This document shows positions 1-64,000 of a stretch of 64,000 bases of DNA, one piece after another; positions within the stretch are counted from its first letter, which is position 1, and each line of letters starts with the position of its first letter. Source of the DNA: an uncultured Bryobacterales bacterium (GTDB lineage Bacteria > Acidobacteriota > Terriglobia > Bryobacterales > UBA6623); assembly GCA_951813065.1 (NCBI GenBank), contig CATOTH010000009.1, positions 124,001 to 188,000 on the forward strand, written 5' to 3'. Under the pieces are notes generated by a model. The model saw only the letters and a program-made list of their open reading frames with translations. It was not told where the DNA came from and made no database searches. A program made the position numbers and the translations under genes.

Positions 1-84
1 AACGTCCATTTCTCCAAAGAAGCGTCAACTCAGTTGGCAGGAAACAGCGCCGTGGTCATTCGCCAGGCGCTGAGTGCAGACTGA
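1..84 (+). CDS. 3' end of a truncated gene, possibly an SGNH/GDSL-type hydrolase
   Basis: An open frame enters from the left edge and stops at 82-84 after 27 codons. It contains the short motif NVHFSKEA followed by an amphipathic helix-like tail. Many SGNH/GDSL hydrolases and sialate O-acetylesterase-like proteins end with a D/N-x-H-F-(T/S) segment carrying the catalytic histidine and then a helix, so that family is my best guess. A strong hairpin begins one base after the stop, which supports a real gene end. The assignment rests on very few residues. Confidence 0.4.
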   Translation, partial: NVHFSKEASTQLAGNSAVVIRQALSAD

Positions 85-104
85 CCCGGGCAGAATGGCC
101 CGGG
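85..104 (+). terminator. Hairpin directly after the first stop codon
   Basis: Perfect 7-bp arms (CCCGGGC at 85-91, GCCCGGG at 98-104) enclose a 6-nt loop. No T-tract follows, so it may act as a Rho-assisted end or an mRNA-stabilising hairpin rather than a classic intrinsic terminator. Confidence 0.4.
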
Positions 105-213
105 ACATTGATCCGTAGTCCTGAGCACCACACCCTCTCCGCTGCATTTCCAGGAGCGCTCCCGCGAGGTCGGCACCGCGCCTGCTGCCGAGCGAAGCGA
201 CTTGAGAATCCGT

Positions 214-2112
214 CTACTCGGTGCCGGTTATGTACACTCCCGAGCCCACCAGCAATGGCACCCCCTGTGCCAGGACGCGCTTGAGGAAGGCGACCTTGGC
301 TTCGCTGTTGCCGCTGGCCGGGTTTGGATAGCCGTAGTACCAATGGGCCTCCCCAAAGGTGTCAGCCACGTCAAGCAGATCCCTTCCATCGAACAGCGTT
401 TCCAACAGTAGCTCCCTGAAATTGGCAATCTCAGGTGACCTGCCCTCGTAGCCGCTGAATTCGCGTGTGCCCGTATCGGGATTCATCGCGAAGACATAGA
501 CTGTGCCGCTGGACCAGCGCGAATCGCTCTCCAGGACGGGTCCGGCGAAGAATCCCATCGACTCGACCACCATCGCGGCGCAGCGCACGAATTCCCGCAG
601 GTTCTTCTCTGTGGGATCGCCGTCCAACGCGGCCGCGCTCACTTCTGCGCTGTTGCACGTACCGGGCAGGTCGCGCCGATAGATCCCGGCTCCTACCGCC
701 GCGGCTCCGCCCCTCCATTCAACTCTCTTGATATACGAACTCTTCGGTTCGTCCCGGCCGGTCGTGAAGTTTGTGAATGAGTAGTGGAGCCAGCCGGCAT
801 CAACGATCGACATGACACGGTTCAGTTCGAAGTAGAAGTCCGTTCCGAAGTTATCTACTAGCGAGCCCCAGGGATGGCCTTCCTGCGCGGGCCTGGGAGG
901 GAAGACATGGACGATCGATTGAGCCCAGTTGTCCGTGATTTCGTCGACGAACACATAGTACGGGCCGTGCAGCCAGCGAGCGTCTTCATTGAATGCCCGG
1001 CGGGCCTCGGCGGGACCATGTTCCGTCACGTACTCTGCTGCGCACTCCACGAAGGCCTGGATGTCTCGCCGGGTGTGCACGGCGCGTGCCGTCACGTAGT
1101 TGTCGGAGCAACTCGTCGCTCGGCCCGGTTGGCCCGGTGACACGTAGTACCCGGCCCCGACAAGCAGAGGTACTCCCTGCGCGACGACGCGTTTGAGCAT
1201 GCCGACCTTACCTTGGCGCGCCCCTGTTGCTGGATTGATGGCGCGGTAGTAGAGAAAGGCTTCTCCGAACTGCTCGCCAACGCCGATTATGTCTCGGCCA
1301 CCGAATTGGTCTGTCGGCGCCCGCCGTCGCCCCCACTCGTGAAGTTGATTCCCGTTTAGCCGAATCCCGCTGCCCGAGAGGACCTGATTGCCCATCATGT
1401 CCATCACGAACGGGTAAATCGAACCGTGCTTCCACCGGGATCCTCCCTCCAGTTCCGCCATCGCGAAGTAGCCTTCCGATTCCACCTTGAGCGCGGCGCA
1501 GCGGACAAACTCTCGCAGTACCTCGTCGCTTGGGTCGGCATCCAGGACCGCGGCGTTGACGTCATCGCTGTCGCACGTCCCGGGCACGTCGCTCAAGTAG
1601 ATTCCGGCCCCGATCGCGGCGCGGTCGCCGTTCCAGTCAATCTCGATCGCGTAAGACGCCTTCGGCTCGTCCCTTCCAGTTGCAGGGTTCCAGAACGAAT
1701 AGTAGATCCAGCCCGATCCGGCGAGAGTCAAGACGCGATCAAACTCGCTCACAAGGTCGTTGCCGTAGTTATCGACGAGTGCCCCCCATACAAGTCCCTC
1801 TCTGGATGTGTCCGGAGGGTAGGCATACGCGATGGATTCTTCGCCGGAGCCAGCGATTCCATTCACGAACACGTAGAAGGGGCCCTTCCGCCAACGATCG
1901 TCTTCGTTGAACGCTCTACGCGCTTCGATTGTGCCGACCTCCTGGACGAATTCGTATGCGCACCGAACAAACGCCTTGACGTCACCCTTCGTGCGGATGG
2001 CGCTCGCGGTGATTGTGTGATCGGCACATCCAATCCCGTCGTCCGCCGCGGCTTGGCCTAGTCCGATCCAGAGCAGGGCTGGGAGTGTGAGCAGTCGTAG
2101 ACCCTTGAGCAT
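214..2112 (-). CDS. Secreted protein with four Cache-like modules in A-B-A-B order
   Basis: This 632-residue protein starts with a signal peptide (about residues 1-22) and then consists only of four related modules: A1 about 29-175, B1 180-325, A2 335-479, B2 486-628. Each has a Cys-led helix (FVRCA or a variant), an RW-x-x-G element leading into a Y-V-F strand, a YYS/WYYG strand, an NPA/NFT-x-G turn and a final VGAG-IY or VGSG-VY strand. The RW..G..YVF layout resembles extracytoplasmic small-ligand Cache (sCache_2-like) domains. A1 is closest to A2 and B1 to B2, so the gene probably arose by duplicating an A-B pair. There is no transmembrane helix, kinase or chemotaxis output, so it is likely a periplasmic binding or sensing protein with no visible partner. 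The Cache assignment is pattern-based. Confidence 0.7.
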   Translation of the reverse strand: MLKGLRLLTLPALLWIGLGQAAADDGIGCADHTITASAIRTKGDVKAFVRCAYEFVQEVGTIEARRAFNEDDRWRKGPFYVFVNGIAGSGEESIAYAYPPDTSREGLVWGALVDNYGNDLVSEFDRVLTLAGSGWIYYSFWNPATGRDEPKASYAIEIDWNGDRAAIGAGIYLSDVPGTCDSDDVNAAVLDADPSDEVLREFVRCAALKVESEGYFAMAELEGGSRWKHGSIYPFVMDMMGNQVLSGSGIRLNGNQLHEWGRRRAPTDQFGGRDIIGVGEQFGEAFLYYRAINPATGARQGKVGMLKRVVAQGVPLLVGAGYYVSPGQPGRATSCSDNYVTARAVHTRRDIQAFVECAAEYVTEHGPAEARRAFNEDARWLHGPYYVFVDEITDNWAQSIVHVFPPRPAQEGHPWGSLVDNFGTDFYFELNRVMSIVDAGWLHYSFTNFTTGRDEPKSSYIKRVEWRGGAAAVGAGIYRRDLPGTCNSAEVSAAALDGDPTEKNLREFVRCAAMVVESMGFFAGPVLESDSRWSSGTVYVFAMNPDTGTREFSGYEGRSPEIANFRELLLETLFDGRDLLDVADTFGEAHWYYGYPNPASGNSEAKVAFLKRVLAQGVPLLVGSGVYITGTE

Positions 2113-2245
2113 GGGAACACCCTATCCAGCATTGTCAAGACTGTCAATGGTTGTGCGCGATTCGATTCCGCAACGTTGAAATGGCCCATACTGACTTATC
2201 ACGGGAGTGGTGAAGCCGGTTCAAGAGTGCCTTGTGACAGGCCTG

Positions 2246-3758
2246 TCACAAGCGCTTGGCTGTCAGATCCGGGATGTGCCGAGAAGTTGCGGGAAACGCG
2301 GGTGGCCAAAGTTTCGTGGGCTTGTCTTCGCGGAGCACGCTCATTGGCTGGATTGGCGAGGCCTGCAGTGCGGCGGGCAAGTTGGCTAGTAGCGAAATGA
2401 GGGTCAGGACCGTTCCGGCTCCAAGAAGAGTCCAAAGGTTCGCGGGACGGGATACCGAAGAGTACAGACTCGAGGAATCTGCCGGTGAACAAGGCGAGTG
2501 GCAATCCCGTGCCCACACCCGTCAGCGGTACCCAGACCATACGCGGCAGCGCCCATGAGAGCACTCTCATCCGATTCCCGCCGATAGAAATGCGCACGCC
2601 AATTGCGCGTTTCTCGTTGCATACCCTGCACGACGCCACCGAGAGTACGCCGATTCCTGCCAAGACCAGCGCGATCACGGTAATTGCTCCGGACACGGTC
2701 GTCAAGGCCCATTCGCTCACGAGCGCCTGTTCGGCGCGCATGCGTAGCATCGTGGTCCGAACGGGGAACTCGACCGCTAGGGTCCCGATCCGCTCTGTGA
2801 CTGGTCCGATGATGCCGCTACCCGGCCCGTCGGCCTTGACGACTAGCGTCAGGTACCCTTCCGCCCAAACCCGACCGCGCTGCGCGCAAGGAACGTAGAC
2901 AGCGGAGATATCGAACTGTCTGGCTCCCCGGAACCCACGGTCTTGGACCACACCGATTGCCCATCGATCCGGATTGCTGTTCTCGTTACCGAACCGGATC
3001 TGCTCACCGATTGGAGAGGCGTTGGCGAACAGGTTCCTGGCCAGCGGTTGGTTGACTATTGCGACCTCTTGAGCACCGACACGGTTGCCGGCGTCGAAGG
3101 GCCTGCCGACCAGTAGCGGGGTGTTGAGTGCTGGGAACAGCTCGGGCGAAACACAGCCCGATGTGGCCGTGACCCCCTTGGCGGCGCTCGGCGAGGCCGC
3201 CTCGACGTCGAACGGCGACGGCCAACTACCGCCGGATCGGCGTCTCCAGTAGTCATGCGACAAGACCGCAACTGGCTGGCCGCGATCACCCCAGCTCAGC
3301 CTTCGGCCCAGGGCGGCGTCAACGCCGAGCAGTTCGAAGGCATTGGCCGCAGCGACGAAACCGCCCACGCGCTCCCTTGACCCCGCGATCTCGACTGTTA
3401 GCGCAGGGTAGGCCCAGGCGAAGAGGCCTTCCAAACTGCTCTGCCGATCAATGAGCGCCTCCCACATCGCGTATGAGAACGGCACGTAGCGAGGGACACC
3501 GGGTCTTGTGTTGGTCAGGCGGACGACACTATCGGGTTCGTGGACGTCGAGTGGTCTCAGCAGCAGGGCGTCAACAAGGGTGAAGACCCCTGCGCTGGTC
3601 CCGATCCCAACGCCGAGCATCGCTATCGCGATGGCGGTGAAGTAGGGGTGACGGACCAGTGCTCGGACGGCACAGCGCAGATCCAAAAGCCAGCGGCGCA
3701 TCTCAAGGGCAGTGTAATGGGCATCCTCTGACGGTGTCGGAACGGGGCCGCTCGTCAT
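2246..3758 (-). pseudogene. Decayed ADOP/MacB-type ABC permease (internal deletion plus frameshift)
   Basis: The N-terminus matches the MacB periplasmic core and first helix of acidobacterial duplicated orphan permeases (ALVRHPYFTAIAIAMLGVGI, then LLLRPLDV). After YWRRRSGG the first periplasmic core stops abruptly and the sequence joins material typical of the second core (VSPELFPALNTPLLVGRPF, AIVNQPLARNLF). The first FtsX membrane domain and the start of the second half are therefore missing, and the frame has 519 codons instead of the usual 800 or so. Near 2440-2450 the frame is lost: the expected last helix and the terminal I-x-P-M-S-V-L-R motif continue in another frame that stops at 2246. 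Two independent lesions indicate a non-functional remnant. A sequencing error could explain the frameshift but not the deletion. Confidence 0.75.
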
Positions 3759-3967
3759 GCGTCCGCAACCGCCATGCCAGTGGAAGAATTCGGGCAGGGC
3801 ATACTTCCGCTTGGATCCACCCCGAGGTTGTTACATCGATGGATGGAGCACGCCGTGAACCAAGATTTCATTTGAGGGATCGCTCGCACCATTGAGGAGC
3901 GGTAACCCCCGAACTTCGGCCTGGCTCCTGCCTCCGGGACACGTTACGATGGCCACCGAAGGGCACG

Positions 3968-4726
3968 ATGGCGTCACGATTCAGAAAATGGGGCCTTATC
4001 GCAGTGGCCGTTGCGGGGATTCTTGTTGCCGTGCTCGTAGGGGTCGTTCTTGCCGTTTTCTACTTCGGAGCATTGCCTTTACGAGAAGGGACGATGCTCG
4101 GTGGCGGCCGTGTCGTGGCTGTGACCGAAGGATGGGGCCCCGTAACGATCGGGTCGTACCTGATCGCTCTGGACGAGGGCGACTTCGCCTTGGTGGACGC
4201 CGGGATGGACCCGGATGCCGGAGCGATCCGCTCGGCACTGAAAGATCGAGGCGCCGAGCCACGGGATGTGCGGTACATCTTCATAACCCATGCTCACGGC
4301 GACCACATCGGCGGAATACAGTCGTTTCCCGATGCCGAGGTCTATGCAGTCGAGGCCGACGCCAGAGCCATTCGAGAATCGAGTCTCCTTACTCCCCGGG
4401 GGCTCGCGGACGGGGACGTGGTATCCGCTGCTGGAACGGACGTGGAAGTCTTCGCCTTGCCGGGTCACACGCCGGGTAGCGCTGCCTACTTGGCTTGCGG
4501 CGTCCTGTTCCTCGGCGACAGCGCCGCTGCGGCCTACGACGGTTCGATTTCGGCGAACCGGCTATTCTCCAAGGATTCCGGGTCGACCCGGGAATCGCTC
4601 GCTGCTTTGGCGCATCGCCTGAAGGGCCGAGCGAACGAGGTACAGCAAATCGCATTCGGGCATCAAGGCCCTGTCGACGGTCTTGGGCCTCTACTCGAAT
4701 GGGCAGCCGCTCGCGGGCCTCGGTAA
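3968..4726 (+). CDS. Membrane-anchored metallo-beta-lactamase-fold hydrolase
   Basis: This 252-residue protein has an N-terminal transmembrane segment (about 9-34), which should anchor it with the hydrolase domain outside the cytoplasm. The zinc-binding signature THAHGDH lies at about 107-113. Further metal-site elements are LPGHTPGS (third histidine), FLGDSAA (bridging aspartate) and a C-terminal GHQGPV histidine. This is the glyoxalase II-like/MBL superfamily pattern; the substrate cannot be read from sequence. The start at 3968 follows GAAGGGCAC. It stands alone, divergent from the decayed permease and convergent with the RraA-like gene. Confidence 0.85.
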   Translation: MASRFRKWGLIAVAVAGILVAVLVGVVLAVFYFGALPLREGTMLGGGRVVAVTEGWGPVTIGSYLIALDEGDFALVDAGMDPDAGAIRSALKDRGAEPRDVRYIFITHAHGDHIGGIQSFPDAEVYAVEADARAIRESSLLTPRGLADGDVVSAAGTDVEVFALPGHTPGSAAYLACGVLFLGDSAAAAYDGSISANRLFSKDSGSTRESLAALAHRLKGRANEVQQIAFGHQGPVDGLGPLLEWAAARGPR

Positions 4727-4831
4727 GGGTCGCGAAACGAGCGGACGAGTCTGGCCGTTCGGAAACCTGAGAACGATCGCATCCCGAGGGCATCGGCAAG
4801 GTCCGGCTGCGGACGCCCGATGCAGCAGCGC

Positions 4832-5656
4832 CTATTTGCGGTCTTCGCTTGGCCGAGACGCCTCGTATTCTCGCCGAGTCTCGTCGTCCGGGGGGTACAC
4901 GCCGTAGATCGAACGCCCGTCGAGCAGGAGCTTGCGTTGGAAGCTTTCTAGGTCTTCTTTCGAGAGTGCGGCCTGCACGACCTCTTCCGCCAGCGCTGCT
5001 GGAATGACCAGGATGCCGTGACGTTCTCCAACTAGCAGGTCGCCAGGCTGCACGGTTACATTTCCGATTCTGACGGGCACCTGGTAGTCGATGCTCATTA
5101 GGTTGGGCCGTACCGCAGCAGCTTGGCCGCGCCGCTGGTAGACCTGCAGTGGCATCCCAGCGATTTCGGGAACGTCGCGGAGCGCTCCGTCCACAATGAG
5201 CCCGGTCCCTCCACGAGCCAGGAAACGAATCGTGGTGATTTCCCCTGATACAGCGGAGCGGGTGTCGCCTCCGGCGTCGAATACGAGCACGTCTCCAGGT
5301 TGCGCCTCCTCTGCCGACACATAGTTCAGTTGCTTTTGCCTGGAATAGATCTGGTCCCGCAAATCGGGTCTCGTTGGCAAGTACCGAATGGTCCGGGCCC
5401 GACCGACGAGCCTCCGGTTGGGGTGCAACGCATCCAACTCGTGGATGAAGCAGTGTTCGTAGCCCTTGGCGACGAGGTCCGACCACATGGCCTCTAGAGG
5501 CGCACGGACCAGCTTCTCGAACAGCACTCGGTCGGCAGCGCCAAGCCGTTCAAGCACGTACGGGCTCAGCTCTCGATTGGGAGCCTTGATTTCCAAAGCG
5601 GTCTGGCCGGTCAGGGCGGAGCACGCGACCAAGGCGGTAAGCAGTCGAGGATTCAT
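4832..5656 (-). CDS. Exported RraA-like / HMG-CHA aldolase family protein
   Basis: The protein is about 274 residues when started at the ATG at 5656, which gives a signal peptide (about 1-18). An upstream in-frame start at 5734 would bury that signal, so I rejected it. The RraA/4-hydroxy-4-methyl-2-oxoglutarate aldolase fold is indicated by GLIVDGALRDVPEIAGM, where the DGA-x-RD loop carries the substrate and metal residues, and by the later VQPGDLLVGERHGILVIP. Members act as class II aldolases/oxaloacetate decarboxylases or as RNase E regulators. An exported copy is more likely an enzyme on secreted organic acids than a nuclease regulator. A charged extension precedes the core. Confidence 0.8.
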   Translation of the reverse strand: MNPRLLTALVACSALTGQTALEIKAPNRELSPYVLERLGAADRVLFEKLVRAPLEAMWSDLVAKGYEHCFIHELDALHPNRRLVGRARTIRYLPTRPDLRDQIYSRQKQLNYVSAEEAQPGDVLVFDAGGDTRSAVSGEITTIRFLARGGTGLIVDGALRDVPEIAGMPLQVYQRRGQAAAVRPNLMSIDYQVPVRIGNVTVQPGDLLVGERHGILVIPAALAEEVVQAALSKEDLESFQRKLLLDGRSIYGVYPPDDETRREYEASRPSEDRK

Positions 5657-6029
5657 GGCTTTCTCTGTGCCGGCAAGCTCTATCCGGGACGCAGTGTATC
5701 GTACCGCGCCCCAGATGCGTCGCGACCGATCCACTCAAGGGGCACCGGTTCCTGAGCGGGAACCGCGGGCATCCGTCCGTCTTGGCACAACCCAATGTCT
5801 GCCAAAACGTCCGAGCGTCCTGTTCAGATGAACACTGGACGTCCTCCTGCCTGCCAGAATCGTTTTGTTAGCAATGTCTTTTGCAACACTATCTAATGAG
5901 TTCAATGAACCCCCTGGGTTGCCGCATCCGGCTGCGGTGGCTTGCGGGCCAATGCTTGTGATCCGGCGGCGCGGCTTGTTGCCGAGAACTGTCGCGATGG
6001 GATAGCATGAGCACGGGAGACCCATCGTA
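5657..6029. promoter_or_regulatory. Divergent intergenic region with an inverted repeat and a candidate promoter
   Basis: No credible gene is visible. An inverted repeat with 7-bp arms (CGGTTCC at 5746-5752, GGAACCG at 5759-5765) could be an operator or an RNA hairpin. For the rightward oxidoreductase gene, TTGCCG at 5979-5984 and TAGCAT at 6003-6008, spaced by 18 bp, form a plausible sigma70-type promoter. GGGAG at about 6016 would be the ribosome binding site for the ATG at 6030. Confidence 0.35.
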
Positions 6030-7334
6030 ATGAGTTCCAAAACCACTATCCAAAGAAGAACCTTTGTCAAGGCCGCCGCAGCAGCTGCACCCGCGACTGC
6101 GTTTGCAGCCGGCAATAGCGTCTTGGGGGCCAACGATCGCATCCGGGCCGCCGTTCTCGGTGTCAACGGCCGGGGCCAGAGCCACATGTACGGCTTGGCG
6201 CCCATCAAGAATGTGGAGGTCGCGACGTTCGTCGATCCGGATCTGGAGATCGCTCGTAAGCGAGCCGGCGAGTTTGAGGAGAAGCACGGGCACCGTCCGA
6301 GCGTTGTCCAGGACATGCGGGAGGTTTTCGACGACGACTCTATCGACGTTGTCACCATCGCCACGCCCAACCACTGGCACACTCTTGCCTCTATCTGGGC
6401 CTGTCAGGCTGGCAAGGACGTGTACGTCGAAAAGCCCGCGACTCACACTTTCAACGAGGGATTGAGTCTGATCGCCGCTGCGAAGAAATACGGTCGGATC
6501 GTGCAGCATGGTGTGCAACTGCGCAGTTCGGAAGCGATTCGCGAAGCCGTCCAGAAAATGCGCGACGGCGCGATCGGCGACGTTTACATGGGACGTGCGA
6601 CGATCTTCAAGTGGCGTCCGCCACTGGAACCGGCTCCCGACGAAGCCCCGCCCGCCACCCTCGACTACGACCTTTGGGTCGGTCCTGGCAAGTGGCGGCC
6701 CTATTCCAAGAAGCATGTCCACTACAACTGGCACTGGACATGGGACTTCGGCAATGGCGAGATCGGGAACCAGGGCATCCACGAACTGGACATGCTGCAG
6801 TGGGGCCTCGACGTCACGTTACCCGATGAAATCGTCTCGTCAGGCGGTCGTTACCTCTGGGAGGACCATCGGGAGACGCCCGAGATGTTGACCACGCTGA
6901 TGCAGTTCAAACCAGAGCGCAAAATGGCCGAGGTGGCCGTCCGCTTCTGGCACTCGAATCACGAGACGCGCTCCGCGAATGGCAACATTTTCTACGGTTC
7001 CGAGGGACATCTCGTGGTGTCGGGCTACACCAAGTGGGACCTGTACCGGGGGCGCAAGCCAGAGCTCGTTGAGAGTGGCGAAGCACCTACCAGGCACTAT
7101 GAGAACTTCATCAAGGCTGTTCGCAGCCGTAAGACGGAAGACCAGAATGGCCCCGTCGAGTCGGCCCATCATTCCGCGGCGCTCGCGCACTTGGGGAACA
7201 TCGCCTTCAAGCGGGGCAAGAAGCTTGACTTCAACCGCGAGACAAATCACTTTAGCGGTGACAGCGAGGCGAACCAGATGCTCTCGAAGACCTACCGCAC
7301 GGGCTTCGAAGTCCCGCCGCCAGATAGCGTCTAA
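6030..7334 (+). CDS. Tat-exported Gfo/Idh/MocA family oxidoreductase
   Basis: This 434-residue protein opens with a Tat-type signal (QRRTFVK, twin arginine at 9-10, then an Ala-rich stretch to about 28). The dinucleotide-binding fold follows (RAAVLGVNGRGQSHMYG). The family's EKPATH segment, containing the catalytic-region lysine, is at about 135, and NWHWTWDFGNGEIGNQGIHE is the characteristic substrate-domain motif. Related proteins oxidise or reduce sugars and inositols with NAD(P) bound before folded export, so Tat use is consistent. A second intact paralogue lies at 27082-28443 and a broken one at 62145-63292. An intrinsic terminator follows 18 bp after the stop, so the gene appears monocistronic. 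Confidence 0.9.
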   Translation: MSSKTTIQRRTFVKAAAAAAPATAFAAGNSVLGANDRIRAAVLGVNGRGQSHMYGLAPIKNVEVATFVDPDLEIARKRAGEFEEKHGHRPSVVQDMREVFDDDSIDVVTIATPNHWHTLASIWACQAGKDVYVEKPATHTFNEGLSLIAAAKKYGRIVQHGVQLRSSEAIREAVQKMRDGAIGDVYMGRATIFKWRPPLEPAPDEAPPATLDYDLWVGPGKWRPYSKKHVHYNWHWTWDFGNGEIGNQGIHELDMLQWGLDVTLPDEIVSSGGRYLWEDHRETPEMLTTLMQFKPERKMAEVAVRFWHSNHETRSANGNIFYGSEGHLVVSGYTKWDLYRGRKPELVESGEAPTRHYENFIKAVRSRKTEDQNGPVESAHHSAALAHLGNIAFKRGKKLDFNRETNHFSGDSEANQMLSKTYRTGFEVPPPDSV

Positions 7335-7352
7335 CGGATCGGTTTCTCATCG

Positions 7353-7398
7353 CGGCCCGGCGCGCACCCTGCATGAGGGTAGGCCGGGCCGTCTTCTT
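7353..7398 (+). terminator. Rho-independent terminator after the Gfo/Idh gene
   Basis: A 9-bp GC stem (CGGCCCGGC at 7353-7361, GCCGGGCCG at 7383-7391) contains a second small hairpin (ACCCT/AGGGT). The T-rich tail TCTTCTT follows at 7392-7398. Confidence 0.75.
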
Positions 7399-7738
7399 GT
7401 GGCGCCCCCGTCCGCGGCCCACTTGCGAGTCTCCCTGATGTAGACGGTGAAGTTAGCTTCCGTGTGCCGGAGTTGCTCGCGCTACTTGCGTGCGCCCGCC
7501 GAGGCAATGTTGACTTCACGGGTGTGCGAACCAAGTCCGACCGGGGTTCCCCGCATGATTGCGGCCGAATCTCCTGGACACGGCGGCGTCGAAAATCGGC
7601 CACAGACCCCCTCTGGCGAAGCACCAGCGAACTTGGTCAGGCGAAACTTGAACCTGGTGTGCGTCGCGATCCGCCGTTTCCTGGCGAATGCATGGATTCG
7701 GTCCGTGCACCTGATCGCAGGGAATCGCCAGATAGAAT
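7399..7738. other. Intergenic stretch without a recognisable gene
   Basis: Frames here are short, Arg/Pro-rich and typical of antisense or random GC-rich DNA. It separates the terminator of the Gfo/Idh gene from the 3' end of the leftward cytochrome gene. I see no promoter or repeat I can support. Confidence 0.5.
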
Positions 7739-8380
7739 TCAGTGGCACCCCATACAGCCGAAGTTGCGTCCGTGACAGGGGAGGCAACTGAGCTTGTCGA
7801 GTTCGACCTTGCCCGTCGAGTGGAGGTCTGCAAACTGCCTCGTGTGATCGGCCGGCATGAGGTTCGCGCCTTCGACATGGCATTCCGAGCAGGTGAACGG
7901 GTTGTCGATCTTGGAATGGCACACGATGCAGTCCCCCATTTGGGGCATGTGAGCCGCAGCCGTAACCGACTCGCTCTCGGTCAGGCCTCGGTGGCACGCA
8001 ACGCAGGCGTTCTTGCTGTTCAGGAACTGTCTCGTGTCACCGGGCTTGCCGTGGTAGCTGCCATCGTCGATCGCCGCGGCTATGAGCGGAGCGATGTTCC
8101 CCTGCTTCAGGTGAAACTCGTGATCGAATCGGTAGCTCCGGGTCTCGTGCTGGCGTTGGGCGAGTGGCGCTGTGTCAATAGCCGGAGCGGTTTGACCATC
8201 GTGGCAGGCACTGCAAATCTGTCCGTTAGGCAGCAGGTTGTCCGCAGCTTGCTGGCTTCCCTCTGCGGCTGAGTGACAGGTCTGGCAGACCAGGCCTCGC
8301 TCGAGATGCGGTTTGTGCGGGAACGCCCAGTCCTGGGCTGTTGCGGGCACGCAGAGCAGGAGAAAAGCCGCGGCTCTCAT
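7739..8380 (-). CDS. Periplasmic seven-heme c-type cytochrome
   Basis: This 213-residue protein carries a short signal peptide (1-16, ending ATAQ) and seven CxxCH heme sites at residues 32-36, 56-60, 126-130, 151-155, 164-168, 199-203 and 209-213. The final histidine of the last site is the last residue. Other histidines (HKPH near 22-25, HEFH near 87-90, HMPQ) can serve as distal ligands, as in cytochrome c7/NrfH-like multiheme folds. It should transfer electrons in the periplasm. The ATG at 8380 overlaps the uvrA stop as ATGA, which suggests translational coupling. The alternative start at 8425 would lie inside uvrA and spoil the signal peptide. No partner reductase is nearby. Confidence 0.88.
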   Translation of the reverse strand: MRAAAFLLLCVPATAQDWAFPHKPHLERGLVCQTCHSAAEGSQQAADNLLPNGQICSACHDGQTAPAIDTAPLAQRQHETRSYRFDHEFHLKQGNIAPLIAAAIDDGSYHGKPGDTRQFLNSKNACVACHRGLTESESVTAAAHMPQMGDCIVCHSKIDNPFTCSECHVEGANLMPADHTRQFADLHSTGKVELDKLSCLPCHGRNFGCMGCH

Positions 8381-11208
8381 GCAAGCGCCCCTCGTAGGTA
8401 CCGCGCGGTGTAGGATGCTTCGCATTGCGCAATAACCTCCGGCGGTCCCGCCGACACGACGCGGCCACCCTTCTGGCCGCCCTCGGGGCCGAGGTCAATG
8501 ACCCAGTCCGCACACTTGATCACATCTAGATTGTGCTCGATCACGATCGCCGTCGCGCCATTGTCGATGAGAGTGTCGAATACACACAAGAGCCTGCGGA
8601 TGTCGTCGAAGTGAAGGCCTGTTGTGGGTTCGTCGAATAGGAACAGGGTATTCTCGGTTTCGGCGTCGGCGATATGCATCGCTAGTTTCAAGCGTTGTGC
8701 CTCGCCTCCGGAAAGCTGGTTGGCAGGCTGTCCCAAGCGAATGTAGTCCAAACCGACGGACTCCAGGACTGATAGACGCTTGGCGATCCGGGGGAAATCG
8801 GCAAAGAGCCGCAATGCCTCGCTGACAGTCATTTCGAGCACGTCCCAGATGGTCTTGCCACGAAACTCGACTTCGAGGACAGCGCTGCGGTAGCGCTTCC
8901 CGCCGCAGTCTTCGCAAGTCATGTTGACGTCCGCCAGGAATTGCATGTTGATCGTCTGCTGCCCGGATCCATTGCAGGTACGGCAGCAACCCATGTTCGT
9001 ATTGAAGGAGAAATGCTTAGCTTCCAGATTCCGCTGGCGGGCCTGTTCGGTCATGCCAAAGAGCTGGCGGATGGAATCGAAGATCCTGATGTACGTAGCC
9101 GGCACCGATCGAGAAGTGTGGTCGGCCAATGCCTGGTCCACGAGGACGACCCGGTCGAAGTGCTCCTCGCCGGTGATCGCATCAAATTCCAGATTCTTCA
9201 GCCGGCGCAATCGGCGCGAGCCTTGATAATGCTGGCCACCGGTCATGCCGCGATGGACGATATCATGCAGCAACGTTGACTTGCCCGAGCCGGAAACTCC
9301 GGAAATCACGGTCAGCAAACCAACCGGGATCTCGACATCAATGCTCTTGAGGTTGTGCTTTGCTGCGCCGAGGACACGGATGAAGCTGTCTCTGGTGGGT
9401 TGCCGTCTGCTGGCGGGGACGGGAATCTCTTGGCGGCCCGCGAGATAGCGCGCGGTCAAGGACCCGTTCGGGGAGTGAATCTGGTCCCGGTGCCCGCTGA
9501 AGACCACCTCGCCACCGTGTTCGCCGGCTGCCGGCCCGAGGTCGACCAGATGGTCGGCGGCAAGCATCATCTCCGCATCGTGCTCGACCACAAAGATTGT
9601 ATTGCCGATGTCGCGCAACTCCTTCAGCGTATGGATCAGCTTTGCCGTATCCCGAGAGTGCAGGCCGATCGACGGCTCGTCGAGCACGTAGCAGACGCCA
9701 ACCAGGCGCGAGCCTAGGGAAGTGGCTAGCTGGATGCGTTGCGCCTCGCCGCCTGACAGGGTCGCAGAGAGCCGGTCCAGCGTGAGATATCCCAAACCGA
9801 CATCGTTCAGGAATCGCAACCGGCTGCGGATCTCCGCCAGCGGATTGGCGGCGATTTCAGCCTCCGAGCGGTCCAGTGCCAACTCCTTGAAGAACTCGCT
9901 TGCCTCGGCGAGCGAGCATCGCAGGACATCTGCGATCGACTTTCCCCCGACGCGCACGGCGAGCGTTTCGCGGGAGAGCCTGCTCCCGCCGCAGTCCGGG
10001 CAGGGAATGCTCCTGCGCCATTGGGATAGCTTTGCCGAGACTTCGCTGTTCCGTGCCGCTTTGTCCTCCATTGTCTTGAGGTAGCCGCGGATTCCCTCGA
10101 AGTCCTCCCATCCCTCCTCGATCAACCGCCGCTGCTCCGGCTCGAGTTCAGCGTACGGAACATCCGTCGGGATGCCCTTGCGCCGGGCGGCTCGCAGCAT
10201 CCTGAGCTTGACCGGCTTGTCCTTCCCCTGCCATGGCGTGATCGCACCAGTTCGGAGTGGTCGGTCGGGACGGGAAACGAACAAGTCCATCGCATAGCTC
10301 GACACTCGCCCGTGGCCGATGCATCTGCTGCACGCGCCGTACGGCGAGTTGAGATTGAACATCGATGGTTCGGGCAGGGGGTGTACATGCCCACAATTGC
10401 TGCACGCGAAACGGTTGCTGAAGCGGTGCACGCTGCCCGGCTCCGTGGCGCTGGCGAAACATACTTCGCCGCTTTGCCGGTAGGCGATTTCGACGCTGTC
10501 GGCAATGCGCTCGCCGACATCCGGCGATATAGCGATGCGGTCAACCAGGATGTGGATTGGCTCATCGAAGTCTAGGTCCAGCAGGGATTCCGGCGTCGAG
10601 AATTCGAAGATCTTGCCCTCCTGGAAGAGCCGATTGAACCCATTCTTCCTGAGTTGGGCGAGCCGGGCCTTCATGGGTCCGTCGAAGTATCCGTACTCGT
10701 CGTCGAATTCCAGCGCCAGCCAGTCAAAATCGTCTTGCCGCACGGGAAACAGCACGTGCCAGCGGGAGCCCGGTTCAAACGCCGTGACCCTGCTCACGAC
10801 GTGATCAGGGGCGTCTTTCGCGACCCGCTGGCCGCATTCGACGCAGAAAGTCCGCCCTGCACGCGCGAATAGCAGTCGCAAGAAATCATAGATTTCGGTC
10901 GATGTTGCGACCGTGGAGCGGGGGTTTCTCGTGGCGTTCTTCTGGCGAATTGCTACGGTCGGGGCAATCCCAACCACTTCGTCGACATCAGGCTTCTCCA
11001 TGCGCTCCAGGAACTGCCTTGCATACGACGACAGCGATTCGACGTATCGTCGCCGTCCCTCCGCGTAGATCAGGTCGAAGACCAGCGAGGACTTGCCGGA
11101 ACCGGATACCCCGGTCACGACGATGAGCCGGTTGTGGGGCAGGCGCAGATGGATGTTCTTGAGATTGTGGACCCGCGCACCGCGGATCTCAAGGTAATCC
11201 TCAGGCAC
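8377..11208 (-). CDS. uvrA: UvrA, excinuclease ABC subunit A
   Basis: This is the damage-recognition ATPase of nucleotide excision repair, acting in the cytoplasm with UvrB. At 943 residues it has the usual length. The first Walker A is GVSGSGKS at 33-40. [12 protein letters not shown] and [12 protein letters not shown] are the two ABC signatures, and a second GVSGSGKST lies in the C-terminal half. Cysteine pairs in CSNCGH...CSRC and CRTC...CEDC form the zinc modules, and FDEPTTGLH is the second Walker B. The start is a GTG giving the conserved [19 protein letters not shown] opening. The leader contains a perfect TATAAT and a GC hairpin. The 3' end overlaps the cytochrome gene. Confidence 0.98.
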
Positions 11209-11230
11209 AGAGAGGCAGTCCGGTAAAGGT

Positions 11231-11296
11231 CCGGCGGGCTCGGCTCCGGGCCAGCCGCGCCGGTTTCATTATAGGAGGTGCGGAATCGGCGCTGAG
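11231..11296 (-). promoter_or_regulatory. Candidate uvrA promoter and 5' leader hairpin
   Basis: On the minus strand a perfect TATAAT occupies 11273-11268. The -35 region at 17-bp spacing (CTCAGC, 11296-11291) is poor. The predicted start lies around 11261, at the edge of an imperfect hairpin from 11263 to 11231 with 6-bp outer arms CCGGCG/CGCCGG and an inner GGCT/AGCC stem. The GTG start is 22 bases further on. Confidence 0.45.
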
Positions 11297-11411
11297 AGTG
11301 CCGCTTGAGGGTGTCCCACGCCTGCGAGCCCTTCGTACGGAGCAGCATAGCGGTACACTGGAAGGGGCGCGGCCTCGCGGGGCGTGCCGTTCCTCGGGAG
11401 GGGGATTGACG

Positions 11412-12152
11412 ATGAAACAGATGCTGATGCTTGTGTCACTAGCGGCGGTTCTTGCAACCGGCATGTCAGCTCAGAGCCCGTTCAAGTCGCCGGAAGAGCA
11501 AGAAGCCTTCATGAACGTCCAGAACGCCGCCTCGGTCCAGGACCGAGCCAGCGCGGCGGTCAAGTTCATCGCAGACCACTCGGACAGCGACTATGTCGGC
11601 TTGGCGAGCTACATGGCAATGCTGTCATTCCAGCAGTTGAACGATTTCGAGAACATGGTGCTCTACGGTGACATGGTTCTGGAATCTTCGCCGGTTCCCA
11701 GCGTTCTGACCGGCACGCTGATCTCGCTTGCCGTTGCAATCCCGAACCGCACGCGCGAATTCGATCTCGACAAAGAGGAGAAGCTTGCGAAGGCAGAAGA
11801 CTTTGCCAAGCGAGCGATGGCCTTGATCCCAACGCTGTCCAAAATGGATCCGAGTATGACGGACGACGCTTGGCTGCAAACCAAGATGGATTTCATGGCG
11901 CAGTGCCACGAGGCCATTGGAACGGTGCAGTTGAAGAGAGAGAACTACGAGCAAGCCGAGGCTTCCCTGCGCAGGGCCTTGGATATGACTCCCGTTCCCG
12001 TCGCGTTCACGATGTACAACTTGGGGATTGCCCTTTCCGAACAGAACAAGAAGGAAGAGGCTGGAACCTTGTTTGACCGTTGCTCCGAAGCGGGCGGCGT
12101 GCAGGCTGGCGACGGATCGGACCTGTGCGCAACACTGAAGGGCGAACTCTAG
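11412..12152 (+). CDS. Secreted TPR-repeat protein
   Basis: This 246-residue protein has a signal peptide (about 1-21, cleavage after MSAQ). The remainder is helical with TPR-like pairs, clearest at about 173-230: AIGTVQLKRENYEQAEASLR followed by AFTMYNLGIALSEQNKKEEA. TPR arrays mediate protein-protein contacts, here in the periplasm. The ATG at 11412 lies behind GGGAGGGGG; upstream in-frame starts would bury the signal. It precedes rnc by 48 bp and may share its transcript. The precise function is unknown. Confidence 0.75.
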   Translation: MKQMLMLVSLAAVLATGMSAQSPFKSPEEQEAFMNVQNAASVQDRASAAVKFIADHSDSDYVGLASYMAMLSFQQLNDFENMVLYGDMVLESSPVPSVLTGTLISLAVAIPNRTREFDLDKEEKLAKAEDFAKRAMALIPTLSKMDPSMTDDAWLQTKMDFMAQCHEAIGTVQLKRENYEQAEASLRRALDMTPVPVAFTMYNLGIALSEQNKKEEAGTLFDRCSEAGGVQAGDGSDLCATLKGEL

Positions 12153-12200
12153 GCGCGGGGATTCCATTCAGGGCGCCGTGTTCGAGTCAAGTCGCCGTCC

Positions 12201-12929
12201 ATGTCCAAGCGGGACGCATCGGAGGAACTGGCCGAGCGGCTGGGTCATCGTTTCAGCGATCCCGCGCTGTTAGACCGTGCGCTCACTCATGGATCGGCAT
12301 CATGTGACGGAACGACCTCGAACGCGCGGCTGGAATTTCTCGGGGACGCAGTGCTGGCCACGGTAGTGTGCGAGGCGCTCTACAGGCAGTTTCCGCAGGC
12401 CTCTGAGGGCCAGCTCACCAGTCTAAAGTCAGACTTGGTCAGGAACGAACGCCTTACGGCGGCGGCGCGCGATGCGGGTCTCGGCTCCTACCTGCGGCTC
12501 GGAAAGGGGTTGGAAGCAAAGGGGGGGCGTGACACGGCACGGGTCCTTGCAGATGCCTTCGAGGCCGTGCTGGGCGCAGCCTATCTCGATGGAGGGATGC
12601 CAGCTGCCAGAGAGGTCGTCGAGAAATCCCTCTTCGGAGAGCGTGGGCTGTCAGATTCGAGGTTCGACCCGGCCACGAGCAATCCCAAGTCGACCTTGCA
12701 GGAGTGGCTTGCAGCCCGAAGCCTTCCGCGCCCCGAATACGTCATTATCTCCGCCGACGGACCGTCGGACCGGCGCACGTTTCGAGTCAGGGTGAGCTGC
12801 GGCTCGCATTCGGCGACGGCCGAAGCGCGTACCAAGCAGGGTGCGGAAAAGATCGGGGCTCGGCGGGTGCTGGAGCAATTGATCGCCTCGGAACAAGGCG
12901 CCAAGAACGTGGAGGCCGCGACTGCCTGA
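12201..12929 (+). CDS. rnc: Ribonuclease III
   Basis: This double-stranded-RNA endonuclease processes rRNA precursors and structured mRNAs. The catalytic domain (about 6-150) holds the signature RLEFLGDAVL at 43-52 with E45 and D49, and the second acidic pair D118/E121 in ADAFEAVLGA. A C-terminal dsRNA-binding domain (about 163-232) begins NPKSTLQEW and ends QGAEKIGARRVLEQL. The glutamate normally four residues before E45 (E38 in E. coli) is alanine here; it is a metal-site residue, so catalytic efficiency may differ. The stop overlaps the next start by one base (TGATG). Confidence 0.96.
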   Translation: MSKRDASEELAERLGHRFSDPALLDRALTHGSASCDGTTSNARLEFLGDAVLATVVCEALYRQFPQASEGQLTSLKSDLVRNERLTAAARDAGLGSYLRLGKGLEAKGGRDTARVLADAFEAVLGAAYLDGGMPAAREVVEKSLFGERGLSDSRFDPATSNPKSTLQEWLAARSLPRPEYVIISADGPSDRRTFRVRVSCGSHSATAEARTKQGAEKIGARRVLEQLIASEQGAKNVEAATA

Positions 12930-13519
12930 TGGCTGTGGTGAACCGACTTCGGCGCACGATTGCAATCTCGTGTTGGCTCGCGGCCCTGGGGATGCTTCCT
13001 GCTTCGGCGGCGGTTGACCAGGAAGCCTCGCTGTCGGCGGCCCGCAAGTTCCAGCGCATCATGGCGGGCGAGGTCCCCAGCGGCGAATCGGTGAGCATCT
13101 CGCATGACGAGATGAACGCATTCCTGCGTCACCATGCCGGTCCGACCATCCCTGACGGAATTCGGGAGCAGAAACTGACATTCCGGAAGGGCGGTGCTCT
13201 CATCCAGGCCCAGGTGGATCTGGAAACGGCAAGTGCCTCGTCAGAGGATCTGCCGTTGCTCATGCGGCTGCTGCTGCGCGGGACGCGCACAATCGTCGTC
13301 GACGTCGATTTCGCGGGCCAAGACGGGCAAGGGGCGGCGCAGGTCGTGTCGATTGCGATCGACGAAGTTGAACTCTCTGGCACCGTTCTGGAGTGGTTCT
13401 TCGAATCGTTCGCGCCTCCCGACTTGAGGCCTTACCTGGTTGGCGGCAAGACCGAGTTGCCCGAGGGGGTGCGGGAGATCCGACTCGAACCCGGCCGAGC
13501 TGTGGTGGTTGCCGAATAG
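12929..13519 (+). CDS. Secreted hypothetical protein coupled to rnc
   Basis: This 196-residue protein starts at an ATG overlapping the rnc stop by one base. An N-terminal signal peptide (about 1-27, ending ASAA) is followed by a mixed alpha/beta region with alternating hydrophobic strands (IVVDVDFAG, AQVVSIAIDEVEL) and a C-terminal strand rich in EIRLEPGRAVVV. I recognise no family. The strand-rich pattern suggests a small periplasmic beta domain. The M20 peptidase gene follows within 45 bp, so rnc, this gene and the peptidase may be cotranscribed. Confidence 0.7.
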   Translation: MAVVNRLRRTIAISCWLAALGMLPASAAVDQEASLSAARKFQRIMAGEVPSGESVSISHDEMNAFLRHHAGPTIPDGIREQKLTFRKGGALIQAQVDLETASASSEDLPLLMRLLLRGTRTIVVDVDFAGQDGQGAAQVVSIAIDEVELSGTVLEWFFESFAPPDLRPYLVGGKTELPEGVREIRLEPGRAVVVAE

Positions 13520-13562
13520 CGTGAAGAAGAGCTATCCAGGCGTGCGCGATTCCGGATCAAGA

Positions 13563-14705
13563 GTGGAGGCACCAGCCATTCTCGAATACATGCGCGAGAA
13601 CCAGCCGGCCATCGTCAGCTTGCTTCGGAGACTGGTCACCATCGAGTCGCCGACACACGAGAAAGCGGCCGTCGACGAAGTCGCGGATGCAATCGCCGAG
13701 ACAGTCAGCGGCATCGCCCAGGTCACTCGCCATTCTCAGCCAGATCACGGCGATCACCTAAGGATCGAGTTCGATATTCCGACACGCGGCGACGGCCAGG
13801 TGCTGGGGCTCGGACACATCGACACGGTATGGGAACTCGGCACGCTCGAGCGTATGCCCTGGCGCGAGGCCGACGGGCGTCTGTGGGGCCCGGGAGTCTT
13901 TGACATGAAAGCCGGAGTGGTGTTCATGATTTTCGCTGCGCGAGCCATTCGGGACCTGCGTCTGCAGTGCCGGCGCCGCTTCGTGTTGCAGTTGAACTCC
14001 GACGAGGAAATCGGTAGCCCCTCATCGACTAGGCACACCAAGACCGAAGCGCTCAAGAGCGCCGCAGTGCTGGTGGCCGAGCCAAGTGCCGGCCTTGAAG
14101 GCAACTTGAAGACGGCCCGCAAAGGCGGGGCGACCTACCGAGTGGAGGCGCAAGGGGTCGCATCGCACGCCGGGCTCGATTTCGCAGCCGGGTCGAGCGC
14201 CATCGTGGAATTGGCCGGTCAGATCCAACGGATCGCCGCTTGGACTGACCTCGACAACGGTTTAACCGTCAATCCTGGTCTTGTCCGAGGCGGCACGGCC
14301 TCCAATGTGGTTGCCGAGAGGGCTTGGACCGATGTGGATGTTCGCTTCCCCACGAAACGCCAGGCGGATGAGATTGCGGACCTATTCGGCGCGATCCGCG
14401 CCGATGATCCAGGCTGTTCGGTCCGAGTGTCGGGCGGGGCTCGCAAATTGCCGATGGAGCGCACTGACGGCGTGATTCGGCTGTTCCGGCTGGCCGAGAA
14501 GATATCCGCAGAAATGGGAGTGCCCCTCGGGGAGGCTGCAGTGGGAGGCGGATCGGACGGAAACACCACCGCAGCTCTTGGCATACCGACCCTTGACGGG
14601 CTCGGAGCCGTGGGAGAGGGCGCTCATGCGGTGCACGAGAGCATCCTGACGGAACGGATCGCCGACAGGGCGGCGCTAATCGCGGGCTTGGTCCATCGGC
14701 TTTAG
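13563..14705 (+). CDS. M20 family metallopeptidase (carboxypeptidase G2-like)
   Basis: The protein is about 380 residues, a di-zinc amidohydrolase/exopeptidase. Motifs in order are GHIDTVW (first metal His and catalytic Asp), DMKAG (bridging Asp), NSDEEIGS (catalytic Glu pair), SHAG in the dimerisation lid domain, and GGGSDGN with a C-terminal histidine. The opening ILEYMRENQPAIVSLLRRLV matches glutamate carboxypeptidases, which remove terminal glutamate from peptides or folate-like amides. There is no signal peptide. The start is uncertain: GTG at 13563 keeps the conserved helix; GTG at 13521 and ATG at 13590 are alternatives. The stop overlaps the stop of the next, convergent gene. Confidence 0.88.
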   Translation: MEAPAILEYMRENQPAIVSLLRRLVTIESPTHEKAAVDEVADAIAETVSGIAQVTRHSQPDHGDHLRIEFDIPTRGDGQVLGLGHIDTVWELGTLERMPWREADGRLWGPGVFDMKAGVVFMIFAARAIRDLRLQCRRRFVLQLNSDEEIGSPSSTRHTKTEALKSAAVLVAEPSAGLEGNLKTARKGGATYRVEAQGVASHAGLDFAAGSSAIVELAGQIQRIAAWTDLDNGLTVNPGLVRGGTASNVVAERAWTDVDVRFPTKRQADEIADLFGAIRADDPGCSVRVSGGARKLPMERTDGVIRLFRLAEKISAEMGVPLGEAAVGGGSDGNTTAALGIPTLDGLGAVGEGAHAVHESILTERIADRAALIAGLVHRL

Positions 14706-15427
14706 GACGATCCCGGGACGCGACCTTCCGGACCGAGCGGTGCGCTTTTGCTACGGCGGACCCCGGCTGCGCCGAGCTTGACCGCAACGGCAAGCAGCGC
14801 GCAGAGGAATCCGAGCAACGTGATCGGCGGCATCCGGCCCGGCCAACTCGCCAAGTCGATCCAACCCTTGTAGCCCATCGAGAATGTATGCCCACAGGCC
14901 AGGCCGAGCGCGACGTAACCCATGTGTTGTGACCGAAGCCAGCGTCCCATGCCGAGCGCGTCATACATGTGCGGCAGCGTAGCGATTGCCGGAACTAGCA
15001 AGCAGCCATATGCTAGGACGCCGCACAGGAATGTCATCTCTCCAGAGAGGTTGAACTTCCCTGAGGTCTCGTAGAACTTCTCGAAATACGCCGGGCTGAG
15101 CAGCACCATCGCCATCAGGACGTGCACCGTGATCATGGAGAAGCCCGCGAGTCCGAGGAACTTTGCCTTGCTGCGAACGCGTTCCGACCCGTGGGCGCCG
15201 CCGAAGAGCTTGCCCACCAGGTAAGCGAGCGCGACGAGAACGACACCAGCTAGTGCAGCCGATTTGTTGACGATGTAGAGCGGCAGGTGGGTCCATGCCA
15301 CGCCGCCCAATACGTTGTAGCGGACGATCGCGTAGGCGAGACACGGCAACCAGATTCCAAGGACCCAAAGGACGCGCTCGCGCGGCGGCAGGCGAAAGCT
15401 GGCACCGGGGTTCGGATGAAACGCCAT
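14702..15427 (-). CDS. Multipass membrane protein, ferric-reductase-like
   Basis: This 241-residue protein has about six hydrophobic helices, including WVLGIWLPCLAYAI and AALAGVVLVALAYLVG. Histidines sit in or near helices (MITVHVLMAM, TLPHMYD, SQHMGYVAL, ACGHTF), compatible with heme b binding as in ferric-reductase-like/YedZ transmembrane domains. No FAD or NAD(P) domain is attached. I chose the ATG at 15427; the longer frame to 15538 adds an Arg-rich stretch. It would sit in the cytoplasmic membrane and pass electrons, with no partner visible. The family call is by pattern only. Confidence 0.6.
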   Translation of the reverse strand: MAFHPNPGASFRLPPRERVLWVLGIWLPCLAYAIVRYNVLGGVAWTHLPLYIVNKSAALAGVVLVALAYLVGKLFGGAHGSERVRSKAKFLGLAGFSMITVHVLMAMVLLSPAYFEKFYETSGKFNLSGEMTFLCGVLAYGCLLVPAIATLPHMYDALGMGRWLRSQHMGYVALGLACGHTFSMGYKGWIDLASWPGRMPPITLLGFLCALLAVAVKLGAAGVRRSKSAPLGPEGRVPGSS

Positions 15428-15761
15428 GTGTTGGTTGCCGGCTCTAGATCGCGATTCCAATATACGAGCGCTCGATTCCTTGGAGTGAAACCCCGAACAC
15501 AGCCTGCTCCGACGGGGACTGATCCGCCGAGGCTGCACTGCATTCGTTCAGGCGAAGCGCACCATAGTATCACTTCGTGCCAGTGGGGCTGTGGCCGGGT
15601 TTCCGTGTTGCGTCGGTGCATGCGCCATGCCGCCGTCCGGGCCAGCGGCGCGAGAATCGGCCCCTCTGATTGAGGCCGCGAAGTCTCGACGGTTGACGAA
15701 GTTGCCTGCTTAGGCGGGGCAGGACATTGGCCAGCTTGCAGCAGGGACGAAACCCACTTGT
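15428..15761. other. Intergenic stretch without a recognisable gene
   Basis: This lies between two leftward genes. A short GGGCC/GGCCC inverted repeat near 15645-15670 is the only structure seen. Frames on both strands look random. Confidence 0.45.
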
Positions 15762-16712
15762 CTATGCCGACCTTCTCATTGTCAGTGGCTTCAGGTGCTC
15801 GTAGCTCATGCGTACGGCTTCTGCGACGGGCATCACGTCTCCGAAAGCTTGGTGAACCGTTAGGTAACCCTCGTAGCCCACCTCATGCATCGCGTCGAAG
15901 ACCGAGTCGACATCGACCCCGCCTTCCTCCCATACGCCAATGTGGTCCAACGGAACAGGGCCCTTCTTCCAGGTCTCGACCTTGGTCACACCGTCGGGGT
16001 TCAAGCGGTGATTCTGGATGTAGAAGTTGAACAGGTACGGTTGCAGCCGACGGATCGACGCGATCCCGTAGTCCTCGGCTGCGATGAACCAGTTCGCAGG
16101 CTCGTAGATGATGCCGAAGTTCGGGCGGTTGATCGCTTCGAGTACTCGCACAGAGCCGTCGACGGTTTCAAACAGGCTGGCGCAATGCGATTGATGTGCC
16201 AAGCGAATGTTCCGCTCGGCGGCCTCGTCAGCGGACGCTTGCGCAAAGGGGATGTCTTCGTCCGTCTTCATGCAGACGCGGATGAGACTCGAGCCCAGAG
16301 TGTCCGCCAGATCGAGGTACGGGGTGATGTTGCGCAGTAGCATCGGCCCCTCCTCGTTGTTGCTGGGGACCGCGAAGTCTCCGGTTACCATCGAGACCTT
16401 CAGCCCTGCGGCGTCGATTTTTTCCTTCACTGCCGCGACTTCCTCGGCTGGGGTGTGCGTGCCAACTTGAGAGGCGCGCATGCAAAGCGCACTGTAGCCG
16501 AACTCGGATGCCATTGCGATCAGCTCGTCGATGGTCATGGTCGAATTGCGCTTGTCAAAGAATGACTCTGCGACACGTACTGAAAGCGAAAGCTGCATCG
16601 CCGCTTCTGGGGCGGGAGAATCGTCCATAGGTTCGTCTTGGTCCGGCGGCGAGCAGCCGAAAGCCGCGACCCCGGCGGTCGTGGTGAGAAAAGTTCGCCT
16701 AGAATACTGCAT
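15762..16712 (-). CDS. Exported sugar phosphate isomerase/epimerase-type TIM barrel
   Basis: This 316-residue protein begins with SRRTFLTTTAGVAAFGC, a twin-arginine signal whose end also resembles a lipobox (AAFGC). The body is an AP-endonuclease-2/xylose-isomerase-like TIM barrel. Visible elements are SVRVAESFF at strand 1, a central GIIYEPANWF with the metal Glu, HQSHCAS and a C-terminal GYLTVHQAFGD. Relatives isomerise or epimerise sugars and inositols with a divalent metal. Export fits the periplasmic Gfo/Idh proteins in the window, and together they could process oxidised sugars outside the cytoplasm. The exact substrate is unknown. Confidence 0.8.
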   Translation of the reverse strand: MQYSRRTFLTTTAGVAAFGCSPPDQDEPMDDSPAPEAAMQLSLSVRVAESFFDKRNSTMTIDELIAMASEFGYSALCMRASQVGTHTPAEEVAAVKEKIDAAGLKVSMVTGDFAVPSNNEEGPMLLRNITPYLDLADTLGSSLIRVCMKTDEDIPFAQASADEAAERNIRLAHQSHCASLFETVDGSVRVLEAINRPNFGIIYEPANWFIAAEDYGIASIRRLQPYLFNFYIQNHRLNPDGVTKVETWKKGPVPLDHIGVWEEGGVDVDSVFDAMHEVGYEGYLTVHQAFGDVMPVAEAVRMSYEHLKPLTMRRSA

Positions 16713-17136
16713 TGCCAGTGAAAACCTCCGTTGTTCGATGGTAGTGTCTCACAGCGTGGGTGTCTACAGCCCGGTTCGGCTTGCGGAATCCCGCGAAGGC
16801 GGCTTGTCGAGGCTGTCGGTGCAAGACAGCGTTCCCAAGACCCGACTTCGTTGACGCCGAGTGGCCGATTGGCGCGCCGAACGGTCAGGCCTACGGACGG
16901 GAGCCTTCATGACGTGTTCCCAATTGGGATGGTCTGGCCGGGGAAAGGCTCGTGGGTCTCACCCGACCGAATGGCAGCAGCTTGCGTTTGCGGGCTGTCC
17001 AAATGTGAGCCGTGCCGTGCTCTGTGCAACAATAGCTCGGCGTAAGCTGGTTGAACAGTTCCGCGGTCCGTAACGCGCCCCGACATGCCGCGTGTGGATG
17101 CGGCTCCGTCTGAGTTCGGCCCGCAGGAGGACCGCA
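16713..17136. other. Divergent intergenic region, no gene seen
   Basis: This separates the leftward TIM-barrel gene from the rightward DJ-1/PfpI gene and must hold both promoters, but I find no convincing hexamer pair. GCAGGAGGACCGC directly before 17137 is the ribosome binding site of the DJ-1/PfpI gene. Confidence 0.45.
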
Positions 17137-17742
17137 ATGCCCAAGGTACTGATTACGATCGGGGACGCCGCCGAGGCGATGGACACGCTCTATCCGGTTT
17201 ACCGGGTCCAGGAGGATGGCTACGAGGCTGTAGTGGCTGGTCCTGACGCACGGGTCTACCCGTTGGTGATGCACGAGATTCCGCCCGGCTGGGACATCAC
17301 CAGAGAGCAACCGAGTTACCACCTCGAAGCGACCGTGGCCTTTCGCGACGTGAATTGCGACGACTATGACGGGCTGTTCCTGACGGGGGGGCGTGCACCC
17401 GAATACATCCGCTATGACCAGGACCTGATTCGAATCGTGCGGCACTTCTTCGAGCACGAGAAACCGGTGGCGGTGGTTTGCCATGGAGCCGAGATCGTTG
17501 CCACGGCCGGTGTCATCACGGGCAAGCGCATGGCAACGATTCCGAAGTGCCAGTTCGACATTGAAATCTGCGGGGCGACATTTGTCGACGAAGGATGCGT
17601 ACGATCCGGGAATATGGTCAGCGGGCGCGGGTGGTTTGACCAGCATCTCTACATGGCCGAATTCATGCGGATGCTGAAAGCCTATTCCCGGGAGCCCGAG
17701 ATTGCGTGGTCTGCCGAACTCCCCGTTGCAGGGGCACGGTGA
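17137..17742 (+). CDS. DJ-1/PfpI family protein
   Basis: This 201-residue cytoplasmic protein has a glutamine-amidotransferase-like fold. The nucleophile elbow is VAVVCHGAEI with Cys115-His116, and the acidic partner region is LTGGRAPEYIR (83-92). The ATG at 17137 has a good Shine-Dalgarno (AGGAGG, 7 bp upstream), so the longer frame to 17092 was rejected. Family members include intracellular proteases, glyoxalase III and deglycases; the Cys-His pair and GG-x-x-P-E loop do not separate these. It is followed by an MFS transporter 97 bp downstream on the same strand. Confidence 0.88.
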   Translation: MPKVLITIGDAAEAMDTLYPVYRVQEDGYEAVVAGPDARVYPLVMHEIPPGWDITREQPSYHLEATVAFRDVNCDDYDGLFLTGGRAPEYIRYDQDLIRIVRHFFEHEKPVAVVCHGAEIVATAGVITGKRMATIPKCQFDIEICGATFVDEGCVRSGNMVSGRGWFDQHLYMAEFMRMLKAYSREPEIAWSAELPVAGAR

Positions 17743-17839
17743 GCCTCAGAATCGCGCCGACTGAAGCGTGTTCCATGGGCGACTCGGGACTCGTTAGCGC
17801 GAAGCGGACTGACTTCCGAGTAGGGTAGACTCGTTCCGC

Positions 17840-19057
17840 ATGGTGCAAACCCGCCCCTACCACGGCTGGTACGTAGCAGCCTCCTGCTTCTTCATCCTCG
17901 CGATGACCGTGGGGATGCCAATGTACTCGATGCCGTTTTTTTATGATCACTACATCGAGGAGTTCGGTTGGGATCGCGCCGAGACCACTTCGGGTTTCTT
18001 CATTTCAACCCTGCTGGTCCTTCCGCTGGGAGGTCTCCTGGTCCATCGCTTCAGCCCGCGCAAACTGATCATGTTCGGCGCGGTGACATTTGCTCTCGCG
18101 TTCTACTGCCTCAGCGTAATGCAGGGCTCCCTGACTTTCTATCGCTTCACGTGGTGCTTGGTCATGGTCGGGTTCGTGTATTCCGGCCCGGTTCCGAGCC
18201 AGGTTCTTCTCGCCAATTGGTTCAACCGGAATCGCGGCAAGGCGATGGGGCTCGCCTATCTGGGCCTTGGAATCGGAGGGGCGATGTCCCAGAAGTTCGT
18301 CGCGGGACCATTGATCGAGGCGTTCGGGTGGCGCACGGCCCTGCAGATCATGGGCGGCTTGATCCTGCTAGTTGTGCCCGTCGCTCTGTGGGCCCTGAGG
18401 GACCGCCCGGCTGACATGGGCCAGGTCGCCGAACCTGCGTCCGCTGTCTCGCGCGAAGCGACTAGCGAGTCGCTGACGTTTGGCCGGCTATTGGCGCGCT
18501 GGCCGTTCTGGCTGATCGGTGTCGGGTCGTTTCTCAGCATTGCAGCGATTGGCTCCGTCAACCAGCACATGAAGCTCCTGTTCCTGGATGCGGAGCTGTC
18601 GGCATCGTTGGTTGCCGACACCACGTTCGTAATCCTGTTTTCAAGCTTGGCCGGGCGACTCATCACCGGCTGGCTCGCTGACCGGTTGCGCAAGAAACTG
18701 GTCATGGTGGTCGCCTACCTGCTTGTCGCGCTCCCGGTGCCGCTGCTCTACGTGATTGACTGGCCCTCCATGACGATTCTGTTCGGCATGGCGTTCGGTT
18801 TTGGTCTGGGAGCGAACTACATGCTGATCCCGCTGATGGCGGCTGAATTGTTTGGCACGGGCTCGCTGGCCAGGGTCATGGGGATTGTGTGGCCGCTAGG
18901 CCAAGTGGGCCAAGCCACGCTGCCTTTCTTCGTGGGTGCGATGTACGACGGGCTCGGAAACTACGACGTGGCTCTTGCGGTTGTGTTCGCGATCGGCATG
19001 GCGGGCGCTGCCTGCATTGCCCTGTTGCCCGCGAAGGGCTCAGCCGCAACGGCTTGA
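17840..19057 (+). CDS. MFS transporter (monocarboxylate/OFA-like)
   Basis: This 405-residue protein has twelve predicted transmembrane segments in two halves. It starts with HGWYVAASCFFILAMTVGM, typical of the oxalate/formate and monocarboxylate porter branch. The MFS loop 2-3 motif is weak; the second half has the equivalent loop GRLITGWLADRLRKK. The substrate is probably an organic acid, by family only. A TAGACT element 8 bp before the ATG could be a -10 giving an almost leaderless message, but no -35 supports it. It is convergent with the sulfatase gene. Confidence 0.85.
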   Translation: MVQTRPYHGWYVAASCFFILAMTVGMPMYSMPFFYDHYIEEFGWDRAETTSGFFISTLLVLPLGGLLVHRFSPRKLIMFGAVTFALAFYCLSVMQGSLTFYRFTWCLVMVGFVYSGPVPSQVLLANWFNRNRGKAMGLAYLGLGIGGAMSQKFVAGPLIEAFGWRTALQIMGGLILLVVPVALWALRDRPADMGQVAEPASAVSREATSESLTFGRLLARWPFWLIGVGSFLSIAAIGSVNQHMKLLFLDAELSASLVADTTFVILFSSLAGRLITGWLADRLRKKLVMVVAYLLVALPVPLLYVIDWPSMTILFGMAFGFGLGANYMLIPLMAAELFGTGSLARVMGIVWPLGQVGQATLPFFVGAMYDGLGNYDVALAVVFAIGMAGAACIALLPAKGSAATA

Positions 19058-19080
19058 AGGAATGCGAGCCTAGCGCTGGG

Positions 19081-20523
19081 TTAAGGCTGGGGGTATCGCG
19101 GCGAGCCGCCTAGGTACGGCTGCGAATCGAACAAGTCTCCCCGGCCGTCCATGCGGGGGTCGGCAGCGTCGACCAAACCTTGGGTCATGCGCACGGCGAG
19201 GGCAGTACGGATTCTGGTGTAGCTGGAATCGTCAGCCACGTTCACAACCTGCCCGGGATCCTTCTTCAGGTCGTAGAGCTCCTCCGCCGGACGCTTCGCA
19301 AACGACAAATCGTAATACTCCCCTAGCTCCGGATCATCCCGGTGCTGCCAGAGGAACCACTTGGTAGGTCCGTTGTCGCAGTCTGCCAGCCAGGCGTTGG
19401 GGCTTGCGGCTCCCTCGTAGTCTGGCGTGCCCGCCGGCCAGCGGTCAGGGGCGTAGTTGCGGATATAGAGGAAGTCATCGGTTCGAATCCCGCGTGCCGG
19501 GTAGCCGCCAAGGTCCGGTGCCTCTTGGGCCACGACATGTCGCTCGCGACCGATGAGTACGTGGTCGCGATGCTGCTCGACTCGTCCCGACCGGCCCGAT
19601 ACCAGCAGGTCCACGAGGGACAGCCCGGACACTTGCTCCGGGATTGCCAGGCCCGCCGCATCCAGAAAGGTCGGTGCCAGATCGTTCGTGGATACGAAGT
19701 CCGAGACCACTCGGCCACCCGGAACACGGTCTTTCCAGCGAATTGCCATCGGCACGCGGGCTCCGGAGTCGTACAGATTGCCCTTTGCGCGAGGAAAGGG
19801 CATGCCGTGGTCACCCGTCATCACGATCAGGGTGTTGTCGAGTTCTCCCAGCTTCTCGAGCAGCGCGACGAGCTCGCCGACATCGTGGTCGAATCGCTGG
19901 ACCTCGAAGTAGTAATCGGCCACGTCGCTACGAACCTCGTCGGAGTCCGGGAAGTGTTCGAAGAGATGGACGTCTTCGAGCTTGATTCCGCTGGCGACTC
20001 CGCTGCCTGCCCTGTAGGGGCGGTGCGGGTCGCTGGCACCGAACCAGAGGCAGAATGGCATGTCATCCGGACGGGCCTCGAAAAACCCCTCCACCGAGCT
20101 GTAGCGCTTGCCGGCTGGACTGACGGTGCTGCCCGGAAAAATGCCCGGGCCCCAGCCCTTGCGGTAGCTGCCGACAAAATACCCATCCGCAGCGAGCAGC
20201 TTCGGGTACTCCGCAAACGTGGAAGGCCAGACACTCCTCAGGTTTGCCGCCGGACCCAGCCTCCAAAAATGCTGCCCCGTGATGATGGCCCCCCGGCTTG
20301 GCGTGCACGACGGCGACGAGATATACGCGTTTTCGATCAGGACGCCTTCCTTTGCCAGACGATCGAAGGTCGGCGTTGCGACGTTTTCGCCATACGCTCC
20401 GGCGTGCGGCCAGCCCCAATCGTCCGCGATTGCCAGGACGATGTTCGGCCTGGCGGCCGAACTGATGGGGCCCCAGAGGCAAACCAAGGCCAGAGCCGAG
20501 AATGCCGCAAACCTTGTCGACAT
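19081..20523 (-). CDS. Secreted sulfatase (type I, formylglycine-dependent)
   Basis: This 480-residue enzyme has a signal peptide (about 1-24). The first metal aspartates are D34-D35 in VLAIADDWGWP. The active-site signature SCTPSRG has the modified cysteine at residue 73. MTGDHGMPFPRAKG holds the second metal-site Asp-His, and a C-terminal LYDLKKDPGQVVN segment is typical of heparan- and arylsulfatase relatives. It hydrolyses sulfate esters once Cys73 becomes formylglycine. I set the start at 20523 because the longer frame hides the signal peptide. This is the first of three sulfatases here; no maturase gene is seen. Confidence 0.92.
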   Translation of the reverse strand: MSTRFAAFSALALVCLWGPISSAARPNIVLAIADDWGWPHAGAYGENVATPTFDRLAKEGVLIENAYISSPSCTPSRGAIITGQHFWRLGPAANLRSVWPSTFAEYPKLLAADGYFVGSYRKGWGPGIFPGSTVSPAGKRYSSVEGFFEARPDDMPFCLWFGASDPHRPYRAGSGVASGIKLEDVHLFEHFPDSDEVRSDVADYYFEVQRFDHDVGELVALLEKLGELDNTLIVMTGDHGMPFPRAKGNLYDSGARVPMAIRWKDRVPGGRVVSDFVSTNDLAPTFLDAAGLAIPEQVSGLSLVDLLVSGRSGRVEQHRDHVLIGRERHVVAQEAPDLGGYPARGIRTDDFLYIRNYAPDRWPAGTPDYEGAASPNAWLADCDNGPTKWFLWQHRDDPELGEYYDLSFAKRPAEELYDLKKDPGQVVNVADDSSYTRIRTALAVRMTQGLVDAADPRMDGRGDLFDSQPYLGGSPRYPQP

Positions 20524-20630
20524 GGAAGAAGAAGATACCACGTCTTGTTCCGGGCTTGCCGTGCTCGTTTCCAGGCCTTCGTGGATGGAGTTCGGGAAGG
20601 GTTGGACCGGGTTGCCGTCCGTGCGGTCGA

Positions 20631-21599
20631 TCAGGGAATCAGCAAGAGCTTGCCCATTGTTTTGCGCCCCGCAAGCCTCGATTGGGCTTCGGCCGCATCG
20701 CTCAGGGGAAACTCGCCACCCACGGTGACATTGAGATCGCCCGATTCGATCCAATTGAGAATGTCTGACGTCCGCCAGCTGAACTCCTCGTCGGTTGCGA
20801 TGTAGGCCATCATCGAAGGCCGCGTGACGAACAAAGAACCCCGTTTCGTCAGCTCCAGGGGTGCGAATGGCGGGACAGCCCCGCTGGCATTGCCGAACGT
20901 CACCATCATGCCCCGGGGCTTGAGGCTGTCCAGGCTCCCGGTCCAGGTTGACTTGCCGACCGAGTCGTATACCACGTCGACTCCCTCACCGTCGGTCAAG
21001 CGGCGGCACTCGCTGGAGAAATCCTGTTGGGTATACAGGATGACCTCGTCGGCGCCGGCCTCTCTCGCCTTGGCGGCTTTCTCCTCCGTCGAGCATGTTC
21101 CGATGACACGGGCCCCGAATTTCTTCGCGATCTGAACAATCAGCAGGCCTGTACCGCCAGCGCAGGCATGGACCAGAGCTGTATGGGACTCGCCGAGTTC
21201 GAAAGTCGACCGCGTCAGGTAGTGTGCCGTGCCGCCCTGCAGCATCGACGCGGCAGCCACCTTGGTTGTAACGCCGTTCGGCAGTTTCACCAAGCGCTTC
21301 GCGCCGGCGATGGCATACTCGGCGTACGAGCAGTGCGGCTGCAACAGGGCTACGCGGTCTCCGGGACGGACGTCGCGGACGCCTTGGCCGACGGCAGCGA
21401 CGGTTCCCGCGCCTTCCTGTCCGTTTGTGAATGGAGGTTTAGCCGGATACAGGCCCGTGCGGAAGTAAATATCGATGAAATTGACGCCGGAGGCATCGAT
21501 CTTGACGAGCGCTTCGCCCGGCCCTGGTTCGGGGACGGGCACGTCTTCGTAACTGAGCACCTCGGGTCCGCCGTGCTCGTGGATGCGAATAGCCTTCAT
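20631..21599 (-). CDS. NADPH:quinone oxidoreductase, zinc-independent MDR family
   Basis: This 322-residue cytosolic protein has the medium-chain reductase layout. The GroES-like N-terminal half includes GVNFIDIYFRTGLYP, where the Cys of zinc alcohol dehydrogenases is absent. The Rossmann NADPH site is HACAGGTGLLIVQIAKKFGA, followed by VVYDSVGKSTW and LAGRKTMGKLLL at the end. Relatives reduce quinones by one electron. The ATG at 21599 is chosen because the extra 17 residues upstream are not family-like. It is transcribed divergently from the dehydratase gene across only 21 bp. Confidence 0.92.
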   Translation of the reverse strand: MKAIRIHEHGGPEVLSYEDVPVPEPGPGEALVKIDASGVNFIDIYFRTGLYPAKPPFTNGQEGAGTVAAVGQGVRDVRPGDRVALLQPHCSYAEYAIAGAKRLVKLPNGVTTKVAAASMLQGGTAHYLTRSTFELGESHTALVHACAGGTGLLIVQIAKKFGARVIGTCSTEEKAAKAREAGADEVILYTQQDFSSECRRLTDGEGVDVVYDSVGKSTWTGSLDSLKPRGMMVTFGNASGAVPPFAPLELTKRGSLFVTRPSMMAYIATDEEFSWRTSDILNWIESGDLNVTVGGEFPLSDAAEAQSRLAGRKTMGKLLLIP

Positions 21600-21620
21600 C
21601 ACGGGTACTATAGCAACGGG
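21600..21620. promoter_or_regulatory. 21-bp divergent start region with shared, self-complementary -10 element
   Basis: CTATAG at 21608-21613 is its own reverse complement. On the minus strand it reads TATAGT (21612-21607), a good -10 element, and the predicted start falls at the ATG of the quinone oxidoreductase gene (21599). On the plus strand TACTAT (21606-21611) would start transcription about 2-4 bases before the ATG at 21621. Neither side has a convincing -35 element or Shine-Dalgarno. Confidence 0.45.
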
Positions 21621-22763
21621 ATGCGCATCCGCAGCGTCGACGCCGTCCATCTGCGGACGACCCTGGAACGGCCTTTTTCCTTCTCGCAGTTCTCGTACAC
21701 AGACCGCGAGACGATGCTGGTGAAGGTAGCGACTGAGGACGGTCGCACCGGTTGGGGCGAGGCGTACGGCCCGGCCGCAATCACCGCCGCGACCGTCCGG
21801 GAGTTTCTCGGTCCAATGATCGTTGGTCGTGATCCCGGGGCGGTCGAGTCGCTGTGGGCGTCGATGTACGCCCGCTCGATCGACTACGGCCAGAAAGGCG
21901 TCTTGATTGCGGCCATGTCGGCTCTCGACATCGCCTGTTGGGATCTCAAGGCGCAGGATGCGGGGGTGCCCCTGTATAGGCTGCTCGGCAGCGAGCCCGT
22001 GGAGTCCATCGAGTGCTACTGGACGGGCTTCTACTTCGGGGGCGAGGAGCCTCTGGAATCACGGTGGGAGCGCGAGGCCGAAGAGTGTATTGATCAAGGG
22101 TTTCATGCCGTGAAGATGAAGGTCGGGCTGGGTGTTGAGCGGGACGCGGAGCTAGTCGGCATGTTGCGCGGCTTCGTCGGTTCCGGATGCAATCTCGCGA
22201 TCGACGCAAACCATGCCTACTCCCCCATCGAGGCGATCGACCTTGCCCGCCGTGTAGAGCCACATAACATCCACTGGTTCGAGGAGCCTGTGTCGCCTCT
22301 GGATGCGCAGGCTTACCTGGATGTCAAGGCTGCCACGAACATTCCGCTGGCCGGAGGAGAGTGCGAGTACACGAGGTTCGGATTCCAGAAGTGGTTCGAT
22401 GCCCGTGCGCTGGACTACGCGCAACCCGATGTGTGCGCCTGCGGCGGGATCACCGAGTCGATGAAGATCGCCACCCTGGCTTCGCTTGCCGGCATTCACG
22501 TCACGCCCCATGTGTGGGGATCCGCAATCGGCCAAGCCGCCGCGCTGCACTTCTACGCGGCGCGGCCGCGGCAGCCGTTCACGCTGACCCCGGAGGCAAA
22601 GCTCATAGAGTGCGACCGGACCGAGAATCCGTTTCGGACCGAGATCGTCGAAACCCCCATCGGATTGGACGGAGGCTGCTGGCATTTGCCGGAGGCAGCG
22701 GGCCTCGGCATCGGCGTGGTCCCGGAGCGGTTCGAACCCTATCTCGTCGGCAGGGTCTCCTGA
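21621..22763 (+). CDS. Mandelate racemase/muconate lactonizing enzyme family dehydratase
   Basis: This 380-residue enolase-superfamily enzyme is cytoplasmic and Mg-dependent, abstracting the alpha proton of an acid sugar or similar acid. It shows the KxK base motif in HAVKMKVGLG, metal ligands in AIDANHAY, HWFEEPVS and AGGECEY, and a C-terminal base region HVTPHVWGSAIG with a conserved His. The frame is open upstream for almost 600 bases but those residues are antisense to the oxidoreductase gene; the ATG at 21621 gives the standard N-terminus. Likely activities are acid-sugar dehydratase or cycloisomerase. Confidence 0.9.
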   Translation: MRIRSVDAVHLRTTLERPFSFSQFSYTDRETMLVKVATEDGRTGWGEAYGPAAITAATVREFLGPMIVGRDPGAVESLWASMYARSIDYGQKGVLIAAMSALDIACWDLKAQDAGVPLYRLLGSEPVESIECYWTGFYFGGEEPLESRWEREAEECIDQGFHAVKMKVGLGVERDAELVGMLRGFVGSGCNLAIDANHAYSPIEAIDLARRVEPHNIHWFEEPVSPLDAQAYLDVKAATNIPLAGGECEYTRFGFQKWFDARALDYAQPDVCACGGITESMKIATLASLAGIHVTPHVWGSAIGQAAALHFYAARPRQPFTLTPEAKLIECDRTENPFRTEIVETPIGLDGGCWHLPEAAGLGIGVVPERFEPYLVGRVS

Positions 22764-22777
22764 CAGGGATTCAGTGG

Positions 22778-24253
22778 CTATAGGGAACGTCCGACCGCAG
22801 CCTTCCAACCGGCGTAGAGCTCTTCCCTGCGCAACTCGGACATTCCGGGCTCGAACGTACGATCAACGCTCCAGAATTGCTCCAATTCGTCGGTTCCGCT
22901 CCAGAATCCGGTTGCCAGGCCTGCGAGGAAGGCCGCGCCCAAAGCGGTTGTCTCCAGATAGGACGGACGGACCACGGGGACGCCCAGGATGTCTGCCTGG
23001 AACTGCATCAGGAAATCGTTGGCTGTTGCGCCGCCGTCCACGCGTAGTTCTCCAAGACCGGATCCGCTGTCGGATTCCATCGCTTCCACCAGATCTCGCG
23101 TTTGGTACGCGATCGACTCCAGGGCCGCCCGGACGATGTGATTTCTGCTGGCGCCCCTGGTCAGGCCGGTCATGACGCCGCGAGCCCCCGCATTCCAGTA
23201 AGGAGCACCCAAGCCGGTGAAAGCAGGCACCAGGTACACACCCTGCGTGTCACAGACCGACAGGGCGGCATGTTCCGATTCGGCCGCGCTTGCGATCAGC
23301 CCAAGCTCGTCTCGCAGCCATTGCACGACGGCGCCAGCAACGAAGACGGCACCCTCCAGTGCGAATTGGTTGGAACCCGGTCCGGAGGCGGCGGTGGTTG
23401 AGAGGAGACGGTGCTCGGAGCGGGACGCGTTGTTCCCGGTGTGCATGAGCGCGAAGCACCCCGTCCCGTAGGTGTTCTTTACCAGGCCGGGCCGAAAACA
23501 GGCCTGTCCGAACAGCGCGGCTTGCTGGTCCCCCGCGATTCCAGCAATTGGGATTTCGGCACCAAACAGGTTTCCATCCGTCGTGGCCATCACCCCGCAC
23601 GAGGGAACGATGGCCGGGAGCATGGAGGAAGGGACTCCCAGCATGTCCAGCATTGCCGAGTCCCAGGACCCAGTGCGCAGGTTCATGAGCAAGGTGCGGG
23701 AGGCGTTTGTCCGGTCGATGACATGCGCCTTGCCACCGCTCAGGCGGTATACCAGCCAGCTGTCAACCGTTCCGAACGCCAGTTCGCCGGCTTCCGCTCG
23801 CACCCTGGCGTCGGGGACGTTGTCCAGAATCCAGCCGATCTTGGTGCCCGAGAAGTAGGGGTCCAGGACGAGGCCAGTGCATTCGGTCACTTTGTCCGCG
23901 TTGCCGTCGGCCGCCAGTTCGTCGCAAATTTCAGTCGTGCGCCTGCACTGCCAGACAATGGCAGGGGCGACGGGCTCTCCGCTGGAGCGGTCCCAAACAA
24001 TCGTTGTTTCGCGTTGATTCGTAATGCCGATAGCGGCTATTGCCTGCCAGCCCCCGCATCGGAGAGCGGCATCCTTGGCGACGACCAACTGGGTCTGCCA
24101 GATCTGCTCCGCATCCTGCTCTACCCATCCGCTTCGTGGGAAGCTGCTTTCTACCGGACACTGAGAGGTTGCCGCGGCACGCGCCTCACGGTCGAATGCA
24201 ACTGCGCGTGCACTGCTAGTGCCTTCGTCGCACGAGAGTACGTACTGGGACAT
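22778..24253 (-). CDS. glpK: Glycerol kinase
   Basis: This 491-residue FGGY-family kinase phosphorylates glycerol to glycerol 3-phosphate with ATP. It opens with SCDEGTSSARAVAFD (phosphate loop). It carries ITNQRETTIVWDRSSGEPV, the substrate motif TGLVLDPYFSGTKIGWIL, GIAGDQQAALFGQ, YGTGCF and the signature ELRVDGGATANDFLMQFQAD. All expected segments are present. The ATG at 24253 gives the family-like start MSQYVLS. A glycerol dehydrogenase (49721-50827) is elsewhere in the window, so both phosphorylating and oxidising routes may exist. It follows the FG-GAP lipoprotein gene by 63 bp on the same strand. Confidence 0.95.
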   Translation of the reverse strand: MSQYVLSCDEGTSSARAVAFDREARAAATSQCPVESSFPRSGWVEQDAEQIWQTQLVVAKDAALRCGGWQAIAAIGITNQRETTIVWDRSSGEPVAPAIVWQCRRTTEICDELAADGNADKVTECTGLVLDPYFSGTKIGWILDNVPDARVRAEAGELAFGTVDSWLVYRLSGGKAHVIDRTNASRTLLMNLRTGSWDSAMLDMLGVPSSMLPAIVPSCGVMATTDGNLFGAEIPIAGIAGDQQAALFGQACFRPGLVKNTYGTGCFALMHTGNNASRSEHRLLSTTAASGPGSNQFALEGAVFVAGAVVQWLRDELGLIASAAESEHAALSVCDTQGVYLVPAFTGLGAPYWNAGARGVMTGLTRGASRNHIVRAALESIAYQTRDLVEAMESDSGSGLGELRVDGGATANDFLMQFQADILGVPVVRPSYLETTALGAAFLAGLATGFWSGTDELEQFWSVDRTFEPGMSELRREELYAGWKAAVGRSL

Positions 24254-24316
24254 GAGTTTCCATCTTGTGTGATTGCGTTGGCTTCGTGCAATCGAGCCTC
24301 CGAGCCGACGCTGCAC

Positions 24317-25753
24317 CTAGGGCAAGGGCATTTCTTGACTGTCTGTCTCACGTGCCCGTGAGAATGCCTGGACCGCATCAGGGGTCCGCACTTGCTCGAG
24401 CCAGTAAACACCGTCATAGGGAAGGCTATTGCCGCGGGTTCCGATCAAGTCTATGTCCCCGTCGGCGTCTAGATCTCGCGGGACGGTCATATCGAACATC
24501 CCGCGCTTGCGGCGCGATATATCGTGGCGCTTCCAGAAAGCATCCAACGCCCCTGGATTCTGGAACCAGGCGAGCCTGCCGAGCGGCCGGTCAACCGTCA
24601 CGTCGATGCCGTCCTCGTCGCGGGGGCCTTGACTGTAGCTGCCGCAGAAGACGTCTTGGTGGCCGTCGCCGTCGATGTCGGTGACGGTGAGTCCCGTTGC
24701 GGAGTCTGGCTCCATCGTTCCGAGCCAATGTAACTGCCAAGGCATCGTGACTTCCTCGGGATGTTCGAGCCAAACGACGTTTGATCCGCCCTCCGACAGG
24801 AGTACGTCGAGGCGGGAATCGGCGTTGAAGTCGTGGAACGCGAACATGAATCCGGTCATACGCGTCGGGCCGTAGCTCTCCGGCACCGCGATCTCGATTG
24901 GGTGTTCGCGGAACTCGATCTCTTTGCTGCCCACATTCTCGAACCAGAACAATCGTGCTTCGGCACGCGACGAGGCGAGCACGTCAAGGTCTCCGTCCGA
25001 ATCCAGGTCCACGGGCCTGGAATTGATTGGCACGGCAACCCGAGCGAGTTCGTGCTCCGTCCAGGAGGTGTCGTCGAGGGGATCTCCCGAGATCCCGTAC
25101 CAACTGATCGGCCGAAGCGTGGTTTCGTTACGGTCCCCCCGCTGGCTTCCCTTGTTGGGCGCAACGACTTCGGGCCTGCCATCCCCGTTGAAGTCTGCGA
25201 AGAACACTCGGATAAACGAGCCTCGGCCGCTGGCAACCGACGGGATCAGGCGTTCCCAGTGCTTGGACCGGGCATCCTTGCCGGGGTTCTGGAAGTAGAT
25301 CAGATGCTCGAACTCGCAAGCCGCGATGATATCTGGGTACCCGTCGCCGTTGACGTCGGCGATCGATACGTCTTCGGCCGCCCCTGCCTCGGGACCCTCG
25401 GCAAGCGTTGCAAGCGTCCAACTCTTGGGGTCTTCCGAGCCGAACGCCAATCGGATGTGCCCGTCAGCCACGCCGTCGTATTGGGTGTCGGACTCATGGA
25501 CGGACACGATGTCTTCGTGCCCGTCCAGATCGAGATCCATGACCTCGAGTCCATCGCTTCCGCTGATGGGAACTCCTCCCATCTCAAGGTCGTCGATGAT
25601 GTGCTCACGCCATGAAATGAACTGGCCGTCCGGGGCTTGCGCTTGACTCAGCGATTCACCCACTGTCTGGCCCGCTGGTTCGTCCGCAGGCCCGCAACCT
25701 GGGACGGCCCCGAGGGCCAAGAAGAGCGGAATTGACAACCAGTTCGCTCGCAT
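24317..25753 (-). CDS. Lipoprotein with seven FG-GAP/VCBS beta-propeller repeats
   Basis: This 478-residue protein has a lipoprotein signal (lipobox GAVPGC, Cys near 20). It then has seven calcium-binding D-x-D/N-x-D-G repeats: DLDLDGHEDI, DVNGDGYPDI, DFNGDGRPEV, DLDSDGDLDV, DFNADSRLDV, DIDGDGHQDV and DLDADGDIDL. Seven blades fit a complete beta-propeller like that of integrin alpha chains. It is probably surface- or periplasm-exposed and binds a ligand or carbohydrate; no catalytic motif is seen. Upstream in-frame Arg-rich sequence is not part of the protein. It could be the first gene of a two-gene unit with glpK. Confidence 0.85.
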   Translation of the reverse strand: MRANWLSIPLFLALGAVPGCGPADEPAGQTVGESLSQAQAPDGQFISWREHIIDDLEMGGVPISGSDGLEVMDLDLDGHEDIVSVHESDTQYDGVADGHIRLAFGSEDPKSWTLATLAEGPEAGAAEDVSIADVNGDGYPDIIAACEFEHLIYFQNPGKDARSKHWERLIPSVASGRGSFIRVFFADFNGDGRPEVVAPNKGSQRGDRNETTLRPISWYGISGDPLDDTSWTEHELARVAVPINSRPVDLDSDGDLDVLASSRAEARLFWFENVGSKEIEFREHPIEIAVPESYGPTRMTGFMFAFHDFNADSRLDVLLSEGGSNVVWLEHPEEVTMPWQLHWLGTMEPDSATGLTVTDIDGDGHQDVFCGSYSQGPRDEDGIDVTVDRPLGRLAWFQNPGALDAFWKRHDISRRKRGMFDMTVPRDLDADGDIDLIGTRGNSLPYDGVYWLEQVRTPDAVQAFSRARETDSQEMPLP

Positions 25754-26118
25754 GGAGGGCACCCTCGCTATTGGACCACACGGATTGGACTTGTCACTCC
25801 GCCCGGTCGGGCCCACCGCCTGTAGCCTTGCGGCTCGACGACGCATGAGACTGGGGACGGATGTCTGACGGAGCATGATGTGCCGGCCGCAACCGCCGAG
25901 CCCGCCCGATGGCTCGCGCCGCAAGAGCGATATTGACTGAGGCAGACAGCCGTTCGCGCAATGTGAACTGCTCGATCAGTTCCCGTTACCAATTCAGGCA
26001 GTAGGTCCCTGCCAGGGATACGGGCTGCGCTTGTTCGGGACGGCTCACGCGGAATTGCTTAGATAGCGTATCTGGACCTACCGTTTGGATTCTACCGATG
26101 CGTACACTTGGGGCGGCA
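25754..26118. other. Divergent intergenic region, no gene seen
   Basis: This lies between the leftward FG-GAP lipoprotein gene and the rightward polysaccharide deacetylase. Frames are short and compositionally random. I cannot assign a promoter with confidence. Confidence 0.4.
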
Positions 26119-26973
26119 ATGGAATTCAGACACCGTTTGGTCGTCGCGTTGTCGCTCTCGGCAGTCGTGGCGTGCAACGCCCCTATCGATAGCCCTTTGG
26201 CTCCCATCCCCAATGGTCTTGTCGTACTGACGTTCGATGATGGCAACAAGTCGGACATCACGTTCGTTGCGCCCAAGCTGAAGGAATACGGCTTCGGAGC
26301 GACCTTCTACATTACTGAGGGCCTCGGTTACACGGCTGACCCAAACAAGGAGCGCTACGTATCTTGGGAGGACGTGCGCCGTTTACACGACCTCGGGTTC
26401 GAAGTTGGCAACCACACGGGCTCGCACCCCAACATGGCCAACTTGTCCAAGGATGACGTTCTTACCAATATCGAAGTGATCGAGCAGCGTTGCGAGCAGC
26501 ACGGGGTACCAAGACCCGAAACCTTCGTGTACCCAGGGTGGCACCACAGCCTGCCGGTGGTAGAGGTCCTCGCCGAAATGGGGTACCTCTTTGCACGTCG
26601 AGGAGTGAGTCCCGAGCACGCTGATGGCGGCAGTGGGGCGCGCGGACGCCCTTATGATCCAGCAGAGGACCATCCGCTGCTGATTCCGACGACTGGATAT
26701 GCAGGCCCGGAATGGGATTTCGACGATCTCGTGTGGGCGGTTGACCAGGCAAGGGACAGCAAGATTGCCGTGTTGACCTTTCATGGAGTGCCCGCAGTGG
26801 AACATCCTTGGGTGCACACCGATCCCGAGGACTTCATTCGCTACATGGACTACCTTAGGGATCGTGACTGCACAGTGATCGCAATGCGGGATCTAGCCCA
26901 GTTTGTGGACCCGACCATTGGCCCGAGTGATCCGTATGAGCCGATTCGCAGCAGGCTCGCGGGTTCAGACTAG
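26119..26973 (+). CDS. Polysaccharide deacetylase family lipoprotein
   Basis: The protein is about 284 residues with a lipoprotein-like signal (MEFRHRLVVALSLSAVVAC, Cys near 19). The NodB domain shows motif 1 TFDDG (catalytic base and metal Asp), motif 2 H-T-G-S-H (metal histidines), an RPE/YPGW-like third motif and a later TFHGV histidine. It removes N- or O-acetyl groups from glycans or peptidoglycan, likely attached to the outer face of a membrane. The ATG at 26098 is an alternative start, seven codons upstream. It fits the glycan-degrading theme of the window. Confidence 0.85.
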   Translation: MEFRHRLVVALSLSAVVACNAPIDSPLAPIPNGLVVLTFDDGNKSDITFVAPKLKEYGFGATFYITEGLGYTADPNKERYVSWEDVRRLHDLGFEVGNHTGSHPNMANLSKDDVLTNIEVIEQRCEQHGVPRPETFVYPGWHHSLPVVEVLAEMGYLFARRGVSPEHADGGSGARGRPYDPAEDHPLLIPTTGYAGPEWDFDDLVWAVDQARDSKIAVLTFHGVPAVEHPWVHTDPEDFIRYMDYLRDRDCTVIAMRDLAQFVDPTIGPSDPYEPIRSRLAGSD

Positions 26974-27081
26974 TTGCTGGACCTCGGATCACAAGTTTCC
27001 CCTCGGTAGCCGGCGACGACCACGGGAATGTACTCGCTATCCTGTGTCGGTTGCGTGGTTTGGGGATTAGCGATTCAGATA

Positions 27082-28443
27082 CTAGACCACGTAGGGCTCG
27101 CGATAGTCGCGCGTCAGCAGTTCATTTGCCTCCGGATCATCAACAAACTTCGGCCCCGACTGCAGCGTCAGCTTTCGGCCGACTCGATAGCTGATATTCG
27201 CCAAGTGACACATCGCCGCGCTCAAGTTGGCGATTTCGATCTCGTCAGTCAAGTCTTTGTGGTTTCTTGACCGGCAGGCGGCTACGAAGTTCTGCATATG
27301 TAGAGCAGTCGTGTTGGTTTCCTCTTCCGACTTGGGGCCTTCCTCCATCACGAGTTCGTGACTCTCGCCCTTGAACGCCTGGAACCCCCGGTCGTTCATT
27401 GCAGCCCAGCCCTCCGTGCCGTAGAACAGATTCCCGATCATGATGTTGAGAGGCGCGCTGGTCTTGGGACCCGTTGCCGCGGGTGACGGAGTGTCCGAGG
27501 TGCCACCTGGACGGCGGCGGGGCGTTGGCACCAAACCTTCTCCACCAGTCAGCAGGCCTCTGGTCTCGAATACCAGCTCCCTGTCTCCGAAATCGAAATT
27601 CGCAGTCAAGGTGTTCGGTGTCTCCTGATCGTCGTCATAGGCGAACTTGCCGCCATGCGCATGGGCTGTCAAGGGCCATTGGGGTTCCGACATGCCCCAA
27701 CGGGCAACCCCCATCTGATGCACTCCCTGGTTGCCGATATCGCCATTGCCGGTGTCCCAAAACCAGTGCCAGTTGTACCGGAATCGCAGCTCATTGAAAG
27801 ACCGTAGCGGAGCGGGTCCGAGGAACAAATCCCAGTTCAGGCCTGCCGGCGTAGGTGTATCGGGCTTCTTGCCGATCGACTTGCGACGCTTGTAACAGAG
27901 GCCCCTGGACTGGTAGATCTTTCCGATCAACCCACCCTGCAATGCCTCCATCGCCCTCATCTTGAACGGAGTGCTGCGATGTTGGGAACCGATTTGCAGC
28001 ATGCGCTTGGTTTCGCGAGCCACTTGAACCATGGTGAGGCCCTCGTGGATGTTGTGGGAGGCTGGTTTCTCGCAGTAGACATCCTTGCCCGCCTTCATTG
28101 CCCAGATCGACGAGAGCGCGTGCCAGTGGTTAGGAGTTGCGATGGAGACGGCCTCGATGTTGGGGTCGGCGAACGCAGCTCGCATGTCGTCAAACTCTTT
28201 CGCCTTCTCGCCGGTGTTCTTCAGCAACGTCGCTTGCGCTCGCTCTCGCGCCGCCTGGTTGACATCGCACAGGCCCGCGACGCGGGTCTCAGGTAACCGC
28301 GAGTATGCGTTCAGATGGCCTCCGCCTCTGCCGCCGAGTCCGACGATGCCTATATTGACTCGTTCGTTTGCACCCCATACCCGCATGGCCGAAGCAGCCG
28401 TCGCCGCGCCCATGAAAAAGCGTCGTGTTGAACTGTTGGCCAT
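27082..28443 (-). CDS. Tat-exported Gfo/Idh/MocA family oxidoreductase
   Basis: This 453-residue paralogue of the gene at 6030 carries a Tat signal (STRRFFMGAATAASA, twin arginine at 7-8). The nucleotide fold IGIVGLGGRGGGHL, CEKPASHNIHEG and NWHWFWDTGNGDIGNQGVHQ follow, with a Pro/Gly-rich insert (about 300-330) before the last strands. It likely acts on a sugar or polyol in the periplasm with pre-bound NAD(P). The ATG at 28443 lies 12 bases after AGGAG; a TTG three codons upstream is closer to it but less likely. Confidence 0.88.
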   Translation of the reverse strand: MANSSTRRFFMGAATAASAMRVWGANERVNIGIVGLGGRGGGHLNAYSRLPETRVAGLCDVNQAARERAQATLLKNTGEKAKEFDDMRAAFADPNIEAVSIATPNHWHALSSIWAMKAGKDVYCEKPASHNIHEGLTMVQVARETKRMLQIGSQHRSTPFKMRAMEALQGGLIGKIYQSRGLCYKRRKSIGKKPDTPTPAGLNWDLFLGPAPLRSFNELRFRYNWHWFWDTGNGDIGNQGVHQMGVARWGMSEPQWPLTAHAHGGKFAYDDDQETPNTLTANFDFGDRELVFETRGLLTGGEGLVPTPRRRPGGTSDTPSPAATGPKTSAPLNIMIGNLFYGTEGWAAMNDRGFQAFKGESHELVMEEGPKSEEETNTTALHMQNFVAACRSRNHKDLTDEIEIANLSAAMCHLANISYRVGRKLTLQSGPKFVDDPEANELLTRDYREPYVV

Positions 28444-28820
28444 TTGGATCAATCACTCCTAGCGCTAGTGTGACATACGAAGACTCGGCGCAATGCGCCG
28501 AAAGCACTGTGCTCCTTCATGAAACGGCCGGGCGGCTTGCGCGACGCTCGCTTGGCACGCTGGTCCTAGTCTCACTGATCCGTCTCACCGTGCTACCCCC
28601 GCGATGTCGGCGCTGCGTCGATTGATCGACCGGCGCACGCTCCGGATGCCCAAGATTCGCTCGTGACAACCCCGCTCGGTGCGGCTGGCCAGCGCGTCTT
28701 CGCCGCGCAAGCCGATCTTCGTGGTTGCGGGCGTGACTCTGAGCAGATGCAGCTCAGCGAGGTGGCCACCGAACGCCAAGCCACGTGTCGGGCTGCGGTA
28801 ACATTAGCCAAAAGTCAACA
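28444..28820. other. Divergent intergenic region, weak promoter candidate only
   Basis: TAACAT at 28799-28804 could be a -10 element for the rightward DUF1592 gene, with a leader of about 10 bases and no clear -35. AGGAG near 28456-28460 serves the leftward oxidoreductase. No gene is visible in between. Confidence 0.35.
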
Positions 28821-31166
28821 ATGCGGCGTAACGCACTTGTAGCGATAGCGGTGGCCCCTGCATTCGGGCTGCTCTTGCTAGCTGATTCCAAGGGGGCTGA
28901 CGATGTCGGAAGTCCCACTCGGCAAGCCTTTCAGGAATCGGTCGCGCCTGTACTTGCGAAGTGTAAGCTGTGCCACAACAACCGACTCGAAACGGGCGGC
29001 CTGAACATCGAGACTTTCGGGTCCGTCGAATCTCTCGCCGCGCAGCGGGAAGGCTGGGAGAAGATCCTTCAAAAAGTCGCAGCAGGTGAAATGCCCCCTC
29101 GAGGAGCGGAGCGTCCCGATCAGGATCAAATCAGAGTCTTCGTGGCGTTCGTCGAGGCCGAGTTCGACCGCGCAGACACGAGCGTTCCGGCGGACCCCGG
29201 TCGCGTGACGGCGCGTCGGTTGAACCGAAGCGAATACTCGCGCACGATTCGCGACCTGCTTGGCATCGAGTTTCGCGCCGAGGAAGACTTTCCGACCGAT
29301 GACTCCGGCCACGGCTTCGACAACATCGGCGACGTGCTCACGATTTCGCCCGTGTTGCTGGAGAAGTACATCAGCGCCGCGGAAGCGATTGCTGCCAGTG
29401 CGATCGGCGCCAACCCGTTGCCCGAAACGCCGATCGAGGCCGAGTACCACACCAAGGACAAGACGATTCGGCGGATCGATGTGACCACGATTGAGGCCCG
29501 GCATCGTGTCCAGTGGGACGGCGAATACATCATTCGGATCGGCCTGCCCGGCGAGCGCCCCAAGGACGCCAAGGCCGTGACCATGGGTCTCTGGATGGAT
29601 GGGAAGCTGTTGGCAACGAAGCAGGTTGAAACCAGACCCTCGGGGCTGGTGTACTTCAGCCCGTTCTCAATCGAGGAACTGCACCTCTACCTACCCGCCG
29701 GGGATCACGATTTCCGTGCCGGATTCATTGATGATCCTTATCCCTACACGTTGTCTGAGAAGGACCGCTATAGCCGGAACAAGAACAAGCTACTTGAATC
29801 GATCACCATCGTTGGTCCTTTCCCAACCGATGTCGAGCCAGAAAGCCGCAAGAAGATCCTGTTCTGTGACCCAGATTCGGGTCCCTCCTGCGTCGAGAAA
29901 ATCATCGCCACCCTTGCCCGGCGTGCGTATCGCCGTACGGTGACGCGTGACGACGTGGCGGCGCTGATGCGATTCTTCGATCAGGCGCGGGCGGAAGGCC
30001 TCACCGCTCGGCAGGGTGTGCAACTGGCGGTGCAAGCAATACTCGTCTCGCCCCACTTCTTGTTCCGGATCGAACACGATCCGAACCCGCTCGACCCAAG
30101 CGCCGTTCACCGCGTTTCGGACTTCGAGCTAGCCTCTCGGTTGAGCTATTTCCTGTGGAGTTCGATGCCCGACGATGAGTTGCTCGACCTGGCCGAGAAT
30201 GACAGGCTGAGCAACCCCGAAGTCCTCGAAACGCAAGTGCGGCGCATGCTCCAGGACGAACGCTCCTCCGCATTGGCCGCCAATTTCGCTGGACAGTGGC
30301 TCGAGACTCGTGCCCTTGACAGCGCCAATCCCGACCCTGAGTCGTTCCCTGCATGGAGCCCGGAGCTTCGAGAAGACATGAAGGAGGAGACGCGGCTCTT
30401 CTTTGATGCCGTATTGCGCGAAAACCTTCCGATTTCAACGTTCCTCGACGCCGACTTTACGTTCCTCAACCCCCGCCTTGCCAGACACTACGGCGTGAAC
30501 GGCGTGCAGGGCGGCGGATTCCGCCGAGTCAAACTCGACACCGACCAGCGGGGTGGAGTGCTCGGTCAGGCCGCGGTGCTGACGGTGACCAGCTATCCGA
30601 CGCGCACTTCGCCGGTGATCCGCGGCAAGTACGTCTTGGAGGCGATTCTCGGAGCCCCACCTCCAGATCCCCCTGCGGATGTACCGGCGCTGCGGGAGGA
30701 ATCACTGGGAGCGGATGCTTCGCTGCGCCAACTCATTGAGCAGCATCGCGCCAACCCCGCTTGCGCGGTGTGCCATGAACGCATGGACGCGCTCGGATTT
30801 GGCCTCGAAAACTACGACGCGATTGGGAGGTGGCGTACCAAGGATGGGTCTTTCGATGTCGATTCGACCGGGGTCCTGCCTGACGGCCGGTCATTCGATT
30901 CACCCGCTGAGATGAGACGGGTCTTGCTGGCGGACATTGATGAGTTTAGTCGCAACCTGATCGAAAAGATGCTGACCTACGCACTAGGAAGGGGCCTTGA
31001 GCCGTATGATAGGATTACCGTGCGGGCAATTTCACAACGGGTTAGAGAGGCTGGCTACGGGTTTCAAACATTGATTCGCGAAGTCGTGCATAGCTTGCCG
31101 TTCCAGCACCGGCGCGGGGAGGCTCGACAAGTGGCTGCGATGCCGGCGGGAGCGGGATCGAGATGA
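28821..31166 (+). CDS. DUF1592/DUF1588/DUF1585-type secreted protein with one heme c site
   Basis: This 781-residue protein has a signal peptide (about 1-26) and one heme site CKLCH (48-52) in a cytochrome-like N-terminal domain. Planctomycete-type domains follow in the usual order: DUF1587 (RRLNRSEYSRTIRDLLGI), a jelly-roll-like DUF1595 region, DUF1592 (ASRLSYFLWSSMPDDEL), DUF1588 (QRGGVLGQAAVLTVTSYPTR) and DUF1585 (GFGLENYDAIGRWR). These proteins are paired with DUF1552 proteins and suspected of electron-coupled polysaccharide or peptide processing; the reaction is not established. The stop overlaps the DUF1552 start as ATGA. Confidence 0.9.
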   Translation: MRRNALVAIAVAPAFGLLLLADSKGADDVGSPTRQAFQESVAPVLAKCKLCHNNRLETGGLNIETFGSVESLAAQREGWEKILQKVAAGEMPPRGAERPDQDQIRVFVAFVEAEFDRADTSVPADPGRVTARRLNRSEYSRTIRDLLGIEFRAEEDFPTDDSGHGFDNIGDVLTISPVLLEKYISAAEAIAASAIGANPLPETPIEAEYHTKDKTIRRIDVTTIEARHRVQWDGEYIIRIGLPGERPKDAKAVTMGLWMDGKLLATKQVETRPSGLVYFSPFSIEELHLYLPAGDHDFRAGFIDDPYPYTLSEKDRYSRNKNKLLESITIVGPFPTDVEPESRKKILFCDPDSGPSCVEKIIATLARRAYRRTVTRDDVAALMRFFDQARAEGLTARQGVQLAVQAILVSPHFLFRIEHDPNPLDPSAVHRVSDFELASRLSYFLWSSMPDDELLDLAENDRLSNPEVLETQVRRMLQDERSSALAANFAGQWLETRALDSANPDPESFPAWSPELREDMKEETRLFFDAVLRENLPISTFLDADFTFLNPRLARHYGVNGVQGGGFRRVKLDTDQRGGVLGQAAVLTVTSYPTRTSPVIRGKYVLEAILGAPPPDPPADVPALREESLGADASLRQLIEQHRANPACAVCHERMDALGFGLENYDAIGRWRTKDGSFDVDSTGVLPDGRSFDSPAEMRRVLLADIDEFSRNLIEKMLTYALGRGLEPYDRITVRAISQRVREAGYGFQTLIREVVHSLPFQHRRGEARQVAAMPAGAGSR

Positions 31167-32509
31167 TAGTCGGCAAGAGGCTGGCCAGACGAACGCTCCT
31201 GCGCGGGGCAGGTGCCGCCGTGGCGCTTCCATTCTTCGATGCGATGGCCCCGGCCCTTGCATCCAGCCGCATTCCCGGCAAGAAGCCAGTGCGCATGGGC
31301 TGGGTGTACGTGCCGAACGGCATTGACATGCGTTTCTGGAACCCGGACTACGACGGTGTGTGGCGAGGTGAGCTCCCGGGAACGCTACAGCCATTCGACA
31401 GTCTCCGGAATGACATCACCCTGCTCAGTAACCTCACACAGAACAACGGGCGCGCACTGCTCGACGGCCCAGGCGACCACGGCCGCTGTTGCGCGGCCTA
31501 TCTGACCGGTGTACACCCGCGCAAGTCAGCCGTCGATATCCGGGCAGGTATCTCCTGCGACCAGATTGTCGCCAATGAGGTGGGCGCTGATACGCGATTC
31601 CCCTCGCTTGAGATCGGTATTGAGGACGCGCGCCAAGCTGGCAACTGCGACTCAGGCTACTCCTGTGCCTATACCAACAATCTGGCCTGGCGGGGAGAGA
31701 CGCAACCGCTGCCGCCGACATTGAATCCGCGCGAACTGTTCGAGCGGCTGTTCGGCAAGGACGCTCATCTAAGCCCGGAAGCTCGCGCCCAGCGAAACCG
31801 CTTCCGCAAGAGCATACTCGATTTCGTGTCCGAGGACACCCGCAAGCTAAGAGGCGGCCTTGGCCCGACTGACCAGCGCAAGCTCGACGAGTATCTCTCG
31901 TCGATTCGTGAAATCGAGAGTCAGATTGAGAAGACTGAAACTGAGAACGACCAGATCGACCCGGGCCTCAACAAGCCCTACGGCATTCCATCTGATTTTG
32001 CCGAGCACTTCAAACTAATGACGGATATGCTGACTGTTGCCATGCAGGCCGACTTGAGCCGTGTGTTCACTTTCCTGGTTACCCGCGAAGGGAGCTCGCG
32101 CCCGTATCGCGAGATCGGCATTCCTGACGGACACCATCCGCTCACGCACCACCAAAACCGGCCCGAGCGAATGGAGAAGGTCGTCAAGATCAACCGCTAT
32201 CACGCCGAGCAACTCGCGAAGTGGGTGAGGAAGCTGAAGTCAATACAGGAGGGTGACTCGACGTTGCTCGACAATTCGATGATCATCTACGGCGCCGGTC
32301 TCTCTGACGGCAACCGCCATACCCACAATGACCTGCCGACGTTGATGATGGGCAGTGGGGGCGGCACGATCAAGACTGGTCGCCGCGTGACCTACCGCAA
32401 GGAAACGCCAATCTCGAATCTCTACTTGTCGATGATGGACCGCATGGGCGTCCGTGTCGAGCATTTCGGCGACTCTACGAGCCGGTTGAACGGGCTGGAC
32501 CTCACTTAG
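31163..32509 (+). CDS. DUF1552 family Tat-exported protein
   Basis: This 448-residue protein has a Tat signal (ARRTLLRGAGAAVALPFF). The family's DUF1552 region includes MGWVYVPNGIDMRFW, an SLEIGIED strand and FTFLVTREGSS followed by GIPDGHHPLTHH, with several conserved histidines that could bind metal. The fold is related to the alkaline-phosphatase-like DUF1501 proteins. It overlaps the upstream DUF1592 gene by 4 bp, so the pair is translationally coupled and probably forms one exported complex. The 3' end overlaps the convergent nucleoside hydrolase gene by 8 bp. Confidence 0.9.
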   Translation: MIVGKRLARRTLLRGAGAAVALPFFDAMAPALASSRIPGKKPVRMGWVYVPNGIDMRFWNPDYDGVWRGELPGTLQPFDSLRNDITLLSNLTQNNGRALLDGPGDHGRCCAAYLTGVHPRKSAVDIRAGISCDQIVANEVGADTRFPSLEIGIEDARQAGNCDSGYSCAYTNNLAWRGETQPLPPTLNPRELFERLFGKDAHLSPEARAQRNRFRKSILDFVSEDTRKLRGGLGPTDQRKLDEYLSSIREIESQIEKTETENDQIDPGLNKPYGIPSDFAEHFKLMTDMLTVAMQADLSRVFTFLVTREGSSRPYREIGIPDGHHPLTHHQNRPERMEKVVKINRYHAEQLAKWVRKLKSIQEGDSTLLDNSMIIYGAGLSDGNRHTHNDLPTLMMGSGGGTIKTGRRVTYRKETPISNLYLSMMDRMGVRVEHFGDSTSRLNGLDLT

Positions 32510-33599
32510 TCGGGTCGGGGCTCGGCCGTGCCCGTCGTCGCTCCTCTTCCAGCTTTCTCTCTTCTTCCTGCTCGCGCTCCTCGATGATACGCCTGATATA
32601 TTCCGGCACTTCCCTGGCGGCCGGCTGAGCGCTGATGACATTGCGGAAGGCTTGGATGATCCGGGCCTTCTGCGACGCCTGGAGAATCAGGTAGCTGTGC
32701 TTTCCCGAGGAGCCCGGCTTGAGTTCCGTTCGTCCGTCATCAAGCACTCGAATCGTTCCCTGTGCGGAGGTGGTGAAGTAGCGTTTTCCCGGGCGGACGG
32801 CGTGGAGTGCAGCCGTCAGGTCCCAGCATGGGGTGTCGTAGGGCATTTCTTGGTGGGCGTGATAGGCATCGACGATCGGATGGTGCTCAGCCCAAGCGAA
32901 GTCATTCTCGATGCTCTCGCCAGGGAATCGCAGGGCATCGCCGACTTCGGCACCGGAAGCGACGACAGGTGTTGGCCACTCGGCGAATAGCTTCTTCGCG
33001 CCCGCGATGTCGGACGCTATGTTGTATTCCGGTCCGCCACGCGGGTACACGCCCCCCATCACGGAGAGGAACCGCACCTTCGCTGCGATCAGGTCCTTCG
33101 CACCGCGCACATCGAGCAGTCGAGCCAAGTTCGTTGCAGGCCCGGTCAGGACGACGACCGCGTTTTGGTCGTGCTGCGCTGTGAGGGCGTTGCGGATGGT
33201 TGTCGCAGGATCCGCCGTGTCCGTGAAACGTTCGATCTCATGAGAGTAGAGCGGCTCTCCGCTGTCATCGCGTCTGTTGAGCGGCGCGGTCAGCATTGGA
33301 GTCGCATCGGACGACCAACCTCGGTCGGAGAGCCCGATCACCATCCCGCGATATCTCCGATACCGCTTGGGTATGTTGCGATTCGCCTGGTCCGAGTAGA
33401 AACGGCCAGTCGCTTCGGCAAACGCCGCGGCTTGCAAGTTCGACTTGGTGATACTCACGGAGGCGAGGCGGCATTCTGGATGCTCCTGTGTTGCCAGCCC
33501 TTGAAGAAACCCCAGTGCCAACGTGTCGTCGATGCTGTCTCCCAAGTCGCAATCGAAGATGATTCCGACCGGCGGTTCCTGTTTTGCATCGACCTGCAT
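32502..33599 (-). CDS. Nucleoside hydrolase (IUNH family)
   Basis: This 365-residue protein cleaves N-ribosides of nucleosides. The N-terminal calcium site is a variant of the DxDxxxDD motif (FDCDLGDSIDDTLAL). Further family elements are VLTGPATNLARLL, MGGVYPRGG and EYNIASDIAGAKKLF. The C-terminus ends in a highly charged Glu/Arg segment (about 336-365) likely forming a coiled coil, not typical of the family. No signal peptide is evident, so it is probably cytoplasmic. It stands in tail-to-tail overlap with the DUF1552 gene. Confidence 0.85.
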   Translation of the reverse strand: MQVDAKQEPPVGIIFDCDLGDSIDDTLALGFLQGLATQEHPECRLASVSITKSNLQAAAFAEATGRFYSDQANRNIPKRYRRYRGMVIGLSDRGWSSDATPMLTAPLNRRDDSGEPLYSHEIERFTDTADPATTIRNALTAQHDQNAVVVLTGPATNLARLLDVRGAKDLIAAKVRFLSVMGGVYPRGGPEYNIASDIAGAKKLFAEWPTPVVASGAEVGDALRFPGESIENDFAWAEHHPIVDAYHAHQEMPYDTPCWDLTAALHAVRPGKRYFTTSAQGTIRVLDDGRTELKPGSSGKHSYLILQASQKARIIQAFRNVISAQPAAREVPEYIRRIIEEREQEEERKLEEERRRARPSPDPTK

Positions 33600-33885
33600 C
33601 CTTGCAATTCCCTCGCAGTCACTCCGTGCGCTGTCCCATGGTTGTGTTCGAATCCCCCCTCAGGGTAGCTCTTTGGAACGATTCTCAGGCGGGCATCAGG
33701 GAGCGCGCACCGCAATGTCGTTGCCATGCGCCGGCAAGTCTGGGGCACTTGGGCTCCTGTAGCCCTCTCTCGCCCCGGTAGTGAGCGACGACGTTGCCCG
33801 GGAGCGTTGCGGGCAGTCTCGGCAAAGCAGACCCCAGAGGCGAGAGTGAACCACACCGGCTGCATTGTCGAGCGCACACCGAGAG

Positions 33886-35256
33886 CTAGTCTCTGCCAAC
33901 GGCAGCGGCGTCGGGCCGTGGTCCCGATGCCGGGTAGGGATCCTTGAACACGGTTCTCTGATCGCCTTGCTCCTCCATCCACTGCTCGAGCCTCGCGCGC
34001 ATCGCTTTCGCGCGGTCGTGATGGTCAGGATGGTCGACCAGGTTGGCTTGCTCCAAGGGATCCGCTTCAAGGTCGAAGAGTTCCTCCGCGGGTCGCTGGA
34101 AGTACCGTTGAATGATTGCCGCGGCTTCGGGGTCGGATTCCGCTGCCTTGTCCCACGAGTCCCAGTATGCCCCAGCTCCATCCTTGCGGAGGATGTCCGA
34201 GTGATTCGTGTGTATGTGATCGGGAAGCAGGTTGAGAATGTACTTGAAGCGCTTGGTCCGGATGCTCCGAATCGGATAGACGTTGAACACGCCGTCTCCG
34301 CTGTGCGTAGTGAAAATCTCGTTCCGATGCTCTCTTGTCCGTCCCTTCAGAACCCTGGCAAAAGAACGCCCGTCAATGCCGCTCGGGACCGTCCCGCCCG
34401 CGAGATCGATCAGCGTAGGAAGTATATCGATCCAGCTCACCATGGCGTCGGTGCGGGTACCGGGCTCGATCTGTCCGTCCCAAGCGACGATCAACGGAGC
34501 CCGGATGCCCGCGTCGTACAGATTCCACTTGCCGAACGGCCACTGCCCGCCGTGATCGCTGGTGAAGACGAACACAATGTCTTCTCCGAGCCGGCGCTTG
34601 GCCTCCTCCATCACCTTGCCGAACTCTTGGTCGAGGCCCGTGATGTCGGAGTAGTACCTTGCCCTGTGCTCCCGGGTGGCGGGAGTGTCGATGAAGTAGG
34701 GCAGCAAACTCACCTTCTCCGGGTCGTAGATGCTGTCGGATGTGAACGGCACATGCGGACGCCGGTCGCCGACCAAGAGGCAGAGCGGCCCCGACCCTTC
34801 GCGCTGATCGAAGTATTTCGTGACGTTCGTGGCTAGATTCACCGGTGGTTGCGAGTAGTGGTCGAATTCGTATTCGGGCTTGGCTCGGCCGTGGGAGACC
34901 TTGCCGAAGACGGCGATCTCGTAGCCCAGTTCATTCAACTGGGCCGTCAAGTACGGCGTTCCCGGCCTTGGATACGTGTGGTTCGCTTCCGCGCCGTTGC
35001 GGGCCGGCATGAGTCCTGTCAGCAAGGCAGCGCGACTGGGGGCGCAGGCAGGGGATGCCACGAATGCGTTGTCGAACGTCATTCCCATTGCCGCCAGTAT
35101 TTCGACGTTGGGAGTCCGCACGTCTTTGGAGCCGTACACTGTTGTGTCCAGCCTCCCGAGATCGTCGGTGAAGAATACGACAATGTGCGGTCGCGAGTGC
35201 GCCGCAATGGCTGAAACCAAGGCCAGCGCTATAGCGAAGGGAAGTCTCGTTCTCAT
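33886..35256 (-). CDS. Secreted sulfatase (iduronate/N-sulfoglucosamine type)
   Basis: This 456-residue protein has a signal peptide (about 1-20). Metal residues D31-D32 are in VVFFTDDLGRLD, and the formylglycine site is ACAPSRAALLTG with Cys71. GKWNLYDAGIRAPLIV and FTSDHGG form the second metal/substrate side. The C-terminal ELFDLEADPLEQANL segment is family-typical. Substrate class is judged by overall resemblance to heparan and iduronate sulfatases. I started at ATG 35256; the frame is open for 40 more codons upstream without family match. Confidence 0.92.
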   Translation of the reverse strand: MRTRLPFAIALALVSAIAAHSRPHIVVFFTDDLGRLDTTVYGSKDVRTPNVEILAAMGMTFDNAFVASPACAPSRAALLTGLMPARNGAEANHTYPRPGTPYLTAQLNELGYEIAVFGKVSHGRAKPEYEFDHYSQPPVNLATNVTKYFDQREGSGPLCLLVGDRRPHVPFTSDSIYDPEKVSLLPYFIDTPATREHRARYYSDITGLDQEFGKVMEEAKRRLGEDIVFVFTSDHGGQWPFGKWNLYDAGIRAPLIVAWDGQIEPGTRTDAMVSWIDILPTLIDLAGGTVPSGIDGRSFARVLKGRTREHRNEIFTTHSGDGVFNVYPIRSIRTKRFKYILNLLPDHIHTNHSDILRKDGAGAYWDSWDKAAESDPEAAAIIQRYFQRPAEELFDLEADPLEQANLVDHPDHHDRAKAMRARLEQWMEEQGDQRTVFKDPYPASGPRPDAAAVGRD

Positions 35257-35483
35257 GATTCCGGTGCGGCTTGCCGGTCCCGACACCGCGTTGGACAGTG
35301 TATCGAAAGTCCTGCGACTCGGTGATCCAGCGGACGCACCTCCACGGGACGGAGGAGGGATGCATGCAGTGCACATCCCTCGGACGCGATGTTGACGATT
35401 GGAATGGCTTGGAAACTCCGGAGCATCTGACCCGGTCGAGGGGAGGAGCCGCCCGGACCGTGGCGGGTCTTGGCGGTCGGGAG

Positions 35484-38156
35484 CTAGAACGCGAGCTCAA
35501 GACTGAATCTGAACGCCCGGCCATCGTTGAGCGTATTCGTGATCTGCCCGAAGTTTGGCGACGTCAATTCGCGGCCCGGCTCGGCGAATTGCGGGTGATT
35601 GAAGAGGTTCAGCGCCTCCGCCCGGAGGACGACTGTGGCATCGCCGCCAGTACCCCAGCGTTTCGACAGTGCGGCGTTGACATTGAAAATGCCATCCTTG
35701 CGAAAGGTGTTGCGACCCAGGTTGCCGGCCACGGCAGTGGGTTGGATGAACGCGAACGCCGAAGTCGGGAGCAGGCTGGCGGAAGTGTCGGGGTCGTCCA
35801 CCGACCGACCGAGCACACCCGCATCGAGTAGATCCGGCCGGTCGCCGGGCGAACCGTCGACGTTGCCGAACCCTTGACCGTCCGACCCTGCGATCACATT
35901 GAATGGAGTTCCCGACTTCGCAAGCACGATCGCGTTCAGTCGCCAGCCGCCGAACACGCTCGCAGTCGGTCCGCGCGGGCCCGGGACGCTCCAAGTAGTC
36001 TTGACCAGCAGGGCGTGGGGCTGGTCAAACGAGCTCACGGCCCGCATCTCCGCGTGCGAGTTGAACTCCGATTGACTGCGGCCCAGCCTCCCGGAGCGGC
36101 CCGACGCGGTATTCGAGAAATCATTTCCCAGATCGATCGCCTTGCTCCACCAATACGATGTTTCCAACGCCAGTCCCTTCCAGTTCGGGGCGTTCAGTAC
36201 GATCTTCGCTGAGTCGAAGTAGCCCCTCGAGCCGTTCAGCACAACGCGGTTGTCGAAGAAGCGCGGGTCCGGCCGGCGGCGGTTTACGGTCCGTGTGGTC
36301 TGGGGAATCCCGACCACAGGTTGGGCGCGATTCGTGTACCACACGGTAAGCAGTTTGTGCGTTCGACTGCCGACATAGCCGAGGTCGAGCGTCCAGTCGG
36401 CGCCAAGCTGCAGCTGCCAGTCGAGACCGTACTGGTGGGAATATGGCGTGGCGAGCTCCGGGTCCATGGAAAAGACCGTGGACCGCGCTCGCGGGTCGAG
36501 GTCCTCCGGTCGCAGCCGTGCTAGGGGCCGGATCAAGTCAGGGGCCTGCAGGGTGATGTTGATATTCTCCGGAGGGCTGAAGCGCGACTGGCCGTATGTG
36601 ACGTCGAAGATCTGCCCGTAGTGAATCCCGTACGACCCTCGCCAGACGCCGAATCGGCCGAGGCGGTAGGCGAACGCGAATCGGGGCGCCAAGTTGTTGC
36701 AATCGCAATCGTACGGAACGGTCGTCAGCCCCAGGACCTCCCTTGGAGATGTGACGGGTTCGTAGCGCAGTCCCAGATCCAGCGTCAGGGAGTCCGAGAC
36801 CTTCCACTTGTCGCCCGCGTAGTACTGCATCGCCCAGTTGCGGAATCCCCGGTGGATGTGGCCAATCGCGACGCGGTAGACGCTTGGCGTGCCCAGTCGG
36901 ATGTTCGTGATGGCGTCGCGACCGAAATCGTTCCGAAAGAAGAACAGACCGCGATGGCTCTCAGCCTCGGAGCTGTTCACCTGCCTGCGTGTCAACTCCG
37001 CACCGAAAGACCAGGTGTGGTCGCCGCTGAGATGCTCGGCACGCGCTGCGTAGGTGAATCGATTCAATGCGCGGTCGATTGGGATGTTCGAACTGGGGCC
37101 CAGGAACTCCACTACGAATCCGGTCAGGACCAGCGGGCCGACCGCGGATTCCTCGCTGACCAGCAGGCTGCCTACCCGGTCGAATCCAACCGTGAAGGCG
37201 GTTGTCGTGGCTGACGACCAGTTTCGGTGCCATCCGGCGGTTGCCACGTGGTTCTTCGTTGTCGTGTCCGGATTCTGTCCTCCCACCAGCTGGAACGCAT
37301 CGACCTTCTGCCCGGTGAAGCCGTAGTGCACGACGAGATGAGCCTGATCCCCGGTCGATTGGCGCAAGCGAACGGAACCCCGGTCGTTATCGATTCTCTG
37401 CACGTCATTGGTGTTCAAGGCGCGCGGATTGATGTCCGTGCGGTTGGGCAATTCATCCGGGTAGGCGTCCAGTAGCCGCTGGACATAGGCCCTCGTTTCG
37501 AGATCAGTTGCAAGCGGCGTTCGCTCGTCCGCTGTTGGCACCAGCACATTCCCGTTCACATTGCCCCGGGACCGGACTTGATACCCGTCGAACATCATCG
37601 AAGAGCCGCGCCACGCCGGCATCCCGAGCGTGAACCCGAACGCATTGTCGTGTGCAGGCCGCACTCCTCCGGCCTGGAAGAAGGATCGCGCGCTGGTCAC
37701 GCTGTTCTGGTGCGTCCAGTTCAGCTGCCCGTGGACATTGGCAGAGGGCGCCAGAGACGCCTCCTTGATGCGTCTTGGAGGTTGCCCGAACTCCGATGCG
37801 AAGTAGCGGTGCTCGATTCGCAAGTCAATCGGCAGCGTGGCGGTCGTTCCCATTCGCGTCGTCAGTTCCCGCAGCACGTTGTTATCGATCAATGTGATGC
37901 GGACGTTCTCGTTCCGCCGGCCTTCACCCTCTTCGGAGTCCACTTCTCCCAGCAAGTTGAGCGTCGTCCGTTCGGTGTCGTCCTCTGCAGGTTGCTCGGG
38001 AGCGTTCGGAGCGCTCCCAGACTGATCGGCGGGTTCCTGCGCCGAAGTGTCGGCTGGAACGGCAATTGCGGCGGCCACCGCCATCAGCCAAACCAGGGCG
38101 AGGTCCTTCACGTCCCGGGATTCTCTCACACCCAAGGGGGACTCACTCTCTGACAA
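35484..38156 (-). CDS. Oar-like TonB-dependent outer-membrane receptor
   Basis: This 890-residue protein has a signal region (hydrophobic about 20-36, then PADTSAQ). The C-terminal two thirds form a beta-barrel with alternating strands such as LTLDLGLRYEP, WTLDLGYVGS, LALETSYWWSKAI and VVLRAEALNLFNHPQFA, ending RFSLELAF with a terminal Phe recognised by the Bam machinery. The N-terminal region lacks a clear carboxypeptidase-regulatory domain and I cannot identify a standard plug motif. Such acidobacterial receptors import glycans or siderophore-like ligands. The start (TTG at 38156) is uncertain; GTG at 38129 is possible. It is next to a sulfatase, consistent with glycan uptake. Confidence 0.82.
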   Translation of the reverse strand: MSESESPLGVRESRDVKDLALVWLMAVAAAIAVPADTSAQEPADQSGSAPNAPEQPAEDDTERTTLNLLGEVDSEEGEGRRNENVRITLIDNNVLRELTTRMGTTATLPIDLRIEHRYFASEFGQPPRRIKEASLAPSANVHGQLNWTHQNSVTSARSFFQAGGVRPAHDNAFGFTLGMPAWRGSSMMFDGYQVRSRGNVNGNVLVPTADERTPLATDLETRAYVQRLLDAYPDELPNRTDINPRALNTNDVQRIDNDRGSVRLRQSTGDQAHLVVHYGFTGQKVDAFQLVGGQNPDTTTKNHVATAGWHRNWSSATTTAFTVGFDRVGSLLVSEESAVGPLVLTGFVVEFLGPSSNIPIDRALNRFTYAARAEHLSGDHTWSFGAELTRRQVNSSEAESHRGLFFFRNDFGRDAITNIRLGTPSVYRVAIGHIHRGFRNWAMQYYAGDKWKVSDSLTLDLGLRYEPVTSPREVLGLTTVPYDCDCNNLAPRFAFAYRLGRFGVWRGSYGIHYGQIFDVTYGQSRFSPPENINITLQAPDLIRPLARLRPEDLDPRARSTVFSMDPELATPYSHQYGLDWQLQLGADWTLDLGYVGSRTHKLLTVWYTNRAQPVVGIPQTTRTVNRRRPDPRFFDNRVVLNGSRGYFDSAKIVLNAPNWKGLALETSYWWSKAIDLGNDFSNTASGRSGRLGRSQSEFNSHAEMRAVSSFDQPHALLVKTTWSVPGPRGPTASVFGGWRLNAIVLAKSGTPFNVIAGSDGQGFGNVDGSPGDRPDLLDAGVLGRSVDDPDTSASLLPTSAFAFIQPTAVAGNLGRNTFRKDGIFNVNAALSKRWGTGGDATVVLRAEALNLFNHPQFAEPGRELTSPNFGQITNTLNDGRAFRFSLELAF

Positions 38157-38314
38157 CTCTCCTCGTCAATTCGCTTGCCGACCGTGCAGGATTCAGGATG
38201 AGTCGAGTCAGGGTTGCCCGAAATCGCTCACGAAGCCTTGCAGCGAGATCGAACGCCGACTGCCTCGCTAGGCGGATCGGAGGCCGGAATGCTCGCCACC
38301 GTGGCTGACTTGGC

Positions 38315-38878
38315 CTACCCCCTTTTGAGGCGCTTGGCCAAACGATCGGTGATTCGGTCGATCATCGCAGGCATGGACGCTGTCATCACCGCCTCTACCT
38401 GCTCCCGGATTACTGCCCGGCTCGGTTCTGCCTGGGACTGCTCTAGAGCGCCTTGGACCAAGTCTTCGACCGATAGCTCTTGGCGTTGTGGCCCTGCAGC
38501 GGCTTCCTTCTTGTCGGGACCCTCGGGGGCCTTGACGAGAGCTGAAAGATCCGCGGCGGACAAGGGCTTTTGCAGGACTGCACGGACTCCTGCCTGGGTG
38601 GCTTCATCGTGGTTGATCGTGTCTAGCGGACCCGCGAGCATCACGATTTCCGTGTCGGCCAATGCGCGCTGCGCCAGAATACCCCGGCAGATCTCGAACG
38701 CATCGCCAGCGGGAAGGGAGACATCGATCAGCACGAGATTGGGACTTGCCTCCGACACCAGGTGAAGCAGGTCGACGCCATCTGACACCCCACTGACTTC
38801 GTGACCGTCAGCGCCAAGCACATCTTCGACCATGCGCTGTATGTGGGGATTGTCATCGGCGACGAAGACTTTGGCCAC
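38315..38878 (-). CDS. Response regulator with receiver domain and helical tail
   Basis: This 187-residue protein has a receiver domain at about 1-120. It contains the acidic pair D8-D9 (FVADDNPH), the phosphoacceptor D52 in LIDVSLP, and the conserved Lys in LQKPLS. The tail (about 120-187) has no DNA-binding or enzymatic domain and ends in an amphipathic helix (IREQVEAVMTASMPAMIDRI). It probably signals by protein contact. It starts at GTG 38878, seven bases after the bamD stop, so it is likely cotranscribed with rpe and bamD. No histidine kinase is nearby. Confidence 0.88.
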   Translation of the reverse strand: MAKVFVADDNPHIQRMVEDVLGADGHEVSGVSDGVDLLHLVSEASPNLVLIDVSLPAGDAFEICRGILAQRALADTEIVMLAGPLDTINHDEATQAGVRAVLQKPLSAADLSALVKAPEGPDKKEAAAGPQRQELSVEDLVQGALEQSQAEPSRAVIREQVEAVMTASMPAMIDRITDRLAKRLKRG

Positions 38879-38884
38879 GATAGG

Positions 38885-40036
38885 TTATTCCGGTTCCTCG
38901 GACTGCTCCGAACTTGCCCCCTGTTGATTGAGGCGTGCGTCGGGTTCGGTATCTAGAGCGCTCGGGCCGGTGAGTGTTTCCACAGTCACGTCCGCGCTCG
39001 GGGTGACCCCGGCCGCGGCGTCAGCCAGAGCTTGGAGCCCTGGAGGGGTTCGGGGCATGAGCGTCGTCATCGCTGGGGAGCCGGCCTTGGCTGCCTGGCC
39101 CATATTGGGTTTGCCGCGGAACAGGCCCCAGAACTTGCCCATTCGGCCGGGCAGGGTTCTGTTGTCGATGTTGTACTTGTGCAATTCAAACCGTTCGGGA
39201 TCGACTGGCGGCGTCTCTCGCTCCATCTCGCGGAGTTTCTCTTTCGCCTGGTCGACATACGGGCTCAACGGATAGTCCGAAACGATCTTTCGGTAGGCGG
39301 CGACCTGCTGCTCCTCGTAGTTGTCCCCCAGCCTTTCGTAGTTGTCCCCTAGGGTCCAAAGGGCCGCGTCGGCCTTGCTGAACAGTGGGTAGTGATCGGT
39401 GACGGATTGCAGGCGGTTCGCACCCGCGCGGAAGCTGCCTTTCTTGACGTAGAACAGTCCCACCCTGTACTCCCCCTCGGCGATGACCTCTTGAACGTTG
39501 CGGAGCCGCTGCTCGGCTGCCTCCCGGAACACCGTGTTGGGGTAGCGCAAAAGAAGTTGCCGACACTCTTGGTCGGCACGAACGGCATGGAGGTTGTCGC
39601 GGTCCGGCTTTTGCAACTGGTCATAGTGAATCTCGCAGATCTTCAACTGCGATTCGGCGGATTCCTCCATGTTCGGAAAGAAAGTAATGAAGTCCTTGTA
39701 CTCGGCTTCGGCTTGCGCCAGCCCGCTCGAAGTGCCTTCGCGATACCAGCTGTCGGCGATGGCGAGCTTGGCCTTGGCGATGTACTCACTGTCAGGGTAG
39801 GTGTTGATCAGGGTTTGCAACGTGATCCGAGCCAGCTCGTACCGGTGCCGTTCAATGTTCTCAACGGCCTTGTCGAAGAGTATCTTGTCGGGCTGCTGGG
39901 AATCGTTTCCGATGGGGTTGTCGTACGGGCTGCGACCGCAAGCGAACGCACCCAACAGTAGAGCGCTGCACGCTGCGACGCGCAGCCAACGTAGATCCCG
40001 CATGAGTTTCATGATACGCCGAAATGCCCCCGTCAT
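38885..40036 (-). CDS. bamD: Outer membrane assembly lipoprotein BamD
   Basis: This 383-residue lipoprotein of the beta-barrel assembly machine has a lipobox (LLGAFACG, Cys33 from this start). TPR-like repeats follow, including KAVENIERHRYELARITLQT, LAIADSWYREG and YPLSPYVDQAKEKLREM. The last 110 residues are a Pro/Ala-rich tail not found in short proteobacterial BamD (about 245 residues). ATGs at 40012 and 40003 are alternative starts. It would act at the inner leaflet of the outer membrane with BamA. It sits between rpe and the response regulator in one leftward unit. Confidence 0.88.
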   Translation of the reverse strand: MTGAFRRIMKLMRDLRWLRVAACSALLLGAFACGRSPYDNPIGNDSQQPDKILFDKAVENIERHRYELARITLQTLINTYPDSEYIAKAKLAIADSWYREGTSSGLAQAEAEYKDFITFFPNMEESAESQLKICEIHYDQLQKPDRDNLHAVRADQECRQLLLRYPNTVFREAAEQRLRNVQEVIAEGEYRVGLFYVKKGSFRAGANRLQSVTDHYPLFSKADAALWTLGDNYERLGDNYEEQQVAAYRKIVSDYPLSPYVDQAKEKLREMERETPPVDPERFELHKYNIDNRTLPGRMGKFWGLFRGKPNMGQAAKAGSPAMTTLMPRTPPGLQALADAAAGVTPSADVTVETLTGPSALDTEPDARLNQQGASSEQSEEPE

Positions 40037-40064
40037 TTTCGCAGATCTTCTTGCTGTCCTTAAG

Positions 40065-40739
40065 TTACGCGCGTCTCAGGGTGGGGAGGTTCGCTCGTTC
40101 CGCTAAAGTACGCGCCGCGCCGCCTATGTCATCGGCCCGGAAGACGCTCGAGCCAGCGACGAGGATGTCGCAACCGGCTGCGCCCAGAGCCGAGGCGTTG
40201 CCAGCATTGACACCGCCGTCCACCTGGATCTTGAAGTCGAGCCCGCGATCGCGTCGAGTTCGGTCGAGACGGGCGATCTTGTCCAGGCTGGATGGCAGAA
40301 ACGCTTGGCCGCCAAATCCAGGGTGGACGCTCATGACTAGGATCAGATCCGCTTCGGGAAGCATCTCGTCCAGGGTCGAGAGCGGCGTTGACGGATTCAG
40401 TGCAACCCCTGCTACCGCGCCGAGTTCCTTGATTCGGTTCACGCTACGCCCCAAGTGCGGGCACACTTCTTGGTGGATTGTGACCATCCGGGCGCCCGCC
40501 GCGACAAAGGCCTCGATGTATCGATCTGGGTCGGAAATCATCAAGTGGCAGTCGAGGATCAGGTCTGTTGACCTGCGCAGTGATTCGACCACAGGCACGC
40601 CGATAGAAATGTTGGGCACGAAATGCCCGTCCATCACGTCGACGTGGAGCATCGTGACGCCGGCGCGCTGGACCTCCTCGACTTGTTCGCCCAACCGGGC
40701 AAAATCGGCCGCGAGTATCGATGGGGAGACTTCGGACAT
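40065..40739 (-). CDS. rpe: Ribulose-phosphate 3-epimerase
   Basis: This 224-residue TIM barrel interconverts ribulose 5-phosphate and xylulose 5-phosphate. Motifs are SPSILAADFARL, HVDVMDGHFVPNIS (metal His/Asp), DCHLMI, VMSVHPGFGGQAFL and QVDGGVN with the final catalytic Asp, then ILVAGSSVF for phosphate binding. The ATG at 40739 gives the standard length; the open frame upstream has no family match. It is the first gene of the rpe-bamD-response regulator unit and is divergent from ogt. Confidence 0.96.
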   Translation of the reverse strand: MSEVSPSILAADFARLGEQVEEVQRAGVTMLHVDVMDGHFVPNISIGVPVVESLRRSTDLILDCHLMISDPDRYIEAFVAAGARMVTIHQEVCPHLGRSVNRIKELGAVAGVALNPSTPLSTLDEMLPEADLILVMSVHPGFGGQAFLPSSLDKIARLDRTRRDRGLDFKIQVDGGVNAGNASALGAAGCDILVAGSSVFRADDIGGAARTLAERANLPTLRRA

Positions 40740-40882
40740 CGCTTGCGTCGCGCCCCGACGCGACGTCCATCCATCCCCTATTTTACCCATCCGCCGAGAT
40801 CCGCAGTCCAAGGGGGCTGGACCTCGGGGCCAAAATCCCTCCGGCAGGGTTTCGACCGGCAAATCAAGCTGCTAGAATCGCC

Positions 40883-41416
40883 ATGCGGAAATTCCTCGAC
40901 ATGCAGTACTCCCGATTTCGCAGCCCAGTGGGCGACATCCACCTGCTAGCGAGCCCTCAGGGCTTGGCCGGCGTCTATTTCCCGTCTCAAGCGGAGAGCA
41001 TTGAGTCGCGACTCGCCCCGAAGGGACGTCAGCGGGGCCATGGGAACATTTTTCTCCTGCAGGCCGAGGCGTTTCTGGCATGTTACTTCGACGGCGACCT
41101 GCACTACTCCTCGAACGTGGAACTCGATCTGCGCGGAACTCCATTCCAAGTTGACGTATGGCGCACGCTGATTGCGATACCGCCAGGCCAGCGGACCACC
41201 TATCTCGATCTGGCCAACCGCCTTGGGAGACCGGAAGCGGTGCGGGCAGTGGCTGGTGCAGTTGCTCGCAATCCCGTTTCGATCTTGATTCCATGCCATC
41301 GCGTCGTTGGCTCGGACGGGAGTCTGACGGGCTATGCGGGAGGGTTGCTGATCAAGCAGCAACTGCTCGATCACGAGTCGCGATGTGCGTATGCGCTAGA
41401 AGCGCCAGCCGCCTGA
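40883..41416 (+). CDS. ogt: Methylated-DNA-protein-cysteine methyltransferase
   Basis: This 177-residue protein repairs O6-alkylguanine by transferring the alkyl group to its active-site Cys in IPCHRVVGSDGSLTGYAGG. The helix-turn-helix DNA-binding region with GQRTTYLDLANRLGRPEAVRAV precedes it. The N-terminal half starts YSRFRSPVGDIHLLASPQG. A TAGAAT element at 40873-40878 lies just before the first ATG; if it is the -10, transcription would begin near 40885 and the true start would be the ATG at 40901, which matches shorter family members. Confidence 0.94.
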   Translation: MRKFLDMQYSRFRSPVGDIHLLASPQGLAGVYFPSQAESIESRLAPKGRQRGHGNIFLLQAEAFLACYFDGDLHYSSNVELDLRGTPFQVDVWRTLIAIPPGQRTTYLDLANRLGRPEAVRAVAGAVARNPVSILIPCHRVVGSDGSLTGYAGGLLIKQQLLDHESRCAYALEAPAA

Positions 41417-41465
41417 ACATGTGCCACGGCACGGGCCCGGGAGCAAACGTCCAGTGACAGCCGCG

Positions 41466-43958
41466 ATGCGCTACCTAGCTCTGTTCATGAGCGCCCTGCC
41501 GGTCTTTGGCGGGATACCTTCCCCGTCTTCTCATTTCGGCCACGCGATGGGGGAGGACCGCAAACTCGTCCGCTGGGCAGACGTTGTGGATTATTTCAGG
41601 GCCCTGGATGCGGCCAGCGATGCGGTGGTAGTCAACGAGCTTGGCAAGACCACCGAAGGGCGTCCACTGATCGCCGCGACGATTGCCTCGCCCGAGACGA
41701 TCGGCGACATCGACCGGTATCGCGGCATAGTTGCCAAGCTTGCCGACCCGCGAACATCGGCTCCAGATGTCGCTGCTGAACTTGTGGCGGAAGGAAAGCC
41801 GATCGTCCTGGTAACGTGCTCGATCCATTCGACAGAGGTGGCCTCGACGATGACGGCGGCGCAGTTCGCGTACGACCTGCTGGCCGTCGACACGCCCCGC
41901 CACCGCGCGATTCTCGAGAACACGATTCTCTTGCTTGTTCCGTCGCTCAATCCTGACGGCGTCGACAAGGTGCATGCGTGGTATGAGCGCTGGTTGGGCG
42001 GGCCCTATGAAGGGGCGCCGATGACCGAGCTCTATCACAAGTATCTCGGCCACGACAACAACCGTGACTGGTACATCTTCAGCCAGCGAGAGACGCGGCT
42101 GGTGATCGAGAAGCTGCACAACGCATGGAGGCCTCAGATCGTCTACGACGTGCATCAGATGGGGAGGAACGGAGCGCGAATATTCGTGCCGCCTTGGATC
42201 GATCCCATCGATTCCAACATCGACCCGCTGATTGCCCAGCAGGCGAACTCCTTCGGCACGGCGATGGCGGTTGACCTGACCGCGGCGGGCAAGAAGGGGG
42301 TGCTGGTAAACGGCATCTACGACTACTTCTCGCCTGCCCGCCATTACCAGAGCTATCACGGCGCGGTTCGCTTGCTCAGCGAATCCGCCAGCGCCCGCTA
42401 TGCTTCCCCGGTCACAGTCGAGCGCACGTCCCTAACGCGCGAGGGTCGCAACTACAACGCCCAGTCCAGCAGTTGGAACTTCCTCGAACCCTGGCCCGGC
42501 GGCAAATGGCATCTGCGGGACATCGTCGAAAACCAGCTCATCACGTTCGAGTCTGTACTGTACACGGCGGCACTGCGGCGGGAGGACCTGCTACGGAATT
42601 TCCACAAGATCGGGCAGCGAGTCATCGAGCGCGGGCGTGGACGGGCTTTTGTCGTGCCTCGCAAGCAGTACGACCCGAATGCCGCCGCGCGATTGCTCCG
42701 CACGCTGCAGTTCGGTGACGTCGAGATCGAACGGTGCACGAAAACGGCGGAGGTTGGTGGAAAGACAGTTCTTGAAGGTGATCACATCATCCGGCTCGAT
42801 CAGCCCTACGGAGCGTTTGCGAATACCTTGATCGAGGTGCAGGAATATCCTACGGCCCGAGTCTATCCTGGCGGCCCTCCCAAGCGGCCGTATGACGTGA
42901 CGGCCCACACCTTGCCGTTGCTGATGGGCGTGGACACATTTGAGTTGGAGGGCGACCTGAGCGATTTCGCCTCGCCAGTCGAGGAGATCGTTCCAGTCCC
43001 GGGGCGCTTGGCGGAGGAAAACGAACTCTTGTTATCGCCCAGGTTCGATTCCAGCTGGATCGTCGTCAATCGATTGCTGGCAGCTGGAGTGCCGGTGCAT
43101 CGTCGGGGCAGCGACGGCGCATTTCTCATCGCCGCCGACGGACCGGTGCGCGAACGCCTCCAGGGTCTGGCGACGGAGTTGGGAGTTGATTTTGAAGCCA
43201 GCGATACTGAGGCGGCCCAGCATCCGCGCTTGGATCGTCCGCGCGTGGCGATCTATGCCGGGCACGTGCCGCTCATGGATGAAGGCTGGACTCGCTGGAT
43301 CCTGGAGCGCTACGAGTTTCCGTTCGAATCCGTGGGGAACAGAGGATTAGCCGAAGGCATCACGCGCAGGTACGATGTGCTGATCCTCCCGGACGCCCGC
43401 GAGGAGGTGCTGGCGGAGGGCTTCCAGCACGAGTACGGTGAAGGCGAGTCCATCGTGCCGCCCGAGTTTCGCGGGGGCATAGGCAAGCAGGGTGCTGCCG
43501 CCCTGAAGAGCTTTGTTTCGTCGGGAGGGACGATCCTGGCTTTCAATCGGGCAGCCTCGTACGCGATCAACCGGCTCGGCCTGCCGGTCGAGAACATGGT
43601 CAGCGGGGTGAATAACTCGCGCTTCTTCGGTCCGGGGACGCTGGTCAATGTCGAAGCGGACTTATCCCACCCGCTTTGTTTCGGGATGCAAGCGGAATCG
43701 GCGGCCTGGTTCGAGTCTGGGCCTGTCTTCCGTGTCCGTCGCTCGAGTTCGGGCCGGGTCGGACGGGTGCTGCGCTATCCTGCCGGCGGCGTGCTGGCGT
43801 CGGGGTGGCTTCTTGGCCAGGGCTACATGGCGAACCGTCTGGCCGTGGTGGACGTTCCCCTCGGCAGGGGACGCGTCGTATTGTTTGGCATCCGCCCACA
43901 GTACCGGGGACAGTCGAACGCAACGTTCAAAATGGTCTTCAACGGGCTCTTCCTCTGA
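41466..43958 (+). CDS. M14 family zinc carboxypeptidase, large secreted form
   Basis: This 830-residue protein has a signal peptide (about 1-22). The M14 domain (about 35-400) shows the zinc motif HSTE (H121, E124), LVPSLNPDG, NNRDWYIFSQRET and the third zinc ligand H230 in YDVHQMG. The C-terminal half (about 480-830) has a glutamine-amidotransferase-like alpha/beta look (ILPDAREEVL, GGTILAFNRAASYAI). The two-domain form is common in acidobacterial secreted peptidases. It should cut peptides from the C-terminus outside the cell or in the periplasm. It starts 49 bp after ogt and precedes a small hypothetical gene by 23 bp. Confidence 0.9.
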   Translation: MRYLALFMSALPVFGGIPSPSSHFGHAMGEDRKLVRWADVVDYFRALDAASDAVVVNELGKTTEGRPLIAATIASPETIGDIDRYRGIVAKLADPRTSAPDVAAELVAEGKPIVLVTCSIHSTEVASTMTAAQFAYDLLAVDTPRHRAILENTILLLVPSLNPDGVDKVHAWYERWLGGPYEGAPMTELYHKYLGHDNNRDWYIFSQRETRLVIEKLHNAWRPQIVYDVHQMGRNGARIFVPPWIDPIDSNIDPLIAQQANSFGTAMAVDLTAAGKKGVLVNGIYDYFSPARHYQSYHGAVRLLSESASARYASPVTVERTSLTREGRNYNAQSSSWNFLEPWPGGKWHLRDIVENQLITFESVLYTAALRREDLLRNFHKIGQRVIERGRGRAFVVPRKQYDPNAAARLLRTLQFGDVEIERCTKTAEVGGKTVLEGDHIIRLDQPYGAFANTLIEVQEYPTARVYPGGPPKRPYDVTAHTLPLLMGVDTFELEGDLSDFASPVEEIVPVPGRLAEENELLLSPRFDSSWIVVNRLLAAGVPVHRRGSDGAFLIAADGPVRERLQGLATELGVDFEASDTEAAQHPRLDRPRVAIYAGHVPLMDEGWTRWILERYEFPFESVGNRGLAEGITRRYDVLILPDAREEVLAEGFQHEYGEGESIVPPEFRGGIGKQGAAALKSFVSSGGTILAFNRAASYAINRLGLPVENMVSGVNNSRFFGPGTLVNVEADLSHPLCFGMQAESAAWFESGPVFRVRRSSSGRVGRVLRYPAGGVLASGWLLGQGYMANRLAVVDVPLGRGRVVLFGIRPQYRGQSNATFKMVFNGLFL

Positions 43959-43981
43959 ACCTGCCCGGGGTCGACTGCGCG

Positions 43982-44668
43982 GTGAACTACTACAACTACT
44001 TCACGGAGATCGAGGACCACTTCCGGCAGGCCCGCAGAAGCGGCATGTTCATGCTTTCGCCGCTCGATTGGGCACTCATTGAATCGTGGAAGGACGGCGG
44101 CGTCCCGCTCGAGGCAGTCCTTAGGGGAATCGACAGGGCTTTCGCGAAATACCACGCTCGAAGGAGAAGGCACGGGACAGTGAACTCGGTAGCGTACTGT
44201 ACCCAGGAAGTGTTGAGCGCAGCTCGTGATCTGGCTGCTGCCGGCACTGTTCCCGCCCAGGCAGTCCGGCCAGGACTGGATGCTGACCAGTTGGCGGAGT
44301 TCTTTGACAAGCGTCTCGAGGAACTTCGCGGCTTGGCCGCCAAGCCTTCCCCGGGTCAAGAGGTGTTTGCTGGTGCGATATCCGCCTTGTCGGAAATGGC
44401 GGCTCAGGCCAGGGCGGGGGGGCTTGACGATCTGGAGGCTGCCGAGCAGCGCCTCACCGCACTGGAGGACCGGGTGGTGGCAGCGGCGATGACCGCGGTG
44501 AGCGAAGAGCAACTCTTGGCCATGCGGCGCGATTTGGACGATCAGCTCAAACCGTACCGGAGAAAGATGTCCGCCGAACAGATCGGCATGATGGAGCAAC
44601 GTTTCATGCGGCGCAGGAGCTTGGAACAGTTGGGCTTGTCCCGTCTAAGCCTGTTCTACGCGGTCTGA
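43982..44668 (+). CDS. Conserved hypothetical protein, helical
   Basis: This 228-residue protein starts at GTG 43982 (NYYNYFTEIEDHF). The N-terminal third contains SPLDWALIESWKDGGVPLEAV and GIDRAFAKYHARRR, resembling a helix-turn-helix-like unit. The rest is a long helical region with charged heptads (about 110-215), suggesting coiled coil. I recognise no enzyme family, no signal and no membrane segment. It lies 23 bp after the M14 peptidase and 22 bp before the class IV aminotransferase, so it is probably part of that rightward unit. Confidence 0.7.
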   Translation: MNYYNYFTEIEDHFRQARRSGMFMLSPLDWALIESWKDGGVPLEAVLRGIDRAFAKYHARRRRHGTVNSVAYCTQEVLSAARDLAAAGTVPAQAVRPGLDADQLAEFFDKRLEELRGLAAKPSPGQEVFAGAISALSEMAAQARAGGLDDLEAAEQRLTALEDRVVAAAMTAVSEEQLLAMRRDLDDQLKPYRRKMSAEQIGMMEQRFMRRRSLEQLGLSRLSLFYAV

Positions 44669-44690
44669 CTGCCGGGCCCATAATGAGATC

Positions 44691-45545
44691 GTGATCCACG
44701 ATTTGATCCTCTACAACGATGAGATCGTACCTAGCGACGCCGAGATTCTGCGTCCGGGGCAGGTGGGACTGTTTACCGGATGGGGTGTGTTCACGACGTT
44801 GCGGATCTATCGAGGCGTTCCATTCGCTTTCGAGCGGCACTGGGAGCGCCTGCGGCGGGACGCCTGCCTGCTGCACGTGGAGATTCCCGCCAGCCGTGAC
44901 GCCTTGAGATCACAGCTCATGGAACTGGTCGCCCGTAATGGTTGCCCCGAGTGCAAGCTGCGCCTCAACATCATGCGGAGCCAGGGCGGTCTGTTCGAAG
45001 GTCCGGGTTCGGGAAGGGTGACCGATGTGGTTGCTTTCACCGCCGACTTGACGGAGGGCCCCGAGGGCGCGAGACTCGGGATCCGCGAGAACGGCCGGCA
45101 CGCCGCCTCCCCGTTCGCCGGAACCAAGACATTGTCGTGGGTACAGAACCTGACGCTCTTCGAGGACGCCCGTCGAGATGGCTTCGCGGATGTTGTATTG
45201 CTCAACGAGCGGGGCGAGGTTTCCGAGTGCACCTCGGCGAACATCTTTGCGGTGCTCGACGGACTAACATGCACCCCGCCGTTGAAGAGCGGGTTGCTGC
45301 CGGGAGTGACACGAAAGGTGATGCTGGAGGATCTCGGGGCGCCAGTCGCGGAGAGGACCCTCTATCCGCAGGATCTCTACGCTGCCGACGAGGTGTTCAT
45401 CACGTCGTCGACGCGCGAACTCATGCCGGTGAACGGGATCATGGACCAATCGCTCAGAGCTACCTCATGGCCCGTCATGAAGAAGATCCGGACCGAGTTG
45501 CGGGGCTACATCGACCAGTACGTACAGCTAGCGCTCGCCGTCTAG
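44691..45545 (+). CDS. Class IV PLP aminotransferase (branched-chain or aminodeoxychorismate-lyase type)
   Basis: This 284-residue enzyme is of fold type IV. It begins IHDLILYNDEIVPSDAEI and has the GLFTGWGVFTTLRIY substrate motif. The PLP lysine is in FAGTKTLSWVQNL. The signature VLLNERGEVSECTSANIFAV is followed by GLLPGVTRKVMLE. These fit branched-chain aminotransferase, D-amino acid aminotransferase or 4-amino-4-deoxychorismate lyase; the sequence alone does not decide. The start is GTG at 44691. The last codon overlaps the stop of the convergent hydrolase gene in the shared CTAG. Confidence 0.88.
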   Translation: MIHDLILYNDEIVPSDAEILRPGQVGLFTGWGVFTTLRIYRGVPFAFERHWERLRRDACLLHVEIPASRDALRSQLMELVARNGCPECKLRLNIMRSQGGLFEGPGSGRVTDVVAFTADLTEGPEGARLGIRENGRHAASPFAGTKTLSWVQNLTLFEDARRDGFADVVLLNERGEVSECTSANIFAVLDGLTCTPPLKSGLLPGVTRKVMLEDLGAPVAERTLYPQDLYAADEVFITSSTRELMPVNGIMDQSLRATSWPVMKKIRTELRGYIDQYVQLALAV

Positions 45546-46432
45546 TCCGGCAAGAACCCGTTCGACTTCAGGAAACTCCGCATCGTCTTGTCGATCATGG
45601 ATACCTCGTTCGACGAGAATCCGCCGTGCCCGCCCCCAGGAATCGTGAGCAATTGATTCGGTACCCCGGCCGCATCGAGACGTTTGTGCAACTCGACCGC
45701 GTGCGAGTACGGCACGGCGTTGTCGGAGTCTCCATGGATCGTTAGGATTGGCGGGAGTCCCTTCCGGACGTGATGGATGGGAGAGACCGAGTCGGCGATC
45801 TCTTCCTTGTTGCGCTGGCTGCCGAGCCATGACACCGCGTAGCCTTTCTCGTTGGGCTTTCCCGCCATCAGGTCGGCCACGTCCGTGATGCCGTAGTGGT
45901 TGATGATCGCCGCCACTTTCGGTTTGACGCGCGAAATGCATTCCGCGTCGAAGCCTGCTGATTCGGACAGCATCCCGGTCGTGAGTGAAAGGTGTCCGCC
46001 GGCAGAGCGACCGGTGACGACGATGCGGTCGGTATCGAAGCCGTATTGCTCGGCGTTTCGCACGACCCATCGCAATGCGCACCGGCAGTCCTCGACCGCT
46101 GCCGGCGCGCGGGCGACCCTCCCGAGCCGATAGGCGACGTTGACCGCGTTGAAGCCCATCTCGAGGTAGGGCATGAGCGAGAGGATGGTGCCCTCCTTGG
46201 AACCGCCGACCCAGCCGCCACCATGGATGTAGATCACAGTCGGCCGAGGTGTCGACTTGTCTCGGTGCGTGTAGACGTCGAGCTTCTGCTCGACGTTGCT
46301 CGCTGTCTTGTATGTGATGTTGGCTCTCACGCCGTACTCGCTCCGGACCCATGCCGCGAACTCCGCCGCGTCACGCGGGAAGGCAGGGCAGGCGAGTAGC
46401 AGAGAGAACGCTAGAAGAACGGTTTGCCGCAT
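45542..46432 (-). CDS. Secreted alpha/beta hydrolase (BD-FAE/HSL-like esterase)
   Basis: This 296-residue protein has a signal peptide (about 1-19). The oxyanion motif is IYIHGGGWVGGSK (68-79), the nucleophile Ser143 is in GRSAGGH, the acid is near HGDSDNAVP and the His is in PGGGHGGF. It is typical of bifunctional feruloyl/acetylxylan esterase-like enzymes that remove acyl groups from polysaccharides. A good Shine-Dalgarno AAGGAG lies 7 bases before the ATG. The 42-bp divergent gap to holA contains a perfect inverted repeat. Two similar esterases occur at 52635 and 55226. Confidence 0.9.
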   Translation of the reverse strand: MRQTVLLAFSLLLACPAFPRDAAEFAAWVRSEYGVRANITYKTASNVEQKLDVYTHRDKSTPRPTVIYIHGGGWVGGSKEGTILSLMPYLEMGFNAVNVAYRLGRVARAPAAVEDCRCALRWVVRNAEQYGFDTDRIVVTGRSAGGHLSLTTGMLSESAGFDAECISRVKPKVAAIINHYGITDVADLMAGKPNEKGYAVSWLGSQRNKEEIADSVSPIHHVRKGLPPILTIHGDSDNAVPYSHAVELHKRLDAAGVPNQLLTIPGGGHGGFSSNEVSMIDKTMRSFLKSNGFLPD

Positions 46433-46445
46433 GGGTAGACTCCTT

Positions 46446-46461
46446 GAGGCGGCTACGCCTC
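46446..46461. repeat. Perfect inverted repeat between a hydrolase gene and holA
   Basis: Arms GAGGCG (46446-46451) and CGCCTC (46456-46461) enclose GCTA. It lies 14 bp upstream of the hydrolase ATG and just upstream of the holA start, so it could be an operator for either. Confidence 0.4.
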
Positions 46462-46474
46462 GAAATGCTAGGGT

Positions 46475-47530
46475 GTGGGCTTGAAGCCGCTGAGCCTCAT
46501 CAGGCAACTCAGGGCTGGGGCTGTGCCAGCCCCGGGGTACCTGTTTCTGGGGGCTGAGCCATTCTATCGCAGCCGTTGCCGCAACGCGATTCTGACAGCA
46601 GCATTGGGTGACGAACCGGACAGGGCTGCAATTGTCGAGATCGATCTCGCCGAAAAGCCGCTGAGCGACTTGTTCGAGGAAGCGCAGACGATGTCTCTGT
46701 TCTGTGCGGAAAGGGTGGTCATCGGCCGGAACGCGGAGCAGGCGGTGCCCAGCACAAGCGGCAAAGCCGCCAAGCAAGCCAGGGATTCAGTTGCGGACTA
46801 TTTCAGGGAATCTTCGCCTGACACGGTGGTCTTGATCGAAGTCACGAAGCTCGATTCCCGTGAGCGTGACGAGAAGAGAAGGCTTGCCCGGGCGGCGGAG
46901 TTCTTCGAAGCCGTTCCGGCCAAGGTGACGCTGGATGCGCTTACCGGGCAGGAAGCGCAGAACGTCGGGAAACACCTCGCGAAGCAGATGGGCTTGGATA
47001 TTCCGCAGGAAGTGCTGGGGAATTTGGTCGACATGCTGGGGGCCGACGCGTTTCGACTCGAGAACGAACTCCAGAAGTTGGAGCTCTTCGCAGGCGGAAA
47101 GCGCCAGATCACCCGAGCGGACCTCGAGGAATTAGTTCCCGAAGCCCGACATAGCGGGGTGTTCGAGTTCTCCCAGGCGTTGGCCGAGCAAGATCGCGAG
47201 AAGGCGCTGGAATTGCTGGACACAATGGCAAAGGCCGGGATGTACTGGCCAATGCAACTGAACCTTATTGCGGGGCTGTTCCGGCAGGCCTTGGCGGCGA
47301 AGGAACTGGGACTCCAAGAGGCGCGACAGATCACTGCCAGGTTCAAGGTGTACGGGCTGAACGCCTGGCCCGACAGGGCGCGACAGCTCGAAGGGATCGT
47401 GTCGCGGTTCGGCAAAGAAGAGTTGCGTGACGCGCTGGTAGCAATCTACGAGGCGGACCGCAGTCTGCGCAGCCCGTCCCCGGACGACCGAATCGCGGTT
47501 CAGATGCTAGTGATGAAGTTGACGCGCTGA
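46475..47530 (+). CDS. holA: DNA polymerase III delta subunit
   Basis: This 351-residue clamp-loader subunit opens the beta sliding clamp. The N-terminal AAA-like domain starts GAVPAPGYLFLGAEPFYRSR without a functional Walker A, as expected for delta. VVLIEVTKLDSRERDEKRRL lies in the Rossmann part. The collar-domain segment ALAEQDREKALELLDTMAKA and the C-terminal helices complete the family layout and length. The start is GTG at 46475, with TTG at 46481 possible. It is convergent with rpsT, 12 bp away. Confidence 0.93.
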   Translation: MGLKPLSLIRQLRAGAVPAPGYLFLGAEPFYRSRCRNAILTAALGDEPDRAAIVEIDLAEKPLSDLFEEAQTMSLFCAERVVIGRNAEQAVPSTSGKAAKQARDSVADYFRESSPDTVVLIEVTKLDSRERDEKRRLARAAEFFEAVPAKVTLDALTGQEAQNVGKHLAKQMGLDIPQEVLGNLVDMLGADAFRLENELQKLELFAGGKRQITRADLEELVPEARHSGVFEFSQALAEQDREKALELLDTMAKAGMYWPMQLNLIAGLFRQALAAKELGLQEARQITARFKVYGLNAWPDRARQLEGIVSRFGKEELRDALVAIYEADRSLRSPSPDDRIAVQMLVMKLTR

Positions 47531-47542
47531 AGGCGCTAGTGC

Positions 47543-47815
47543 CTAGGATGCGGCGTTTACCCTGTTCGCAGCCTTGGCGAGCGAGGACTTGATCCGATTG
47601 GCTTTGTTGCGGTGCAGGATGCCCTTCTGCACGGACTTGTCGACCAAGCTAACGGTCGGGTTGAGGAGCGCTCCGACCTCGTCGTTGCTGGTGGCTGCCG
47701 CCGCGGCACGGAACGCCTTGACCTTGGAGCGCAGTTGGGTCCTGCCGGTCTTGTTGCGCTCGTAGCGCCGCGCCGTCTGGCGGATGCGCTTTATTGCGGA
47801 CTTGTGATTTGCCAT
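47543..47815 (-). CDS. rpsT: 30S ribosomal protein S20
   Basis: This 90-residue basic helical protein binds 16S rRNA in the small subunit. It starts MANHKSAIKRIRQTARR and has the classic IHRNKANRIKSSLAK-like C-terminal segment (here ILHRNKANRIKSSLAKAANR). Length and composition match S20. The frame extends upstream to 47980 but that part is antisense to the spacer and is not family-like. It stands alone on the minus strand, convergent with holA. Confidence 0.97.
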   Translation of the reverse strand: MANHKSAIKRIRQTARRYERNKTGRTQLRSKVKAFRAAAAATSNDEVGALLNPTVSLVDKSVQKGILHRNKANRIKSSLAKAANRVNAAS

Positions 47816-47989
47816 ATCTCGCTGTTTCCAGCATAGCCTCGGTGCGCCAAGGGTGTCAAAGCTAATTGGCGCGGAGGAATGGCCGGTCGGAGTCCTGGAA
47901 CGCGAGGCCCGGAGAGTTGGGTCCAGCATGTCTGTCGCCGGCCTTGCCGATCGATGAAGCAGGAATGTACCTTGGAACACAGGTCTTCC

Positions 47990-48994
47990 ATGCCTGCCCT
48001 ATCCCCCCGGAGGAAGCAACAACTCCGGGACTTGCTCCTGGCTAACCTGACGTTGGTCGCGACCATGCTAGCTTCATTCGCTGGCGCGGCCCTGCTCTAT
48101 TCGTTCACTGCCAACGCACTTGTTCTTAGTGCCATTCCGATGTTGGCCGCGACGATTGGGGTCACGGCAGTTGCGGTTGCCGTCCATCCGGATGTGACGT
48201 GCGATGCCCTGGGGCTAGGCGGTAGGACGATTTCCGGCGCTTTCTGGGGCGCGTTGCTTGGCGCGGCGGCGTGCGCTCTTGCTGTTGTCATCTCGATTTC
48301 CTTGGATTGGGCGGTCTGGACGCCCGTGGATGCGTCCCTGCTGCGCTTTGACTGGCGAGAATCGCGGCTGGCCGGTTTGGCGCTGCTCTCGATCGGGGCG
48401 ATGGGCGAGGAACTGTTCATGCGCGGATTGCTGTTGCAATTCTTGGCACGCTCCGTGGGCCCTGTCGCGGCAATTGCCGCGACAGCTATAGCCTTTTCCC
48501 TTTTGCACTACGGAAACCCGGATTTCACGGAGGTCGCCCTGGTCAACACGGCCCTCTTCGGTGTTCTTTTCGGCCTGGCCGTTGTGCGAGGACGGTCATT
48601 GTGGCTCGCTTTCGGGCTTCACTTGGGATGGAACTTCGCTCAAGTAGCCTTGGGCGTCAACACCTCAGGCATTACAATAAGGCTGACTGACCTCAACTTC
48701 GAATCCCGAGGAGCTGGCTGGCTGGCTGGAGGGGACTATGGCTTGGAAGGCGGAGTCTTGGCGACATGCATGGCGGTACTGCTTGCCGGTATCGTCTTGG
48801 CGCGCCCGCGATGGCGCGGCCCGGAACGAATGTTCTGGGAAGGCCCTTTCGAAGGGAGGGCTGAAACGGCCGGCGCTGCGGATACCATGCTTGGCAATCT
48901 GTCTGGCCGCGGTGGCGATTCCGGCGGCGCAGGCGAAGACGGAAACGCTGACGGCGACACAGCGCACCGAACTCATTCGCAACCTGAACGCTGA
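47990..48994 (+). CDS. CPBP family intramembrane metalloprotease
   Basis: The protein is about 334 residues with eight or so hydrophobic segments. The CPBP (Abi/CAAX protease-like) motifs are GEELFMRGLLLQ (EExxxR), FSLLHYGNP (conserved His) and FGLHLGWNFAQ (HxxxN). Such proteins cleave or bind partners within the membrane. The start is 47990 or 47954. From about 48860 the residues become Gly/Arg-rich and low in quality while the next gene's signal peptide begins in another frame, so the true C-terminus may be a read-through tail. Confidence 0.85.
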   Translation: MPALSPRRKQQLRDLLLANLTLVATMLASFAGAALLYSFTANALVLSAIPMLAATIGVTAVAVAVHPDVTCDALGLGGRTISGAFWGALLGAAACALAVVISISLDWAVWTPVDASLLRFDWRESRLAGLALLSIGAMGEELFMRGLLLQFLARSVGPVAAIAATAIAFSLLHYGNPDFTEVALVNTALFGVLFGLAVVRGRSLWLAFGLHLGWNFAQVALGVNTSGITIRLTDLNFESRGAGWLAGGDYGLEGGVLATCMAVLLAGIVLARPRWRGPERMFWEGPFEGRAETAGAADTMLGNLSGRGGDSGGAGEDGNADGDTAHRTHSQPER

Positions 48995-49676
48995 ATTCGG
49001 CACGGCCAAGGTCCAGATTCCCAGATCCAAGAGGCCGCTGGTCTTGAGACCGAACGGACAGTACGACTTCAATCAGTGGTCCGAGGCCATGACGAAGTTC
49101 GGGCCGGCAGCTCGTGTCGGGGACCTCGTGCAAATCACGGCGATCCGGTTCGAAGGCAAGAAGCTTGTATTCGACATCAACTACGGCATGAATGGCGGTC
49201 GCAAGTGGTGGCATCGAATCCAGGTCGGCGGCGCTGCTGGCAGGGGGACGTCTCTGGGCGCGACCCAGAACACTCATGCGCCGGGAGGAACGAAGCTTGC
49301 ACTGGTATTCCCGGAGGCTATTCCGGTCAAGTCGGCCGCGGATTTTAAGGCCATGCTCAAGCCGGTCCTTGATTTTGAGCGACGCTCGGCCACCGAACTG
49401 TTTCTCGACACGATCGACGCGAAGTTCCGCGAAGCGATCGAGAGGAAGGAAGTGATCGAGGGCATGGACAAGGAGATGGTCCTGCTCGCGAAGGGGAGGC
49501 CGGTCAAGAAGGTCCGGGATTTCAAAGACGGCGTCGAGACAGAGGATTGGATCTACGGAGAGCCGCCGGGAGAGATCGTGTTCGTGACGTTCCTCAATGG
49601 CGATGTGATCGGCGTCAAGGAAAGCCACGCGGCGATCGGCGGCTGGGTCAAGGAGACGCAGCAAATCGAGCGCTGA
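48738..49676 (+). CDS. Secreted hypothetical protein overlapping the CPBP protease gene
   Basis: The clear part of this protein begins at about residue 42 with a signal peptide (KRPALRIPCLAICLAAVA, cleavage after AAQA). About 245 residues rich in beta strands follow (DLVQITAIRFEGKKLVFDIN, EIVFVTFLNGDVIGV). I recognise no domain. The only ATG in frame is at 48738, deep inside the CPBP gene, and the 41 residues it adds look out of frame. A CTG at 48861 sits at the start of the signal peptide, directly after GGGAGGG. The functional start is therefore unresolved. The body ends at 49676 and faces gldA. Confidence 0.65.
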   Translation: MAWKAESWRHAWRYCLPVSSWRARDGAARNECSGKALSKGGLKRPALRIPCLAICLAAVAIPAAQAKTETLTATQRTELIRNLNAEFGTAKVQIPRSKRPLVLRPNGQYDFNQWSEAMTKFGPAARVGDLVQITAIRFEGKKLVFDINYGMNGGRKWWHRIQVGGAAGRGTSLGATQNTHAPGGTKLALVFPEAIPVKSAADFKAMLKPVLDFERRSATELFLDTIDAKFREAIERKEVIEGMDKEMVLLAKGRPVKKVRDFKDGVETEDWIYGEPPGEIVFVTFLNGDVIGVKESHAAIGGWVKETQQIER

Positions 49677-49720
49677 GGCGCGACGCGCGACCTTAGGAGA
49701 TCCCAGGACAAAGCCCGGGC

Positions 49721-50827
49721 TCAGTGTGCCAGCTTCCAGCGCTGACCCAACGCGTCGGCGGCTCGGATCGCGTCGCGAACCATCTCAGATTGCACTTCGA
49801 ACGGTTCGTTATGGATTGTCTCGGTGTCTGCGGTCGAGCGCTTCGCAACGGCATCAAGCATGTCGGCGTCCGACGCGAGCAATCCGATGTCAGCGAGGGT
49901 GATCGGGAGTCCGACGGCATGCGAGAAGGTAAGCACCTCGTCAATCTCGGTGCTCGCCTTGCCTTCCAGTACGAGCTGGACCAGGGTCCCGAAGGCCACC
50001 TTCTCCCCGTGATAGTAGGCGTGAGTGCCGTCCGCGACTGTCAGGCCGTTGTGAACGGAGTGGGCAGCAGCGAGGCCGGAAGACTCGAATCCTAGCCCTG
50101 AGAGCAGCGTGTTGGCTTCGACAAGACGTTCCAGCGCGGGCGTGACGGCCTGTCGCTCGGCGGCGGCGAGGGCGTTGTAACCGTCTTCGATCAACGTGCG
50201 ATAGCAGAGTTCCGCCAACGCCAGCGCGCTACGGGTCGACGCTCCGCCCCGCATGTTTTTCACGCGTCCCTCGACGCACGTGCGGGCCTCGAACAGAGTC
50301 GCTAGGGCGTCGCCCATACCCGACACCAGCAGCCGGGGCGGTGCGCAGGCGATGACCTTGGTGTCCACCAGCACCAGATCTGGATTGCGTGCGTAGACGC
50401 GGTAATCCACCATTTGCCCGTGGTCGTTGTACAGGACCGACAGCGCGGAGCAAGGTGCGTCGCTGGATGCCACGGTCGGGCAGTTCACGACAGGCAAGCG
50501 GAGGTCGGCAGCGACCGCTCGGGCCGTGTCGAGCACCTTTCCGCCACCAGCGCCGACGATTACCTGTGCTCCCGAATCCTTGGCTGCTTCCTTGACTTCT
50601 TCGATTTCCTGATGGCTACATTCTCCGCCGAAGGGGCGGACCGAGAAGTCGATGCCTGCATCTCCGAATGTCTTCCGCCACGTGCCGGCAAGCTTGGCGG
50701 AAGCGCTTTTTCCGGCCAGAACCATGGCCGGACCCGAAAGGCCGATCCGCTGCATTTCCGGCCCCAATGATTTGGTGGCGTCCGGTCCCTGGGTGTAGCG
50801 CGAAGGGGAAGAGAATACCGATATCAT
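49721..50827 (-). CDS. gldA: Glycerol dehydrogenase
   Basis: This 368-residue group III metal-dependent alcohol dehydrogenase oxidises glycerol to dihydroxyacetone with NAD. It shows the NAD loop VIVGAGGGKVLDTARAVA, NCPTVASSDAPCSALSVLY, the metal site PRLLVSGMGDALATLFEA (Asp) and the two histidine motifs AAHSVHNGL and YYHGEKVAFG. Length and order fit GldA. The ATG at 50827 starts MISVFSSPSRY. It lies upstream of, and divergent from, the tRNA-Gly gene. Confidence 0.92.
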   Translation of the reverse strand: MISVFSSPSRYTQGPDATKSLGPEMQRIGLSGPAMVLAGKSASAKLAGTWRKTFGDAGIDFSVRPFGGECSHQEIEEVKEAAKDSGAQVIVGAGGGKVLDTARAVAADLRLPVVNCPTVASSDAPCSALSVLYNDHGQMVDYRVYARNPDLVLVDTKVIACAPPRLLVSGMGDALATLFEARTCVEGRVKNMRGGASTRSALALAELCYRTLIEDGYNALAAAERQAVTPALERLVEANTLLSGLGFESSGLAAAHSVHNGLTVADGTHAYYHGEKVAFGTLVQLVLEGKASTEIDEVLTFSHAVGLPITLADIGLLASDADMLDAVAKRSTADTETIHNEPFEVQSEMVRDAIRAADALGQRWKLAH

Positions 50828-50956
50828 GCTCAGGATTGTAGCCCCGCGCGGGGCAGAGAAGGCTCGCAAGATCCCTTTCCACGGATTGACGAATTGCCGA
50901 CCCGGAGGACGCTTGCGAGCGGTTCCGTTCGGGATTTCAGTCCCGGAGACGCGTGC

Positions 50957-50962
50957 TAGACT
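50957..50962 (+). promoter_or_regulatory. Candidate -10 element for tRNA-Gly
   Basis: TAGACT at 50957-50962 would place the start about four bases before the mature tRNA. The -35 region at 16-17 bp (ATTTCA/TTTCAG) is weak. A small CGGGA/TCCCG hairpin lies just upstream. Confidence 0.35.
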
Positions 50963-50972
50963 ACTTCCCAGA

Positions 50973-51047
50973 GCGGGAGTAGTTCAGTGGTAGAACGTCA
51001 GCTTCCCAAGCTGAATGTCGCGGGTTCGATCCCCGTCTCCCGCTCCA
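50973..51047 (+). tRNA. tRNA-Gly (anticodon CCC), CCA encoded
   Basis: The acceptor stem GCGGGAG pairs with CTCCCGC (51037-51043). A D-arm with GTTCAGTGGTAGAAC, an anticodon arm TCAGC-TTCCCAA-GCTGA with anticodon CCC, and a T-arm GCGGG-TTCGATC-CCCGT follow. The discriminator is T and CCA is at 51045-51047. It reads GGG codons. The next gene in the minus direction is a Fic pseudogene, and a degenerate copy of the T-arm region occurs at 52467. Confidence 0.96.
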
Positions 51048-51118
51048 TGCCTGGAACAAGCTAGTCTCCGCCATTGGTACCTTCGGGCGCTGGCCAGCGA
51101 ATCGCGAGAGTACTGCAT

Positions 51119-52236
51119 TCAAGCGAGGCGGCGCGCGATTTCATAGCTAGTGCTGCGTCCACCGGCCTTGCTCCGCCTGAGGATTCCTCGTTCGACAAGA
51201 CCATTGATGTCACGGAGAGCCGTGTCCTGGGAGCATTTCGCGATCTTGCCCACTTCGACGTTGTCAGATTGCCTCGGAATCCTTCGAGCAGATGGTCGAG
51301 CATCTTCCGCTGACGCTCATTGACCGGCACGGTGCGAACCGATTCCCAGAAGCGTGCCTTGGTTAGCACTGCTTCAAGCATGTCTTGCGCCCCGTCGATG
51401 GCTCTTCCGAGGCATCCGAAGAACCAAAGCATCCACCGCGTGACCTCCAGCGTTGATGTCTGCGTCCTCTTCAGAGTCTCGTAGTAGTCAGCACGCTCCC
51501 GGCGTATTTGGGCGGACATGCTGTAGAAGCGCTGTGCGGTCTTCTCCGAGCGCGCGAGAAGCATGTCGGCGAGGGCACGGGCGACGCGCCCGTTCCCGTC
51601 ATCAAGCGGGTGAATCGTAACGAATCACAAGTGTGCCAGTGCAGCCTGCGACACGTTGTCAGTCGTTGCCGAGGCGTTGAACCAATCCAGAAACATGGCC
51701 ATTTCGCGATCGAGCCGGTTCGTTGCCGGCGCCTCGAAATGAACCCGCTCGTGGCCAATGGGGCCCGAGACGACTTGCATCGGGCCGGTCGCGTCGTCTC
51801 GCCAGGCCCCGACGTGGATGCGTCTCGTGCCACTCCGGCCAGTCGGGAAAAGGGAGACGTGCCACACAAAGAGCCTTTCAGCCGTCAACGCCCGGCTATA
51901 GTGACCCGTCGCATCGAGCATCATCTCGACGATGCCTTCAACTTCGCGGGCTGGCTGCTTGAGCCCGGCAATGTCGAGGCCAAGACGCCTTGCAATCGAG
52001 GATCGGACCTGTTCCGCGTCCAACTCTTTCCCTTCGATCTCGCTTGTCTTGAGGACGTCTTCCGTGAGTGTCCGAAGGACCGCCTGCTGCCTCAGATCGA
52101 ACCCGAGCGACTCCATGCGACCGATCAAGCGGCCCTGTTGATGGCGAAGAGCGGCCAGCGGCTTCAGCAGAGCATCCTGGCTCCACGTCAAGGCGGGCCA
52201 GTCCGGCAACTCGTGGATGTACGTCGGTGACGCCAT
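51119..52236 (-). pseudogene. Fic family protein gene with nonsense codon and frameshift
   Basis: The N-terminal part (203 residues) matches Fic/DUF4172 proteins (TYIHELPDWPALTWSQDALL). The reading then meets TGA at 51627-51625, exactly where relatives have Trp in AHLWFVTIHP. The same frame continues with the catalytic motif IHPLDDGNGRVAR, so the stop is a single TGG-to-TGA change upstream of the AMPylation site. At about 51247-51250 one base is missing (SKWA then out of frame). In the shifted frame the C-terminal winged helix KIAKCSQDTALRDINGLVER continues to a stop at 51119-51121. Fic proteins AMPylate targets and can be toxins; this copy should yield only a truncated protein without the active site. 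Confidence 0.88.
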
Positions 52237-52267
52237 CGTGTGGCTTCCGCGGGCATTGTGGCACTAA

Positions 52268-52310
52268 TCTCCGCATATTATGCGGTGAATAGATGGACCT
52301 TTCTCCGCAT
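52268..52310. promoter_or_regulatory. Operator-like repeats upstream of the Fic gene
   Basis: A perfect 15-bp inverted repeat CCGCATATTATGCGG spans 52271-52285. TCTCCGCAT occurs at 52268-52276 and again at 52302-52310. They lie 32-75 bp upstream of the Fic ATG at 52236. A repressor such as the winged-helix end of Fic itself could bind here (inference). Confidence 0.5.
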
Positions 52311-52466
52311 TAGCTGTTATCGGGTTGACGGCCCCACTCGGATCGGTTACCGAGAGGGAGAAGTTGTCGTATGGAGACTAGCGGGCTCAGAGAGCCGTAG
52401 GCCAGCGTTGTTTGACTCCAGGATCTCTGGTGGCAACACGTGACTATTCAGGCTGGATTCCGGGAG

Positions 52467-52482
52467 TTCGATCCTCGTCTCC
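52467..52482 (+). repeat. Degenerate copy of the tRNA-Gly 3' end (possible att remnant)
   Basis: This sequence matches 15 of 16 bases of the tRNA-Gly T-arm and acceptor region at 51025-51040 (TTCGATCC, one mismatch, CGTCTCC). The flanking bases GGGAG upstream and a CTCA after the acceptor-like CTCCGGG also look tRNA-like. It could be one end of a tRNA-targeted insertion holding the Fic gene, or the remnant of another tRNA. The rest of 52311-52634 shows no gene. Confidence 0.45.
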
Positions 52483-52634
52483 GGGCTCAAGTTGACAGAA
52501 CAGGCAGCTAGGCCGGGAGTTGGTAGGGCGCCAAGAGTCGGGATAGCCGCTTGACTGCATCCAAGCGACGGTCGGCATCGGCTTGCGCGTGAGGGGCATG
52601 TTTCCGGAACGTTCAGGGGCCAGGATACCCCGGT

Positions 52635-53687
52635 TTACTCAGTGCCAAGCGAGCGAGCGAAGAACCGCCTCATCTCGGGCGCTGTTTCCTCGAAATTGGC
52701 TCTGAAGACTCCGTGGCCGCTGCCGTCGGTGTAGCGCTTGTAGATCACCTCTGTAGCGCCGGCATTTTTCAGCGCGGAGACGAGATCATCCGAGTTGCTG
52801 ACGTTGACCGTGCTGTCTGAAGCTTCGTGGAAGAGCAGGAACGGCGGGGCGGCGGCGGCGATGTATGTCAGCGGTGAGATCAGGGCATTGTCGGCTTCCG
52901 TGCCGCCGGGAACGTTTGGCCGGGCAGGGGTTGCGGAAGCGGCGACGGCCTGAACGGCGCTGGAATGGTCCAGCCAAGGGCCGGAGTCCAGCCGCCTTTC
53001 GCCGTGCGAGAGTCCGAGCATGGCCACCAGGTGCGCACCGGCGGAATTTCCGTACGCCCCGATTCGCCCGGGATCGACGTTGTATTTCGCGGCGTGCGCT
53101 CGCAGCCAACGCACGGCGCACTTGACATCTTTCACGCACGGCAGCTTCGAGCGGTCGAGGCGGTAGTTCACATTGATCGCCACGTATCCTCTCGCCACGT
53201 AGTCGAGCATGAGTTCGACGAAATTAGGGTTGCGCTTGTCCCCTCGGACCCAGCCACCGCCGTGCACGAGGATGATCGCCGGGCGTGGCCTGTCGGACTC
53301 GACCGCCGGCATGGCGAGGTCCAGCGTCCACAATTCGTGGCCCTCGCGGTAGGGAATGTCGAGTTCAAGCAAGACGCCGGCCGCGGCTTGCTGGCGTATC
53401 TGGTCATCGGTGATCAACTGAGGTGTTCGACGGGCAGCCTGGTTTTGTCCGAGCCGTTCGGCCAACGCGCCCAGTTCCTGTTTGTCGAGGAAAGAGTCGT
53501 TGTTCACATCGATGCGCCGGAAGTTGCCCTTCATCTGGCCAGTGGCTTCATCGGCCGAAATCCGTCCATCGTTGTCCGCATCCTGGATCCTCAACCAGTT
53601 TTCGATTCGCTGTTCTCTGGACGGGGTGTCCTGCGCAAACGCGACGGCGAGGGCCAGTCCCGCGCAGAGGAAGGCAATGTACTTCAC
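52635..53687 (-). CDS. Secreted EF-hand / alpha-beta hydrolase fusion esterase
   Basis: This 350-residue protein has a signal peptide (1-18). Two EF-hand loops follow, at 36-47 (DADNDGRISADE) and 60-71 (DVNNDSFLDKQE). An alpha/beta hydrolase then shows LVHGGGWVRGDK (about 141-151), nucleophile Ser215 in GNSAGAH and a C-terminal DGSGHGVF histidine. Calcium binding may stabilise or switch the esterase. The GTG at 53687 is preferred: GAGGGG lies about 8 bases upstream of it but downstream of the ATG at 53702. The P450 gene ends 24 bp upstream on the same strand, so the two are probably cotranscribed. Confidence 0.88.
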   Translation of the reverse strand: MKYIAFLCAGLALAVAFAQDTPSREQRIENWLRIQDADNDGRISADEATGQMKGNFRRIDVNNDSFLDKQELGALAERLGQNQAARRTPQLITDDQIRQQAAAGVLLELDIPYREGHELWTLDLAMPAVESDRPRPAIILVHGGGWVRGDKRNPNFVELMLDYVARGYVAINVNYRLDRSKLPCVKDVKCAVRWLRAHAAKYNVDPGRIGAYGNSAGAHLVAMLGLSHGERRLDSGPWLDHSSAVQAVAASATPARPNVPGGTEADNALISPLTYIAAAAPPFLLFHEASDSTVNVSNSDDLVSALKNAGATEVIYKRYTDGSGHGVFRANFEETAPEMRRFFARSLGTE

Positions 53688-53711
53688 TGTTGGTCCCCTC
53701 ATTCGAAATCC

Positions 53712-54872
53712 TCAAACCGTGAGCGGCAAGGCGGAGAAGCCCCGGAAATTTGGGGTTGTAACGCGGTGGGCGTCTGCCAAGTCGATCTCCCAATGCCGGC
53801 TCACTGGAAGTAGCATACTAAACAGCGTTTGCGCCATCATGCGCCCAAGCGGGGCTCCCACGCAGAAATGGATTCCTTGGCCCATGCCGAGATGGCGCCT
53901 GGTTTCGCGTCCCAAATCGAACCGATCGGGGTCTTCGAACTCCCTCTCATCGCGATTCGCCGAGCCAATATGCAGCAGTACTTGCGATCCCTCTGGAATG
54001 GTCTTGTCATGCAGCAACACCTCTCGAGTCGGGCAACGCACGAACCCTTGAGCCGCAGCATCCCAGCGCATGCTTTCTTCTATCGCGCCGTGGACCATCG
54101 AGATCTCTTGGCTGAGGAGTTGATAGGTTTCCCGGTGTAGCGCCAAGGCGTACGCAAGGTTGGTAAAGAGATTGTTCGTCGACTCGAATCCGGCCGTCAG
54201 GAACGTCATCGTCGTCACCACGACTTGCTCGCGGTTCAAGCGCCGGCCACACTCCTCGGCTCGGAGCATCGCACTCATCAGGTCTGGCCCCGGCCGTGCG
54301 TTGCGCTCGTCAGCCAAACCTCCCAGGTAGTCGTTCAAGGCGCGCATCGCCAGCACTTGCCTGGATACGCTTCCCACTGGCGCATTCTCCCGCTGAAAGA
54401 AGTCGTCCAGCCAGTGACGCAACAGCAGGAAGTCGGAATTAGGGATGCCGAACATGGCCCCCAGAACGCCGGCGTTGAATGGCGCGGAGATGTCCTGCAC
54501 GAATTCGATCGTGCCGCGCTCGCGGGCCTCTGCCGACATCACTTCGGCCATCGAGCGGACGCTCGGCTGCATCGCTTCGACACTGCGGGGGGTAAAGGCT
54601 TTCTCAACGAGGCTGCGGGCGAAGCGATGACTCGGTGGGTCCGAGGTGCCCAGTGTCTTGCCGATCCGCTCGGGGATGTCGTTCAGCAGATTTCCGCGTC
54701 GCTGGGAGGACCAAGTGCGCCAATCCTTGAACGCGGCGGAGACATCCTTGTAGCGAGTCAGGACCCAGACATCCTCGGGTTCGGAGTAATGCACCGGATC
54801 CTCGTCCCGCATGCGACGGTAAGTCGGATACGGGTCGCTAGAGGCCGTGATGGAGAGCCTGTACGGGGTCAT
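53712..54872 (-). CDS. Cytochrome P450
   Basis: This 386-residue bacterial class I P450 is soluble. The I-helix oxygen motif is FLTAGFESTNN, the K-helix ExxR is EESMR, and the heme loop GMGQGIHFCVGAPLGRM has the thiolate Cys337. TSDPPSHRFARSLVEKAFTP is the conserved C-helix region. It hydroxylates a small hydrophobic substrate with electrons from a ferredoxin; no ferredoxin or reductase is nearby. The ATG at 54872 is used; a GTG three codons upstream is possible. It leads the P450-esterase pair. Confidence 0.93.
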   Translation of the reverse strand: MTPYRLSITASSDPYPTYRRMRDEDPVHYSEPEDVWVLTRYKDVSAAFKDWRTWSSQRRGNLLNDIPERIGKTLGTSDPPSHRFARSLVEKAFTPRSVEAMQPSVRSMAEVMSAEARERGTIEFVQDISAPFNAGVLGAMFGIPNSDFLLLRHWLDDFFQRENAPVGSVSRQVLAMRALNDYLGGLADERNARPGPDLMSAMLRAEECGRRLNREQVVVTTMTFLTAGFESTNNLFTNLAYALALHRETYQLLSQEISMVHGAIEESMRWDAAAQGFVRCPTREVLLHDKTIPEGSQVLLHIGSANRDEREFEDPDRFDLGRETRRHLGMGQGIHFCVGAPLGRMMAQTLFSMLLPVSRHWEIDLADAHRVTTPNFRGFSALPLTV

Positions 54873-55190
54873 GGTCGGCACCCCGCGGCATTCCTCAAGA
54901 TGGTGCCGAGCCGTCCGCGCCTCCGGGCCAGACGTGGCAACGCCCCAACGGCGTTCAGTATGGAGCTGCCACGCGCGTCAGAGCGTCGCGTATCCGAGCC
55001 CGCCGGACCGATGATCAGGCTCGGAATGAGGGGCCATCCAGCAACCATGGCGTCACACCGTAGCGGAGCGGAGTTGCAGACCCAGCGCCGGGTTCGCACG
55101 CCGGAGCGCGTGAAAACCCAATCCGTGAGCGCTTGAGCCATATCGACGCAACCTTGCGAACAAGGCGTGCCTGCAATGTTATCCGAGGTG
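54873..55190. other. Divergent intergenic region between P450 and esterase genes
   Basis: No gene is supported; the frames are Arg-rich and random-looking. The rightward promoter lies at its right end. I cannot identify the promoter of the P450 gene. Confidence 0.4.
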
Positions 55191-55219
55191 TTGCGTAAAC
55201 GCAATTTATTCCGTATAGT
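55191..55219 (+). promoter_or_regulatory. Sigma70-type promoter predicted to give a leaderless mRNA
   Basis: TTGCGT (55191-55196) and TATAGT (55214-55219) are spaced by 17 bp. The ATG begins six bases after the -10, exactly where transcription should start, and there is no Shine-Dalgarno. The -35 element is half of a 14-bp palindrome TTGCGTAAACGCAA (55191-55204), a possible operator. Confidence 0.6.
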
Positions 55220-55225
55220 CCAACC

Positions 55226-56203
55226 ATGCGCAAGGAATTCAGGGTCGACCGTCTCAGCCTGAATTCGTTGTCTTTGGCGGTGTTGTTGCCGCTGGCGTTA
55301 ACGAGCGTCGTGACTCTTCCGGCACAGGAAGGGGTCCAGCGCAGCCGCGCGCCTCGCCCGCAGTTTGAACTGCCAGAGGGCGTCACCGCTCACCTGGACT
55401 TGGTCTACGGTTCGGTCGATGGCCGCGACCTGCACCTTGACCTCTATGTTCCTGAGACGAGGCCCGCCAGCCCCATGCCCCTTGTCGTTTGGATCCATGG
55501 CGGCGGCTGGCGCGGAGGGAGCAAGGACGGGCTTAGACGGCCAGGACCCATTCTCGAGCATGGCGGATACATCTTAGCCTCGGTTGACTACCGCCTGAGC
55601 GGAGAGGCGATCTTTCCGGCGGCGATCGCCGATTGCAAGGCGGCCGTGCGTTGGTTGCGCGCGAATGCCTCGGACTACGGAATCGATCCGGACAGGCTAG
55701 CCGTTTGGGGCTCCTCCGCGGGCGGCCATCTGGTGGCATTGCTCGGCACGGCCTGGGATGTCAGGGAATGGGACGTGATCCACGCGGAGAACCAGGATGT
55801 CTCCTCGAAGCCGACGATGGTTTGCAACTGGTTTGGGCCGACGGACTTCTTGCGAATGAACGATTTTGAAGGCCGAATCGACCACGACGCTGCCGGATCG
55901 CAGGAATCCGAGTTCATCGGGGTTCCAATCCAAGAGCATCCCGACCGGGTGCGCAGGGCCAATCCGATCACTTACGTCACGCCGGACGACCCGCCCATGC
56001 TCCTCATGCATGGCGAGCAGGACCTCAGTGTTCCGTACAACCAGAGCGAGCTGCTATACGCAGCGCTGCAGGAGGCTGGCGTGGAATCGCGCCTGTACAA
56101 GGTCGTTGGTGCCGATCATGGGTTCCGGAATGCAGTGAAGGACACGCCCGAGTCGCTCTTCAAGATGGTCGCCGAGTTCCTCGACCGTCATCTCAAACCG
56201 TAG
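55226..56203 (+). CDS. Secreted alpha/beta hydrolase (acyl-glycan esterase-like)
   Basis: This 325-residue protein has a signal peptide (about 1-34). It has the esterase motif [14 protein letters not shown] (89-102), nucleophile Ser164 in GSSAGGH, acid in HGEQDLSVP and histidine in GADHGF. It resembles feruloyl/acetylxylan-esterase-like enzymes that deacylate polysaccharides. The sulfatase gene begins 4 bp after its stop, so the two should be cotranscribed and may remove acyl and sulfate groups from one glycan. Its promoter predicts a leaderless transcript. Confidence 0.92.
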
Positions 56204-56207
56204 GACC

Positions 56208-57629
56208 ATGTCGAGACTGTTCACGCTTCTGATCGCGTTGGCGCTCTGCGGGTTGGCTTCGTCGAGGGCAGTGGCAGAGAGTCCCGACATCCTGCTCATC
56301 TCGATCGACGATCTCAATGACTGGGTTGGTCCGCTCGGTGGCCATCCCCAAGCGAAGACCCCGAATATCGACCGCCTTGCGGCCCGGGGGATGACGTTCA
56401 CGAACGCTCATGCCACCGCGGCGATCTGCAATCCGTCAAGAAGCTCGTTGATGAGCGGCATGCTGCCTTCCCATATCGGCGTGTACGGCAACAATCACGA
56501 TTGGCGAAACTCTCCTGCGCTCGAAGGCAAGCCCGTGTTGCCGCTATTCCTCCAGGAAAACGGCTACCGAACGCTCGGAGGTGGGAAGCTTTTCCACAGC
56601 CACACGTACTTTCCGCGTGCCTTTTTCGGGCTGCTTCCCCGGAAGGGTTTCGATGACTACTACCCGGCGATGAACCGCCAGTTGCCCGACGAGGTTCGTC
56701 CGCTCGGCTGGCCCCTCAACGAGAACCCTAACCTGGTCCTTGGATTCTTCGATTGGGCTCCCGTCGCCGCGGAGGACTCGGCGATGGCCGACGGCCAAGT
56801 CGTCTCTTGGGCGGTCAGGCAGATCGGTGCAACGCACGAGAAGCCGCTTTTCCTGGGTGCCGGGATCTACCGACCCCACCTTCCTTGGTATATCCCCCAA
56901 GCGTACTTCGACCTGCACCCGCTCGACCAGGTCGAATTGCCCTCGACAATTCAGAACGATCTGGACGACGTGCCCGGGGCGAAGCGATATGCCAACAATC
57001 AGCGGGTCCACGAGTGGGTTGTCGAGACCGGTAAATGGAAGGAAGGCGTTCAAGCATACCTGGCCAGCATCAGCTTTGCCGACGCGATGGTGGGTCAGCT
57101 CCTGGATGCTCTGGATGCGAGCGGACGAGCGGGCCGAACGATCATTGCGCTCTTTTCCGATCACGGCTGGCACCTCGGCGAAAAGGGCCAGTGGCGCAAG
57201 CAGACCCTTTGGGAAGAATCGACCCGCGTGCCGTTGATCGTTGTCGCCCCAGGCGTCACGGTGGCCGGCAGCCGGTCGGCCGAGCCTGTCTCGTTGCTCG
57301 ATCTGTATCCGACCCTAGTGGATCTCGCTGGGCTCGATCCACCAGGCCATTTGCAGGGTCACAGCCTGTTGCCGTTGCTTCGAGATCCCGGTGCCGAATG
57401 GCCCCACGTCGCGATCACCACTCACCTCTTCGGCAACCATGCCGTTCGCACGCGCTTTCACCGTTACATCCGGTATGCGGATGGCGGCGAAGAGCTCTAC
57501 GACCATCGCGAGGACCCGCAGGAGTGGCAAAATCTGGCCTTGTCGCCGGATCACGCCGAACTCAAGGAACGGCTCGCCAGTCTCCTGCCGACGGTCAATC
57601 TCCAGCCACCGAATCGTTCCCGACGCTAG
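56208..57629 (+). CDS. Secreted sulfatase (iduronate-2-sulfatase-like)
   Basis: This 473-residue protein has a signal peptide (about 1-23). Metal residues D34-D35 are in LLISIDDLNDWVG, the formylglycine site ICNPSRSSL has Cys74, GVYGNNHDWR and GGGKLFH follow, and the second metal site is FSDHGWHLGEKGQWRKQTLW. These are hallmarks of iduronate-2-sulfatase and choline-sulfatase-like members. It ends with LYDHREDPQEWQNLA. It is cotranscribed with the upstream esterase (4-bp gap). Confidence 0.94.
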   Translation: MSRLFTLLIALALCGLASSRAVAESPDILLISIDDLNDWVGPLGGHPQAKTPNIDRLAARGMTFTNAHATAAICNPSRSSLMSGMLPSHIGVYGNNHDWRNSPALEGKPVLPLFLQENGYRTLGGGKLFHSHTYFPRAFFGLLPRKGFDDYYPAMNRQLPDEVRPLGWPLNENPNLVLGFFDWAPVAAEDSAMADGQVVSWAVRQIGATHEKPLFLGAGIYRPHLPWYIPQAYFDLHPLDQVELPSTIQNDLDDVPGAKRYANNQRVHEWVVETGKWKEGVQAYLASISFADAMVGQLLDALDASGRAGRTIIALFSDHGWHLGEKGQWRKQTLWEESTRVPLIVVAPGVTVAGSRSAEPVSLLDLYPTLVDLAGLDPPGHLQGHSLLPLLRDPGAEWPHVAITTHLFGNHAVRTRFHRYIRYADGGEELYDHREDPQEWQNLALSPDHAELKERLASLLPTVNLQPPNRSRR

Positions 57630-57953
57630 GACAGGGAGAGACCGACCTGTACCCGGTGGCGTCCCGCGCGAAGGCCCCGCGTGTAGGACTGCGGCGAGTT
57701 CGCGAGATCGCGGGGAACCCAGCAAAGGTGGCTGACCATACCAGCCGGGCATGCCAGAGGGCTACTGTCACTGGCCAGCCACTTGCCGGGGATTATCCGA
57801 GAAGATTCCAGTGCGGCAGTGCGGTGGAGCGACTGTGCTCTCCACCAGGGTCCAGCCACCTTTCCAGAGAAGGCAGCAGTTGCGCCAAGGCCCATAGATC
57901 GCGACGCGTCGCAATTCGACGCGCACTTGTTCAAGGAGGGCCGTTTGATTGGC
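57630..57953. other. Intergenic stretch after the sulfatase, no gene seen
   Basis: A short inverted repeat GCGTCG-CAATT-CGACGC lies near 57905-57921. Otherwise I see only random frames. Confidence 0.4.
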
Positions 57954-58091
57954 TCAAGTTTTCAATCTGGCAGGCAGTTCATGCCACGTGCGGCCATCCA
58001 GTTTCCGGCCGGTCCGCTTGATGAAAACGCCACTCCATTGCATTGACGTAGAACGGAACAGCGGCGTTGGTATCTGGCAGTTCGTCATCGA
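57954..58091 (-). pseudogene. C-terminal remnant of a DUF5131 (phage Gp37/Gp68-like) gene
   Basis: The minus-strand frame ending at 57954 reads MQWSGVFIKRTGRKLDGRT then WHELP. This resembles the end of DUF5131 proteins (F-K-Q-W-G-G-x-x-K-K-x-T-G-R-x-L-D-G-R-T-W-D-E-x-P). An upstream TNCQIPTPLF segment in the same frame may correspond to the preceding strand. No N-terminal part, start or radical-SAM-like Cys cluster is present, so only a fragment remains. Confidence 0.45.
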
Positions 58092-58452
58092 CCTGTGCCC
58101 GTAACAGAGAAGGAACCCACGCGAACCACAAGATTGACCTGCAGATCCAGCGAGGCAACCTGCGCCATCTCCCGTCACAGCCACCTCGTCATCCGGCAGG
58201 GCCTTGATCGCGATGCCGTGTCGGAGTCAACGGTGCGGAGCGAACCGATCCACCACCCGGTGAACCGGCCGCTCGTGCGCGACCGTGCCGTCCAGACCTT
58301 TGAGCCGGGTTGTGTAGTCGAGGCCCGGCGCCGGCACGCCGAGATCATTGTCGAGAGGCGCTGCACGGCAGCGGGCTCAACTACGCTGCGCACTGTGTGG
58401 CCACGGAAGTGCCATAGCGGCAAATAGTTCGCAGCAATCGGCATACTGAAGT
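58092..58452. other. Intergenic stretch before the decarboxylase gene
   Basis: No gene is assignable. A minus-strand stretch of about 41 codons at 58227-58350 has a protein-like composition but I do not recognise it; it could be further debris of a decayed gene. Confidence 0.35.
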
Positions 58453-59889
58453 TTGTCGCAAGAAATACCTCTCACACTGTCAGAACGGGAGATGCGCGAT
58501 CTGGGTTACCGGGTCATCGACATGCTCGTCGAGCATACTCGCGACCTTCGGCAGAAACCCGTAACGCAGTCAAGGGACAAGGCGACTCTGACATCCCTCT
58601 TTGGCGAACCGCCCCCGGAAGTTGGCGAGGATCTCGATGCATTGCTAAAGACTGCGAACGAAGGAATCTTCGGCAACGTCATGTACGTCAATCATCCGCG
58701 ATTCTTTGCGTTTGCCCCGGGACCCAGCAACTTCGTCAGCGCGATGGCAGATGCATTGGCTAGCGGCTTCAATGTGTTCTCCGGAATCTCGCTTGAAGGC
58801 TCCGCCGCAGCTCAGATCGAGGAAACCGTGATCGATTGGCTACGCCAGATTTGCGGCCTCCCGGAATCGGCCGGTGGGGTGCTCGTCAGTGGCGGTTCGA
58901 TGGCCAACCTGACGGCACTTGCAGCGGCCAGAAAGGCCGCACTCGGAGATGAGTGGCACAACGCCACAATATATTTTTCGGACCAGACGCATTCGTCGAT
59001 AGCTCGAGCTGCCAGCATTCTCGGCTTCCGGGCAAAGCAGCTTAGGAGAATCCCCTCCGATGAAGGTTTTCGGATCCAATCTGATCTTCTGAGACGGACT
59101 GTTGGCCGTGACCGCCGCGACGGCCTTCACCCGTTCTGTGTCGTCGCTAACGCCGGAACCATCAACACTGGCGCGGTGGACCCACTCGCAGACATTGCGA
59201 GCCTGTGCAAGGACGAGCGAATGTGGTTCCACATTGACGGGGCGTTTGGAGCGCCGGCGATGTTGACGGAAGAAGGCAGAGCATTACTTTGGGGACTGGA
59301 GCGTGCCGATTCCCTGTCACTGGACCCTCACAAATGGCTATTTCAGCCATTCGATATTGGATGTGTCCTGGTGCGCGACCGTGGTCGCCTCAAGGAGACG
59401 TTCCAGGTTCTACCGGAGTACTTGGAGGTCGCAATGAGCGCTGGAGATGGAATCAATTTTTGCGATTTTGGTCCGGAGCTTACGCGAAGATTTCGTGCGT
59501 TGAAGTTGTGGATGTCGATCAAGGCGTTTGGTCTCGAGAGCTTTCGCAGAGCGGTGGAAGTCGGGTTGGAGAATGCCCGATTCGCCGAAAGTCAACTGCG
59601 TGCCCACGATTGCTGGGAGATCCTCACCCCAGCCAATCTCGGTGTCGTGACGTTTCGATACCAGCCCCGAGACTTGCCGGAATCGGAACTGAACAACCTC
59701 AATCTCTCGATCTGCCGACGCTGCCTGTCAACCGGGTTTTCCATGGTGATGACTACCGAGCTTCGCAACAAGACTGCCTTGCGTCTCTGTACGATCAATC
59801 CCCGCACCACCAAGGAAGATATTTCCGAAACGATTCGGCATCTTGAACGGGATGCGATCTCCGTGACGCACGCTCTCGCCACCTGCTGA
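58453..59889 (+). CDS. PLP-dependent group II decarboxylase (aromatic L-amino acid decarboxylase-like)
   Basis: This 478-residue fold-type-I enzyme has the substrate and PLP motifs MYVNHPRFFAFAPGPSN, VLVSGGSMANLTALAAAR, DQTHSSIARAA, WFHIDGAFGAP and the PLP lysine in SLDPHKWLFQP (about residue 294). It probably removes the carboxyl group from aromatic or related amino acids to give amines. The start is TTG at 58453; the ATG at 58492 would shorten the N-terminal helix MRDLGYRVIDMLVEH only slightly. It is a single gene, convergent with the DinB gene. Confidence 0.9.
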   Translation: MSQEIPLTLSEREMRDLGYRVIDMLVEHTRDLRQKPVTQSRDKATLTSLFGEPPPEVGEDLDALLKTANEGIFGNVMYVNHPRFFAFAPGPSNFVSAMADALASGFNVFSGISLEGSAAAQIEETVIDWLRQICGLPESAGGVLVSGGSMANLTALAAARKAALGDEWHNATIYFSDQTHSSIARAASILGFRAKQLRRIPSDEGFRIQSDLLRRTVGRDRRDGLHPFCVVANAGTINTGAVDPLADIASLCKDERMWFHIDGAFGAPAMLTEEGRALLWGLERADSLSLDPHKWLFQPFDIGCVLVRDRGRLKETFQVLPEYLEVAMSAGDGINFCDFGPELTRRFRALKLWMSIKAFGLESFRRAVEVGLENARFAESQLRAHDCWEILTPANLGVVTFRYQPRDLPESELNNLNLSICRRCLSTGFSMVMTTELRNKTALRLCTINPRTTKEDISETIRHLERDAISVTHALATC

Positions 59890-60041
59890 GAGGGCATTGG
59901 CGGCTCATGCCGGGTGAGGAGCGCTGGTCGACGAAGTCTTCGCCAGCGACGACCGCATCAATCGACGGTCCGATCAGCGCGCCTTAACCTTGAGAACTTG
60001 CGCAACCGACAGTCCCTGAGTTGCCTGCGCCTCGAATCGCG

Positions 60042-60518
60042 CTAAGACCAAATCCCCAATAGACGCCTCAGCATGATCAGCTGGCCCAGGTGGTGTGAGT
60101 TGTGATCGGCAACGAGCAATGCCTCACGGAGAATTGTCTGGCCCTGACCGTGTGCGATCGGAGTGAGCAAATCCACCGCAGGATCCGCTAGCAGACGCTT
60201 CATTTCACTCAGGTCACTTTGAAACCGTGCCAGTGAGCTGTCCCAAGCTGCGTCGCTCGGCGGGTCTTCATCGACCGGCCAGTAGCCGCCCGGAAAGCTT
60301 GGAGAAACGTGGTTCGGGTTGCGGCTGAATTCGAGGATGTCCCACTGACAGATCCGCAGGTGCTCGAGGAGTTGCCAAGCCGAGTGAGGACACCCCGCGA
60401 CCTTGGTACCCCGCAGTTCCTTGGGCCAGCCGGAAAGAGCGGGGTTGAAGTTCACATGCGCATCTTCCCAATCCAGGAGTCGAATCAGGTGTTCGCGCAA
60501 CGCCTCTTGGTCTCGCAT
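60042..60518 (-). CDS. DinB-like four-helix metalloprotein
   Basis: This 158-residue protein has the DinB/YfiT-like layout. The first metal-histidine helix is [18 protein letters not shown], and the C-terminal one is [20 protein letters not shown] with the H-x-x-x-H pattern. Family members include thiol S-transferases (bacillithiol, mycothiol, glutathione) and proteins of unknown role. The ATG at 60518 starts [11 protein letters not shown]; the longer frame to 60728 has no family match. It is divergent from the sialidase gene. Confidence 0.85.
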
Positions 60519-60856
60519 CGGATCTCCTCGCCGTCTCGGACCGCGACGGTCCTGATAGGTTAGCTCCCAAACGGCTGTCGTGGAAGCGACCGGATCGAGA
60601 TGCCTGACACTTGCGACCACCGTCGGATCCAAGGGGGCAGGATGGCCGATTCCGGCAAGGTCTAGCGTTGCCAGGGGACCGGTCTTGATCAGGAGCCGCG
60701 ACAAGAAGGTCGCCCCCCCTCTCCCCAATGCTTGACCCGGGAGCCAGACTCGGCGTCGGATGTCAGTGACCCAGTCTTGGGAGCAGCGGGGCCCATGCGT
60801 TCATCGGGGACGGCTCCCCGAGGGGCTGTGAGGAGTTGCTAGGATGTCATCCGGTC
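60519..60856. other. Divergent intergenic region, no gene seen
   Basis: A GGGGA/TCCCC hairpin is near 60805-60820. TAGGAT at 60839-60844 might be a -10 for the sialidase gene, without a clear -35. The leftward open frame here looks like non-coding extension. Confidence 0.35.
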
Positions 60857-62014
60857 ATGGTCCTGACGCGCCGCGCATTCTCGGCTTCACTCGTGCCTAG
60901 CCTTGCTCTCGCCCAACGCGGGGACATCGATGAACGGGTCGTGTTTCCTGCCGGTGAAGGCGAATATCACACCTACCGCATTCCGGCCCTGTTGCCGACC
61001 CCGACGGGTGCGCTTCTCGCTTTCTGCGAGGGACGCCGGTTCGGTCGCGGAGACAGCGGCGCGATTGACCTCGTGGTAAAGCGATCAGAGGACTCGGGGA
61101 AGACATGGTCGGCCTTGCAGGTCGTGTGGAGAGACGGGGAGAACACATGCGGCAATCCATGTCCGGTGGTCGACGCTCGGACAGGCCGCGTGCTCTTGCC
61201 GATGACCTGGAACAGCGGTGAAGACCACGGCCGCGAATTGCACCGCGGCACAGGGAAGGGTACTCGCAGGGTGTTTGTGGCAAGTTCCGACGACGATGGG
61301 GAGAGCTGGTCAGCGGCTCGGGACATCACGGCGCAGGCGAAGGGTCCGGATTGGTGGTGGTACGCAACCGGCCCGGGAGTGGCGATTCAGTTGCGACGAG
61401 GTACCCATGCCGGTCGGCTTGTCGTACCCGCGAACCATACCTCGGAGCGAGACGGGTTCGCCGCACACGCGATCTTGTCCGATGACGGCGGCGAGTCCTG
61501 GACTCGAAGCTCCGTCATTGCGCCAGCTTGCAACGAGAGCCAGGTTGTCGAGTTGGAGGATGAACGGCTGATGATGAGTAGCCGCAGCCAGTCTTTCACC
61601 AACGCGGAACGCACTGGGTACCGCTCGATCTCATTCAGCAACGATGGCGGGGAGACCTGGTCTGCGCCTGAGCCCGACCCACACCTAGGCGATCCCCAGG
61701 TCCAGGCGAGCTTGATTCGGTACTCCTGGCCAGGCACGGCCTCCGCAGGTCGGCTGCTGTTTGCGAATCCCGCGCCACCTGTCTCACGCGAGCGCGGGGA
61801 GCGGATCCGCATGACGGTCCGCTTGAGTCGAGACGACGGGAGGACCTGGCCTGCAAAGCGACTAATTCACCAAGGACCGGCAGCATACTCGAGCTTGGCG
61901 CGCCTGCCGGACGGCGCGGTGGGCTTGCTGTTCGAGGCAGGCAGCGATGGGCCTTACGAAGGCATTCGCTTGGCGCGCTTCTCGCTCGAATGGCTAGAGG
62001 GAGGGGTAGCCTGA
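60857..62014 (+). CDS. Exported exo-alpha-sialidase (BNR/Asp-box)
   Basis: This 385-residue protein has a Tat-like signal (LTRRAFSASLVPSLALAQ). The sialidase fold begins EYHTYRIPALL with the YRIP Arg. Five Asp boxes follow: SEDSGKTWS, SDDDGESWS, SDDGGESWT, SNDGGETWS and SRDDGRTWP. SLARLPDGAVGLLFEAG holds the late catalytic Glu/Tyr region. It should release terminal sialic acids from glycans in the periplasm or outside. I used the ATG at 60857 rather than a TTG at 60836. With the sulfatases and esterases it suggests use of animal- or algal-type glycans. Confidence 0.92.
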   Translation: MVLTRRAFSASLVPSLALAQRGDIDERVVFPAGEGEYHTYRIPALLPTPTGALLAFCEGRRFGRGDSGAIDLVVKRSEDSGKTWSALQVVWRDGENTCGNPCPVVDARTGRVLLPMTWNSGEDHGRELHRGTGKGTRRVFVASSDDDGESWSAARDITAQAKGPDWWWYATGPGVAIQLRRGTHAGRLVVPANHTSERDGFAAHAILSDDGGESWTRSSVIAPACNESQVVELEDERLMMSSRSQSFTNAERTGYRSISFSNDGGETWSAPEPDPHLGDPQVQASLIRYSWPGTASAGRLLFANPAPPVSRERGERIRMTVRLSRDDGRTWPAKRLIHQGPAAYSSLARLPDGAVGLLFEAGSDGPYEGIRLARFSLEWLEGGVA

Positions 62015-62144
62015 GTCAGCAGGCAGAAGATTTCCGCTGTGGACCGCAGGCAACGCGAACAGGAAGTGCTGAGTTTCGGAGAATCCGGTGCGGTGTCGGT
62101 TTCTCCCACGGAAGCATGGACATGGAATCATGACGTGAGTTTCT

Positions 62145-63292
62145 ACGGCAGCGGTTGATCGACTCGGCGGCGCTGACCGCCGCAGCCAGTCTGCCGACTG
62201 GACTGGCTGCGGAAACGGAGGGCGGTAGACAAGCCCGTATTGGCGTGGTCGGTGGCGGATTCGGGACTTAGTTCTACTGGCACGAGCATCCGAATTGCAC
62301 AGTCGCCGCGGTGGCTGACTTGCGTGCAGACCGTCGCGAGAGGCTCCGCCAGACTTATCGCTGTGACACCGCTTACAACTCCCTTGACGAGATGCTTCGG
62401 GGACCCGACAATCTGGACGCCGTTGGCGTTTTCAGCGGAGCGCCCGACCACTTCGCGCATGTCTCCCTGTGTATGAGACACGGTCTGCGCGTGATTTGCG
62501 CCGTGCCCGCGGTGATGACTCTCGAGCAGGCCCAGCGCCTGCGAGAACTCGAGGAAAGTACGGGGTTGCACTACATGATGGCGGAAACCAGTTACGCCAG
62601 GCAGCCCTGCATCTATGCACGCAACCTGCATGCGGTCGAGGGATTCGGAGAACTCTACTACTCGAACTCGAGTACTACCACGACAGGGGCAGTCTTGACG
62701 CTTTGCTTAGCGACAAGTCATCGCGGTTCTACGAGCCGGACGGTTCCCGGTCGTGGCGGTGGGGCCTTCCTCCCATGCACTATCCGACCCACTGTCTCGG
62801 CCTGCTGACAGGCGTGACCCGAGAGCGCATCCGTCGAGTCTCGTGCCTGGGTTGGGGCGGAGGGCGTCCCTGGTTCGACGACAACGATTACAACAATCCG
62901 TTCTGGAATCAATGCGCGCTGATGCAGACGGACAAGGGGCACATGGTGCTCTACAACGTCTTCAGGCTGGTCGGCGGCCACGGCGAGTGCGCCCGATTGT
63001 TTGGATAGCGGGGTTCGCTACACATGGCAATCCGCGGCTTGAACGAGCACGTCTGGGTACCCCGTTCCACCGCGCTTGACCGTCGTGAAACCTTGCAAGA
63101 GATCGATGTTCCGGACTACTGGAAGAGCGAAATGCTGCCCGCTCCCATGCGCCACGGTAGCGGTCCACCATTACGCCGCCGATCGACGTCTACGAATCCC
63201 TCGCGATGACCGTGCCCGGCATCGTGGCTCACGACTCAGCGCCACTCGACGGAGAGCAGCTGTCGGTGCCCGGCTTCGACCGGTCGGACTGA
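62145..63292 (+). pseudogene. Gfo/Idh/MocA oxidoreductase pseudogene with several lesions
   Basis: The recoverable protein starts with a Tat-like leader (RQRLIDSAALTAAAS) and a nucleotide fold (RIGVVGGGFGT). It is interrupted by TAG at 62269-62271, where Gln is likely (GT-stop-FYWHEHPNC). It continues VAAVADLRADRRERL and PAVMTLEQAQRL. One base is missing near 62663 (YYS, then ELEYYHDRGSLDALLSDK in a new frame). Another in-frame TAG is at 63006-63008, followed by AIRGLNEHVWVPRSTALDR. At about 63175 roughly 20 residues seem deleted and the frame shifts before IDVYESLAMTVPGIVAH, ending with TGA at 63290-63292. Four lesions make it clearly non-functional. Confidence 0.85.
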
Positions 63293-63496
63293 CCAGTTCT
63301 TCCGCAACTATGCGCCCTTCGAGCGCACTTGCACGCTACGAGGAGGCGACCCACCGTGCCCGGGGAGGATCAAACAGGCGGTTGGGTTCTTCTGCTGCGT
63401 CATGGAATGACGCCGTTGTCTGAGGACATTTTGCCGAGGAACGGCATTCTCATTGCGGGCCTCGCCACCGAATCGTCGACGGATGGTCTCTCCGAG

Positions 63497-64000
63497 CTAT
63501 CGATCTGGTGGTTCGGCGGGATTGTTCGGATTCAATCGCCGGTAGGCGTCCGTTCCTTGCAGCTCTTTCCGGCCCTTCGCCATGTCCCACGGCGATGTGC
63601 CTTCAAGGTCCTCTGCCTCCGGGTCAGCGCCCGCATCCAAGAGTGCCGCTATGTGCTCCGGCGATCCGTACATGGCCGCCATATGCAAGGGTCGTTGGCC
63701 CCTCTGGTTACCGGCATCGGCCGGGGTGCCTGCTCCGACCAGGGCGGATATGCTCTCCAGTTCGCCCCACGCCGCCGCCTCATGCAAGGGCGTTTCGCCG
63801 GACCGGTCCCGAGCCTTGGGATCCGCTCCGTTGTCGAGTAGGAATCTGACGTTTCGGGGCTCGTTTCCTCTCGCCGCCCCGTGCAATGGACTCCTCCCCT
63901 GGTCGTCTCGAACTCTCGGATCTGCACCCCGGTCAATTAGTGCGGAAAGATTCTCAGGAGAGCCGTAGCTCGCCGCGTCAAAGATTGGCGTTTGCCCGAA
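63497..64000 (-). CDS. Ankyrin-repeat protein, 5' end beyond the window
   Basis: The reading frame runs without a stop from the right edge to 63497, giving 167 residues of the C-terminal part. It consists of about four consecutive ankyrin repeats with the G-x-T/S-P-L/I-x-x-A-A pattern (GQTPIFDAASYGSPENLSAL, GRSPLHGAARGNE, GETPLHEAAAWGELESISAL, GQRPLHMAAMYGSPEHIAAL) and a final capping helix. Each repeat ends with A-D-P-x-A. Ankyrin arrays bind proteins. The start codon and any signal peptide lie outside the window. Confidence 0.9.
   Translation of the reverse strand, partial: FGQTPIFDAASYGSPENLSALIDRGADPRVRDDQGRSPLHGAARGNEPRNVRFLLDNGADPKARDRSGETPLHEAAAWGELESISALVGAGTPADAGNQRGQRPLHMAAMYGSPEHIAALLDAGADPEAEDLEGTSPWDMAKGRKELQGTDAYRRLNPNNPAEPPDR

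Follow-up and report, generated by a model that had tools for sequence, protein, structure and literature searches.

A compact divergent gene pair with a putative shared -10 element in an uncultured Bryobacterales bacterium

Introduction

How could two divergent genes both be transcribed from a spacer of 21 bp? The question is raised by a locus in an uncultured Bryobacterales bacterium (genome size 5.59 Mb), for which the original prediction invoked one symmetric -10 element, CTATAG, serving both strands. A 2021 paper by Warman is reportedly the founding study of bidirectional bacterial promoters with a shared -10. Here we consider whether the spacer fits such a promoter, whether its features are kept in relatives, and whether the arrangement occurs at other gene pairs. 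Positions refer to the window, that is, the whole 64,000-nucleotide stretch of DNA analysed. Based on sequence comparisons, we think it likely that the spacer is a minimal bidirectional promoter for the housekeeping sigma factor, giving leaderless or near-leaderless messages, and that it is recurrent in the family of the host.

Results

The locus and its two genes

The spacer, CACGGGTACTATAGCAACGGG, is the entire intergenic interval 21600-21620 and is flanked exactly by two ATG codons, at 21599 (minus strand) and 21621 (plus strand), which confirms the predicted 21-bp gap. The genes are as follows.

20631-21599, minus strand: QOR, a zinc-type dehydrogenase resembling NADPH:quinone reductases, 322 aa, start MKAIRIHEHGGPEVL
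21621-22763, plus strand: MR, a member of the mandelate racemase / muconate lactonizing (enolase) superfamily, 380 aa

Both starts were chosen by a composition-only gene finder that uses no upstream signal, and for either protein the alignments with relatives begin at residue 1. QOR is assigned from Pfam ADH_N, ADH_zinc_N and ADH_zinc_N_2 and its start is conserved; the closest NCBIfam models are PRK10754 and the PIG3 family, both scoring under their own cut-offs. MR carries Pfam MR_MLE_N and MR_MLE_C and is sugar-acid dehydratase-like, the closest NCBIfam models being arabinonate/galactonate dehydratases (again under their own cut-offs). Named sequences related to MR at 62-78% identity come from metagenome-assembled genomes of Bryobacterales, Terriglobia or Acidobacteria, which points to a Bryobacterales host.

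A putative symmetric -10 element and the starts it predicts

CTATAG lies at 21608-21613, and the -10 hexamers of the two strands are TACTAT (21606-21611, plus) and TATAGT (21612-21607, minus). We place each predicted +1 at 7 nt past the last -10 base, which gives the following features.

21606-21612, both strands: shared symmetric -10, TACTATA (TANNNTA), with reciprocal -11A/-7T, in 10/10 same-genus pairs
21606-21611, plus strand: rightward -10 hexamer TACTAT, 9 nt 5' of the MR ATG, spacing identical in 10/10 same-genus pairs
21607-21615, minus strand: leftward extended -10, TGC-TATAGT, 7 nt 5' of the QOR ATG, with TGN-TANNNT in 8/8 distinct same-genus spacers
21618 (+/- 2 nt), plus strand: predicted MR transcription start, 3-nt leader
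21600 (+/- 2 nt), minus strand: predicted QOR transcription start, 1-nt leader

The predicted starts are thus separated by 18 bp on opposite strands, with reciprocal pairing between the -11A and -7T of one direction and those of the other, as in the 18-bp bidirectional class. Eighteen bp is described as the commonest bidirectional spacing because the -11 and -7 positions of the two directions then pair (PMC10268837), with spacings of 10 and 23 bp also common (PMC12825309). An A start with -18T opposite was not found, 21600 being C and 21618 being G on the plus strand; this is a preferred feature only, described as usual and not obligatory in the 18-bp class (PMC10268837), and a predicted start may move by 1-2 nt. 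TANNNT begins close to the 12 nt before the start codon that is typical of leaderless genes, its first T falling at -15 for MR and -13 for QOR, and a Shine-Dalgarno sequence is absent from the window spacer in both directions. A conventional sigma-70 promoter was also considered, and a scan of 21300-21950 for a -35 plus a -10 found none, so the case for a promoter is built on the -10 element.

Given that the spacer is just 21 bp long and that -10 hexamers are loosely defined, AT-rich bases might occur by chance in a GC-rich spacer between genes that are close by accident. Across the 2.29 Mb analysed, TANNNTA occurs at 0.0003 per site, so that a 21-bp spacer, with its 15 positions, would be expected to hold approximately 0.005 occurrences. 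Together with the conservation and recurrence described below, this leaves coincidence as the least probable of the explanations we considered, to the point of being barely credible.

Conservation of the spacer in relatives

We examined 14 QOR-MR loci (the host and 13 relatives), in 12 of which the genes are divergent and adjoining. Ten of these 12 have compact spacers of 21-26 bp, and all ten belong to one genus (Bryobacterales, Acidobacteriota). The expected conservation of the spacer in related genomes was borne out: the distance from TANNNTA to the MR ATG is 8 nt in every compact pair, giving a predicted MR leader of 3 nt in all. For QOR the predicted leader is 1 nt long in the host and 5 or 6 nt long in the other nine. 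The proposal of nearly leaderless messages on both sides therefore holds for the host, and in the relatives the leftward message strictly has a very short leader rather than none. The one GGAG found in the spacer of a second genome (G008) sits upstream of the -10, where transcription would miss it.

The unit of conservation is not the one originally proposed. All nine other same-genus orthologues have TATTCTA and lack CTATAG, which is peculiar to the host genome among the genomes compared. We therefore rejected CTATAG as the functional unit; the idea of one -10 shared by both strands fits the conservation, the spacing and the genome-wide statistics once the unit is taken to be TANNNTA.

Nine of the ten compact pairs were compared for divergence and fall into five lineages, five of the nine forming one close cluster that is not independent. 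Between the five lineages, four-fold third positions agree at 0.31-0.44 (near saturation), and the 17 spacer bases adjacent to MR agree at 9-15 of 17.

Between divergent genes, operators frequently have palindromic sequences. The short palindrome could accordingly be a site for a transcription factor, with the promoters of both genes further upstream. There is no clear dyad symmetry past TANNNTA, the three inner bases in the relatives (TTC) are non-symmetric, both flanking genes encode enzymes and not regulators, and the 7-mer is present at other, unrelated gene pairs as well (see below). We consider an operator very improbable.

Two other genera have more open spacers, of 136 bp (G014) and 102 bp (G013), in which the QOR -10 is still found 11 nt 5' of the QOR ATG. 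In these the base needed only for the rightward direction is changed (CATTCTA and CATTGTA, respectively). More generally, the QOR -10 is followed by A, corresponding to a rightward -12T, in 10/10 compact pairs vs 0/7 other genomes of the family (Fisher 1.2e-4 for 10 vs 6, the seventh genome having been counted later; given the relatedness of the genomes, the value is not strictly a probability). At the distance from MR seen in the compact pairs, G013 has TACGCT, 9 nt 5' of the ATG; no equally clear counterpart was found before MR in G014. The QOR -10 occurs across the family, including where MR is absent; in one genome of the host family (G001), nothing matched QOR at the threshold applied.

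This last distribution would suit a one-way promoter, in which the site is the extended -10 of QOR only and MR is read from a promoter inside QOR or by weak leakage from the opposite strand. The TGN extension points the same way, being leftward in 8/8 and rightward in 0/8 distinct same-genus spacers. Such a promoter would not explain why the rightward-only base is kept in the compact pairs and missing elsewhere in the family, nor the constant distance on the MR side, nor an MR gene that is not preceded by a Shine-Dalgarno sequence, and we judge it unlikely, although less so than an operator or coincidence. The bidirectional reading remains the one that we prefer.

Recurrence at other compact divergent spacers

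The layout had been regarded as strikingly compact, and it is not a one-off, since it recurs at other gene pairs of the same genome. Among host spacers of 17-30 bp, TANNNTA is present in 4/9 divergent, 0/31 convergent and 1/49 tandem cases (Fisher 2.5e-4); QOR-MR is one of the four, and 3/8 remain when it is removed. Three of the nine divergent spacers border a gene with weak support (scores 9-11), and all three are without TANNNTA. At the same length, G008 has the element in 2/4 divergent, 0/10 convergent and 0/17 tandem spacers, the two being the QOR-MR orthologue and NupG-RecX, which is also the orthologue of a host case. When the two genomes are pooled, TANNNTA is found in 6/13 divergent spacers, with 0.53 expected from shuffling. 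Control symmetric 7-mers in the nine host divergent spacers gave 2 (AT...AT), 0 (TT...AA) and 0 (AA...TT). All gene starts in these and the other genome-wide statistics are those of a composition-only gene finder written for the analysis, and the names LigA, DagK, NupG, RecX, TVP38, HD and dipeptidase were read from protein sequences, not obtained by family search.

Besides QOR-MR, two host pairs have TANNNTA conserved in orthologues. For ligA/dagK-like genes, the element (TATTATA or a variant) is present in 11/15 adjacent pairs from six genera; the remaining four have spacers of 32-44 bp if the left start is read long, and for one of these a reading of 17 bp is also possible. For TVP38 and a hypothetical gene it is present in 10/12 pairs, nine of which have spacers of 16-18 bp when read short; in the two lacking it, the spacer is at least 157 bp with the longer left-start reading, and one of these can also be read as 10.

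In the host, the ligA-like and diacylglycerol-kinase-like genes are separated by a 22-bp spacer with TATTATA (G000:C1:377571-377592; L121, 17571-17592), an element that other genera of the family retain. The TVP38-like and hypothetical genes are separated by 18 bp with TATCATA (G000:C9:635611-635628; L097, 15611-15628), and relatives have TATTCTA in the same place.

Two further pairs were set aside as cases of a shared element. NupG-RecX is weak, being compact with the element in 3/10 adjacent pairs and having a leader of 9-11 nt on the RecX side. HD-dipeptidase has a 22-26 bp spacer with TANNNTA in 0/11 genomes, and only the dipeptidase -10 is fixed. In its own right, the dipeptidase-like gene (G000:C1:283322-283346; L117, 3322-3346) has TACAAT, TAGAAT or TATAAT close to its start within the genus of the host, at a near-fixed distance; the same holds in most other genera, where the gene has other neighbours.

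Two observations concern divergent genes more broadly. In G000 and G008, divergent spacers of 61-120 bp contain TANNNTA in 14/43 cases, with 5.95 expected from shuffling; thus, shared -10 elements may serve longer divergent spacers too. Elsewhere in the host, a single 785-aa frame (G000:C9:515949-518306; L091, 15949-18306) has a TTG start 20 bp from a divergent gene. Its sequence suggests a fusion of a Kdo transferase with a lipid A 4'-kinase (LpxK).

A genome-wide class of genes with TANNNT

Genes preceded closely by TANNNT form a class in the host. In the 1.49 Mb analysed, close operon followers apart, 140/887 genes have TANNNT starting at -17 to -12, compared with 72, 54, 53 and 41 (mean 55) in four equal windows further upstream; among close operon followers it is 11/245. 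The class avoids genes with a Shine-Dalgarno sequence, the two features occurring together in 10 genes where 29.7 are expected. In G008 the counts are 64/426 genes with TANNNT, and 3 with a Shine-Dalgarno sequence as well (12.8 expected). The net excess amounts to ~9% of these genes, near the mean of 13.3% leaderless-type genes given for Acidobacteria in a genome survey, where such genes are reported in 3/3 genomes (range 9.7-19.4%; PMC3160421).

Discussion

If the spacer works as we suspect, RNA polymerase would bind TACTATA in either of two orientations. Leftward, it would use the extended -10 TGC-TATAGT and begin QOR at about 21600; rightward, it would use TACTAT and begin MR at about 21618. 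The starts would lie 18 bp apart because the -11A/-7T contacts of each orientation base-pair with those of the other. Both messages would start 0-6 nt 5' of the start codon without a Shine-Dalgarno sequence, and given such short leaders both are probably translated by the leaderless route. Since a single polymerase can occupy the site at any one time, QOR and MR would compete for initiation. QOR is predicted to be the stronger direction, given the TGN on its side, and transcription of MR from the spacer may be weak, given that the rightward direction lacks both TGN and a -35-like hexamer.

A broader proposal, on which we are evenly divided, is that Bryobacterales have a recurrent architecture of divergent pairs in which a single TANNNTA core makes up the whole 16-30 bp spacer, yielding two leaderless mRNAs and forcing competition for one polymerase site. 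The ligA/dagK-like and TVP38/hypothetical pairs would use it as well, and pairs would leave it as the spacer opens.

We found no start-site map for the acidobacterial lineage of the host in the open-access literature searched. If transcripts confirm the predicted starts, this would be about the smallest arrangement for the divergent expression of two genes, with ~7 conserved bases and without untranslated leaders. Such a layout would couple promoter symmetry to leaderless translation, add an uncultivated acidobacterial lineage to the known range of both phenomena, and offer a comparative view of a bidirectional promoter appearing and dissolving through one base and the length of a spacer.

No new principle is involved, given that the bidirectional geometry, leaderless genes in Acidobacteria and a divergent leaderless pair are all already known. 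What appears to be unreported in the open-access literature searched is a spacer consisting only of a shared -10 and its two flanks, in which both phenomena are fused, and which is recurrent and conserved in one lineage. In Mycobacterium tuberculosis, where closely juxtaposed divergent promoters are called common, prpD (Rv1130) and Rv1129c form a divergent pair with both messages mapped as leaderless, as is predicted for QOR and MR; unlike the case made here, the legend describing that pair makes no statement of one shared -10 (PMC3898074). The leaderless (TA-led) genes of the genome survey have TANNNT ~12 nt 5' of the start, to which the 13 and 15 nt seen here, without a Shine-Dalgarno sequence, are similar; the survey handles genes singly, and its main text has 0 occurrences of "divergent" and "bidirectional" (PMC3160421). 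Conversely, the available text of one study of bidirectional promoters has 0 occurrences of "leaderless" (PMC12825309). The locus shares with the promoters described by Warman, Grainger and colleagues a symmetric -10, reciprocal -11A/-7T and opposite-strand starts 18 bp apart, here predicted (PMC12825309, PMC10268837). Unlike those promoters, as far as the available text of these papers describes them, its putative promoter core takes up the entire interval from one start codon to the other.
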